Shown piece by piece: positions 1 through 48,272 of a DNA stretch of 48,272 nucleotides (position 1 is its first letter; every line of letters starts with the position of its first letter). The notes below the pieces were generated by a model. The model was not told the origin of the DNA and ran no database searches. It saw only the letters and a program-made list of their open reading frames with translations. The translations under genes and the position numbers were made by a program. This DNA comes from Coemansia sp. RSA 487 (Eukaryota; Kickxellomycota; Kickxellomycetes; Kickxellales; Kickxellaceae). Where the stretch lies: positions 1 through 48,272 of the forward strand of contig JANBRJ010000118.1 in the NCBI GenBank assembly GCA_027577595.1, given 5' to 3'.

Positions 1-1289
1 CCAATGACACACTGAAAGTCGCGTGCCATTGTTGGGAATGGATGGCAGCCGATTGCCGAGCTGACAAGATGGTATGTAGTATCGAGGTTTGAAACCAGGT
101 CACGCATAGCCTCATTGATGGCATCCTTAAGAGTGCACGATCCCTTTGTTACTGGGACAACTTTGCCGCCAAGCGCACGGATACGGAAGACATTGAGCGA
201 CTGGCGGCGTATGTCCTCGGAACCCATGTAGATAATGCACTCGAGCCCGAGCTTGGCGCAGATTGCCGCTGTAGCCACGCCGTGCTGGCCGGCGCCGGAC
301 TCTGCAATGATGCGCGTCTTTCCAAGACGCTTTGCAATGAGGATTTGGCCAACGACATTGTTGATCTTGTGCGAACCAGTGTGGCATAAATCCTCGCGCT
401 TGAGGTAGATCTTGGCGCCACCGCACTTTTCGGTAAGGCGCTCAGCAAAGTGCAGAGGGCTTGGGCGACCCATGTACGGGTAGAAGCTGTAGAACTCTTC
501 CCAGAACGCTGGATCGTTCTTGCATGCGACGTATGTCTTTTCGAGCTCCAAAACGCACTCGTACAGCGCTTCTGCGACGTACAGCCCACCAAAGATGCCA
601 AACTTATCTGGTAGAAGCGTGCTCTTCTCCATCGTGTCCTCGTCGAGCTTGGGCAGAGGAGCTGCACATGGTGTGTTTTCCTTGGCTTTGGCAGACGCTT
701 CTTCAGCATAGTGGCGGATACACTTGGGCCTCCTACCACGTTCAACATTGCGGAAAACAGACTTGAGATAGCTGCCAATGTCTATAGTAAGTGGCAGGTC
801 GGCGTGTTTGTGGACTCTGCTAAGCAGGCGAGTGAGGGTACTTGCGTCAAGCGACTGGCGGACGCTTGCAATTCCAGAGTGCGTGACAAAGTAAACAAGT
901 GAGCCGGCAGTTTGCACACGACGCCTGAAGAGTCCCTTCGACGTCAATGGGGTAATAAGAGGGATGTAGCTGACATAGCCAGTCTGGGTGTTGTTCTTTG
1001 CCAGAATGGCTTTGCCATGCAGAGGTTTGTGGCTGTTGCTTCGATTGAATCGGACCGGAGCCTGGATACCACGCACACGAGTCTCTGAAACAATGCTCTG
1101 CTTTGCATTAGCATCAGCATCAGCATCAGCATCGGATTTGCTTGCGGGTTTATCCACAAGAGGGTTGGTGAATGGAGCGACAAAGTCGAGCATGTCAACA
1201 CCGCCGCGCTCCAGCACAAGCAAGATGTCGATAATCTGGTTGGTCGATGGATATCCAGCAACAAGCGTCTTGGAAATGTGTTCAGTCAT
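1..1289 (-). CDS. TRP5: Tryptophan synthase (TRP5-type alpha-beta fusion), 5' part, degenerate alpha-domain
   Basis: The gene runs off the left edge; about 430 residues are visible in one uninterrupted frame from ATG 1289. Residues ~225-430 are a beta-subunit (TrpB) domain, which condenses indole with serine using [44 protein letters not shown] (PLP lysine ~308), AESGAGQHG (~329-337), RRQSLNVFR. The N-terminal ~195 residues resemble the fungal alpha-domain ([35 protein letters not shown], then [16 protein letters not shown] and ADLPLTID). They are far shorter than the usual ~260. The middle of the barrel is replaced by an (Asp-Ala)4 low-complexity stretch. The catalytic Glu position reads Asp, the loop-6 Thr is lost and the C-terminal phosphate-binding glycines are missing. 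The beta part also differs from the usual consensus (ESGAGQHG for ETGAGQHG, IGCHP for IGPHP). I infer a beta-only or paralogous enzyme. Confidence 0.9.
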
Positions 1290-1328
1290 TATTAATATTA
1301 TTATTATTACTTGTACGTATTATTAGTA
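1290..1328. repeat. ATT/TTA-rich microsatellite
   Basis: An irregular ATT trinucleotide run lies directly upstream of the tryptophan synthase start codon. It is probably part of the leader or promoter. Confidence 0.6.
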
Positions 1329-2579
1329 TTCGAAATATGAGCCGGGAAAAAAGGCGATATTATTTGGCGAGGAAAATGCTCCAAATGTTGCGAGCGCTCA
1401 TCTATGTTTATAACTGAATGCGAAATAATAGAGAACCCTCTAGGATGGTAATGCTACAGCGTTGGCTATAACCTCCAAATGCTTCTCTGACGAAATGCTA
1501 AGCAAGTTCTATTATGATTGCCGCTTTGTAATGCTTGGTGAAGAAGAAAGCGGGAATGTCTGATGCTCTGCCAATTTCCGCTGCAACGCTGGAAAGAAGC
1601 TTTTCTACGATTTGCCATTCTTCGCTTTCACTTTCCGTTTGTGTATCAATTAATTTAAAGCTCTGGTCATTGAACGCGTGCTAAAACGGAATGCAACAAA
1701 AATAGCGTCTCCCTTTTAAGAGAAGCCAGCGCCATATGAACAGGACAACTACGCTTGCAACAGAGGAGCAAAAGTAAGAAAAAACTCCTCTCGTTTTAAA
1801 AGCGTCTGTGGCGAGAAGGGGAGATGTTTCCATACGGGTTGCAAGCAGCAGTTCAGTTCCTCTTTGACAAAAGAGTGGAGGACTAAACGCTTTTATTCAT
1901 GCAAAACGGGAATGGCGTCTTGTAGATATTGTCTCCAGCCAATTAAATATGGACCACCACTACAAATGTTGCAAGTCCGAGAGGCAAAAGCATAGCAGAC
2001 GACGGAGATTGCCTCCATGCAGAAAGACGAAAAACCGTGGATGCAAATCCGCTGCTCAATTCTTGTTTCTAGAGACCTATCCTGCAGAATGCACAATATG
2101 TTGATAGCACTCGCACTTTGCACCACAAAAACAAGATAAACACGTGCTTTGTCTTTTGAAAGTGCGCCAGTTTTACACGGTGCACATGCACTGTGACATG
2201 CAAATGGCCTTTGAGGGATAAAACAGTATCACAGGAATGGCCCTCGTTGGCGCCTCCGACTTTCCTTTTCGTTGGCCTTTTGTAAAAATAAACACAGCTT
2301 TGGATCCCTCTGTTGCGTGAGGCTGTTTGTCTTGCCTGTGCACCGAAATACAGCATCAAGGGTCGCGTGCTTACTCGCGTCTGTATGCAAGCATCATCTG
2401 CTGCTGATCGCCATTGTTTGCAATTTTCGATGCACAGCCTATGCAGCACAAAAATACCTTGGTAAGGTAAATTTCGCCACTTGCCTGCATTTGTTGGCAT
2501 CGATTGCTCTGAATGACGATGCTGGTTTGGCTCTGGTTTGTGGAACAGATGCTTGATCCATTTGAACAGCCGTTTCTGC
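1329..2579. other. Intergenic, no supported gene
   Basis: Upstream region of the tryptophan synthase gene. Several overlapping open frames of up to 175 codons exist on both strands around 1890-2600. None has recognisable motifs and they overlap one another, so I treat them as chance. The last ~125 bases before 2704 resemble the leader of the next F-box-like copy and belong to a duplication listed separately. Confidence 0.5.
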
Positions 2580-2703
2580 ACTTGACTGCATCCCATTGCC
2601 TGCGATTACCATTTTGACTGCACAAAATATGCACGCATTTCAGTCTTTGCGCTGGCATTTAATTTCAGTGCTGAACCACATTTTTGCATTTGTCTCTTTA
2701 ATA
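2580..2703 (+). repeat. Duplicated upstream region of F-box-like copy 1
   Basis: This stretch aligns with 4236-4384 upstream of copy 2. Shared landmarks in the same order are TTG(A)CTGCATCCCATT, TTTGCACA(A)GATATGCA-like text and the ATTTC blocks just before the start codon. The tandem duplication therefore included promoter or leader DNA and not only coding sequence. Similarity is partial, which suggests an old event. Confidence 0.55.
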
Positions 2704-4115
2704 ATGCCCACTTTATCAATCTTTCAGCGCCTGCCGTTGCACATCGCGGAATCGATTGCTTACTACTACACTCATCGTTTTGAAATAACATCTGTTGGAG
2801 CCTGGTGTTTTCCTCAGCACGTTTCTTGCACATTGACGTTGCCGTTTTCATCGAACACTACAATGGCACCAAAGAAGCATCGAAACCCAAGGAGCAATGG
2901 TGGATTGTGCAGCGCATAAGAACGTCAATGCCAGAGATTCAGGAAGTGCACATAGTTGATAGTACGGTTAAGGGGTTTACATCCATGCCCGGAGGTACTG
3001 ATGCACAATGGAACGGGAGCAGCCTATTGCCAACCGTCTTTGAGAGGATTACAAAGGTTAATCTGAGTACAAGCTCAATCCATCTGGACAGAGGCCACTT
3101 GCTTATGCAAAACTGCCTAGGGCTTACCGAGCTGAATTTCGACTCTGTAGAAAACATTAACCTTTTCAAACATATTGTCAAAAAGTCCGCGCATACTTTG
3201 GAGTCATTGGCAGTTCAGCTTTATCCACTACAGTCAGCGGGGGTTCTTGTTTATGACTCCGAGGGCCTGCCGATAGTATACCCACACTTGAAGAAGATCG
3301 TCATAAATGGCAGCTACATCTCACCGCTTGACGAAAAAATCCGAGTTGGCGATTCTGTAGCTCCGTTTCCAGTACTGCGTTGCCTTAGTTGGTGGTCAGA
3401 GTACCCATTCGAGGATGATACGTTGTTCAGAGGGAACAGTGACTCATCGGAATATTTAGATATCGTGATCAGTTCAAATCTGGTTGAAATTTTGCAGAAA
3501 CACAAGGTATTTTCCAATGGTAACTACTCGCAACTTCGTTCCGTAATCCTGCGCAAGCGTTTCAGTTTTGGTCTTCAAAATCCTGGTGATGGCTTATATG
3601 CGAAATTAGCTATTAGCATGATCTCGCCCGCAACTCAATATTTGGCAATGCCAATCCCGGGTACGTACCAGCATATTAGTAGCGCTATTCCTACAAGCTC
3701 GTATATGGCTAATATTCGGATTCTGCGCTTGGATACTACCAGGCTCGCTTTAATGGAAACGTTTAATCTCATAAGGCAGCTGCCGAACATGAAGCAACTT
3801 GAGTGTCTTCCAGGAACTATTGATCCAGAATTGGATGCTGGACAGGATGTAGCATTTATAAACAACCTCTACAGCAAATAATACCCGTTAAGCCACCGTC
3901 TCAGATATCGGATATCGAAAAATGTACTCAGCGAATTCGTAAATCCTGTAGCATTGACGTCAATAGCGCTTGCTATTTTGTGCACTGGCTTTATCTCGGC
4001 AAAACTAACAAAGTATGACAGGAATTGTTGTCTGCGCGAAATAAAGGGCGCTATTGACAGTGGAATTTACGACAGGCATATCGAAAAGCTGGAGCGTCTA
4101 TATAACAGGTTGTAG
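2704..4115 (+). pseudogene. F-box-like family gene, copy 1 (broken)
   Basis: The N-terminus reads MPTLSIFQRLPLHIAE, an F-box-like start typical of a large Kickxellales family. The body (2805-3881) has the family landmarks PFPVLRCLSW, FEDDTLFRGNSDSSEYLDI, LQKHKVF and LIRQLPNMKQLE. Compared with copy 2, ~260 bases are missing just after codon ~28. The join shifts the reading frame so that SARFLHIDVAVFI is no longer in frame with the start. A TAA after ...NNLYSK sits where copy 2 reads a His codon. The frame continues past it with YPLSHRLRYR to a family-like end at 4115. These breaks make a full-length product unlikely. The family presumably supplied substrate-recognition subunits of SCF ubiquitin ligases with LRR-like C-termini, which is an inference. 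Confidence 0.7.
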
Positions 4116-4384
4116 ATCCATCTCTAAATATTATTTTATTCAATTGACGCTGTTGTTATTTACAAGTTGCTTCGCCCAGCAGTCTCAGTGACTTGCGCAA
4201 AACACATATCTCACTTATAACAAAGAAATACATTTGATTGCATCCCATTTGTTGCAAATTGGCACTTTTCTGCACAAGATATGCATTCATTTCTAGTGTC
4301 TAACAAGCGCTTAATTTTTTCTTGAATCCGCCAAAATTTTCTTGTTTAGAGCTTCATTCGTAAAATCGTTGTTTATCGCTAAAT

Positions 4385-6135
4385 ATGCCCGCTTTATCCA
4401 CCTTTCAGCGCCTGCCACTGCACATTGCAGAATTGGTTGCTTACTACTTTAGCCCGCTACTTGAATACAATCCAGAGAAGGTATGGCTTGTGCTGTACGA
4501 CATTAGCCATTCGTGGAGAGCGCTAGCCTTGGAGCATTTTCACAAAAAGGCATCAATAGTAGTATCAGCAACAAGCGGGGAGGACAATCTTGAGTTTCCG
4601 TTTATACCAGGCATAATTAAAGCAAATACTGCGCTATTCAGCTGTGTCAGGGAGGTCGATGTTTTTTTCAAAGACGAATGTGAACTTCCAAGCGTGAAGA
4701 AACGTAACGACTTTTCGTCTACTTGGCCTGAAAGCCTGGTGTTTCCATCAGCACGTTTCTTGAGAATCGATATTGCTGGCTTTATCAAACAGTATGAATC
4801 AATAAACAAAACTCCAGGAACCGAAGAGTATGCGTGGATTACAAAAAGCATAAGAACGTCAATGTCAAAGCTTCAAAAGGTTGATATTCACGACAGCGGA
4901 TTACGGGATTATTTGATGCAACCTATATTCGACAGGACAAAATGGAATGCAGATAACCTTTTGTTGGCTATCCTCAAAAATGCGACTAGCCTGAGTTTCA
5001 GCACAAGACCAATTCATCTAGCAGGTGAGGATTCGTTTATGCAAAGCTGCTCAAAGCTTACTCAGCTGGAATTTATTTAATATGAATAAAAGTATATTAT
5101 AAAAACTGAAGAAGGAACCCCCAGCCGAAAAGATCTGTCTAACTGCGATGACATGGCATGCTGTTAAATAGTGGTAAACATACATCCGGTAATTAGATTT
5201 CGTATCACAATTTAGCTGCATGTTCAACGACGACGGCCTTCTCCACCACATTGCCAAGGAATCAGCACAAACACTGGAGTCGCTGAGAGTTTTGCACCAC
5301 TCTTTGCCGACGATAAAGTCGCTTGTTGTTGATGACAAAGGTCAGCCAATCATATATCCCCCGAATGAAGAAGCTCGACTTTGACATTCCTTCTGGCGGA
5401 AGGCTTGAGAAAAAAATTAAAATCGACAAATCCGTTAAACTATTTCCAGCTCTGCGTTGCCTTACGTGGGGGTCAAAGTATGTATTCAATGATGATATAC
5501 TATTTAGAGGAAACGGTAGTACTCTGGAATATCTAGATATAGAATTTGGCACTGACTTGCTTGATATTTGGCAAAAGCACAAAGTGTTTGCCAGTGGTAA
5601 TTATCCACAACTTTGTTCAGTCAAACTACGCAGAGACTACAGCTCTGTTCACAGCGAACCCGACAATACTTTATTTCTCAAATCTGCTGTTGAACTTATC
5701 TCGCCATCGACACAGTTCTTTTCATTGTCAGAGCTCTGCACTTATGAAGAGATCAGCGATGCCATTCGCACGCGCCCTTGTACAGAAAATATCCAGGATT
5801 TGCGCTTGAAATATGCCGAGCTTAATTTACTTGATACGGTTAATCTCATCAAACAGTTGCCGAATTTGACGAGATTTTTATGCTACTTCAAGGATGATGA
5901 GCTTCGGCTGGAGGATGACATCGGACAAGACAGAGATATTGTGGATGATCTTTATTTCAAGCACTATCCGCTGAGTTATCGCTTCAAACACTGGATACCC
6001 CAATATGCTGATGAGGGATTTGAGAAGCCGGTAGCGCTGGTGTCAATGGTTTTTGCTATTGCCAGCAGATCGTATGACAAATACAGGAAGACAATAGAGC
6101 GTCTATATAAAAAGTCGGTAGATTTTTTTACTTAG
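4385..6135 (+). pseudogene. F-box-like family gene, copy 2 (broken in the middle)
   Basis: The ATG at 4385 opens MPALSTFQRLPLHIAELVAYYF with a following SHSWRALALEHF helix, as expected for the F-box-like end. The first part is open to 5080. About 140 bases of unrelated AT-rich sequence with in-frame stops then interrupt it. The family text resumes near 5221 (FNDDGLLHHIAKESAQTLESL). A run of five C near 5370 then shifts the frame. From 5323 the rest is open: FPALRCLTWGSKYVFNDDILFRGNG, LEYLDI, LIKQLPNLTRF, and HYPLSYRFKHW at the C-terminal end. The ~140 bases are hard to read as an intron because the stop lies before any plausible donor. The single-base shift sits in a homopolymer and could be a sequencing error. 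It is a better-preserved tandem duplicate of copy 1. Confidence 0.65.
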
Positions 6136-7000
6136 CATTAACATTGTTATTTTTAAAATAAGCTACTTTTTTCAGATTTATCATCCAGCACAGCAGGTGG
6201 GAAATTTCAGATTTATCTGGCTAATTTATCTTCAAATTAGTAATATCGCTACTTTGGTCAGTTTGCTACAAAGCGAGTAATAGAAAGCAGTCTGTGACTT
6301 TTGAAACACGGGCAGCAATTTTAATCCGCCTTTTCCAACTAAATTGCTCGGTAATATTACAATTTAGCCATGTCTTCATGCAAAATATTAATTGGCTGTA
6401 ACTTTTACAGGAGAGCTATGACACACGCATGCATTTCTTGCTTATATTAATCGCATGCGTGTGGTTTTTCCCAGCCAGTGATGGTGCAATTTCATATTCT
6501 GCTTGCACACTCCAAGTTTCCGTCACATTTTGTGTCTGCCGTAAAAATAAATGATCCAGCCGTGTATTTGTTTTTTTCCCAAAAAAAACAATGGCTAACC
6601 ATGCAATATTTTAGCATCTGAATTTTACAAACACAGGTCGCATGATTCGGATGGAAACTCCAACGAGACAAAGTAAGCACTTGGACACGATCTGGATAAC
6701 TCTTGTCTAGCATTTTATCCGAGAACGCGTATTCATTTTGAATAGGCGTGGTGATGTGTATTCTTTTTATTCGGATCCAATCAATAAATCAACACTGCAC
6801 TTTTTAAAATAACGTAAGCTAGTGAATGCTTTACATGGCTGTAGTCATCATGCTTCTAAAGTCACAATCAATTCACCAATTACTTTACAATCTCAAGAAT
6901 TTTCAATAATGTCATTGCTGTTACTATAAGGTTGAGAATCTGAATATTGCTCAAATTCATATTTCACTAATCATGTCAAATGTGAGACCGTAGGGAATCC
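6136..7000. other. AT-rich intergenic stretch
   Basis: I see no gene. The only structure noticed is an inverted repeat at 6422-6463, listed separately. A short open frame at 6492-6713 (minus) has no recognisable content. Confidence 0.5.
6422..6463. repeat. 11-bp perfect inverted repeat with 20-base loop
   Basis: The arms CACACGCATGC (6422-6432) and GCATGCGTGTG (6453-6463) pair perfectly. They could form a hairpin in RNA or be two facing protein-binding sites downstream of F-box-like copy 2. No T-run follows directly, and the role is unknown. Confidence 0.5.
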
Positions 7001-7930
7001 TGTATCTGCGTAAAAAATGATCCGACCATCTGAGTAATCAGAGAGACAGAGAAGCCTTAAAAACAACTCTAGTCTCTGTGGCACCATATTGAGATAATAT
7101 CTAGGATTACACAACTAAATCTGGCCCAGCTGCAAAAACGTGCCATCAACAAACACATTATTTCTTTGTATTATGCCATCAAGGATGGTACCAACTTCAA
7201 TGTCTAAATATTCGGAAGTATCTTTATTTCCTCAAACTAGTGCATTGTCATTGAATATGTATTTTCATGACTATCTATAATATTTCAACATTGGAAACGG
7301 GCCTATTAGCTTGCCTGCTTTAATATTTTTCCAACTTGGAATTCAATACGGTATAAAAATTAAATCTTTGAAGCCTAAGATAAACAAGCGGTTTACCTTT
7401 ATGGTCAAAAACAAGCAACACTGCATCCTGCAAATATGGATCGTAGACATTAAGCGACTCCAATGTACGTGCAGACTTTCTAACAACAAACTGTAAGTGG
7501 TCGCTTTTGTATTTACAGTATAACTTCGGATTGGCTAATTGTGTACCATTTTATTTAATCAAATAGTTGCTGACAAAACAAACACAATTAAACCCGATTT
7601 TGAGTGCTGTCGTCTTACCAAAACCTGCCGATAATAAATTATCTGCGACCTACTCCTCATCGCCGGAGCTACCATCGATATACGTAAGTGCTTTCTCATC
7701 GACAAGTACTTGCTAACTTTTTGGCAACAACGACTGAGTGTGCTACGTAACCCAATAGAAAAATCCTTCTTAATTGCACTATTCTCGTTGGTTGTTCGAA
7801 AAATTATTGAGTTGTATCTGATAACTTTGAGATGTTTGTAGTTTTGATATCAAGTCATCTGACATAGCTATAGCATGTGATTTTCAAGTTCTCGTCATCC
7901 CATTCCATCCTTTATCGATATTTTGATGAT
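7000..7930 (-). pseudogene. F-box-like family relic, copy 3 (inverted, heavily decayed)
   Basis: Reading the minus strand gives recognisable family text. TQLANPKLYCKY...VVRKSARTLESLNVYDP lies around 7400-7545. VFDHKGKPLVYLRLQRF follows (compare VYDSEGLPIVYPHLKKI in copy 1). Then come FNDNALV, a stop, and GNKDTSEYLDIEVGTI around 7170-7255 (compare FNDDILFRGNGSTLEYLDIEFGT in copy 2). Weak matches extend up to ~7930 (EWDDENL against KWNADNL). Several stops and shifts separate the pieces, so this is an old dead copy. It is oriented opposite to copies 1 and 2 and so is not a simple third tandem unit. Confidence 0.6.
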
Positions 7931-9434
7931 AATCTCGCTGCAAAAGTTCTTGAGATAGCACTCGTCATGAGTAACTAATTCCATACAACACGGTCCATGT
8001 GGCTACTGCATCACCACTTTTGCCTGGTTCAAAACGTTCATCTGAAAAGAATTTACAAAAGCAGCAGTAAGAAATTGCTTCAAAGATATGTAACAGAAGA
8101 AATTGAAAAGTAAATTGAACGGACTTTATCTAAAAACAGAAACAAAAACAAATTCATCAAAAAAGGAACTAAGGTAGGGCTAGTTATCTTATTTTTAATA
8201 CGTGTGGCATTGCGATTCCCCTTACATTTTCGAAAACGGGACGCAGTCAAGTAGAAATTCGTGCAATCTTGCGAATAAAATTTGTAAACATTTAAGTAGA
8301 TTACTTTTTTTAATTCAAAACAGCAGATACAACTATTACACAGTTTTATATGTCAAATTCCTTGCCGATAAAGTTATAACCAAGCCGGTGGCAAAGTGTC
8401 ACAAGGACTACAAATGACATGCCAGAGTTCACCAAGCTAGCAGTGGCTAAAAAGAAAGCACAAGAAGACATTCTTAATCCTTGAGTTCCTATACAGTATT
8501 CTGGTTGTTGAATTGATATCCGCAAGCATTGTCTATTGTAGGGAGCGCACGAAATAATTTCAAATGGATTTCTCTCTCACTTCCTGCAGTCGACAGTTCT
8601 CTAGCGTTGCATTGCTTTTATGTATATATTGCAAATTTTGGCATTAAACTATGCCAAAGGATTGGCTTCTATTTCTACAGCATTGATTTGATATAACTTA
8701 CCTCTTTTTGGGACAATCCTACGCAATAGGAAATTTAGCACTAAAACAGGTGCTAATTTGTTGGGGTTTCTGTCATGCCAGTTGAGTATCTATCACAGGA
8801 ATATGATATCATATTCTTGATAAGTGATTCCTGAACGTTGTTATGATCCTTGGTGGCGTACGGCTATAAAATAGCCTAACACTCATACCATTTCCTCATG
8901 TCATCCTTAGTTTCTGTCTTAAATATATATTATACTCCTATGTGACAGTCCTAGTGTCTATAGTACAACAGTTTCACAGCTAGAAAATTTGTAATTGTGG
9001 TGGTTGTCCATTGCATAATTTATTGACGGAAGTGGAAATGTTGCTGCCAGAAACACCATTTCCTTTTTTCATTGAACATACTCTGTAACAAGTTGCAGAA
9101 GCTTTATTTTGTCGTGCAGAGACTTTGTCTCTTTCGGGTGTCTTCAAGTTATCTTTTGACAACATTGTTGCTTCGGTGTGGCCAGTTTTTATAAAAAAAT
9201 ACCAGCTTTTGGGGCAATATTTTTAATGCGTTTTGCTCAGCAGACAACCCTTCTCATGCTTCATTTGTAAACAAGTCCTTGCGGAATTGTATTGCCACAA
9301 GATAGGACATTACTGATGTTTATAGCAATTGTGTTTGCTCCATCCCCAATGGCCGTAGATCTACATCAGAACAAGCGGAGCTCATTGCACAAAGCCAAAC
9401 ATTGTACTATCAAACAAGTGAAGGCAAGCTTACT
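7931..9434. other. AT-rich intergenic stretch
   Basis: No gene can be supported. Short open frames at 8202-8417 (plus) and 8980-9165 (minus) carry no recognised motif. A perfect 18-bp palindrome, GAATATGATATCATATTC, lies at 8799-8816. This may be decayed transposon or duplicated-gene DNA. Confidence 0.45.
8799..8816. repeat. Perfect 18-bp palindrome
   Basis: GAATATGATATCATATTC reads identically on both strands. It is AT-rich, so chance is possible. No gene lies close by. Confidence 0.5.
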
Positions 9435-9882
9435 TGCCACGCTAGTGTGTTGTTGTATGCAAGACTGACCTATTGTCGTGGGTTTACACAACCACTAAAT
9501 TTTAATAGTGCAATGGTGCATTATACGTAACAGCTCTCTGTTACATACAAGGGCAATATTTCTCGTGGTTATTGCCTTTGACGAAAAGGCATGAATTTTC
9601 ATTATTATTCTTCTTTTTTCTTTTATCTAGTTTGGAAGAAGAAAGAAAACATCTATAAAATAACACAAAGTAATTATTCGATATCTTCTTGTTGCTCAGA
9701 CTAGATATAAGAAGAAAAATCCTTGCCTTCCCCCCAAAGGCAATGACCCCCGGGAGACGCTGCTCTTATATGTAACAGGGAGCCGTTACATGTAGTGGAC
9801 TATTTCATTGTTAGCGCTTAGTGGCTGTGCAAACCCATTGTCATGGGTTTGCCTTGCATACGACACTCACACTAGCGTGACA
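9435..9882. mobile_element. MITE-like non-autonomous DNA element with long terminal inverted repeats
   Basis: The left end reads TGCCACGCTAGTGTG and continues GTTGTATGCAAG. The right end, reverse-complemented, reads TGTCACGCTAGTGTG and continues GTCGTATGCAAG. Similarity between the arms continues inward for about 180 bases with mismatches: GGGTTTRCACARCCACTAA, GTAACRGCTCYCTGTTACAT and ATTGCCTTTG occur on both sides. The two arms thus make up most of the ~448 bp element. It has no coding capacity. ACT flanks both ends and may be a 3-bp target-site duplication, though three bases can match by chance. The same terminal sequence recurs three times at the right edge of the window, so this is a repeat family. 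Confidence 0.75.
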
Positions 9883-12327
9883 ACTTGTGAATGAATTCAG
9901 ATAAAAAAAACTTACATTTACTTGTAATGACCATGTGTGATAATGATCGGCATGCGAGTTGCATGGTGAGTCACAATCACAGGTTTAATTACTGTAGTGT
10001 TTTGTATCGGTACAAAAGCCAGATTGTTCATGGAAAATAAAGTTAAGGAACTTCAGTTCCGTCAAGGCTTTTATTTGTAACACCATGTGTAACAAGCTGA
10101 TAAATCTTAGTGAATACAGCAATTTCTCAATGATAATGCTAATTATTGGCGTTGCTGAACAGTTGCAATCGGAAAATAGGAGCAATATGATAAAAAGTCT
10201 CGATTAACAATGTGTAATATATGTAAAGTCTACAGCTTTTTTGCAAGCACAAAGCCTATTACAAAGGCCATTGAATACTTTCGTGCATTTGTGCAACAAT
10301 TAAAAAAGATACTATCAACTATTTGTCATTCCGTGTGCCAAACGCTGCAACAAGCTTACACAAGTTGTATTGTTGTTGATTGGAAGTGGACAGCACACAC
10401 ATATAAATGCAGATGCTTCCCCCACTTTTCCTGGACAAACAGTCACTCCTAAGCCACATCCGCCTAACAGCCAAATAAAAAAGATGCCACCAGATAGACC
10501 TCCAAAGCCACCGCTTCCCCGTCCTTACCCTGCACCAGTACGTAAGCCAAATTAAAGAGCCATTGTTAGAGCTTTGCTAAATTAGCAACAGCAGCTTTAT
10601 CCGATGCCAATGAGTATTAGCTTCACTAAAACTAGTGAATTTTGAAACTATCATACCTGAAAGTACTAGCTAGCATGTGCAAACGCCATTTTTGGTATTT
10701 TGCATTAAACAGACATTGCTTCAAGTTCTCTTTTTAATGTCTAGTTGGTTTTATATACTATGAAACGTTAATAAAGAAGAATGGGACTGAATAGCATTCA
10801 TTAGAGAAAACAAGATGAAAAATAGAAAATGAAATAGGACGAATGTGATAACTATTCAGCTTACAAGTTGCTAAGCTGAGTTGCAAAATGATTGGCTCAA
10901 CATGAATTAATCATATCGTTGGTAATCATGCGATTTATGCTGACTTTATTTTGGTACGTACCGTATCTGGCCTGGACAAGCTTGTATAAATTCGTTCGAC
11001 GGTCGGTATCGTATACTAGGTCTGGTAATCTGATTGAAACAATCACCAAATCCGAATGTATAATACCGTATTATACTCGTTTACATTTTTATTTGAAATC
11101 TCTAATAAATAAATTATCTTACAAGGCTCGATGATGAAACTTCAACGCGGACTACAGAGTCTGTTTCTTAGCTTAGCATAGCTTATATTATTCTAAGCGT
11201 AATCTCATGTCTGTCTCCCATGAGCGAAACCTGTTCTATGGAGTAGAGGTCGGGCTTCAGGAATGCGGATTTACAACCATAATTTTCTGTTGATAATATT
11301 GATAGACAACGTCACCTGACTTTACCGATCAATTGACTATCAACGTTCGCTTGATATTTTCCGGCTAACAATCTACGCTTACCAATTATCATAAGCCTCT
11401 TTGGTAATATTTCTATGGTGATAAAAGCCACTGTTTTATTGAATAAACAAAGAAGAGGAGCTTTATTTCTGTCAAGATTTTTATTTATAAAAACAAAGCT
11501 TTAAGCTTTGTCATTTAAAAAAGAAAAAAACAGATTCGAACCATATAAAGCAACATTTTTATCTCAATGACGATTTAAGCTCAACTTTTTAATTTGCAAA
11601 AGTTCATCACCAGACTATTGATCTATCATTCAAAAAAAAGATATCAAGTTAAATCACGCAGGTTTCAACGTATTGCATTTATTCTGATGAAATTCTTGTG
11701 TACAAATGCTAGAAACAGAAAGTTTGCAGATCTTTTTTTTTTAAAAAAAAAAGAAAACATAAACCACACCCTTGCTACACATGGCTTACTCATTCCAGAC
11801 CCTTGCATGTTCTTGTCGTGAGCACCTGTTGATAGGAACTAGAGACCACTATGACATGTACATATCCTGGAATCATATGTGTTGTTATATCATTTATGGC
11901 TTACCTGCTTAAAAATTGTTTGGTACCTTTATCAAATTGTTTTATCATGTCTTTGTCAGCAGGTCTCCGTGGTTGTGGATTAGATGTTGCGTCTGACATT
12001 GCTGGATATATCCTTGTGAAGAGCAATAAGGTAAAATGGATAAATGTGAGAGATGTTGGAGAAAAGGGAAATAGGAGAAACTGGGCAATGACCATCCAAG
12101 CCAATTTATATGTTATGCAGATGGGACATGCTTACACACATATGGCCCTATTTTGGAGGGTTCCAAGATCTCTAGCCCTATTACTAGGCGTTTCTCCCCC
12201 CCCCCCAACCAATTTGTACAAAGAGAGCGCCTTTCAGTGCACAATTTTAGGGGAAGCAAAGGCTAGTTCCCAACACAACAGACAAAGGAGAAATATGATT
12301 AATTCAAAAGACAAACGAATTAATAGG
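9883..12327. other. AT-rich intergenic stretch with unassigned short open frames
   Basis: No recognised gene. A frame at 10370-10555 ends in a proline-rich tail (PPDRPPKPPLPRPYPAP). A frame at 10892-11134 has no motif. A 198-codon plus-strand frame from 11851 runs into the 3' end of the p24 gene on the other strand, which argues against it being real. The minus-strand frame at 9985-10185 contains LTELKFLNF, which faintly recalls the F-box-like family, but it is too short to call. There is a C10 run near 12200. Confidence 0.4.
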
Positions 12328-12984
12328 CTAGACAAGCTTCTTGGCTTCAAAGAAACGGCGCAGATGGCGCAGCTGCCAGTAGCAGACACCAACAACGATG
12401 GTGATCTGGATAAAGGCCCAGTAGACGACACGCTTCCGGATAGATGAGGTAGCGCCGTCAAACTCGAGCTCACGCTCGCGCTGGTACTTTTGCTCAGTCT
12501 TTATTTCTTCCAGCTGCGCGTTAAGGATCTTGATTTTCTCGGAGATATCCTTGATCTTTTCAATTGCGCTACGGCCGCCGTCGTCAGCCTCGCCGATATC
12601 GACATCCAGGGTGAATTTGACAACCGACGATGACATCCATCCGCCGCCCTGTGCGCCGTGGGCTTGCACACAGATAGTGTGCTCTCCAGCGTTACCGGCA
12701 GTAAACGAGAACTTGCCCTGGTGTCCGCCCTTTTGATTCATTACGCGGTGCTGCGCATCGTTGTCGTCAGCAGTCATCGATACTGCGATGCCTGGGTTTT
12801 CGATGTAGCGGTGCTCGGCTTCGCGCCATTCTTCAGTCTTGTAGTGGCCTGTCACTAGAAAGCCCTTGGGCAGCTCCTCGAGGAAACATTGCCGCTCAGC
12901 GTCGCGGAGATAAAAGTGCAATCCGCTGACCAGATGAGTTGCTGAAACGAGAAGCAGGGCTGTTAGAAATAGCAGGCGCTGCAT
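12328..12984 (-). CDS. p24/emp24 (GOLD) cargo receptor, alpha subfamily (TMED4/9, Erp1/5/6-like)
   Basis: A 218-residue type I membrane protein of the early secretory pathway. p24 proteins cycle between ER and Golgi in COPII/COPI vesicles and help sort cargo such as GPI-anchored proteins. Visible features in order: signal peptide 1-21; a GOLD domain with the paired cysteines ~33 and ~105 (RQCFLEE and EHTICVQ); a coiled-coil stalk ~140-175 (EKIKDISEKIKILNAQLEEIK); a transmembrane segment ~186-205; and a short cytosolic tail FFEAKKLV with aromatic and dilysine COP signals. The tail and the QRHLRRFFEAKKLV-like end match the alpha subfamily better than beta, gamma or delta. Length is normal and the gene has a single exon. 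It is divergent to the AA9 gene across ~790 bases. Confidence 0.93.
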   Translation of the reverse strand: MQRLLFLTALLLVSATHLVSGLHFYLRDAERQCFLEELPKGFLVTGHYKTEEWREAEHRYIENPGIAVSMTADDNDAQHRVMNQKGGHQGKFSFTAGNAGEHTICVQAHGAQGGGWMSSSVVKFTLDVDIGEADDGGRSAIEKIKDISEKIKILNAQLEEIKTEQKYQRERELEFDGATSSIRKRVVYWAFIQITIVVGVCYWQLRHLRRFFEAKKLV

Positions 12985-13774
12985 TGTTTTATAGAAGACG
13001 ATTATAAATATAAATCAAACAAAAACAAAGAGCAAAAGATTTATAGCAAAATCAATTAGCAATTAGCAAAAACAAAAAGTAAACTCAGCCAAGGAGCAAA
13101 AGGAAGAGCTGCTATAACTGACAACCCAGCCAGCATTCAGCGAACAATGCTTTATGCGCGCTGTTACTCAATGATTGGCCCGATTTATCGACTCGACTCG
13201 ATGAACCGAGCTGACACTAAAACCATGGAAGCGGAACTTTAACCTGTTTTTTTTATGTTGATGTCAATCAGTTATATTGGACACCCGACTCTGCCTCGTG
13301 TGCCATGTGGTTGTTTTCCTTGGTTCTTTCTGGAATTCTCTGGATTTGTGTGAGCACCAAAAAGAAACTGCGGTCTTTGGAATCAAATACTGAATGGTCT
13401 GTCCAATAGAAGCCATAGCACATTGTGCTAGATATCCAAGCTCGTGGTTGTTTTTTTGTTCACTATCTGGATATCAGCTTCTCCGGGCCAAAATCTGGCA
13501 GCTTTGAGCGAAATTTCCAGGACTATATAAAGGCTGGATTTTGGCAAAATTCCCTCACACGACTTTTAGGTCTTTCTTGCTCCTTGTCGCAAAGCATCGT
13601 CCTCCCAATTCTCCAACGTCCCTAGCCTCCTTCAGGTTCCTCCCTGTCTAACATTCGTCAAAAAAAACTGAGCTGGTTTCTCAGATATTTGCGAATAAAC
13701 CTTACGCCTTTTTCACCTTTTTCTTTACAATCTTCTCATCTTTGGCCGCCCCCGAGCTTTTTTTTTATTGAATC
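12985..13774. other. Divergent intergenic region (p24 / AA9 promoters)
   Basis: Contains the upstream regions of two divergent genes. The AA9 side has a clear TATA box and pyrimidine-rich tracts close to the start codon. No ORF is supported. Confidence 0.6.
13524..13532 (+). promoter_or_regulatory. TATA box of the AA9 gene
   Basis: TATATAAAG lies ~250 bases before the AA9 start codon. It is followed by CT-rich sequence typical of a strongly expressed fungal leader. A regulated promoter fits a secreted enzyme. Confidence 0.55.
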
Positions 13775-14770
13775 ATGAAGACCACTGGTGCTTTTGGATC
13801 CGTCATAGCGCTCGTCGCTGGTATTGCGTCCGTTAGCGCACACACGTACCTCAGCCATCTGACGCTGGACGGCATCAAGTACGACGAAGGCGTTTGCATC
13901 CGGCCATACCCAGCGAACCGCAACTTCCCAGTCAAGGACCCATCATCAACTGACCTGACATGCAATGTCGGAGGAGTGACATCGACAGCAGCCAAGACAT
14001 GCCCAGTGGAAGCTGGATCGACCATCACAGTCGAATGGCACCACGACAACGACTCTGCAGGCGACGACATTATCGATGCCAGCCATGAGGGCCCGTGTCT
14101 TGTATACATGGCGCCGCTGGAAACCAACGGCTCCGGCGACGTGTGGTTCAAGATCTTTGAGGACGGATACGATGCTAGCACAAAGAAATGGTGCGTTGAC
14201 AAGATCCGGGCAAGCGGCGGAAAGCTCGATGTCACGTTGCCTGCGGATATCAAGGCTGGCGACTATCTTTTGCGCACAGAAATCATTGCCCTGCACGAAG
14301 CCGATACTGATTACGCTACCAATTCGGCACGTGGTGCGCAGTACTACCCTAACTGTGGACAGATCTCGGTCAGCGGTGGTGGCGATGCTGTGCCTCAAGG
14401 ATATGCGATTCCGGGTATTTACAAGACTGATAGCCCAGGAATTCTGTTCAACCTTTACTCGTCGTATGATAGCTATCCGATTCCGGGGCCTCCTCTGTAT
14501 GTGCCTGGCTCTGGTGCTGGTGCTGGCGATTCTTCAAGCGACGCTGCTCTCGAGGTTTCAACCACTGAAGAGGATAACAGCACTGTCGCTTCTGAGACTT
14601 CAACCGCTGAAGAGTACTCTTCTGCAGCTCCTGAGGCTTCAACCACCGAGGAGCAACAAGACACCGCTACGCCTTCGGCCACAGAGAAAGAGACCGATGT
14701 TCCGACCTCGAGCGCTCCCAGCAGCAACCCTGCCGCCACTACGAGCGTTGCTCCAGGCAAGTGCCACTAA
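13775..14770 (+). CDS. AA9 lytic polysaccharide monooxygenase, secreted
   Basis: A 331-residue precursor. Residues 1-22 are a signal peptide that would be cut to expose His23 (SVSA then HTYLSHLTLDG), the N-terminal half of the copper histidine brace. The second brace histidine is ~104 in DASHEGPC. Gln~189 and Tyr~191 in GAQYYPNC complete the usual active site. Other AA9 landmarks are WFKIFEDGYDASTKKW, LPADIKAGDYLLRTEIIALH and the end of the core PGILFNLY...PIPGPP. Residues ~245-331 are a Ser/Thr/Glu-rich tail with imperfect repeats (EVSTTEED, ETSTAEE, EASTTEE), with no cellulose-binding module and no clear GPI signal. The family oxidatively cleaves cellulose or related glucans outside the cell. 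All key residues are present. Confidence 0.93.
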   Translation: MKTTGAFGSVIALVAGIASVSAHTYLSHLTLDGIKYDEGVCIRPYPANRNFPVKDPSSTDLTCNVGGVTSTAAKTCPVEAGSTITVEWHHDNDSAGDDIIDASHEGPCLVYMAPLETNGSGDVWFKIFEDGYDASTKKWCVDKIRASGGKLDVTLPADIKAGDYLLRTEIIALHEADTDYATNSARGAQYYPNCGQISVSGGGDAVPQGYAIPGIYKTDSPGILFNLYSSYDSYPIPGPPLYVPGSGAGAGDSSSDAALEVSTTEEDNSTVASETSTAEEYSSAAPEASTTEEQQDTATPSATEKETDVPTSSAPSSNPAATTSVAPGKCH

Positions 14771-15144
14771 TAAAGCCTTTAGCAGCAATTTTAATTATAT
14801 GTTCCAGTATATAAGAAATGGTGTTAATTTTTGGCTTTATTTAATTAGCGATTAGCATGTGTAGAAACACGTGTACGATGCTGTATGATGCTGTATGATG
14901 CTGTATCTGATGAAATTTGACAAGCTTCACGACTTTTTTCACATAAAGACTTTCTGTTCTCCATTCAGCTATAAATATCATTTTTCCATTTACTTGTCAA
15001 ATTATTTCCTGTTTCTGTTTTTTTCTTTTTTTCTTTTTTTTTTTTTTGCTTTTTTGCTTTTTTTTTGCTTTTTTGCTTCTTTTTTTGCAAAAGCATAGGC
15101 CCTGCGACAGTTGGAAGAAGCTTTATATAGTAAAGGAAGTATAA
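14771..15144. other. Intergenic, short repeats and T-rich tract
   Basis: Contains a 10-bp unit (CTGTATGATG) repeated about three times at ~14876-14911 and a long T-rich tract at ~15019-15095. These are likely the 3' UTR of the AA9 gene and the promoter of the following NTPase gene. Confidence 0.6.
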
Positions 15145-17517
15145 ATGGAATGCATTGGGAACCTTGACCCAATGTATATCGACAACAGAAGCAGCCACCC
15201 AGTAAAACTAAAGCATGTAGGGCGACTACGACCACTATTTAATGAGCACAATGCTGTATACATACCCGACATTTCGCTTGAGCTGTCGGCAGGCTTCCAG
15301 ACGATACGAACGACAGCACGACAGGCCACAGGACGAAGACGAGTTGCGTACCAAGCAGTGGCAACAGCATTGCGGCCCGACATTGTCAATCTCCTCAGAG
15401 ACACGCTTGTGTCCCTGGGACAGTCTCACCACTGGGGGTTTGGTGAAATTGAAAACACCAGACAGCCTCCAGTACCAGAACACTTGGCAGCCTTTATGCA
15501 GATAGATAGCGTGATAGCTGGTGAAGAGAGACGAGGAGAGACAAGCAGTCAAACTATAACGTTGGCATTGAACGGCCCCCGGCACATCGGCAAAAGCCAT
15601 GTACTTTTACAGCTTGCTGCGCTACTTGCATCGGAGCCAAAGGTGGTTGTGGCGTTTATAAGCGACTGCGGCAACCTTCTACTGGACGGGACCGAGCACG
15701 ACCGCTCACGCTACGTGCGGCTGATAGAGTATTTTGCCTGCGTTATGTGCATGCATTCAAAGGCTGAAGAACTGGTCAACAACTGGTACGGGAGCACGCA
15801 GATGAGCACAGCAGCAGACCAGCTGCGGACTGAAACCGATAGCTTCTTCATAGGGCTGCACGGGGTTTGCATGGAAAATAATCTGACACTGGTAGTGATT
15901 CTAGATGGATACGAAAAGATAGCCACAGCACGCGCAGAAGACACAATTCTGACGTTGTCCGACTTGACACATCGCTATGGCGCACATGCTGTGGTTTCTG
16001 CTGACCCCATACATGTGGAGGCGCATGGTCTGCCCTGCACACACCAATGCACCATAGCAGCGCCGCTTGTACAGGAGGAAGCACGTAATGTCTACGCAGC
16101 AACGCTGGGACATTTGCAGATAGACAACGAGGACCTGGCGCTGATTTTCAGTGCTGCGGAGATGCATCCACTGGACATTGTGCGCACGCTTGCGCGGTAC
16201 GAGAACCTTTGCGCCATTTCTACAAATGCTGATCACAGCGCAGCCGTCCGCACAGCAATCCATGAACAGCAAGCCGAGCGGTCCGCACGCACTGCGCAGA
16301 TGCACGCTCACTTTGTGCGTGAAAAGCTGACCGCCACAGCACGCGCCATGACGCCTTCGGAACGCAATAAGATTGTTGGCTCCCATGGCGTCATTGTCAC
16401 GCAGGAGTCCAAGGGACTGGCGCCCATCATGGATGGGATTCGACAGGCTGCATTCACAGTGTACCATCACATTGCGCCCAAGCCAGGCGCCCTTGTCGAC
16501 CCCCAGTTTATAGCAACCATCGCTGGCAAGTGGCAGCGGTGCATACCACCCGCTGCACGCGACGCAATTTACAGTGCGCATTTCAACGGCGCAGTTCAGA
16601 ACCAGTTCAAGTGGGTATACGAATCGGCATCCAACAAGTTCCAGATCGATCCACTGATCCGGTTGCGCTACTTTGACCATGCGCTCCTGGACACTGGGCA
16701 GTGGACGGGTACTGTCATTAACCCGCTGGCTGCCAATATGGCGTGGCACGAGTCGGTATTCTTTGCCGCTGCCAAGCTTCCTGCCCTTTCACGCGATTCG
16801 CGGCTATGCAGCTCGTTCGATGATGCTATTGAGCTGGCTTTTAATTTTATCAACACCAATCGCACACTGCCGCCCATCTTTGTCCCGCGCACGGAGCCAG
16901 ACAAGGCGATGCACTCTATCACTATTCTGCCGCTGCCGCGCGTAAGTATTAATGAACCATGGATTCCCAGCAAAATACAAGATGCTCCAGGATTCCCTGG
17001 TACCTTTATGCTTGCAATTACTCGAACTGACATTTTTTCTGATTCTAAATATGTTCGCTGTGAATACGAGGTTACGTGGTTGGCCAACGATCCTTTGTGC
17101 ATTGCTTCTCAAGCAACAGTGTCCTCCAGCTCCTCCACAACCCACAGAGCGCAATCGGGCTCTGCTGCAAAAGCTGCAGATATGGCTGATCCGTTTGCTC
17201 TTGCGCCTGTCGATGCTATCGACTATGACCGTGAATACGGATCTATTCAAAGCTGGTCGGCAAAGGCCATCCGCTTATTTCCCGATATTCTTCGCCGCTG
17301 CAGCCGTTTGACAGACCTTGCTTACGTCAGTAAGGTGCGTCTTCTTGCGCTTGCCCCGACTGCGCGTATTAATAAGCTTGTACAAAACCGGGATGACCTT
17401 CTTGCTGAATGCGGTATGGACTCAAATGACCCGCTGGCTCAGTCCAAGGATGTCGGTATCTTGTGCATAGATGAAATGTCAGCTCTTGCTACCAGAAATA
17501 TTACGCACTACGTTTAA
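15145..17517 (+). CDS. Large P-loop NTPase, Crinkler/RHS-like (paralogue 1)
   Basis: A 790-residue ORF. It has a Walker A motif GPRHIGKS (~144-151), a following strand with the diagnostic FISDCGNLLLDG (~171-182), a Walker B-like strand LVVILDGYEK (~249-258) and a possible sensor strand VVSADP. The order and the xSDCxxL phrase after the P-loop match the NTPase module of eukaryotic Crinkler (CRN)/RHS-type proteins, and the same layout occurs in the gene at 21017-23233. The C-terminal ~400 residues are unassigned. CRN/RHS proteins often carry a restriction-endonuclease-like domain there, but I cannot point to a catalytic motif. I see no signal peptide or membrane segment. GTAAGT at 16942 may open a 129-base in-frame intron (separate entry). 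An AAA or STAND ATPase of another family remains possible. The ORF looks intact. Confidence 0.7.
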   Translation: MECIGNLDPMYIDNRSSHPVKLKHVGRLRPLFNEHNAVYIPDISLELSAGFQTIRTTARQATGRRRVAYQAVATALRPDIVNLLRDTLVSLGQSHHWGFGEIENTRQPPVPEHLAAFMQIDSVIAGEERRGETSSQTITLALNGPRHIGKSHVLLQLAALLASEPKVVVAFISDCGNLLLDGTEHDRSRYVRLIEYFACVMCMHSKAEELVNNWYGSTQMSTAADQLRTETDSFFIGLHGVCMENNLTLVVILDGYEKIATARAEDTILTLSDLTHRYGAHAVVSADPIHVEAHGLPCTHQCTIAAPLVQEEARNVYAATLGHLQIDNEDLALIFSAAEMHPLDIVRTLARYENLCAISTNADHSAAVRTAIHEQQAERSARTAQMHAHFVREKLTATARAMTPSERNKIVGSHGVIVTQESKGLAPIMDGIRQAAFTVYHHIAPKPGALVDPQFIATIAGKWQRCIPPAARDAIYSAHFNGAVQNQFKWVYESASNKFQIDPLIRLRYFDHALLDTGQWTGTVINPLAANMAWHESVFFAAAKLPALSRDSRLCSSFDDAIELAFNFINTNRTLPPIFVPRTEPDKAMHSITILPLPRVSINEPWIPSKIQDAPGFPGTFMLAITRTDIFSDSKYVRCEYEVTWLANDPLCIASQATVSSSSSTTHRAQSGSAAKAADMADPFALAPVDAIDYDREYGSIQSWSAKAIRLFPDILRRCSRLTDLAYVSKVRLLALAPTARINKLVQNRDDLLAECGMDSNDPLAQSKDVGILCIDEMSALATRNITHYV
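16942..17070 (+). other. Possible in-frame intron in the P-loop NTPase gene
   Basis: A consensus donor GTAAGT occurs exactly at a codon boundary after codon 599. CTGAC followed by a T-run lies ~40 bases before the first downstream AG, at 17069-17070. The interval is 129 bases with no stop, so both retained and spliced forms keep frame and differ by 43 residues. Its codons are more AT-rich than those just before it. Confidence 0.4.
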
Positions 17518-17569
17518 ATAATGGCTATCCACTCTACATTGTAATTTAAAATACTTAATAAAATTCTAA

Positions 17570-18274
17570 TCAGCAAACATTAATATCTGTGCATGTTGCG
17601 TGCTCAGTAACGGTTATCGATATATTTTTTGCCTTTTTCACCCTGGCAAATGTAAAATCCTTAATACCCCCATAGTCACCTTTGATTCTAATTTCCTTAT
17701 TCTGTTTCAAGGAGCGGTAATTACTCTTGACAACTGTGACTATACTGTCGTCAAGGTATGCTATAATGTCCCTTTTGTGACCCCCAATCAACCTAAAAGA
17801 AACTTTCATACAGTTGGCTACAAACTTTAGATGCTTATTTGTTATAAAATAGTTTGAAACACTCATGCTAGGCTTCTCGGTGGTTTTGCATGAGCTATAC
17901 TTGTTATAGTCGTAGAGTTTTACGTTCTTCAAACCCTTTTTGCTTATGCGGAGGTCTTTCAAAATATCGGCTATTTCTTTGTGCTTTTCCTTATTATACT
18001 GGATGGATTTGAATGGTTTAGTAATATCGTTGCTGTAGTATATTTTTATGTTTATATTAATCGGCGATGTCTGTATACCTTGCTTAGCTGAACTAGAAAG
18101 CTTTGAAATAGTATGTGTCTGGTGTTTCATTTTAGTTTGTTTGTATAGGAAATATAGGAAATAGACCTTTTTGCGTTTATGCAAATAATAGTGGACCAAT
18201 GAAGAAGGAAGTGGCCTGGAATTACAGAATTTTGGATAAGAAAAAAACTTTTTTTGGCCTTTTATAATCTGCAT
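17570..18274 (-). CDS. Hypothetical protein in AT-rich island
   Basis: A 234-codon open frame in very AT-rich DNA, where long frames are less expected by chance. A likelier start is the internal Met at codon 49 (position 18130), because the preceding residues look like translated leader. The protein would be basic and Lys-rich. It contains KHKEIADILKDLRISKKGLKNVKLYDYNK and a C-terminal end with FTFARVKKAKNISITVTEH. I recognise no domain, signal peptide or membrane segment. It sits 50 bases beyond the 3' end of the first NTPase gene and convergent to it. It could be a decayed gene or chance. Confidence 0.3.
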   Translation of the reverse strand: MQIIKGQKKFFSYPKFCNSRPLPSSLVHYYLHKRKKVYFLYFLYKQTKMKHQTHTISKLSSSAKQGIQTSPININIKIYYSNDITKPFKSIQYNKEKHKEIADILKDLRISKKGLKNVKLYDYNKYSSCKTTEKPSMSVSNYFITNKHLKFVANCMKVSFRLIGGHKRDIIAYLDDSIVTVVKSNYRSLKQNKEIRIKGDYGGIKDFTFARVKKAKNISITVTEHATCTDINVC

Positions 18275-19829
18275 GTATGAAAAGATAAATGTAACGGGTT
18301 TACATTATTCAACAAAAAAGGAGGTTGCACTTTACTATCCTTTCTTGTTTTTTTGAAAAGAAAAAAGGCAAAATTCCATGACTGTTAATGTCTGTTTCTT
18401 TTAACCAGTTATGGATAGAAGCGCTTTGTACAGTCTTTGTCGTTTAATAAACAAATTTCTCTTATTCCGATATTCAAAGGAAAAACGACAAAGAAGGCGT
18501 ACAAAGTGGATACGTTGAGCTGCTGGCAGGCTAAAAGAAAGAATGGGGGATTCTATATGTGCAGTTACCGTTCATCTTATTACAGTCAAGAGCCCAAAAA
18601 GGAAGCAGGCATCATATTTTTCCACTGACGATTACTCTAGCCTCAGTGCTAAGAATTTACATTACCAGCCAATTTGTTATTTGATATACATTGGCCTCTT
18701 GCTCACAAAATAAAGTAGTCTAATTTGACATCTTTTTCTTTTTCACTTATGTCCTGTATTGTTTTATATCCACAATTGCAGCTTGTGGAGCATGTGCAGT
18801 ATGTCTCGACAATTGGATGTTTCATTTCATGCGGTGGTGATTTTTGACGTGCTGATGGCTGTCTTTTGTTGTTAACTATTTGGCCTACATATGTATTCCG
18901 TTTGTTGTAAGAGAAGAGTGTTTGCATCCTCTGCACGGATGAGCTACTATCGGAATTTTTATAATACATAGTGGATTATAATTTTGGAAAATTCTTGTTT
19001 GTATTAAATAATGGACATGTTAGTGGATGAAAAGAAGTAAAACAATGGATATAACGTTGGCATTTAGTTATATCCTATGCAGCAAAGAAAAGCCAGCAAA
19101 GGAAAATAAAACTAGAAAATTTTAATTAAACATGAAAGCTAAAGTCCACATCAGTTAGCTTTTTCAGTATGTACAGCTTTTCTGCTATCATTTTACAAAC
19201 GGCAAAGCTGGCACACCACTAGAAATAGACCTTCCTTAAATGTACCCAAATGCTGCGGTTGGCATTATGCAACCCTGTATGGCTGCTACTGGGGATGGAT
19301 TGTGACTTTTTATCACTTGCTATATATATATATATATATATACATTCACTTACAAATAATTAGATTGGTAAGCGTTGGAGCCATCCATTTGGAAAAAGTA
19401 GTCAAATTTTCACTTTATGTATGCTGAGCAGATGTTGCTTTGCAAATTCAAGGATGATTTTAAGAGTTTTGCTGACAGACACTCCGTCTCTGCTTCTGCC
19501 AACAAGGTATTTTGCCTGACGCATAGAAAAATCTTCAACGAAGAAAATGTTGCTAGGAATCACCGTTATGCTGACAAACGGAACAATTTTGGGCGTCCTC
19601 AACCACGCACAAAACAGTAAGTGGGGTCGGACTTACAGACAAGCAAAATTTTTGCAGCTGTAGTATTGCAAACAAGTAGCTTAGAGACTAAGATATTCTT
19701 TCCTTTAACAAAAGACTGGATTCGGAATAGGTGTGCTTAATCGATGAAGCAAAAGCGTTAATCTGAATTTTCTTCTGATCGGGAAAGTGAATGACTGTTC
19801 CAGAGGTACAGAACGAACTCCACGAAAAG
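18275..19829. other. AT-rich island, unassigned
   Basis: Small open frames at 18703-18969 (minus, with YCTCSTSCNCGYKT) and 19417-19620 (plus, with FCLTHRKIFNEENVARNH) have Cys/His clusters but are too short and isolated to call. A (TA)n run lies at ~19321-19341. No gene is supported. Confidence 0.45.
19321..19341. repeat. (TA)n microsatellite
   Basis: About ten TA dinucleotides without interruption, in noncoding AT-rich DNA. Confidence 0.9.
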
Positions 19830-20621
19830 TTACCTCGTATATTCGACGCCTAAACACTTTGGATTAGCAGTTGGGTTTTGTTTCCTTTGCATAAAATATG
19901 AAGCTTCCAAATGCTCCGAGCAACGCAGCAAGTCAGTAAACATCGAGCTATCAAATAAAGTAGCCTTAAGTCGAGGCACGTATTTATTTGCCAGCGCACG
20001 TACAAACCCTCTAAACACAACATCTAATGCTTCTTGGCTGTAGTTGATAGACAATATCTTTGTAAGCATCCGACTAGGCTCACATTCCATAGACGCAGCT
20101 TCCTTGTAGTCAATGGCTACATTGGACTCGTTGAGCCTTGGAAATCCACACAGACACAGGGACAGACCCAGCTTCCGCGTATTGGTCAGCAGAGCAGCAT
20201 ATTTGCGCATGCATTCGGGCAGCAGACAGATGCTCACCAACGGCTTGCTTTTGTATCAGAGCTCAATGTACAGGCGGTTCGGATACCAAGCGATTTTGTT
20301 TTCTGGAAATATATCCAGCTTTTTCTTTACAAACGGCGGATTCTGCAAATCCTCGGCTGAAGAACAAGTAATAAATGTAGCTCTGTATGCACCAGGCAAA
20401 GCAATTTGCCTCCATTTCCTACATGCGTGCAATGAAGGAGCAAGTGTGATATTCCGGTCTTTCCAGTGGTAGTATTGCCAGTCCTCAGCTAAATACAGGG
20501 TCTTGTTGAATATTTGTTCAAATATTATAACAAGTACAAGACGTGAAGGATCGTTGATATGAATTTTTTTTTGAAAAGTGATTCTGAAATGTAGTATCCA
20601 AGTACCTTTTAATTGATACAA
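19830..20621 (-). pseudogene. F-box-like family gene, different subfamily (broken)
   Basis: Two open stretches lie in the same minus-strand frame: 20621-20256 and 20240-19830. They are separated only by a TGA after NRLYIEL. The first contains ITLAPSLHACRKWRQIALPGAYRATFI. This matches the helix after the F-box in the Kickxellales family (typically HVCRSWRAVAL). The second begins ...LVSICLLPECMRKYAALLTNTRKLGLSLC, which matches the family's ECxRxL segment. No ATG-initiated F-box precedes it, so the 5' end is also missing. A gene using TGA readthrough is possible but unlikely. It is more distant in sequence from the copies at 2.7-7.9 kb. Confidence 0.6.
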
Positions 20622-21016
20622 TTGAGAGGCTGTAGGCTGGAAAATGTTTTTGTAGCTGCTCCTAAAATGCGGTATTTATTTATATCAATTAGGTCTTGGG
20701 TTGAATACTCGTTAAATCGCAAAAAAACAGCGATTCGTTTAGTTTTTCCTCCAAACGGCTTACAACAAGCGTGTGGTGGCCTTCGATATCTCTAAATGTA
20801 TTGTGCATTTTGAACAGGCAATGAGTATAATGCAAAAGACGGGGATGTATCCATCCCTGGAGGAGACCCTCTTTCGCCTTTCTTCTCGCAGCCGCAGAGT
20901 TATTGGCAAGATTTTCACGCAAAAAATGCCGTGCAATTTAAACCTCAACAATAGACTACATGTTGATAATAAATATATTGTGACGGATAATACAAAAACA
21001 GTGGATAATTTATTTG
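20622..21016. other. Intergenic, no supported gene
   Basis: Overlapping short frames on both strands (20689-20922 minus, 20773-21063 plus) show no recognised motif. This is the 3' flank of the second NTPase gene and the 5' flank of the broken F-box-like gene. Confidence 0.5.
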
Positions 21017-23233
21017 TTAGAAGTTCACAACATACGATATGGCCTGCGGCAAATTGTCGTTGATATTCAGCGGCTCGATGGAATAGTTTTTCCCACCGAC
21101 TTGCAGCTCCAGCCGCGAACTGGCGTTATATACAGTACTACGGACAGGCAGGTATATGATGCACCTGGTGCCGTTGTATCTTTTCTGGTTTGTAGTGACG
21201 TCAATGGCGGTGTTGACGCCATGGACGATGCGCGCAATGTAACTGATGCCAGGCCCGCCTACCAGCGCCTGCGCAGCCTCATCGCCATTGGCAGCTTCCT
21301 GGAGCATAGAAACGATCTGTGCGTACTCGCCATTGCTTTCAACCATTGCCGTGACTAGGTGCACAAGGCCGTTCTCGCCCCCGCTTGTAGCGACCACAAA
21401 GTCCAGGCCACCCGAGGAGCTAACGCCGCCCGGTGGGTTGGCATCTGCATGCATCGCCATGCACCCGATGCCCGCCTCAAACGGGACGCCCAGCAACTGG
21501 TGTATCTCTGCCGAAAGCGCATCATCCCTATTCGGAAGAACAACTTGACGCCGCCTGGTTCTGACGCCCGCGTTGTTGAGTGCAGCAAGAGAGTCCTTGG
21601 AAAACACCCACATTAACGTAGCATACGCCAGCTCGTGCATGCCTTGCGCAGTGCCCTGAAGGCCGCTTTGCATTGCGCGGAATGCAGCTTTAGGGGATTT
21701 GAGCTCCTTGTTGAAAAAATACGCGGCAAACCGGGGCGCGACAAACACATGGCGGACGCCTCCGTTGGGTGAGTTGCCTATGGTGTGAATGATCTGGTGG
21801 TGCGAGAGCTCGGGGATTTTGTCAACCCTGTCGGCGCACGAGGCGTTGCCGCCTATATGCAGGCAGTACAAGATACGGAAGATCAGCTCGCGCCTGGTTG
21901 CTTCAACATAGTCTATCAGTTCCTGGCGAACCGCACGCGACGACAAACGGGTTTTAGGATGGTGCTGAGACAACCCGACGATACCAACTAGCCTGGTGGT
22001 AGTCAATGATCCAACAAAGGCGTCTGCTTGGTCCACAAAGTCGTCGTACTCAAAAGCACCCGACGTAGCTGCCAGCAAATCGGTCATTTCGCCCGGATTG
22101 AGCGATGTGCACCGCACAAGCGTATCAAGTATGCGTGCGATATCCTCACCACAATTGCGCTCTATCCTACGGTGTATGAACTCGGGCTGCTGTTGTGAGG
22201 AGTTCCGCATCAGCGCGAGGGCTTCAGGTCTGGAGAACCACGGTGTTACTGTGCGCTCATATATGCTCATGTCGTCAGGAATGAAGTTGGCCCTGGCCGC
22301 CAGCACGACGAAAATAGAGCTGCAGCAAGCGACTGCATACTCCACTATGCTTCGAAGCATCTTGGCTGTTCCTGACTTTTCAGGAGTCAATCCACTGCTA
22401 TTGCACAGGGCATCGTAGTTATCGATGCACAGGAGCAAGCGTACCGCCTTCTCTGGAATTTCCTCCTCCTCCTCATCCTCTTCTTCTTCTTCTCCCCCCT
22501 CTTCTTCTTCATTTGGTGGTTGCAAGCCCTGGCCCCTTGGGCAGCGACAAAGTCGGCTTAGGCTCTTGAGGAGGCTCTGGCCAAGCGTGGCCAAGTCCGA
22601 CAGCTCTCTTTGTTCAGCCTTGAGCAAAGTAAGCGCATGCCAGAGCGTAGAAGAAGAAGAGGAGGAGGAGGAGGAGGAGGAGTCATTCATGTCTGCGGCA
22701 AACGCAAGTAGCACGGCTTTCCAAAAGTAACCAAGCAGCTGTTGGGGCGTGGTGCCGCTGTTCAGCCACTCGTTGCAGTCGCCTAGATAAACAACACGAG
22801 TGCTAGGGCATCCATGGACTGTGCGCAGCGCAAGCTCACGCAGTATGTGGCTCTTTCCGCTACGTACGCACCCGGTCAGATATAGCGCCGACCGGTGCGA
22901 TACTGCTCTACCAACAGCCGGCAATGCATCATCAGTATTGCCGGGTACTTTGAGCTGTTTGTCGCTGTTAATGGAAAGCGGTAGCGGGTATTTCATATAT
23001 GTGCTTATTTCGGAAAACAGCCCGGTCGTTATGCATGGCCGCAGAAGAAGTTTCATTCGACAACCTGCCAGACTGGTGCTGTTGAGTGTAGCTACATCGA
23101 CTGTGTCTATGACTACAGGTTCCTTGGACTCAAACAAGCCGTTGACTTGTGCGTCTGCTGGATCGCTTAGCTCATTGTACAGCCTGACTGCTGCACGCTG
23201 CATGTGCTCTTGTGGCTGTTCATTGCTCAGCAT
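21017..23233 (-). CDS. Large P-loop NTPase, Crinkler/RHS-like (paralogue 2)
   Basis: A 738-residue ORF. Walker A is GCVRSGKS (~121-128, in LYLTGCVRSGKSHILRELA). It is followed by STRVVYLGDCNEWLNS (~144-159), whose xYxxDCxEW phrase is typical of fungal Crinkler/RHS-like NTPases. Next come AVLLAFAADM, Walker B LLLCIDNYDAL (~266-276) and GLTPEK (~281-286). The latter two resemble the IDxxNGLTPE segment of that class. Insertions of ten serines (~185-195) and a long Glu/Asp run (~242-260) are encoded by trinucleotide repeats. The C-terminal half ends with GLDFVVATSG...LVHLVTAMVES, which could be an altered nuclease-like strand pair but has no convincing catalytic signature. It is convergent with the similar gene at 15145. 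GC content is higher than in the intervening island. Function is inferred only at fold level. Confidence 0.72.
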   Translation of the reverse strand: MLSNEQPQEHMQRAAVRLYNELSDPADAQVNGLFESKEPVVIDTVDVATLNSTSLAGCRMKLLLRPCITTGLFSEISTYMKYPLPLSINSDKQLKVPGNTDDALPAVGRAVSHRSALYLTGCVRSGKSHILRELALRTVHGCPSTRVVYLGDCNEWLNSGTTPQQLLGYFWKAVLLAFAADMNDSSSSSSSSSSSTLWHALTLLKAEQRELSDLATLGQSLLKSLSRLCRCPRGQGLQPPNEEEEGGEEEEEDEEEEEIPEKAVRLLLCIDNYDALCNSSGLTPEKSGTAKMLRSIVEYAVACCSSIFVVLAARANFIPDDMSIYERTVTPWFSRPEALALMRNSSQQQPEFIHRRIERNCGEDIARILDTLVRCTSLNPGEMTDLLAATSGAFEYDDFVDQADAFVGSLTTTRLVGIVGLSQHHPKTRLSSRAVRQELIDYVEATRRELIFRILYCLHIGGNASCADRVDKIPELSHHQIIHTIGNSPNGGVRHVFVAPRFAAYFFNKELKSPKAAFRAMQSGLQGTAQGMHELAYATLMWVFSKDSLAALNNAGVRTRRRQVVLPNRDDALSAEIHQLLGVPFEAGIGCMAMHADANPPGGVSSSGGLDFVVATSGGENGLVHLVTAMVESNGEYAQIVSMLQEAANGDEAAQALVGGPGISYIARIVHGVNTAIDVTTNQKRYNGTRCIIYLPVRSTVYNASSRLELQVGGKNYSIEPLNINDNLPQAISYVVNF
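22448..22685. repeat. Trinucleotide repeats encoding Glu and Ser runs
   Basis: Runs of CTC/CTT and GAG/GAA triplets lie within the NTPase gene at ~22458-22510 and ~22650-22683. They encode acidic and serine runs and are likely length-variable between strains. Confidence 0.8.
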
Positions 23234-23618
23234 ATTATCAAACTCATCAATATAGCGGCTGCAAAGTTTGTGGTAAAGCCCAATGATATAATAAAAGGAG
23301 TAATGCTATAACTAATAACTAATAACTAATACCAAATGCAAAATACAAAACACAGTAAAGGAAAGAAAGGAAGAAAGGAAGAAAGGAAGAAAGGAAGAAA
23401 GGAAGAAACAGAGCGCAAAATTCTCCACGTATCCCTTTCATCTTCTCTAATAGCAGCCCTCCAGAAAACACTCAAGCTAAACACGTAGCGCATGAGAAAA
23501 TAAGAAAATAAGAAATGAAAAAGAACATCACGTTACCAAAACTTGCATTGATTTCATGAAAGCTGAATTAAACTCCGACAAAGATCAGGCAAGCCCAAAG
23601 CAAAAAATATGTAGTATA
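23234..23618. other. Intergenic with GGAAGAAA tandem repeat
   Basis: Between the NTPase gene and the J-protein gene. About six copies of the 8-bp unit GGAAGAAA lie at 23361-23407. No gene. Confidence 0.75.
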
Positions 23619-24845
23619 TTATCTAAAGCGCTTCAGCTCCTCACAGGCCGGCATCTGCATCGCCTGCGCAGCCTTCAGCTTCTCCTCATCAATACCGATA
23701 CCAAACCAGCCCTGAGCCACTTGGATGTGCATGCGTTTGCGTTCTCGCTCCTGTCTGCACCGCTGCTGTAACTGCGAAACGTACTGTGTCTCGACTTCAC
23801 GCTCATACTGCCACAGCTGGGAAGGCGCGCGGGCCACAGAGGACCGCGCAAACTCGCCGCTGTTGACCCAGTACTGGACATTGCGGCTCTGCGTGAACCG
23901 CGGAGTGGCGTACGCAGACGACTGCTCGAAGGCGTAGTTAGGCCGCGAGTTGCCGCTATTGAACACCACCGACAGAATGGATGAAGCAAAGAACGCAAGC
24001 ACTAGGAGAACCAGAGGCAAGATTTGCATGCACGACGCCAACACGCCTTGCACCTGGTCGTCTCCATTCCTCTGCTGCTGCTGCTGCTGCTGTTGCTGGG
24101 CGAACCGCATCCCCGCAGTGTTGGCGCCACGCTGCGCAAACCGTCCTCCATTGGGTCCAAAACGAACATTGAATTGGCCTAGATCACCTCCGCCACCAAA
24201 GAACATGTTAAACAAATCCTCAGGCGAAATCTCATCCGCATAAGCTGCCCGCTGCTGCTGGTGGTGTGCATACACATTTCCATGCGCAAACGGATTCTGC
24301 TGCTGCTGTTGAACATTGGGGCGGTCCGATCCAAACCGATCGTAGTGCGCCCTCTTTTCCTTATCGCTCAGAACAGTGAACACGTGCGCCACAAGCTTGA
24401 AAGCCTCATCGGCTCCGGGCGCCATATTCTTATCGGGATGGAAGACAAGCGCAGCTTTGCGATACGCCTTCTTGATCTCTGCATCCGAAGCACTACGCCC
24501 AATGCTGAGAACCGCATAATAGTCGTGTTTGGAGCTCATTACTCGTTTAACCGCCTTTGCCTGCTCCTCAGTATGCGTGCGCTTCGTATCAGTTGAGCTT
24601 TCGGGTATCCTTGATTCAGCCGGGTTCTTTCGTCTACGCAGCCCAGGCCCTTCTTGTGTTTCTTCTTTGGTTGGTTGTGTGCTGTCTGGTTTCGAGTATT
24701 CGTCTATCAATTTGGTACATGCATCTGTAGGATAAAGCGAATGCGACTTGCGTGCAAGCCGTAGGGCTCCAGCAGCATCGCCTTCTCGCCACTTCCGCTG
24801 TGCTATGGATAACGCTCGTGCTGCTTCATCGCGATTGACTTCCAT
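23619..24845 (-). CDS. ER-membrane J-domain co-chaperone (DNAJB12/14-like, DUF1977)
   Basis: A 408-residue protein. The N-terminal ~45 residues ([28 protein letters not shown]) match the TPR-like helical start of DNAJB12/14. A J domain at ~108-172 carries the HPD motif at ~136-138, which stimulates Hsp70 ATPase. A Gly/Phe/Gln-rich linker follows, with polyglutamine runs. A transmembrane helix spans ~268-293 ([20 protein letters not shown], then FAS). The C-terminal DUF1977 region has [10 protein letters not shown] and a basic coiled-coil end. In this family the J domain faces the cytosol at the ER surface and supports quality control of membrane proteins. Single exon, normal length. Polyglutamine length probably varies. 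Confidence 0.92.
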
Positions 24846-25230
24846 CTTATAATTAATATTAAAAAAACTATAGATGAGCTTTTACAAACTGTTACAAAAG
24901 AGTATAAAAAAAAAGAGTCTTGCTTTTCTTCTCAATACGAAAAGAGGGAGGGAGAGAAATATGGAACCAATAGGTGATCAAGATCATCAGATTAAATTTG
25001 TAATATACTGTATTTGAACTGAAAAGAAAAGGAAACGAATAGTTAAAACGAGAGATGTTGAGGGGCAAAAAAAGGGGGGAGAGGAGACACACAGTCTCTA
25101 TTTTTTTTGCTACTGTAAGCAGGTCATGAAAACAAAAAAGAGGAGGAAATGTAACGTAAAGAAAAATAAGTTCATAAGCGTAAATCGTATCAGTGTATAA
25201 TTACACGACTAGTACATAGCGGGGGGGAGT
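24846..25230. other. Intergenic, no gene
   Basis: Region between the J-protein start and the HMG-box gene stop. It is A/G-rich with short homopolymers and nothing else is seen. Confidence 0.6.
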
Positions 25231-27087
25231 TCATACAACCGTCGCGGCAACAGCAGAAACAGATGGTGTGGATGTGGCAATTTCAGAAGTTGTAGGTGCT
25301 TTGATGGTAGAAGAATCCTCTGCCGTAGTAGAGCTAGATAATTCAACAATCGACGGCAGTGTGTATGTTTCCTCCTTGTGCAAGACTTCGTTATGCGGAG
25401 AGTAGCCGCCGTCAACAGTAGTATGTGCGCTTGTGTCTTGGACATCTGCCGAAGAAGAAGAAGCGTCAGCAGCAGCACCAGCATTGGGGTCGACAAAGTC
25501 CGACAGTGTGCCCCAATGCTGATGGTCGTGCTCGCTGCTGGCCACGACTGGATGGGCACTAGAGGAAGTCTCGGGATTCGATACATCCGCCGCAACAGCA
25601 GCAGCAGCCGCAGCCGCAGCCGCCGCAGCAGCCGCCGACGATGAGGCAATGGCCATATCCGACATTGCGGCGGCAGCAGCAATGTTGGCGTATCCCTCGG
25701 GCGCCAGCGATGTGGAATCAACAACGGTAGACATTGAGCCAAGCGGGTGGGTTTCGTGGTGGCTCTGGCTCGCACCGTGGTACATGTACGCGGTGTGGTC
25801 CTGGTAGTCCGAGTGCTGTGGCATGCTGACGGACTGGAAGACCTGGACGGCACCCAGGCTGATGGGCGGCATCGTGCCGTCGACATAGGAGTCGGCGATA
25901 GACGGCATCGGACTGTTGCCTATGCTTGCGGCAGACAGGCCAGCAGCGTACGCATTATGGAAATCGTGCGCCTGCTGGTTGCTGGGGTCAAAGGGTGATG
26001 AAGTGTCGATGAACTGGCCCGTGCTGCCGCCGCTCTCGTAGTGATGCTTTGCCGCCAAATGCTTGCGCAGGTCAGTGGCCACATTGAGCCGTGCGCTCGA
26101 CGCGCCATACGCGTTGCTTGGCATCGTCCGCGACCTCGGCTTAGCCATCGCACCCGACCGATCAGTCAGCCCTAGCCCCGTAGCCGACAGCTTGCGCTTC
26201 TTTGCGCTATACACCTCGTCGTCCATCTCGGAGCCGTGGATCATCTTGGACTCCACAGTATGTCCACGTGCGCGCTTGCTCTTCAGCACATCGTAAGCCT
26301 GCTTTTCCTCACGGTACTTGGCGCGGAACATCTCCTTGACCTCCTCGGACTCCTCCTTCCACCATTTCCCGGCCTCGCGCGAAATGTCTGTCTGGTTGAT
26401 CGCTGGGTTCTGGATACGCATTTCGCGGATCTTAAAGTTGCGGTACATGATGAACGGATTCGATGGCTTGGTCACGTGCGGCTTTCGAATAGCACGTTTG
26501 CCGCCCTCGATGCCTGCGCTTCCGGCACGGGCGCCCTGCTGCGACGGGCGCAGCGCGGCGGCAATGTCGCAAATGGCGCTATCGATAGGCGCGCTGTTGG
26601 GGACGAAGACCACAGAGTACCCAGCAATGTGCTCAACAAAGACTGTGCCCTCGGCCGACACCATTTGCCTAGCGTTGTGCTCGACCAGTGTGTTGGTACG
26701 CGTGTCATGGTAGAAAACGGCACTCTCGGGATCGTTGATAATGCGGGTCGAATACGTGTTGGGCATACCGTTAGCCATCTGCTGCTGCTGTTGCTGCTGT
26801 TGCTGTTGCTGGGGTGCTGGCGATGACCTTCCTGTGGTAGTAAACGGGTCATGCGTGTACTGCGGCATCATTTGCAACTGGTGCTGCTGGTGTTGAAAAA
26901 GCTGTTGCTGGATATGTTGGTCGGGTGTGGCAGATGCATCAATGTGTTGCATAAACGCTTGTTGCTGCTGGTGGTGTTGCTGCTGCTGCTGCTGTGAACT
27001 GGGGATGCCGGGATGTTGCAAAGGGGCACTAATGGCATTTGTACCGGGAAATTGGCTATTGCCATAGACGTACTGGAAACTGTCCAT
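25231..27087 (-). CDS. HMG-box transcription factor, MATA_HMG class
   Basis: A 618-residue nuclear protein. A glutamine-rich N-terminus (~31-103) precedes a conserved block ~115-180 (ESAVFYHDTRTNTLVEHNAR, then VFVEHIAGYSVVFVPN). The HMG box is at ~206-272: TKPSNPFIMYRNFK, NPAINQTDISREAGKWWKEESEEVKEMF and AYDVLKSK. The PxNxFxxYR opening and the DIS...GxxWxxE core fit the MATA_HMG type of fungal mating-type regulators rather than structural HMGB proteins. A basic nuclear signal AKKRKLS lies at ~291. The C-terminal half is low complexity with a long alanine run. It probably binds and bends DNA to regulate mating or sexual development, but related HMG genes also control respiration and hyphal growth, so the role is open. 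I did not find the sex-locus neighbours known from Mucoromycota (tptA, rnhA). Confidence 0.85.
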   Translation of the reverse strand: MDSFQYVYGNSQFPGTNAISAPLQHPGIPSSQQQQQQHHQQQQAFMQHIDASATPDQHIQQQLFQHQQHQLQMMPQYTHDPFTTTGRSSPAPQQQQQQQQQQQMANGMPNTYSTRIINDPESAVFYHDTRTNTLVEHNARQMVSAEGTVFVEHIAGYSVVFVPNSAPIDSAICDIAAALRPSQQGARAGSAGIEGGKRAIRKPHVTKPSNPFIMYRNFKIREMRIQNPAINQTDISREAGKWWKEESEEVKEMFRAKYREEKQAYDVLKSKRARGHTVESKMIHGSEMDDEVYSAKKRKLSATGLGLTDRSGAMAKPRSRTMPSNAYGASSARLNVATDLRKHLAAKHHYESGGSTGQFIDTSSPFDPSNQQAHDFHNAYAAGLSAASIGNSPMPSIADSYVDGTMPPISLGAVQVFQSVSMPQHSDYQDHTAYMYHGASQSHHETHPLGSMSTVVDSTSLAPEGYANIAAAAAMSDMAIASSSAAAAAAAAAAAAAVAADVSNPETSSSAHPVVASSEHDHQHWGTLSDFVDPNAGAAADASSSSADVQDTSAHTTVDGGYSPHNEVLHKEETYTLPSIVELSSSTTAEDSSTIKAPTTSEIATSTPSVSAVAATVV

Positions 27088-28261
27088 TTGTTTAATAATA
27101 TGCGTATATGGATATTGTAAGCTGTTTTTTTAAAAAGGGTGGCGTACAAGTACTATAAATGCAAGATATGTGTTTATATAATAACGTAAATGCCAAAAGG
27201 GATGGGATGCTTTAAACGTAGGTCTTTTAAAAAAGTTTAGATGTAGAGGTTTTTGGAAATAAAAAGAGGGATGGGAATGCTAGATATGCAAGAATAAATG
27301 CAAAAATGAAATGGAAATAATGCCAAAAAGGATGAACTGAAATAAAAAGAGAAGAATTGTAGTGAAAGAACTAAAAGAAGAAAAAGGAAACAGAGCTACC
27401 TTGCTTGCTTATTTAAATGTACAGAGACTTTTTTTTTACTTGAGGACTCGTCTATTTGCTTTTCGTCTTCTTTTTTTTTCCGCTTTTCCTTTTCACCACA
27501 GCTCAACAACAACAACAAAAAGTCCCGTCCTTCTCTGTCCAAAAACATGCGTATGGTGTGTTGGTGTGGGCAATCCACAAGGTAAATGTTTACAAAGAAA
27601 CACTCCTCCCCCACCTTAAAAAGGCCTGTTGTGTGGAAAATCATGCAAGGGAAAAAACGCTAGCCTTTCCTTTCAAGCTCGGGATTTGTTTTCTTTGTAA
27701 ATTATTTTTCTTTTAAACTTGTATAAACATGTAGCTTTTTTAGTTAAATTCCCGTTTTGCATTACCTCTAATTTTGCACATCCATGCCAAGAAGCCAAGA
27801 GGATATTGCATTTGCCTCTTTCTATAACCCTATTCTTTAACTACAAAAAAAACTAATCGAATGTCGGTAATAGCAGGTTTTTTCTTCACCCTCTTTCCTT
27901 CCTTCATGTCTTCGCCAAGGTTGGTACAAAACATCCCTCTTGCTATGTAAATCCTCTCTCCCTCTAGGGTTTTTCTTTGCAGTGACGGTACATGGATTGT
28001 TTACAAAGATACAAAGATCTGAGAATTACAAAGCATGCGAAATCTCTACCTTTTTACCTGTACAACAGGAAAAGAAAACTGTAAAAGACCACACAGCTCG
28101 ATGTAAATCACCCGGTCTCGCATGTGGTCTTTTAAAACATGTGCGCTTTCCGATTACATAGACCGAGCCAAATAGGGGGAGAAGACAGAGAGATTACCCC
28201 CTCCCCAATACAGAAACACAAAAAAGAAATACATTGATTAAATCCACCATACACAAAAAAA
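27088..28261. other. Long 5' flank of the HMG-box gene
   Basis: Nearly 1.2 kb without a supportable gene. CT-rich and A-rich tracts occur. It may hold the extended regulatory region or a long leader of the HMG-box gene and the 3' flank of VPS55. Confidence 0.5.
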
Positions 28262-28648
28262 TCAAAAGTCCTGGCTTTGCGCCCTAAACAACGACGAATA
28301 AACGATAATGGTGCCGTAAACAAGGATACCGCCCATGACGCTCATGGTCATAGCGGCGTTAGTGATTATACCCGAGTGTGCCAATACAACAGGAAGGCCA
28401 AGCCCTGACACCACCAAAATGGACGTAACGAAACGCCCAAAGTCAGCCACCGACGAGCTCACATCTGCAAGAGGGTCGGACGACACGTACCGTCCGAATA
28501 TCGCATTTGGAAGGGGCGCCAACGCATATGTGAATACTACAAGCAACGGCCACCAATTCCCGTACAATGCACACGAAAGTATTGAGAGAAGGAACCCTGC
28601 TGCCAAACACACTGAAAGCGCTACTATAGTTTTGACTCCGGCAGACAT
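28262..28648 (-). CDS. VPS55: Vps55 / LEPROT family endosomal membrane protein
   Basis: A 128-residue protein with four predicted membrane segments, the normal length and topology for the family. Landmarks are LSCALYGNWWPLLVVFTYALAPLPNAI, SSSVADFGRFVTSILVVSGLGLPVVLAHSG and the C-terminal MGGILVYGTIIVYSSLF. In yeast Vps55 works with Vps68 in late-endosome to vacuole sorting; the animal homologues are LEPROT and LEPROTL1. Single exon; ATG at 28648. Confidence 0.96.
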   Translation of the reverse strand: MSAGVKTIVALSVCLAAGFLLSILSCALYGNWWPLLVVFTYALAPLPNAIFGRYVSSDPLADVSSSVADFGRFVTSILVVSGLGLPVVLAHSGIITNAAMTMSVMGGILVYGTIIVYSSLFRAQSQDF

Positions 28649-29000
28649 CTGTTATAGAATTCCAATAGATTTCCGTTCCCCCCCGTTTTAGGTTAATGTA
28701 ATGTAGGATCCAATATGTGTAAACGAAATGAGGAAAAGTTGGAAAAAGAGACAAAAGGGCTCTTTCACTATTTCACAATTGTACGTCACCCCTTTCTCTC
28801 TTTTCGTCATTTTCTCCACTTTTTTTCTCAGAATGCCTGAGATCACATGGACCTCTTGATCTGATCAAATCAATTGCAATATGTAATCGCTAAAATTAAC
28901 ATCGACAAAGTTAGGTGGGGGAAGAGAATGGGTTTACTGCGTGCTCAGTGCAAGATGTTTTTCATAACAAAAAACAGTTAGATTGGAAATGAAGATCAGC
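28649..29000. other. Intergenic, no gene
   Basis: Between the VPS55 start and the end of the CAP-domain gene. Short CT-rich tracts only. Confidence 0.6.
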
Positions 29001-29726
29001 CTAAACCTTTGCATAGTCTTGAGTCCAATACAAGTTATTGACAGCAAAGCCCACTTCATTGTAGTCGCCAATCATGTTCTCGAAATGGCCGGGGCTGTTT
29101 ATCCATGCGTCCATAACCTCTTTCACGTTCTGTTGGTTCCACGCGACGTTTTCAGCCACGCCGCTCCACTTGATGCCAACGCTTGAGCACCGGGAGCCCA
29201 AAGATCCTGATGGGTTATCATGCGTCATTGTCTTAGCAGATGCCTGGTAATCGGACTGCGCTTGCGCCATTTTCGTAAGCTGCTGGCTCATAGTCACGGC
29301 GGGCTTTCCGTTCTGTGCACGCACTGCGTTAACTTGCTGCAACATATCTTGCTGCCAGCCACTTGGGGCTCCACCGCTAGTGTACTGGGCCGAGGGTGCC
29401 GGACTATCCGACGAGTAGGACGGAGGTCCACTGCTGTAACCACTGTTAGCTGGGGGTGTCGTTGAGTCATCGCTGTAGTCTGCTGGCGGCGTCAGCATGG
29501 TCGTGTATCCGCCACCGGGGAGCTTATCGATGTACCGATCAACAGTAACCGTGACAGTGCGGGGACCACTGTCACTCGAATAAGCAAAAGAAGGCCTTGA
29601 GTAGTTGGGGTTGGCCTCGTTGTAATGGCGACGTGCCTGCGCGCCACTAGTATCCACGGGTGCCGCACCAACCAAAGCGCCCAGAGCAATTGCTCCGGCG
29701 GTAAGAAGCGTAGCAAACTTTACCAT
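29001..29726 (-). CDS. Secreted CAP/SCP (PR-1-like) domain protein
   Basis: A 241-residue protein. A signal peptide is predicted at about 1-21 (ALGALVGAAPVD). Next come a Pro/Ser/Tyr-rich linker ~35-120 and a CAP domain ~122-241. The CAP signature residues are visible: His~169 in TMTHDNPSG, Glu~192 in GVAENVAW, His~214 in SPGHFENMIG and YWTQDYAKV at the end. Fungal Pry proteins of this family bind sterols and fatty acids outside the cell, and others act in host interaction. Which applies here cannot be read from sequence. The gene has one exon and the domain appears complete. Confidence 0.92.
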   Translation of the reverse strand: MVKFATLLTAGAIALGALVGAAPVDTSGAQARRHYNEANPNYSRPSFAYSSDSGPRTVTVTVDRYIDKLPGGGYTTMLTPPADYSDDSTTPPANSGYSSGPPSYSSDSPAPSAQYTSGGAPSGWQQDMLQQVNAVRAQNGKPAVTMSQQLTKMAQAQSDYQASAKTMTHDNPSGSLGSRCSSVGIKWSGVAENVAWNQQNVKEVMDAWINSPGHFENMIGDYNEVGFAVNNLYWTQDYAKV

Positions 29727-30698
29727 ACTTTAAAAGAAGAAGCAAAGAAAAAAACGAAAGATGGAGGAGGTAGGGGGAGGAGATGGTATAAAAATCTGGT
29801 CAACAGATCTCTAGAGAGTAAATGAAAAATGACTGTAACTAACTAACAAACGAAAGGAGCTTTTGAAAGGGAAAGAGTTATAAGTAATGAAAACAGGAGT
29901 GAAGGAAGAAAAATAAATAAAAGGACCAGGAGTGCGATATATAGTTGAAAAAAGGGAATGCGAAACCGCGATGCTAGACCGAAGGCTTTGAGAATTTTGA
30001 GTGAGAAAAAAAAAAGGATGTGGCTAAATGTGGACAGTACACGCGGAAAACAGATGTAAATACAAGAAAAATTGAAATTGTTTACGAACAACCTGGTTTA
30101 ATTGTCATGAAAAAAGCACAATAACATTTCACACAGAATGAGAACAATATGTTTTTGATGCAAGAAAGCAACGAATGATGCGAAAACGGGGAGGGGAGAG
30201 TAGTAAAAGAGAAATTGTTGTATATAACGAGCTTTTGATTCTTTTCGCTTTTTTTGCACATCGCAAGCCAAAAGAAATAAATAGACATGCAGTAAGCTGC
30301 CAGTACAGAATTAGAAGCTGAAACGAAAAAAAGACTGTGAAAGAGGCCTCGGTCTTTGTATATGTTGACAGGCAAAGTGCACATGAGAAGCTGTCTTTTC
30401 TGATGTGGTTCCAGAAAAAGAATCAGACATTTTGCCTGGTCATGATGCCTGGCAAAAAGAAATTCAGCTTCCAACACTCAGTTTCCATGTTCCACAAACT
30501 TTCCGTCCATCTCTTTTCCACCTATTTAACCCGGAGCTTTGCATGTATGCATGGTGATGAATGAACAAGTCAAACAAAAAAAGATATTACCTCAGACGGG
30601 ATAGTATTGTCACAATGAATTTCTCGAAAAGGGAGTGGAAAATCAAACACATGGGCGAGCAAAGGAGGGGATAGTGTAAGAACAATATTGTTTTCCAT
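29727..30698. other. Intergenic, AT-rich, no gene
   Basis: About 970 bases of A-rich sequence upstream of the CAP gene. Open frames here (for example 30082-30477 minus) look like translated AT-rich DNA and have no motif. Confidence 0.5.
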
Positions 30699-31508
30699 TT
30701 ACCTTTCTATGCCGGGGAGGAATAGCGGCAACAACAGCACTGAGAGAAAGGCGTCTGCTGCCGAGTGATGATGATCGTCACTGTTGCACAGAGTTCTTCC
30801 TCTGAGCCTCCTGGCTGCCCACCACCAACGCAGGGCGCCTCTGGCCAGTCCCAAAACCAGCGTTGTGGCCTGCAGCCCGAATGCACCTTTCTCAGGCCTG
30901 TGCCCAATGGCGCCCAAAGCAGGTCTCTGCTCGCCGAACACAAACATGCCCACATGCGCAGCGTATGCAGCGTGCGCAAAACAATCAACACCCAGCGCAA
31001 AAAGATACACACCCAATACTGTTGCGCACATCGGGTGGGTCTGTCCACAGCGGACATTGAACAGCGGTCCACGCTGCCGAAGCGCACCAAATGGCTGCAT
31101 ATGCTGCGCGTGCGCCATTCGCCCGCACCAGTCCAGCATGGGGACGCATGCCAAACGTGTGCATGGCCAACGCAAGCCCCGCCATTAAGCCATGGACTTG
31201 CCCTGCCCTGCCCCCTGCCCTGCCCAGCCAATTGCATTGCATTTTGTGACTTTTGCCAATGCACTGCAAGCACCAAGGTCATCTGGACGCCCACTGCAGC
31301 GCTTAGTGCGACGCAGACGCTGCGTCGCGCATATTTTGTTGCGCTAGGCATGTATACCCGCCAGACACACGAGGTGCACGAGCGCAAAAGTCAACAGGAA
31401 CACGCTGGCCACATGCAAACCATGGCGGGTAAAAGCTCCGCACACAGCCAAGTAAAATGCACTCAGAAAGAAAAGCAACAGACCGCCAATGCACTGGTCA
31501 TCAGACAT
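30699..31508 (-). pseudogene. TMEM198/DUF4203-like multi-spanning membrane protein, broken
   Basis: A GC-rich island with several overlapping open frames on both strands. On the minus strand, membrane-like family text can be followed only by changing frame. ATG 31508 gives MSDDQCIGGLLLFFLSAF, then VASVFLLTFALVHLVCLAG. A second frame gives ALSAAVGVQMTLVLAVHW. A third gives MAGLALAMHTFG, then GLVRANGARAAYAAIWCASAAW. The frame ending at 30699 gives CATVLGVYLFALGVDCFAHAAY and LQATTLVLGLA..ALRWWW. The GVD(C/F)FAH segment and the order of pieces fit the TMEM198/TM7SF3-type (DUF4203) domain. A GGGCAGG repeat lies at one frame change. The first change could be a ~63-base intron (GTATAC...CAG); at least two others need indels. 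Assembly or sequencing error in a GC-rich repeat is the alternative. Confidence 0.5.
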
Positions 31509-31837
31509 TATTATGTGCTTAAACGGCGAAAGATTCTAATATTCTAAATGCAGAATGGATTGATGTGAGAAAAAAAAGGCAAAAAAGCATACTATCTGCA
31601 ATATTGTAGGGAAATCATCATCTATTTAAACATTCCAAATTACCAAAAAAATGTACAACGCATATACCAAAAACAGCATTGATTCTCGCAAATCTGATAA
31701 AAGCAAGCTCATTAATCCTTTTTTTTTCAAACTCGCCTGCCTCAAATGTCTTTGCTCTATTGCTTCAACAAGATGGACTCAAATAAAGTAAAAGTATATT
31801 CTTGAAAGAAGCACAAAAGGAAAAAAATAAGTAAAGA
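31509..31837. other. Intergenic, no gene
   Basis: AT-rich spacer between the broken membrane protein gene and the CPA1 stop codon. Nothing recognised. Confidence 0.6.
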
Positions 31838-33160
31838 TCAAGCCGAAGCAGAAGCAGTAGCAGAAGCTACATCAATGTCGGAGGCAACAGCATCGATGCC
31901 CGATGCCTTTGCCGCGCGCACGCTATCAATGAACTCCGCAAAAAGGTATGCGGTGTCGAGGGGTCCACCCTTGGCCTCCGGGTGGAACTGAACAGACCTG
32001 AAGGGCTTCTCAACATGGCGAATGCCCTCGTTGGATCCATCGTTGGCATTGACGTAGTAGCGGTCCCAGCCCTGGGGCATCTTGGAGTCATCGAGCGCAT
32101 ACCCATGGTTCTGCGAAGTGATGACGCATTTGCGTGTAATCAGATCAACGGCTGGCTGGTTGTGTCCGCGGTTGCCGAACCGAAGCTTGTATGCGTTCAT
32201 GCCAGCAGCCAGCCCCATAAGCTGGTTACCCATACAGATGCCAAAAATCGGGCGCTGATACACAGAGAACGCATGGCGGAGCTGCGCAATGGTCTCGGTA
32301 CACTTGGTGGGAGACCCAGGCCCGTTGGAGATGAAGATGCCGTCATACTGCGACAAGTTGCTTGCCATGTCATGGTTCCACGGGACCAGCGACACACGTG
32401 CACCCTGGTCGCACAGGGACCGTATGATATTGTACTTGACACCGCAGTCGATTAGAGCCACGTGCACGTCGCCTTCAGGGTTGAACACGCGTACCGATGG
32501 CGTCGACGCCTGAGCAACCAGGTTCTCTGCGTTAGGGTCGGTCCACTTGATCTGGTCCGCGGGCTGCAGGCCACCAACGCTCAGCGACCCCAGGGTCGAA
32601 CCCTGACCACGCAGAATATGCACCAACGCCCTGGTATCGACACCAGTGATGGCCGGGATGCCCTCGCGCTCGCACCACTCCGAAAGAGACTCTACAGCGT
32701 TCCAGTGCGAGTACTTGGTTGCGTAGTCGCTGACAACGACACCTGTGCATTGTATTTTCTCGGACTCGAAATGCTTGAGGAGCCCGTATGCGTCACGTGT
32801 GCGACGGGGGACTCCGTAATTGCCAATCAGGGGCTGCGTAAAGACCAGAAGCTGACCCTTATACGACGGGTCCGTCATTGACTCTGGGTACCCAACCAAC
32901 GAGGTAGTGAATACCGTTTCGCCAACAACCGAGCCTGAAGCGCCGAACGACCCACCCGTAAACGTTTCACCTGAGCGCAGTTGCAAATGAGCCGTTAGTG
33001 ACCCAGGAACCACTGGATAGTGCGCATGCAACTTGGAAGGGGAAGATGGGGGGTCAACGGCCGAGGCCAGCGACCGCGCAACCAGCTGGGGAACGCTGGC
33101 TCCAATGATTTTGGATGCGGCGGCGGTCTTCTTTACAGCAGCAGTGGCAAGGAGAGACAT
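31838..33160 (-). CDS. CPA1: Carbamoyl-phosphate synthase, arginine-specific small (glutaminase) subunit
   Basis: A 440-residue protein. It supplies ammonia from glutamine to the large subunit, making carbamoyl phosphate for arginine synthesis. An N-terminal extension rich in Ala, Lys, Arg and Ser (~1-40) looks like a mitochondrial presequence. The CPSase small-chain N-terminal domain is ~55-200 (GGSFGASGSVVGETVFTTSLVGYPESMTDPSY). The class I glutamine amidotransferase domain is ~232-415, with IFISNGPGSP, the catalytic Cys~309 in FGICMGNQ, and His~393/Glu~395 in FHPEAKGGPLDT. The FGNRGHNQP and ITSQNHGYAL segments match fungal CPA1 rather than the CAD/URA2 fusion. It is not fused to a large subunit. 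A conserved attenuator-peptide uORF lies 57 bases upstream (separate entry), so arginine-dependent translational repression is expected. The C-terminal ASATASASA run is low complexity. Confidence 0.97.
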   Translation of the reverse strand: MSLLATAAVKKTAAASKIIGASVPQLVARSLASAVDPPSSPSKLHAHYPVVPGSLTAHLQLRSGETFTGGSFGASGSVVGETVFTTSLVGYPESMTDPSYKGQLLVFTQPLIGNYGVPRRTRDAYGLLKHFESEKIQCTGVVVSDYATKYSHWNAVESLSEWCEREGIPAITGVDTRALVHILRGQGSTLGSLSVGGLQPADQIKWTDPNAENLVAQASTPSVRVFNPEGDVHVALIDCGVKYNIIRSLCDQGARVSLVPWNHDMASNLSQYDGIFISNGPGSPTKCTETIAQLRHAFSVYQRPIFGICMGNQLMGLAAGMNAYKLRFGNRGHNQPAVDLITRKCVITSQNHGYALDDSKMPQGWDRYYVNANDGSNEGIRHVEKPFRSVQFHPEAKGGPLDTAYLFAEFIDSVRAAKASGIDAVASDIDVASATASASA

Positions 33161-33217
33161 TGTTTAAATAAAAGTCGAATGTAGAGTTGATAAGAGGAGT
33201 TTAGGTTCTCAATAGCT

Positions 33218-33292
33218 TTAGTTGGCCAATGCTCTCCAAACCTGATCGGCAAGATAGTCAGACGAGTTCTTCTCAAACGAGTGAGAGTACAT
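33218..33292 (-). promoter_or_regulatory. Arginine attenuator peptide uORF in the CPA1 leader
   Basis: A 24-codon uORF (ATG 33292, TAA 33218-33220) ends 57 bases before the CPA1 start with no other ATG between. Its C-terminal part reads SDYLADQVWRALAN. It has the same length as the Neurospora arg-2 attenuator peptide. Asp12, Tyr13, Leu14, Asp16, Trp19, Arg20, Ala21 and Leu22 are at identical positions, including the Asp12 known to be needed for arginine-dependent ribosome stalling. The N-terminal half is not conserved, as is usual. In characterised fungi the peptide stalls ribosomes at its own stop codon when arginine is high, which blocks CPA1 translation and can trigger mRNA decay. Confidence 0.93.
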
Positions 33293-33572
33293 GAAAAAGC
33301 GAATGTGCTTGAAGAAGCGCTACAAGTAGGCAACAGAAAAAAAACGAGTGGTCAAAATAATGAACAGTTTGTAAAGTAAAGAGAAGAAGTCAGAAAAAAA
33401 CAAACCATGGAACAAGCCCTGGCTTTTATCCGTTATTACCACAGAGGCGGTGAAAAAAGTAGCCAGTAAAAATTTGGCTATTAAAGCGATAGAGAAAAAA
33501 AATTTTGATGAGTCATTTGATTGGCCATTAAACAAGCAAGGAAAAGTTTTCAAAGATAATCTTGATCTAAAA

Positions 33573-34932
33573 TCAGCGCCGAAAGTACTTTTGGATCAGC
33601 GGCCGAATGTGGAGCGATACGTCATCGTCCCATTGCTGGCGCACATCAGTATCCCAGTGCGAGCGCATCGAGATCACCAGCTTCTCGAGCGCAGTCATTG
33701 CCTCGTTGCGGCGGAACCGCTTGGACAGATCCGCGCGGTGAGCCATTGTCGCGTGCGTATGGATCAGCTGCTCCATCGACTCGATCAAGCCGTCAGGGAT
33801 CCGGTCGCTGTCGCGCACCGTGTACGGCACAGCGAACGGCACATCGCTTGCACCATCCACTGTAGTCACATAGAATGCACTGATATCGCTGACGCCATAC
33901 ATCGATGGGTCCGCATGGTGGGTGTGGGTTCCGGGAGGCGACACAATGAGCCCGACAAAGGGCTCTGATCCGTTACTGCGGCACAGATCCTGGTATGCGC
34001 GCTGGTTGTGCATATCGCGGACCGACGGCATCGCATCAAACGTCGGGTGCGAGTGGAACCAGCCGACAACACACCTATCGGTGGCACCAAAGGCACGCCG
34101 CGCATCTACCTCGGACGCTGGGTCCATTTCGCACTCCGTCGTGCTGCTGCTTACGTTCCTGCACGGAAAGGCGACCTCGATATGCAGCGCCCTATGCTCC
34201 TCGTCGTATTGCCCGCCCAGCAGTCCAATGATCTCGGTGTACATTAGGTGCGCATGCAAGTCCATCAGCGCCAACGCTGCCGCAGTTACTGTTACTGTGA
34301 ATGGAGCTGGCGTGTCGCCGCCGAATGGGTGGCACGGGACCAGTCGGAATTCGCTGTTCCCGCCGTTGGTACTTACCCACCGCGCATACTCGCCCTTGTC
34401 GCTGCCGCCACCGCCATCGCTGTAATCGGCGCTGCTTCGTCTCCTTCTTATTCGCCGCCGCCGCCTACCTCGTCTCGGCTGCATGCGCTTGCCGCGTCGA
34501 TTTGCGTCCGACCCGCTTTCATCACTTGCAGAAGAACTGTCCGAATGTGCATCATCCGCCCAGCGCTCAATAACATTGTGCTCAATAACAGTGCCGCCCG
34601 CCGCCAATTCGTCCTTTGGCGAAGCAGCTCTGCGTTTTCGTACAGGCGGCTGTCTAGCGCGCACAGCATCTACATTTATAATATTGGAGGCCTCGAGGAA
34701 CGCGTGGACTCGACCAATAGCGTTGACATCGCCACAGTTATGCAGTTCCTTGCGCGCTTTGATCTTTGTCAAGTACTGCGGTCGTATTGCTTGCCACTGT
34801 TGCACCATATGGTTACGGATCCGCATGTACCGTTCGGGTGTCTTATTGGCGCGACCTAGGAAGAACTCGCTGCATCCACGTTCCTCCTCAGCGCTCACTG
34901 TTTCTAGGTTCAGCTCAAACGCTTCTTCTCCT

Positions 34933-34970
<38 letters not shown>

Positions 34971-35018
34971 TTGTTGTTGTTGTGGGCTGCTGCTGTCGTT
35001 TGCTGACTCCATTGCCAA
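33573..35018 (-). CDS. SWIRM plus JAMM/MPN+ deubiquitinase (MYSM1-like)
   Basis: A 481-residue protein. A polyglutamine run (~13-29) is followed by a SWIRM domain ~45-118 (SEFFLGRANKTPERYMRIRNHMV, then NAIGRVHAFLEASNIIN). An acidic and arginine-rich linker (RRGRRRRRIRRRR) comes next. An MPN+ domain spans ~238-400 and has the complete zinc-metalloprotease JAMM signature: Glu~262 in TEIIGLLGG, then HSHPTFDAMPSVRD with His~322, His~324, Ser~332 and Asp~335. In animals MYSM1 (2A-DUB) removes ubiquitin from histone H2A. This protein lacks the SANT domain but keeps the SWIRM-MPN+ pair, so a chromatin-directed deubiquitinase is the best inference. It is divergent to ISN1 across ~430 bases. Confidence 0.9.
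34928..34981. repeat. CAG/CAA repeat encoding polyglutamine
   Basis: About seventeen consecutive glutamine codons (CTG/TTG triplets on the plus strand) lie near the start of the SWIRM-JAMM gene. It is likely variable in length. Confidence 0.85.
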
Positions 35019-35450
35019 CTTTTTCCACCCCCTCTAACCTAGTAAATTTGCAAATGATAAAAAAAAAAGCCAGAGACTGTTGATACTGAAGAGGTAGAAA
35101 TTCTATAATTAGAAAATAGGTAGAGGAAAAAAAGGAGACTGTTATTTTCGCTGCTGCTGGCAACGAAAAAAATTATGATACAAAACGAAACGTGGCTCTC
35201 TTCTCCCTCCTTATCCCCCCTCTTTCAGCCCGATTTCCCACACATCGCCTCCCATTTTCAAACAAAAAAAGGGTGGGAATTAATGCTATGACTGGAGCCC
35301 GCCACATGATCCGCCCTATTTATACAGTCCAGAAAGGCGGGAAGGAGGTAAGTATACTTTCCCTTTCTTGCATATCCGAAATAAGCTTTCTTGCCTTCAT
35401 ATACATATATTTTTGCAGCATATACAAAGCACCAGGCGAGGCTAACAGCG
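35019..35450. promoter_or_regulatory. Bidirectional region between MYSM1-like and ISN1, with leader intron and possible spliced uORF
   Basis: On the ISN1 side GTAAGT at 35348 pairs with TTTTTGCAG ending at 35418, a consensus 71-base intron in the leader. An ATG at 35288 opens a frame that reaches the donor after exactly 20 codons. After splicing it would end at TAA 35443-35445, only five bases before the ISN1 ATG. Whether the transcript starts far enough upstream to include that ATG is unknown. Confidence 0.55.
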
Positions 35451-36713
35451 ATGACGTCCCAGTACAGAGTAAATTACCATTTGCGCGCACACAAGCGCGA
35501 CAGTTTCATCGAGTTCATCAAGGGGCTGCTGCTAACACCGTTTGTGCTTCACTCGCTACCACAGCCAACGGACGAGGAGGATGACCAACTATCGGGTACA
35601 ATAATAGACCCTGCATGTGCTAAGCAAGCCAATGCCGCACGGTTCCGCGAGATCTTTGCCAGCATCGAAGCACTAGTGGAAGAGCATCGACACTTTGAAG
35701 CAACCGGAATCCCAACACACTCGCGGCTGGCCAAGATAGTACCCAACATCGGGAGCTTCTTCACACCGCTACCACTGGCACAGGCGTTCACACGTATCGA
35801 TTCGAAGAATAGGATTTCAGCACGCAAGCATGTGCCGCCGTCGTTCAACGACGTGCGACGTATTCTCAATATGGCGCAATTGATGGCGATTGCTCCGCGG
35901 CTCCGGCTGGTGACGTTTGACGGGGATATGACGCTCTACGACGATGGACAGAACTTTGAAGCAGACAGCGATTTGACGCGGCTGCTCGTATCGTTACTGC
36001 AGCGCGGGATTGCTGTTGCCATAGTCACTGCTGCTGGATACGGGACTGATGCACCCAAGTATGAAGCACGGCTATCGGGTCTTCTGCATGGGTTTGCAGA
36101 AGCCCAGCTGGATGCAAAGGCCGTCGGACGGTTCTACGTGCTCGGTGGCGAATGTAACTTTTTGTTTGGCTGCACTTCGCAGTACCGGCTCACCAGTCTT
36201 CATAATGAAGAGCCCAACGTATCGGAGCTGCATATGTGGACCGACTTGCAGGCTATGCAGCTACTGGATGTTGCCGAGCACGAGCTCCGTGACTGTATCG
36301 AGCGTATGGCTATCGATGCGCGTGTTATCCGCAAACCACGCGCAGTTGGCATGGTTCCCCAGACACAGCTGACTAGGGAACAGCTTGACGAGTGCGCGCT
36401 CTCTGCGCAAGTAGCGGTGCTCCGGTTCCAAGGGACTCCGCGCGCACAGCCGGGTGACGCACCCATCCCGTTCTGCGCCTTCAATGGCGGCAGCGACTGC
36501 TGGGTCGACATTGGCAACAAGCTGATCGGCGTGCGGATCATCCAGGAGCTGGTTGCTTCACCAGAAGATGCCACTCTGCATGTCGGCGACCAGTTTCTGT
36601 CAACCGGAAACGATATTTCCACTCGCTCTGCCTGCTGCACTTGCTGGATCATCAATCCGCTGGAGACCCGCGACATGCTGACCGACCTGGTGTCGCTCCT
36701 TCCTTCCGAGTGA
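35451..36713 (+). CDS. ISN1: IMP-specific 5'-nucleotidase
   Basis: A 420-residue protein that dephosphorylates IMP to inosine in the purine salvage and degradation balance. The start at 35451 gives MTSQYRVNYHLRAHKRDSFIEFIKGLL, matching the conserved N-terminus of the Isn1 family; the open frame further upstream has no ATG. The HAD-like catalytic motif is LVTFDGDMTLYDDG, with the two catalytic Asp residues. Later landmarks are AIVTAAGY, FYVLGGECNFLFG, CAFNGGSDCWVDIGNK and the C-terminal HVGDQFLSTGNDISTR. Length is normal and the coding part has no intron. It is convergent with the tricalbin gene; the two stop codons are ~150 bases apart. Confidence 0.96.
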   Translation: MTSQYRVNYHLRAHKRDSFIEFIKGLLLTPFVLHSLPQPTDEEDDQLSGTIIDPACAKQANAARFREIFASIEALVEEHRHFEATGIPTHSRLAKIVPNIGSFFTPLPLAQAFTRIDSKNRISARKHVPPSFNDVRRILNMAQLMAIAPRLRLVTFDGDMTLYDDGQNFEADSDLTRLLVSLLQRGIAVAIVTAAGYGTDAPKYEARLSGLLHGFAEAQLDAKAVGRFYVLGGECNFLFGCTSQYRLTSLHNEEPNVSELHMWTDLQAMQLLDVAEHELRDCIERMAIDARVIRKPRAVGMVPQTQLTREQLDECALSAQVAVLRFQGTPRAQPGDAPIPFCAFNGGSDCWVDIGNKLIGVRIIQELVASPEDATLHVGDQFLSTGNDISTRSACCTCWIINPLETRDMLTDLVSLLPSE

Positions 36714-36831
36714 GCAGCTGGCTATTTCAAAGTAAATGATTCATATGTTTTCCCACCAAAGAGCCCGCCCATTCTATAGAATGAAAGTAAGCATTGTTTG
36801 ATAATAAAGAGATTATACCATTTGAACTGTG

Positions 36832-36876
36832 AATCGCTTGAATCGCTTGAATCGCTTGAATCACTTGAACGACTTG
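36832..36876. repeat. 9-bp tandem repeat spanning the tricalbin stop codon
   Basis: Five consecutive 9-mers occur: AATCGCTTG three times, then AATCACTTG and AACGACTTG. On the minus strand the repeats code Phe-Lys-Arg units. The tricalbin stop TGA lies in the one copy that has T where its neighbours have CGA (Arg). Confidence 0.9.
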
Positions 36877-39800
36877 CGGCTCTGTGCCGAGCTGCGACGG
36901 TTGTGGCGCCCACGCCGTCCAAGTAACGACGCACCGCCAGCGATACTTGCAGTCTCTGCAGCAGCATCATCTATAGCGCCGTCGCGGCCAACGTACTCGA
37001 GACTCAGCACCACAGAGGCTGCATCAGCGTCCATGCGCACCTTCTTGAGCACCTGGGACCCACCGCTGCGCAGCAATTCGTCCTTGAGCTCGGCAAAGAC
37101 ATCGAGTGCTGCAAACTTGGCAACCGTCTTGTCGCCGCGGAAGCTTGAGTGGTCCTTGGCAGCCACCACAAGCTCTGGCGCGCTGCCCTGCAGAACAGGA
37201 AGCGCAAACCGCTCGCTGGTCCACGTGGCAGACACAGCATCCTTTTCGGTTCGCGTCTTGTGCAGCGTCTTATGGTTCATTTCTACTGTTACAAGCAGAT
37301 TGCGCTTGTGCACGTGCTTGCTCCCTGACGACGACGTTGGGCGCAGCTCTACCGACTCGATCGATACATTGACAATGCCTGACGACGGGAACGAATCAGC
37401 AGACTCGCTGAGTTGCGGCATAGGGATTGCAGACGTCGGAGGAGTAGGATGATGGCCCATAGCAGATGACGACGACTGCGGGCGACCCATAGCAGAGCTA
37501 GATCCGCCAGGGCTTGTTGCAGCAGCTGTCGTGCTGGGGCTATTTGCAGCGTCCTGCGGCATGTTTGTGGCCGACGCCATAGCCTGGATTGCCGCTTCAG
37601 ACAGCTTGCGGTCTGCTGTGACCGGCCGTGGCGACTTTGCATTGCTACTATCTTCGGCGTCAGAGTTGTCGCTATCAATGCTGCCGCGGCGGCCGCTGCT
37701 AAGGAAGTGTGGCTTCTTGCTGCTCAGCTTGCCAAAGATGCCGCCCACAACGTTGCCGACGACGCTGGCGCCGCCCTTGATGACCGTGACAGGGGCCTTG
37801 ACGACGGTATGAGCTACGTCCAGAAGCACAGGCGTCGAGTCATCATGTTGCTCAACGTATCCGGGCTTGAACAGGAACGCCAGCTGCAGTGTGGCCTTGC
37901 CATTGCTCGACGTCAGCGGATACGAGCTTTCGGTAAGCTCGTTTATCGGCAGGTCTTTGAGCATAATTGTGGCGGTGCCCAGATGTGTATGTGACTGGAT
38001 CTGGTTCCAATCGTACACATCTAGCACCAACGTCGCCTTGGACCTCTGGCGGATCCCAAGCTCTGTCTGTTCGTTCCACCGTGGGTTCAACGTCTTCTTC
38101 ACAGTCTCGCTCTCCCACACCTTGACGCCATCGATGCGTGCCACAACATATGGATCAGATGTGCCCGATTTGTCGGCCGCCGGAAGGTTGGTCCCTGACG
38201 TCACACGCATGCGAACCATCCCCTGGTCGGCGATGCTCTCGGTCGGTAGCAGCTCCGGATCCTCGACCGGGTCGTAGCGCAGGAACACAAGCACCTCGCC
38301 GGTATCGGCGTCCAGCGGTAGCCACACGGGCTCCGGCGTGTTGACCAGACGCTGCTGCACCAGCTCGCGCATCGAGTACTCGGCCTTGCCAATCGAGATC
38401 ATTTCGTCAGAGTCGACACCGGCGCCCGCGGGGCGGCACCGCAAGTCAAACATCAGCGTGTCGAAGCGCGTCTCAGGAGTCGCCGCTTGCGCTAGCTCAT
38501 CCTCCCACATATGCTCGCGTCCACGTCTTCTCGAAGGTGGTGTCTCTATGACAGGCGCCTGCTGGTTGCCGTTCAGGTATACATTGACGAACACGCCCGA
38601 GAATGGCCGCACAAGCCCGCGGCACCCAATAACCGCCATAGACAGCACACCGCCCTTGAACTGCGTGTAGTCGATGTTGGGCAGTCGCGGGTACCGGCTC
38701 AGCGCCTGTGAGAGCGAGTCGCTGCCAGGCCCAGTCATTCCCGAGAAGATCGAGTCGCCCTGCGGTGTCACCTCATCGCGCGGCATGTTTGCGTTTCCAG
38801 ACGGTGGTGTTGCGCTGTTGGTGTTGTGCGCAACGTGGTTCTTAGCCCTCTCCTCCTTGTTTGCCGATGAAGATAAAGACGAAGATGACTTTGCAGACGC
38901 TGGCTCCTCGTCGCCCAGCACAAGCCCTCCGTCACCAATCTTCATATCCAGCATGCCACGGGCGCGGTCGGCATCGCTCAACATGTCGTCAAAGTTGATC
39001 GACGGCACAAACGAAGCGCGGAACCTGATTTCGCCTTTGATTTTTCCATTGCGTTGGCGCAGACCGGCCCACATCTCGACAGGCTCAGTTTTGACAAACA
39101 CAGTGTCGCCGTTCTCGTCGGTGGTCTTGCGGCCCATAAGCCGGCTGACCTTGAGCATCGCCTCGCCCAGCGGCTTGTCGCGCTCGACGCGGTTCCAGTC
39201 AAGACACTCGAGCGCCAACGTCTCGGTGACTCGATGAACTGGGATAAACAGCGTCTCGTTCCACACCGGGTCCAACGAGCTGTCGATGTACCGTGTCTTG
39301 CCGCGGATCTGGTTTTGCACCATCACACGCATATACGGATCCGACTTGCTTCCTGACGCAGCCTCGACGTTCTTCAGGTTGCGACCCTCGTGGCACGTCA
39401 GCTTGACAATTCCTATGGGTGCTGCTGGCAGCCTCTTGCCGCTTCCCAGGCTGGACGCAATGTCTGGGTCCATCAGGATTGGCCGCCACTTGACGTTGAG
39501 CCGTACCTGCGCCTTGGGGTGGCCGTCCAGCGGGTACCAGTCGCTGCCGCTCTCTCCGCCCTGGTGCACCAGCGCATCGTCGACTTTGATGCGCAGGGAG
39601 CCGATTGTGCGGTCCGATCCGGCATCGATGATGCGCAGGTGGATGGTCGCTGCGTCGCGGTCCGGAATGAAGATCTCCTTACCGACTTCCCATGACGGTG
39701 CATCGGTGCCCTTGACCTCCGGGCACTGGATGGCTGGCTGCTTCTTGTCGTGAACAAACGCAACTGCGCGCACATGCATCTTACGCGCCTGCGACGGCGT

Positions 39801-41963
39801 AGCCGCTAGACCGCTTGCGGAGCGCACAAACAGCCGCAGGAGCCCGGTATTGGAGTCGACATCGGGTTCGACGTCGGTAGGGTCCTCAACATTAGCAGCC
39901 TCAGCTGATGGGTCCAATGGCTCGCCGTTCTCATCGACAGCAGCGGCCTGCGTGGTACGCACAGACACAGGGAAGTATGACAGACTGAACGACAGCTGGC
40001 CGCGCTCGGTCTCGCCCATCTTGATAGGCATCGTCAGGCCCTCAGCCTCGGGCTGCTCCAGCAGTGTCTGCATCGGGTACTTGACAAAGCCGATCTTATC
40101 GTCCTTGCCGACATTGTTCCAGTCAAATACCTCCAGCTGCACAGTATCTGTCTTGCTGTAGATCAGCAGCACCAGCGTCTCGCCCCACGACGGCGCCAGC
40201 GTCTTCTCAATCGTGCGCGTGTGTACTTCATTGTCTGGGTGCTTGACGGTTGATACGCGCACATATGGGTCGGCCTTGCCAAAGGTGTCCATCTTGGGCA
40301 GGCCGCGCGCGCTGTGAAGCGTGGCAACAAGCACACCCTTCGCCGACGGAATTTTGGCAACCGCACCGCTAATGATCTGCTCTACATCCACCGTGAAGTG
40401 GTTTGGTGCATAGAACATTGGCCCCAGCGTCCCGTGCAGGATGTCCAGAATAAACGTCCGCAGCCCCGGGATGTGCGCAATGTCGAAGCCAAACGTGTCG
40501 CCACCGACAGGTTTCAGCGAGAAGTCGATAGTCGGGCGCTCCAAGAAACATACGTCGGCCGTGCGTACGTGCGGGAACACAGGGCCCAGCTGCAGCTTGA
40601 CTTGCATCTTTCCGCGAAAGACCATGTCCTCGACCAAAATTGGCATGCCTGCGCCGATGAAGCCCTTGCCAACGCGCACCGTTAGCACGACCTTTGGGTT
40701 GACACGGTTCTCGCGCAGCACCGCCGGCACGTCGGTCAGGTCGTTTGGCGTGAACGACGCATGCCAGTCCATGACGATCTGGTTGCGGTCCTCCAGCTCG
40801 CTGTAGGTACGCACACCGTTGACGCGGGGCGCCTTGGTTCCCAGTGTAAACGTCGTCAGGCGAACCGAGTCGACAAACCCAGGTGCACTCTGTGCCAGAA
40901 TCGGGTCGGCAATGTCGATCACCATGCGGCTCAGTGACGGCTCAAACATCAGCCAGAACCGCGTGACGAACTCGTTAAGCCATCCGACGCTCTCCAGGGT
41001 CTGTGTGATAGTTGCGTGCTCGTACGCACGCTGTAGGTCGTCCTTAACTGTGCGCCGGTACCGCTCAATCGAGTTGCGGTACCATTGCACGCCATATGTC
41101 ATGGCTATCGCAAGCCCAAACAGCCCCATGCGCAGCGTGGTCAGCACATACGTCAGAAACATCAGCCCAAAGACGCCTGCGCAGTTGCGCCACATCCCGG
41201 TCCGGTCGACCATTTCAATGTATGGCGCTACTATGTCGACGAACGACGGCTCTGTCGCTGGCGCGCTCTTCTTGCCGCTGTGGATCGCTCCCTGTTCCTT
41301 CCACCCAGCGACCGCCTTGTTCCCGTGTGTGGCGTCATCTTTTGCGCCCATGCTGGCACTATCCTTAGCGTCCTTTGCACCGTGCTCGCTTGCTGCTGCA
41401 GTGCCGTTGGTGGTGGAATTCCCACTAGCTTTGGTGGTTGCTGCAGGCTTTGAGCGCAGCTTGATGAACCCGGTTTCGCTGCTCAGTCGAATGACCGTAC
41501 GATGCGCCATCATCTTGGTGCGCGCGATATCGTATATCAGCTTGGACGTCATAGCCTTGCGTGGGGGTGTCGCACTGTTATCCTTGTCAGAAGCAGCTGG
41601 GCTTGTCTCCTTGTCAGATTGTGGTGGTGCAGTGTTGTCCTTGTCAGAGGGTGCTGTTGGCAGGGGGCCATTAGGTGGTGGGGTCCCGTTGGATGCCGAC
41701 ATCTTTGCTGCGTTCAGTGCCAGTGAGCGGAACCGCGAGGATGCGGTGCTCTGGGTCGACCCTTTCTCGCTAACTGCTGCTGCTCCAAAGGCAGAAAGCG
41801 CTTTTGACAGAGCTGGCGAAGGTGATGATTCCGGAGTAGTATCTTGTTGCGTGGTGCTATTTGCTGCTTCTGCTGCAGTAGCAGTAGCAGTAGCAGCAGA
41901 AGCAGCACCATTAGTTACTGGTGGTGCTTGTCCTTGCTGGGGTTGCGGGTCGTCTACAGCCAT
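36861..41963 (-). CDS. TCB: Tricalbin / extended-synaptotagmin-like ER-plasma membrane tether
   Basis: A 1700-residue protein. A long disordered N-terminus (~1-250, Ala/Ser/Pro/Thr-rich) precedes a hydrophobic hairpin (~265-300, GVFGLMFLTYVLTTLRMGLFG). The SMP lipid-transfer domain (~320-540) has ESVGWLNEFVTRFW, LRENRVNPKVVLTVRVG and DTFGFDIAHIPGLRTFI. Several C2 domains follow. The clearest begin VLVATLHSARGLPKMD, IVKLTCHEGRNLKN (with SKSDPYMRV) and VRMRVTSGTNLPAADKSGTSDPYVV. At least two more divergent C2-like segments occur, one near the C-terminus. Asp residues expected to bind calcium are kept in the first and in the SGTSDPYVV domain. Tricalbins anchor in the ER, bind plasma-membrane phospholipids and transfer lipids at contact sites. 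One exon of 5.1 kb. The stop codon lies in a tandem repeat (see findings). Confidence 0.95.
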   Translation of the reverse strand: MAVDDPQPQQGQAPPVTNGAASAATATATAAEAANSTTQQDTTPESSPSPALSKALSAFGAAAVSEKGSTQSTASSRFRSLALNAAKMSASNGTPPPNGPLPTAPSDKDNTAPPQSDKETSPAASDKDNSATPPRKAMTSKLIYDIARTKMMAHRTVIRLSSETGFIKLRSKPAATTKASGNSTTNGTAAASEHGAKDAKDSASMGAKDDATHGNKAVAGWKEQGAIHSGKKSAPATEPSFVDIVAPYIEMVDRTGMWRNCAGVFGLMFLTYVLTTLRMGLFGLAIAMTYGVQWYRNSIERYRRTVKDDLQRAYEHATITQTLESVGWLNEFVTRFWLMFEPSLSRMVIDIADPILAQSAPGFVDSVRLTTFTLGTKAPRVNGVRTYSELEDRNQIVMDWHASFTPNDLTDVPAVLRENRVNPKVVLTVRVGKGFIGAGMPILVEDMVFRGKMQVKLQLGPVFPHVRTADVCFLERPTIDFSLKPVGGDTFGFDIAHIPGLRTFILDILHGTLGPMFYAPNHFTVDVEQIISGAVAKIPSAKGVLVATLHSARGLPKMDTFGKADPYVRVSTVKHPDNEVHTRTIEKTLAPSWGETLVLLIYSKTDTVQLEVFDWNNVGKDDKIGFVKYPMQTLLEQPEAEGLTMPIKMGETERGQLSFSLSYFPVSVRTTQAAAVDENGEPLDPSAEAANVEDPTDVEPDVDSNTGLLRLFVRSASGLAATPSQARKMHVRAVAFVHDKKQPAIQCPEVKGTDAPSWEVGKEIFIPDRDAATIHLRIIDAGSDRTIGSLRIKVDDALVHQGGESGSDWYPLDGHPKAQVRLNVKWRPILMDPDIASSLGSGKRLPAAPIGIVKLTCHEGRNLKNVEAASGSKSDPYMRVMVQNQIRGKTRYIDSSLDPVWNETLFIPVHRVTETLALECLDWNRVERDKPLGEAMLKVSRLMGRKTTDENGDTVFVKTEPVEMWAGLRQRNGKIKGEIRFRASFVPSINFDDMLSDADRARGMLDMKIGDGGLVLGDEEPASAKSSSSLSSSANKEERAKNHVAHNTNSATPPSGNANMPRDEVTPQGDSIFSGMTGPGSDSLSQALSRYPRLPNIDYTQFKGGVLSMAVIGCRGLVRPFSGVFVNVYLNGNQQAPVIETPPSRRRGREHMWEDELAQAATPETRFDTLMFDLRCRPAGAGVDSDEMISIGKAEYSMRELVQQRLVNTPEPVWLPLDADTGEVLVFLRYDPVEDPELLPTESIADQGMVRMRVTSGTNLPAADKSGTSDPYVVARIDGVKVWESETVKKTLNPRWNEQTELGIRQRSKATLVLDVYDWNQIQSHTHLGTATIMLKDLPINELTESSYPLTSSNGKATLQLAFLFKPGYVEQHDDSTPVLLDVAHTVVKAPVTVIKGGASVVGNVVGGIFGKLSSKKPHFLSSGRRGSIDSDNSDAEDSSNAKSPRPVTADRKLSEAAIQAMASATNMPQDAANSPSTTAAATSPGGSSSAMGRPQSSSSAMGHHPTPPTSAIPMPQLSESADSFPSSGIVNVSIESVELRPTSSSGSKHVHKRNLLVTVEMNHKTLHKTRTEKDAVSATWTSERFALPVLQGSAPELVVAAKDHSSFRGDKTVAKFAALDVFAELKDELLRSGGSQVLKKVRMDADAASVVLSLEYVGRDGAIDDAAAETASIAGGASLLGRRGRHNRRSSAQSRKSFK

Positions 41964-42533
41964 CCTTTATCTATTCGCAGAAACAGGCGCTGTTGGAATA
42001 AGAGTGGGGTATAGTTGAAGAAGATGAATAAAGAAAAGGAAGAAAAAAGCGGAGAACAACAAATAGCGTACATGTTCTTTCTCCCAAGAGTGCGAAGGTT
42101 CTTTTGTACTTGAACGCTAGGAGAGGAGGGGAGCCACGCATATCTTTTGTTTGTGCTTTTGCTTTTGCTTTCTTTTTTTTATTTTATCAAAGCCAGAGGT
42201 TTTCTTCTGAAAACAAGCACAACGATGACGAGAGGCGGCGTCCAAAAACGCACACCAACAATGGCAAAAAAGAACCTGTTATGCAATAGTTTCGTCTGAA
42301 TTTTCCCTTGCACTTAATCTCCCCTGAACCTCTTTTAAATTGCTCAATTATCAGTGATCCTGTGATTCAGTATGGTTACAGCCGACAGAAATCAAATCAG
42401 CATCATCCTTTATCTAAATACTATTATCGCTCACTGGCTGCTGTTTTTTCTCTCTGCTCTTTATTAATTTGTTTCCTCAAATTCTACCTATTTTTCTTTA
42501 GCCGAGTTTTATAAACCAAATTTCATAAGAAAA
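41964..42533. promoter_or_regulatory. Divergent intergenic region (tricalbin / ATP18)
   Basis: About 570 bases between two divergent start codons, with pyrimidine- and purine-rich tracts. There is no supported gene and no clear TATA box. Confidence 0.5.
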
Positions 42534-42719
42534 ATGCGCGCCTGGCCGTTTCCGTACGCAAAGCTCATGCATCCGTTCCTCATTGGCGGAGGACTTACAT
42601 TTTTGATGTTCTCCAAGATCCAAGACGTAATGTGTGATACAGAAGGCTATGCCAACAACCCGAGCAACCCCAAGTACGCTGAGATCCAGGCTAGAAAGCA
42701 CAAGGCCGAAGGACACTAA
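42534..42719 (+). CDS. ATP18: Mitochondrial ATP synthase subunit i/j
   Basis: A 61-residue protein. The start MRAWPFPYAKLMHPFLIGGGLTF has the conserved pattern of a proline-rich N-terminus, a Lys and an HPF/WPF motif leading into a single membrane helix (~12-28). This is followed by IQDVM and GYANNPSNPK, corresponding to the NDPRNP end of Atp18. The subunit sits in the inner-membrane Fo part and helps dimer assembly. Very small but complete, with one exon. It ends ~100 bases from the stop of the convergent arginyl-tRNA synthetase gene. Confidence 0.88.
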   Translation: MRAWPFPYAKLMHPFLIGGGLTFLMFSKIQDVMCDTEGYANNPSNPKYAEIQARKHKAEGH

Positions 42720-42820
42720 AGAAACTTTCTCTTTTTTCAACTTTATTTTTCGACGCGGGGTCACAGAATAAACTAAAGTGGTTATAGGCTTGATAATATA
42801 TTTTTTTTGAGAAAATTGGT

Positions 42821-44515
42821 TCACATGCGCTCAAGTGGTGGGATGCCAAGAAGCAACAGTGCGTTGGCAATGACGATACGAGCCGCTTGGTACATTGCCA
42901 TTCGTGCATGTGCCAGCGGCAGAGACTGCCCGCCGACTCTGAGTTCCTCCAATGCAGCAGATACCGCGTGGCATAGGGCAAACAAGTACTGGACCACAAC
43001 GCACGGTTCCAGCGACTGCATGGCTGCAGCCAAAGTGTCTGGATACTGAGCGACAAGCAGAACGATATCTTTGGCCAACTTTTCCGACAGCAGGTCGAAA
43101 TCGGTAGCACCTAGATCTACCAACACACCATGCTTGCGTGCCAACGAGCACAGACGTACATGCGTGTACTGCAAATACGCACCAGTGTTGCCTTCAAAGC
43201 TCAGCACACGAGACAACTCAAACCGATACCCCTTGCTACGCTTGGCGCTCATATCCTGTATGTAGACGCACGACTGGCCCAGCACGCTTGCCGTGTGCTC
43301 AGGCTCCTCCAGGCTTGCGTACTTTTCTGGCGTCTTACGCATAACACCGTGCATCTTGTCTGAGCTTTGATCCAGCAGCTCGTCCAGAAACACGACGTCG
43401 CCTTCGCGCGTGCTCATTCCAGCGACCTTGCCAAATCCCACATGATGCAATGTGCCATCGAATGGCAGACCGAGTAGCCCAACGGTCTTGAAAATCCGCT
43501 TCATATGGCACTCTTGCTCGGCGCCCACCACATAGATCATTTTGTCAAAGTGGTATGCATCGTGCCTCTCGATTGCTGCGCCAATGTCGCGCAAAAGGTA
43601 TGTGCTTGCGCCGTCGCTCTTCTTGACCACCAGGGTGCCCAGAGATTTATCGTCCTGGCACACGATTTGCGCGCCCTTGTAGTGGCCAAGCAAACCAGCA
43701 TCCTTGAGAGCAGAAATTGCCCTATCCATACCCTCGCTGACATGCGACTCGCCCGAGTACACGTCAAAGTGGATACCAAGGCGCCCGTAAACTTCCATGT
43801 ACTTGTCAATGCTCAGAGCGCGGAACCGCTGCCATTGCGCAAGCGCTGTCGGATCACCGTCCTCCATTTTCTTAAAATACGCACGTGCGTCTTCTTTCAC
43901 CGACGGATCCTCTTTGGCCTTCTGGTTAATGGCAACGTATACCCGGTACAGATGCATAATAGGATCATCCACCAACTCGTGCTCCGACCCCATTTGGTCG
44001 AATCCAATAGCTAGAAGCCCATACTGCGTGCCCCAGTCTCCCAGATAATTCATCGCCACAACATCCCAGCCATGCAGTTTGTGCAAATTGCACACAAAGT
44101 TACCTTGAATCGTGCTCCGCATGTGACCGACATGGAAGGGCTTTGCAATGTTGGGTGAACTAAAGTCGACGACAACGCGCCTGCCGGTCCCCATATTGGA
44201 CCGTCCATACGCGTCTCCTGTTTGATGGACCACTGGAAGCACGTGGCGAGCTAGAGTGCCGTGGCTGACCTGGAAATTGACATACGGTCCTGTTGCGGTG
44301 GCTCCGGCAATGTACTCGTTGGGCGTGAATTGCTCAGCTACGGTTTGTGCAAGCTGCACAGGGTTGGTTTCGGTACGCAGACGTGCAGCGGATAGCGCCA
44401 AATCACCGTGCTTGCTAGTGTCTGGCACTTCAATTGCATTCTTGACAATACCAGCATCCAAGCCTGTCAGATTGACCAACTGTGTGGCAATATTGGTTTT
44501 GAAAATATCAAGCAT
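42821..44515 (-). CDS. Arginyl-tRNA synthetase (class I)
   Basis: From ATG 44515 the protein has 564 residues, close to yeast Rrs1/Msr1 size. Domains in order: an N-terminal Add1 domain recognising the tRNA D-loop (~1-95); the catalytic Rossmann fold with the HIGH-type motif in SSPNIAKPFHVGHMRSTI; DWGTQYGLL; YVVGAEQECHMKRIF; the KMSKS-type segment GKVAGMSTREGDVVFLDELL; and the C-terminal all-helical anticodon-binding (DALR) domain ending LLGIPPLERM. The frame stays open upstream to 44884 with in-frame ATGs, for example 44578 giving a ~21-residue basic/hydrophobic extension. A mitochondrial form from an upstream start is possible. I chose 44515 because conservation begins there (MLDIFKTNIATQL). 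Confidence 0.96.
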   Translation of the reverse strand: MLDIFKTNIATQLVNLTGLDAGIVKNAIEVPDTSKHGDLALSAARLRTETNPVQLAQTVAEQFTPNEYIAGATATGPYVNFQVSHGTLARHVLPVVHQTGDAYGRSNMGTGRRVVVDFSSPNIAKPFHVGHMRSTIQGNFVCNLHKLHGWDVVAMNYLGDWGTQYGLLAIGFDQMGSEHELVDDPIMHLYRVYVAINQKAKEDPSVKEDARAYFKKMEDGDPTALAQWQRFRALSIDKYMEVYGRLGIHFDVYSGESHVSEGMDRAISALKDAGLLGHYKGAQIVCQDDKSLGTLVVKKSDGASTYLLRDIGAAIERHDAYHFDKMIYVVGAEQECHMKRIFKTVGLLGLPFDGTLHHVGFGKVAGMSTREGDVVFLDELLDQSSDKMHGVMRKTPEKYASLEEPEHTASVLGQSCVYIQDMSAKRSKGYRFELSRVLSFEGNTGAYLQYTHVRLCSLARKHGVLVDLGATDFDLLSEKLAKDIVLLVAQYPDTLAAAMQSLEPCVVVQYLFALCHAVSAALEELRVGGQSLPLAHARMAMYQAARIVIANALLLLGIPPLERM

Positions 44516-44940
44516 CTTACTTCTATTATAGACGGTATGGTAAATAAGGAGAGAAGTAATGTCCAAGTATACTCGCATGCTATACACCCTTCTTCCTCCT
44601 CTTGAAAAGCTTCCTATATGACACATAAGCGCTTTTTCACTTGTTTCCTTTTTAAAACGGAAATTGGAAAAGCAAGACTTTATCACTTTGTAGTTAGAGG
44701 TGGCTATTTTAGCCATTAGTTCATTGTACAATTGAAACCGCAACGAAATACACATGTCTGCATTTCTAGCGTACAAACAAAAATACTCAAATGTATATTT
44801 ACAGTAAAGAGCACATGGTCTAGGGCCATATTTTTCCCTGTCTATTGTAAACATTTTTGGAATACTTGAGAAATGAAGAAACATACAACAAAAAGACCCA
44901 TCTCCATATACATGTCCACTTTGTTTACTAAATAAAAATA
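44516..44940. promoter_or_regulatory. Divergent intergenic region (ArgRS / Siw14-like)
   Basis: About 425 bases between divergent starts. On the ArgRS side it remains open in frame, which could encode an optional N-terminal extension. No other gene is seen. Confidence 0.5.
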
Positions 44941-45477
44941 ATGCAATCGACAGGAGCGCTCAAAAAGGAGGGCGAGGAGCTCATAGTACCACCGCTCAAC
45001 TTTGCCATGGTAGCGCCTGGAGTGTACCGATCTGGGTTCCCGAACCCACGGTCGCATCCATTTCTCCTGCAGCAGCGGCTACGCACAATCATTTACGTAT
45101 TCGATGGGGATTGCCAGCCGTACCACCAGCAATTCATAAGCGACAACTCAATAAACTACAAGCATTTCCGCGTGGCAGCCAACAAGGAGCCGTTTGTCGA
45201 GATGGATCATGCGATGGTTTCGGAGATCCTGGCCGAAGTACTGGATACGCGGAACCATCCGGTACTGTTACATTGCAACCGCGGCATCAGACGCGTCGGG
45301 TGCTTGGTCGGGTGCATCCGCAAACTTCAGGGCTGGGCAATGACTGCCATATTTGACGAGTACCAAAGGTTTTCAGGCACAAAGATCAGAATTGCCGACC
45401 AGGAGTTCATCGAGGTCTTCAAGGCCCCTGTACACATCGATCCGCAATACCAGCCGTCATGGTTAGAAACCGAATAA
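44941..45477 (+). CDS. Plant/fungal atypical dual-specificity phosphatase (Siw14/Oca family), divergent P-loop
   Basis: A 178-residue protein. The start PPLNFAMVAPGVYRSGFPNPRSHPFL is the conserved opening of the PFA-DSP family, and the catalytic loop lies at ~111-121. In yeast Siw14 removes the 5-beta phosphate of inositol pyrophosphates; Oca1, Oca2 and others are related and some are poorly active. The loop here reads HCNRGIRRVGCLVG instead of the usual HCNRGKHRTGCLVG. The catalytic Cys~112 and the phosphate-binding Arg~118 (Cx5R) are kept. The Lys and His before Arg and the Thr after it are replaced by Ile, Arg and Val. This suggests altered specificity or weak activity, as in Oca-type members. 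One exon; it is divergent from the arginyl-tRNA synthetase. Confidence 0.9.
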   Translation: MQSTGALKKEGEELIVPPLNFAMVAPGVYRSGFPNPRSHPFLLQQRLRTIIYVFDGDCQPYHQQFISDNSINYKHFRVAANKEPFVEMDHAMVSEILAEVLDTRNHPVLLHCNRGIRRVGCLVGCIRKLQGWAMTAIFDEYQRFSGTKIRIADQEFIEVFKAPVHIDPQYQPSWLETE

Positions 45478-45616
45478 AGAAAATGGACATGGAATGAGCA
45501 TATATTAACTTGGTTAGAGGAAAAAATGAAAAAAGAAGGATTGGGAATCGATAAAAGTAAAGGAAATTGGGAAGGTCGGGTTTTTTTGCTCCTCGAGGAG
45601 AAAAGGAACCTGAAAC

Positions 45617-47822
<2,206 letters not shown>

Positions 47823-48272
47823 TGTTACGCTAGTGTGTTGTCGTATGCAAGGTTGGCATGACATAGCCAATGGTGAATACAACAATGTATGGAAAATTGC
47901 AGGCAGTTTATTGGTTGTGCATGTTATAAACGTTAAATGTTGAGGCAAGGTAAAGCTATATAAAAAGGTTGTTATTGGCAAAGCAGGTTATTATCATTGC
48001 AAATATGTGATATTCTCGAGCCAGGCTGTCACGTTAGTATTTATTGTTATTTATGTGAATACAATGTTGATGGCACGTAAACAATAGCAATGGACGTGTA
48101 TAAAGGGCAAATAATTCTTTTAGGCATCTGCCTTTTGGATATTTCTTTTCTTTAGCTAATTTTTATTATTTTTATAATAGCTATAAACATATAGTCTGTC
48201 ACGCTAGTGTGTTGTCATATGCAGGGCTGATTTCCATACAGATGGGTTGGGGCAACCACTGGTTGTGGACAT
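47823..48272. repeat. Three same-oriented copies of the MITE terminal sequence, last one cut by the window edge
   Basis: TGTTACGCTAGTGTG followed by TTGTCGTATGCAAGG starts at 47823. A decayed TGTCACGTTAGTATT starts at 48027. TGTCACGCTAGTGTG followed by TTGTCATATGCAGGG starts at 48197 and continues to the edge. These match the ends of the element at 9435-9882. Having three left ends in the same orientation suggests nested or tandemly inserted, partly deleted copies. Confidence 0.65.

Follow-up and report, generated by a model that had tools for sequence, protein, structure and literature searches.

At the start of a 48,272-nucleotide stretch of Coemansia sp. RSA 487 DNA, here called the window (contig C118), lies a copy of the tryptophan synthase gene TRP5 whose two fused halves evolve differently. 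We consider it probable that a duplicate of TRP5 gave rise to a TrpB paralogue that stands by itself and whose active site was re-specified, and that the window copy belongs to one of two lineages of this paralogue that are still constrained. In the history that we propose, the bifunctional fungal gene would have been duplicated, the TrpA (α) half of the duplicate would have been lost through deletions, and an internal ATG would have arisen at the start of the TrpB (β) half. The product would be a free-standing TrpB-like PLP enzyme with an active site altered ahead of the spread of copies to several loci. In the copies on C118 and C62 the β half is still under purifying selection, and the other copies are decaying. 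The relevant features of the window are the following:

1..6884, no strand: part of a duplicated block, also present on C14, C130 and C173, with shorter pieces on C62, C96 and C111 (sequence comparison)
3..632, minus strand: TrpB-like domain, first 210 residues, from the internal ATG to the contig start (TIGR00263, purifying selection)
297..302, minus strand: Glu109 kept (302–300) and Thr110 changed to Ser (299–297) (sequence and comparison with bacterial TrpB)
366..368, minus strand: PLP-binding lysine, which we take to be Lys87 by Salmonella TrpB numbering (sequence; Lys in 80 of 80 bacterial TrpB)
630..632, minus strand: derived internal start codon, context ACGATGG (sequence comparison with C75, C62 and C14)
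633..1289, minus strand: decayed α (TrpA) remnant of 219 codons, counted from the first ATG (partial PF00290 match, alignment to intact TRP5, apparently neutral evolution)
1110..1133, minus strand: (Asp-Ala)4 run within the α remnant (sequence)
1290..2342, no strand: flank common to C118 and C14, 92.4% identical, used as neutral yardstick (sequence comparison)

The gene occupies one open frame on the minus strand (1319–3; 439 codons, first ATG at 1289), in which β is fused in frame behind the α remnant. Pfam recognizes both PF00290 (48.3 bits, split over two stretches) and PF00291 (83.4 bits) there, so the frame is far beyond chance. The first-pass annotation was right in describing a collapsed α domain fused to β in a single open frame. 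The 3' part exits the contig at its start and β is halted at residue 210, so that the window carries only half a β chain; the copy presumably continues into a full β past that point. TIGR00263 gave 294.5 bits on this half chain, cut by the contig end (profile positions 2–203 of 385; cut-off 392.45). The window protein matches the intact TRP5 of the same genome in 270 of 472 alignment columns (57%), with 73% identity over window residues 169–429.

The intact αβ gene lies on C75 (C75:72112–74232) and encodes 706 amino acids from its ATG in a single uninterrupted frame of 722 codons. A second, complete TRP5, for which the first-pass annotation had proposed a search, is therefore present, and because of it tryptophan auxotrophy is not expected. 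A genome search with PF00290 listed this gene as the one intact match (302.9 bits); the other matches listed, on C118 and C62, are partial. Searching with the window protein gave at least six further partial copies (C14, C62, C96, C130, C173 and C145); a weak match on C15 (27% identity) is one of the other PLP enzymes from the PF00291 search. The C145 copy consists of α only. Of the five others that hold β, four (C14, C96, C130 and C173) are broken or heavily decayed: they carry stops or deletions, or have lost Lys87 or Glu109. Six of the seven partial copies (C118, C14, C62, C96, C130 and C173) lie in a common duplicated block, up to ~10 kb long, which on C14 and C96 includes a conserved ORF, the C14 version of which matches a PD-(D/E)XK nuclease. 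Judged from coordinates, each of the seven partial copies is no more than about 6 kb from a contig end and has the 3' side of the gene outwards, and the intact C75 gene likewise points to its nearer contig end, 13 kb off. This clustering may be telomere-related or may just mark where repeats broke the assembly. No telomere array (four TTAGGG units, no mismatch) was found in the 17.8 Mb of genome sequence, so the positions cannot be called subtelomeric.

Two patterns among the copies cut across their trees. The same TAG codon is present in the α part of C14 (7339-7341) and C62 (2191-2193), with CAG in C118 and C145, although the trees place C62 outside the C118/C14 group; either recurrent change or gene conversion could account for this. 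The β frame of C14, C130 and C173 stops some residues before that of C62 and C96, which looks like a common deletion and conflicts with the copy tree.

A complete β chain of 400 residues is encoded on C62 (C62:1968–766, minus strand) and scores 555 bits with TIGR00263, above the cut-off. In C62 and C14 a stop codon separates the α remnant from β. Since no ATG lies between this upstream stop and the sequence MEKS in C62, its β, if translated from an ATG, starts at MEKS. The same ATG occurs at window position 632, where A occupies −3 and G occupies +4, and is absent at that place in C75; it is the first in-frame ATG past the upstream stop in both C62 and C14. β may thus be translated on its own in C118, as C62 would have to do. 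Because both starts (1289 and 632) are open in C118, production of a fusion protein from the window copy is also conceivable.

To describe the β active site, we used as reference 80 bacterial TrpB loci, a narrow sample that is largely Verrucomicrobia by title, with 113 invariant sites. Sites were counted from Lys87, assuming one later gap relative to Salmonella TrpB, by which R379 corresponds to number 378 in our script. At the invariant sites C75 departs three times and C62 11 times (one change common with C75, ten with other copies), and C118 departs at seven of the 62 sites that it covers (one common with C75, six from the family's ten). The ten family changes are P18A, T110S, W177L, Y186H, G189S, V201A, S301A, D305N, A348S and R379N. 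All covering copies carry them, with two exceptions: C96 has Val at 301, and C14 has His at 305. Residue 305, a catalytic Asp in TrpB, is accordingly Asn or His in all five covering copies (Asn in C62, C96, C130 and C173), and the window ends before it. Of the 195 sites that 90% or more of the bacterial proteins conserve, C62 keeps 156, C75 172 and C118 95 of the 114 covered; changes specific to C62 at such sites include G53S and G127S. Both C118 and C62 keep Lys87, His86, the indole-activating Glu109, Gln114, His115, Arg141 and Lys167, and C62 also keeps GGGSN, Glu350 and Ser377. The first-pass annotation had spoken of an apparently working β domain with the PLP lysine and the GAGQHG loop. 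Both are indeed retained, but it overlooked T110S, by which the loop reads ESGAGQHG rather than ETGAGQHG, and that only half of the β chain is in the window.

We assume that T110, G189 and D305 are substrate-touching positions in TrpB. The changes T110S, G189S, S301A, D305N and R379N, together with Lys87, Glu109, Arg141 and Ser377 kept in C62, would suggest that β no longer simply makes tryptophan but uses another amino-acid donor or carries out another reaction. It is possible, and we propose it tentatively, that the free-standing β has a new reaction or donor, with D305N, T110S, G189S, R379N and others fixed before the copies spread and then held by selection in two lineages while α decayed, beside an intact parent gene.

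We think it rather unlikely that β is a normal additional TrpB that uses L-serine to salvage free indole, as bacterial TrpB2 or stand-alone TrpB1 do. The strong TIGR00263 match of β and the catalytic residues retained in C62 (Lys87, Glu109, Gln114, His115, Arg141, GGGSN, Glu350 and Ser377) are what such an enzyme would have. However, the ten common changes, D305N, T110S and G189S included, fall where all 80 bacterial TrpB are invariant. Two TrpB-like models, TIGR01415 and NF009057, which we take to be TrpB2 models, fall short of their cut-offs on the C62 β (161.1 vs 518.85 and 163.5 vs 366, respectively). Furthermore, PMC11917138 ties a set of six residues to stand-alone activity in LBCA and Pelodictyon luteolum TrpB, and β matches this set at two of six positions, as does C75, when it is read by eye off the LBCA alignment with an inferred numbering offset. 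A stand-alone TrpB signature was rejected for the copies on this count, and the ten changes together with the two matches make plain indole salvage less likely than a re-specified enzyme.

Substitution patterns point to continuing constraint on β in two copies. In a seven-copy β alignment, ω was 0.146 on the internal, C118 and C62 branches (LR 60.8, p 6e-15 vs ω = 1) and 0.70 for the other terminal copies, itself slightly under 1 (p 0.045). Considered as single branches in the seven-taxon fit, C118 (p 0.0025) and C62 (p 2e-5) were each below ω 1. In a four-taxon fit of the first half of β, C118 was below 1 (p 1e-4) and C62 not significantly so (p 0.46); in the second half of β C62 was below 1 (p 0.013). 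In the topology-free comparison of C118 with C62, 22.5 of the β differences are synonymous and 9.5 are not (ω 0.112); in α, 18.0 are synonymous and 45.0 are not (α vs β, Fisher p 3.5e-4). By codon position, the β differences of this pair are distributed 6/2/24.

Parsimony reconstruction rooted on C62 assigns N14 S4 in α (2 ambiguous excluded) and N1 S8 in β to the C118 branch (Fisher p 0.0027), and the C14 branch has N15 S6 in α and N21 S4 in β plus two stop-making changes; the two branches differ in their β N/S counts (Fisher p 1.3e-4). With C75 as outgroup, the C118 branch has N13 S3 in α (10 ambiguous excluded) and N3 S7 in β (2 ambiguous excluded). Tree supports are modest (β 70–93, α 55–78), and gene conversion among copies may affect these comparisons. 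Codon GC3 gave no separation of live from dead copies. On these substitution counts, β is under purifying selection on the C118 and C62 lineages. Together with the common changed active site, this supports the idea, already put forward in the first-pass annotation, that β works without α or that the protein is a paralogue which has taken on a new substrate.

The same data bear on the view that all copies other than C75, C118 and C62 included, are pseudogenes, with the β constraint an old signal or chance. We regard this as unlikely. The state of C14, C96, C130 and C173 and the truncation of the window copy by the contig end fit such a view, and lack of coding constraint, the mark of a pseudogene, was indeed found for α. 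It was not found for β on the C118 and C62 branches, where ω contrasts with that of the other terminal copies. An old signal is at odds with constraint measured on changes that followed the C118/C14/C62 split, after which the β of C118 and C14 diverged so sharply in their counts. In addition, C118 and C62 show no losses beyond the common changes among the 113 invariant sites, whereas C14 has nine outside the family-wide set, of which two (109 and 235) also occur in C96.

A further reading takes β as a pseudoenzyme like plant TSB-like proteins, docking on the α domain of TRP5 so that free indole is released. Plant TSB-like pseudoenzymes free indole from tryptophan synthase, and in PMC12727527 Asp305 is described as salt-bridged to an Arg, stabilizing the active state. 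Residue 305 is altered in both systems, to Glu in the plant proteins and to Asn here, which makes the reading possible. Eight Kickxellales species are reported as makers of indole-3-acetic acid-derived lindolins (PMC10478498), which would also be in its favor. Nevertheless, we give this reading a low probability. Glu109, absent in plant TSB-like proteins, is kept in C118 and C62. The plant change from Asp305 to Glu was found in none of the five copies covering the site, and Asn would be expected not to maintain the salt bridge with Arg that Glu is proposed to lock in the plant proteins. Moreover, the sole intact α found in the genome has its own β fused to it.

The α half of the window copy is missing about 67 of ~285 residues relative to C75, as counted from alignments. 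The N-terminus is shorter by 15, the region behind the PFT block by 4 and the linker by 4; a further 24 are lost around GIDGYIVVDLPPEE and 20 around GFGVSTHEHF…ADGVV. The first-pass estimate that a third of the barrel is gone was correct as to missing segments and too high in extent, the loss being nearer a quarter. The residue names αGlu49 and loop-6 Thr are those of TrpA. Alignment to C75 bears out the earlier statement that the catalytic Glu is Asp (VIEL to MLDF), that the loop-6 Thr is lost (GVTG to GIAS) and that a (DA)4 run is present; C14 has five DA units at that place. The Asp60 position is retained. An intact TrpA barrel with catalytic Glu49 and Asp60, as in a bifunctional TRP5, is thus not found in the window copy. 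Because the α deletions of C118 recur in C14, and in C62 and C145 wherever these overlap, the collapse of α predates the spread of the copies. Stops break the α remnant of C14 and that of C62; in C145, two stop codons fall within the columns aligned to C118.

In a codon likelihood model that took in C75, C118, C14 and C62, α ω on the C62, internal and C118 branches was 1.1, no different from ω = 1 (LR 0.11). Between C118 and C14, differences amount to 59/657 in α (9.0%), 80/1047 in the flank (7.6%) and 36/632 in β (5.7%). NG86 estimates for α were 0.98 for C118–C14, 0.77 for both C118–C62 and C14–C62, and 0.48 for C118–C145 (79 codons); for C62 they were limited to homologous columns, the sequence upstream of its remnant being unrelated. 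The lower of these values would speak against strict neutrality. A strong transition excess biases NG86 ω downwards, and over window 1-2342 C118 and C14 differ by 152 transitions (38 in CpG context) and 23 transversions, an excess that is mutational bias. From the codon model and the flank comparison, the α remnant appears to evolve neutrally, outside selection.

The first-pass annotation had argued from the open frame that this is not simple decay. This argument did not hold: under neutral simulation the α frame stays open in 67, 54, 32 and 16% of runs at 20, 30, 60 and 100 changes, respectively. For the C118 branch, 18 α changes were assigned within the stretch that C62 covers. The open α frame of the window copy can be chance.

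It is very improbable that the shortened α is a folded regulatory shell under selection, retained to activate β, as had also been suggested. The frame of C118 is open across α and β, and TrpA chains still head the Foldseek matches of the α model (best E 1.4e-4), in which helices and strands alternate. Yet the fold modeling proposed earlier, an AlphaFold2 run of the remnant with seven bacterial TrpA, gave no confident barrel (pLDDT 51.6, pTM 0.51), against pLDDT 88.4 and pTM 0.89 for an intact bacterial TrpA modeled as control with the other six in an alignment of similar depth. Among the 50 matches listed, TM to TrpA was 0.25–0.31 and rmsd 8.9–14.7 Å. The neutral, flank-like divergence of α and the stops in C14 and C62 also contradict a retained shell.

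That a normal TRP5 merely looks truncated through assembly error or an unrecognized intron is hardly credible: the gene does exit at a contig end, but the same deletions are seen in the copies named above, the intact TRP5 is one frame without interruption, and the missing blocks, which the first-pass annotation had named as a possible refutation if present as an α exon, were not found in a tblastn search of C118:1–9000 (best block match E 0.14 over 13 residues), so that an unrecognized exon was rejected and the description stands.

Beyond the TRP5 copy, the window contains several other features. Two related ORFs of the 'MPALSTFQRLPLHIAE' type lie in tandem at 2784-3881 and 4364-6135, with DNA 71% identical in part; Pfam gave no match on either, and the C14 block has one such ORF. 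A dispersed repeat of ~134 bases at 5076-5209, with ~30 other places among the matches listed, interrupts an ORF that is intact in C14 (C14:9080-10828) and looks like a small non-autonomous transposon. Another dispersed repeat, of ~200 bases, lies at 8771-8970 and has ~16 other places at 76–93% identity among the matches listed. An AA9 lytic polysaccharide monooxygenase gene is found at 13772-14770 (192 bits). Of two large ORFs, that at 15145-17517 is without Pfam match and that at 21017-23305 has weak AAA_22 and NACHT matches, below cut-off.

Among the open-access titles and abstract beginnings listed, no fungal β-only TRP5 paralogue is named, and no paper on tryptophan synthase D305N was found in the open-access literature. 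The closest known systems are three related kinds of enzyme. With the fungal bifunctional TRP5 represented by C75, the window copy shares domain order, the single open frame and the identity over residues 169–429 given above. It differs in an α that is about a quarter shorter, with catalytic residues lost and apparently neutral evolution, in the changed β active site and in the internal ATG. Stand-alone TrpB1 of P. luteolum and bacterial TrpB2 (PMC11917138) resemble it as TrpB proteins working without a partner α, which here is presumed; they are set apart by the six stand-alone residues, of which β has two here, as in C75, and by the TrpB2 models, whose cut-offs it misses. Plant TSB-like proteins (PMC12727527) are likewise TrpB paralogues that depart at 305 and derive from duplication beside a normal tryptophan synthase. 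Glu109, the Asn at 305 and an origin from a fused gene distinguish the fungal copies, which offer a counterpart for comparison with these plant pseudoenzymes. The case shows a fused enzyme un-fusing, with a neutral half and a constrained half within the same reading frame. If our reading is true, TrpB would have been re-specified by nature beside an intact parent gene, and C62:1968–766 (minus strand) provides a complete sequence that can be assayed for a new β-substitution reaction. The parts are of known kinds; what appears new is their combination, a fused enzyme with one half neutral and the other constrained and probably re-specified.
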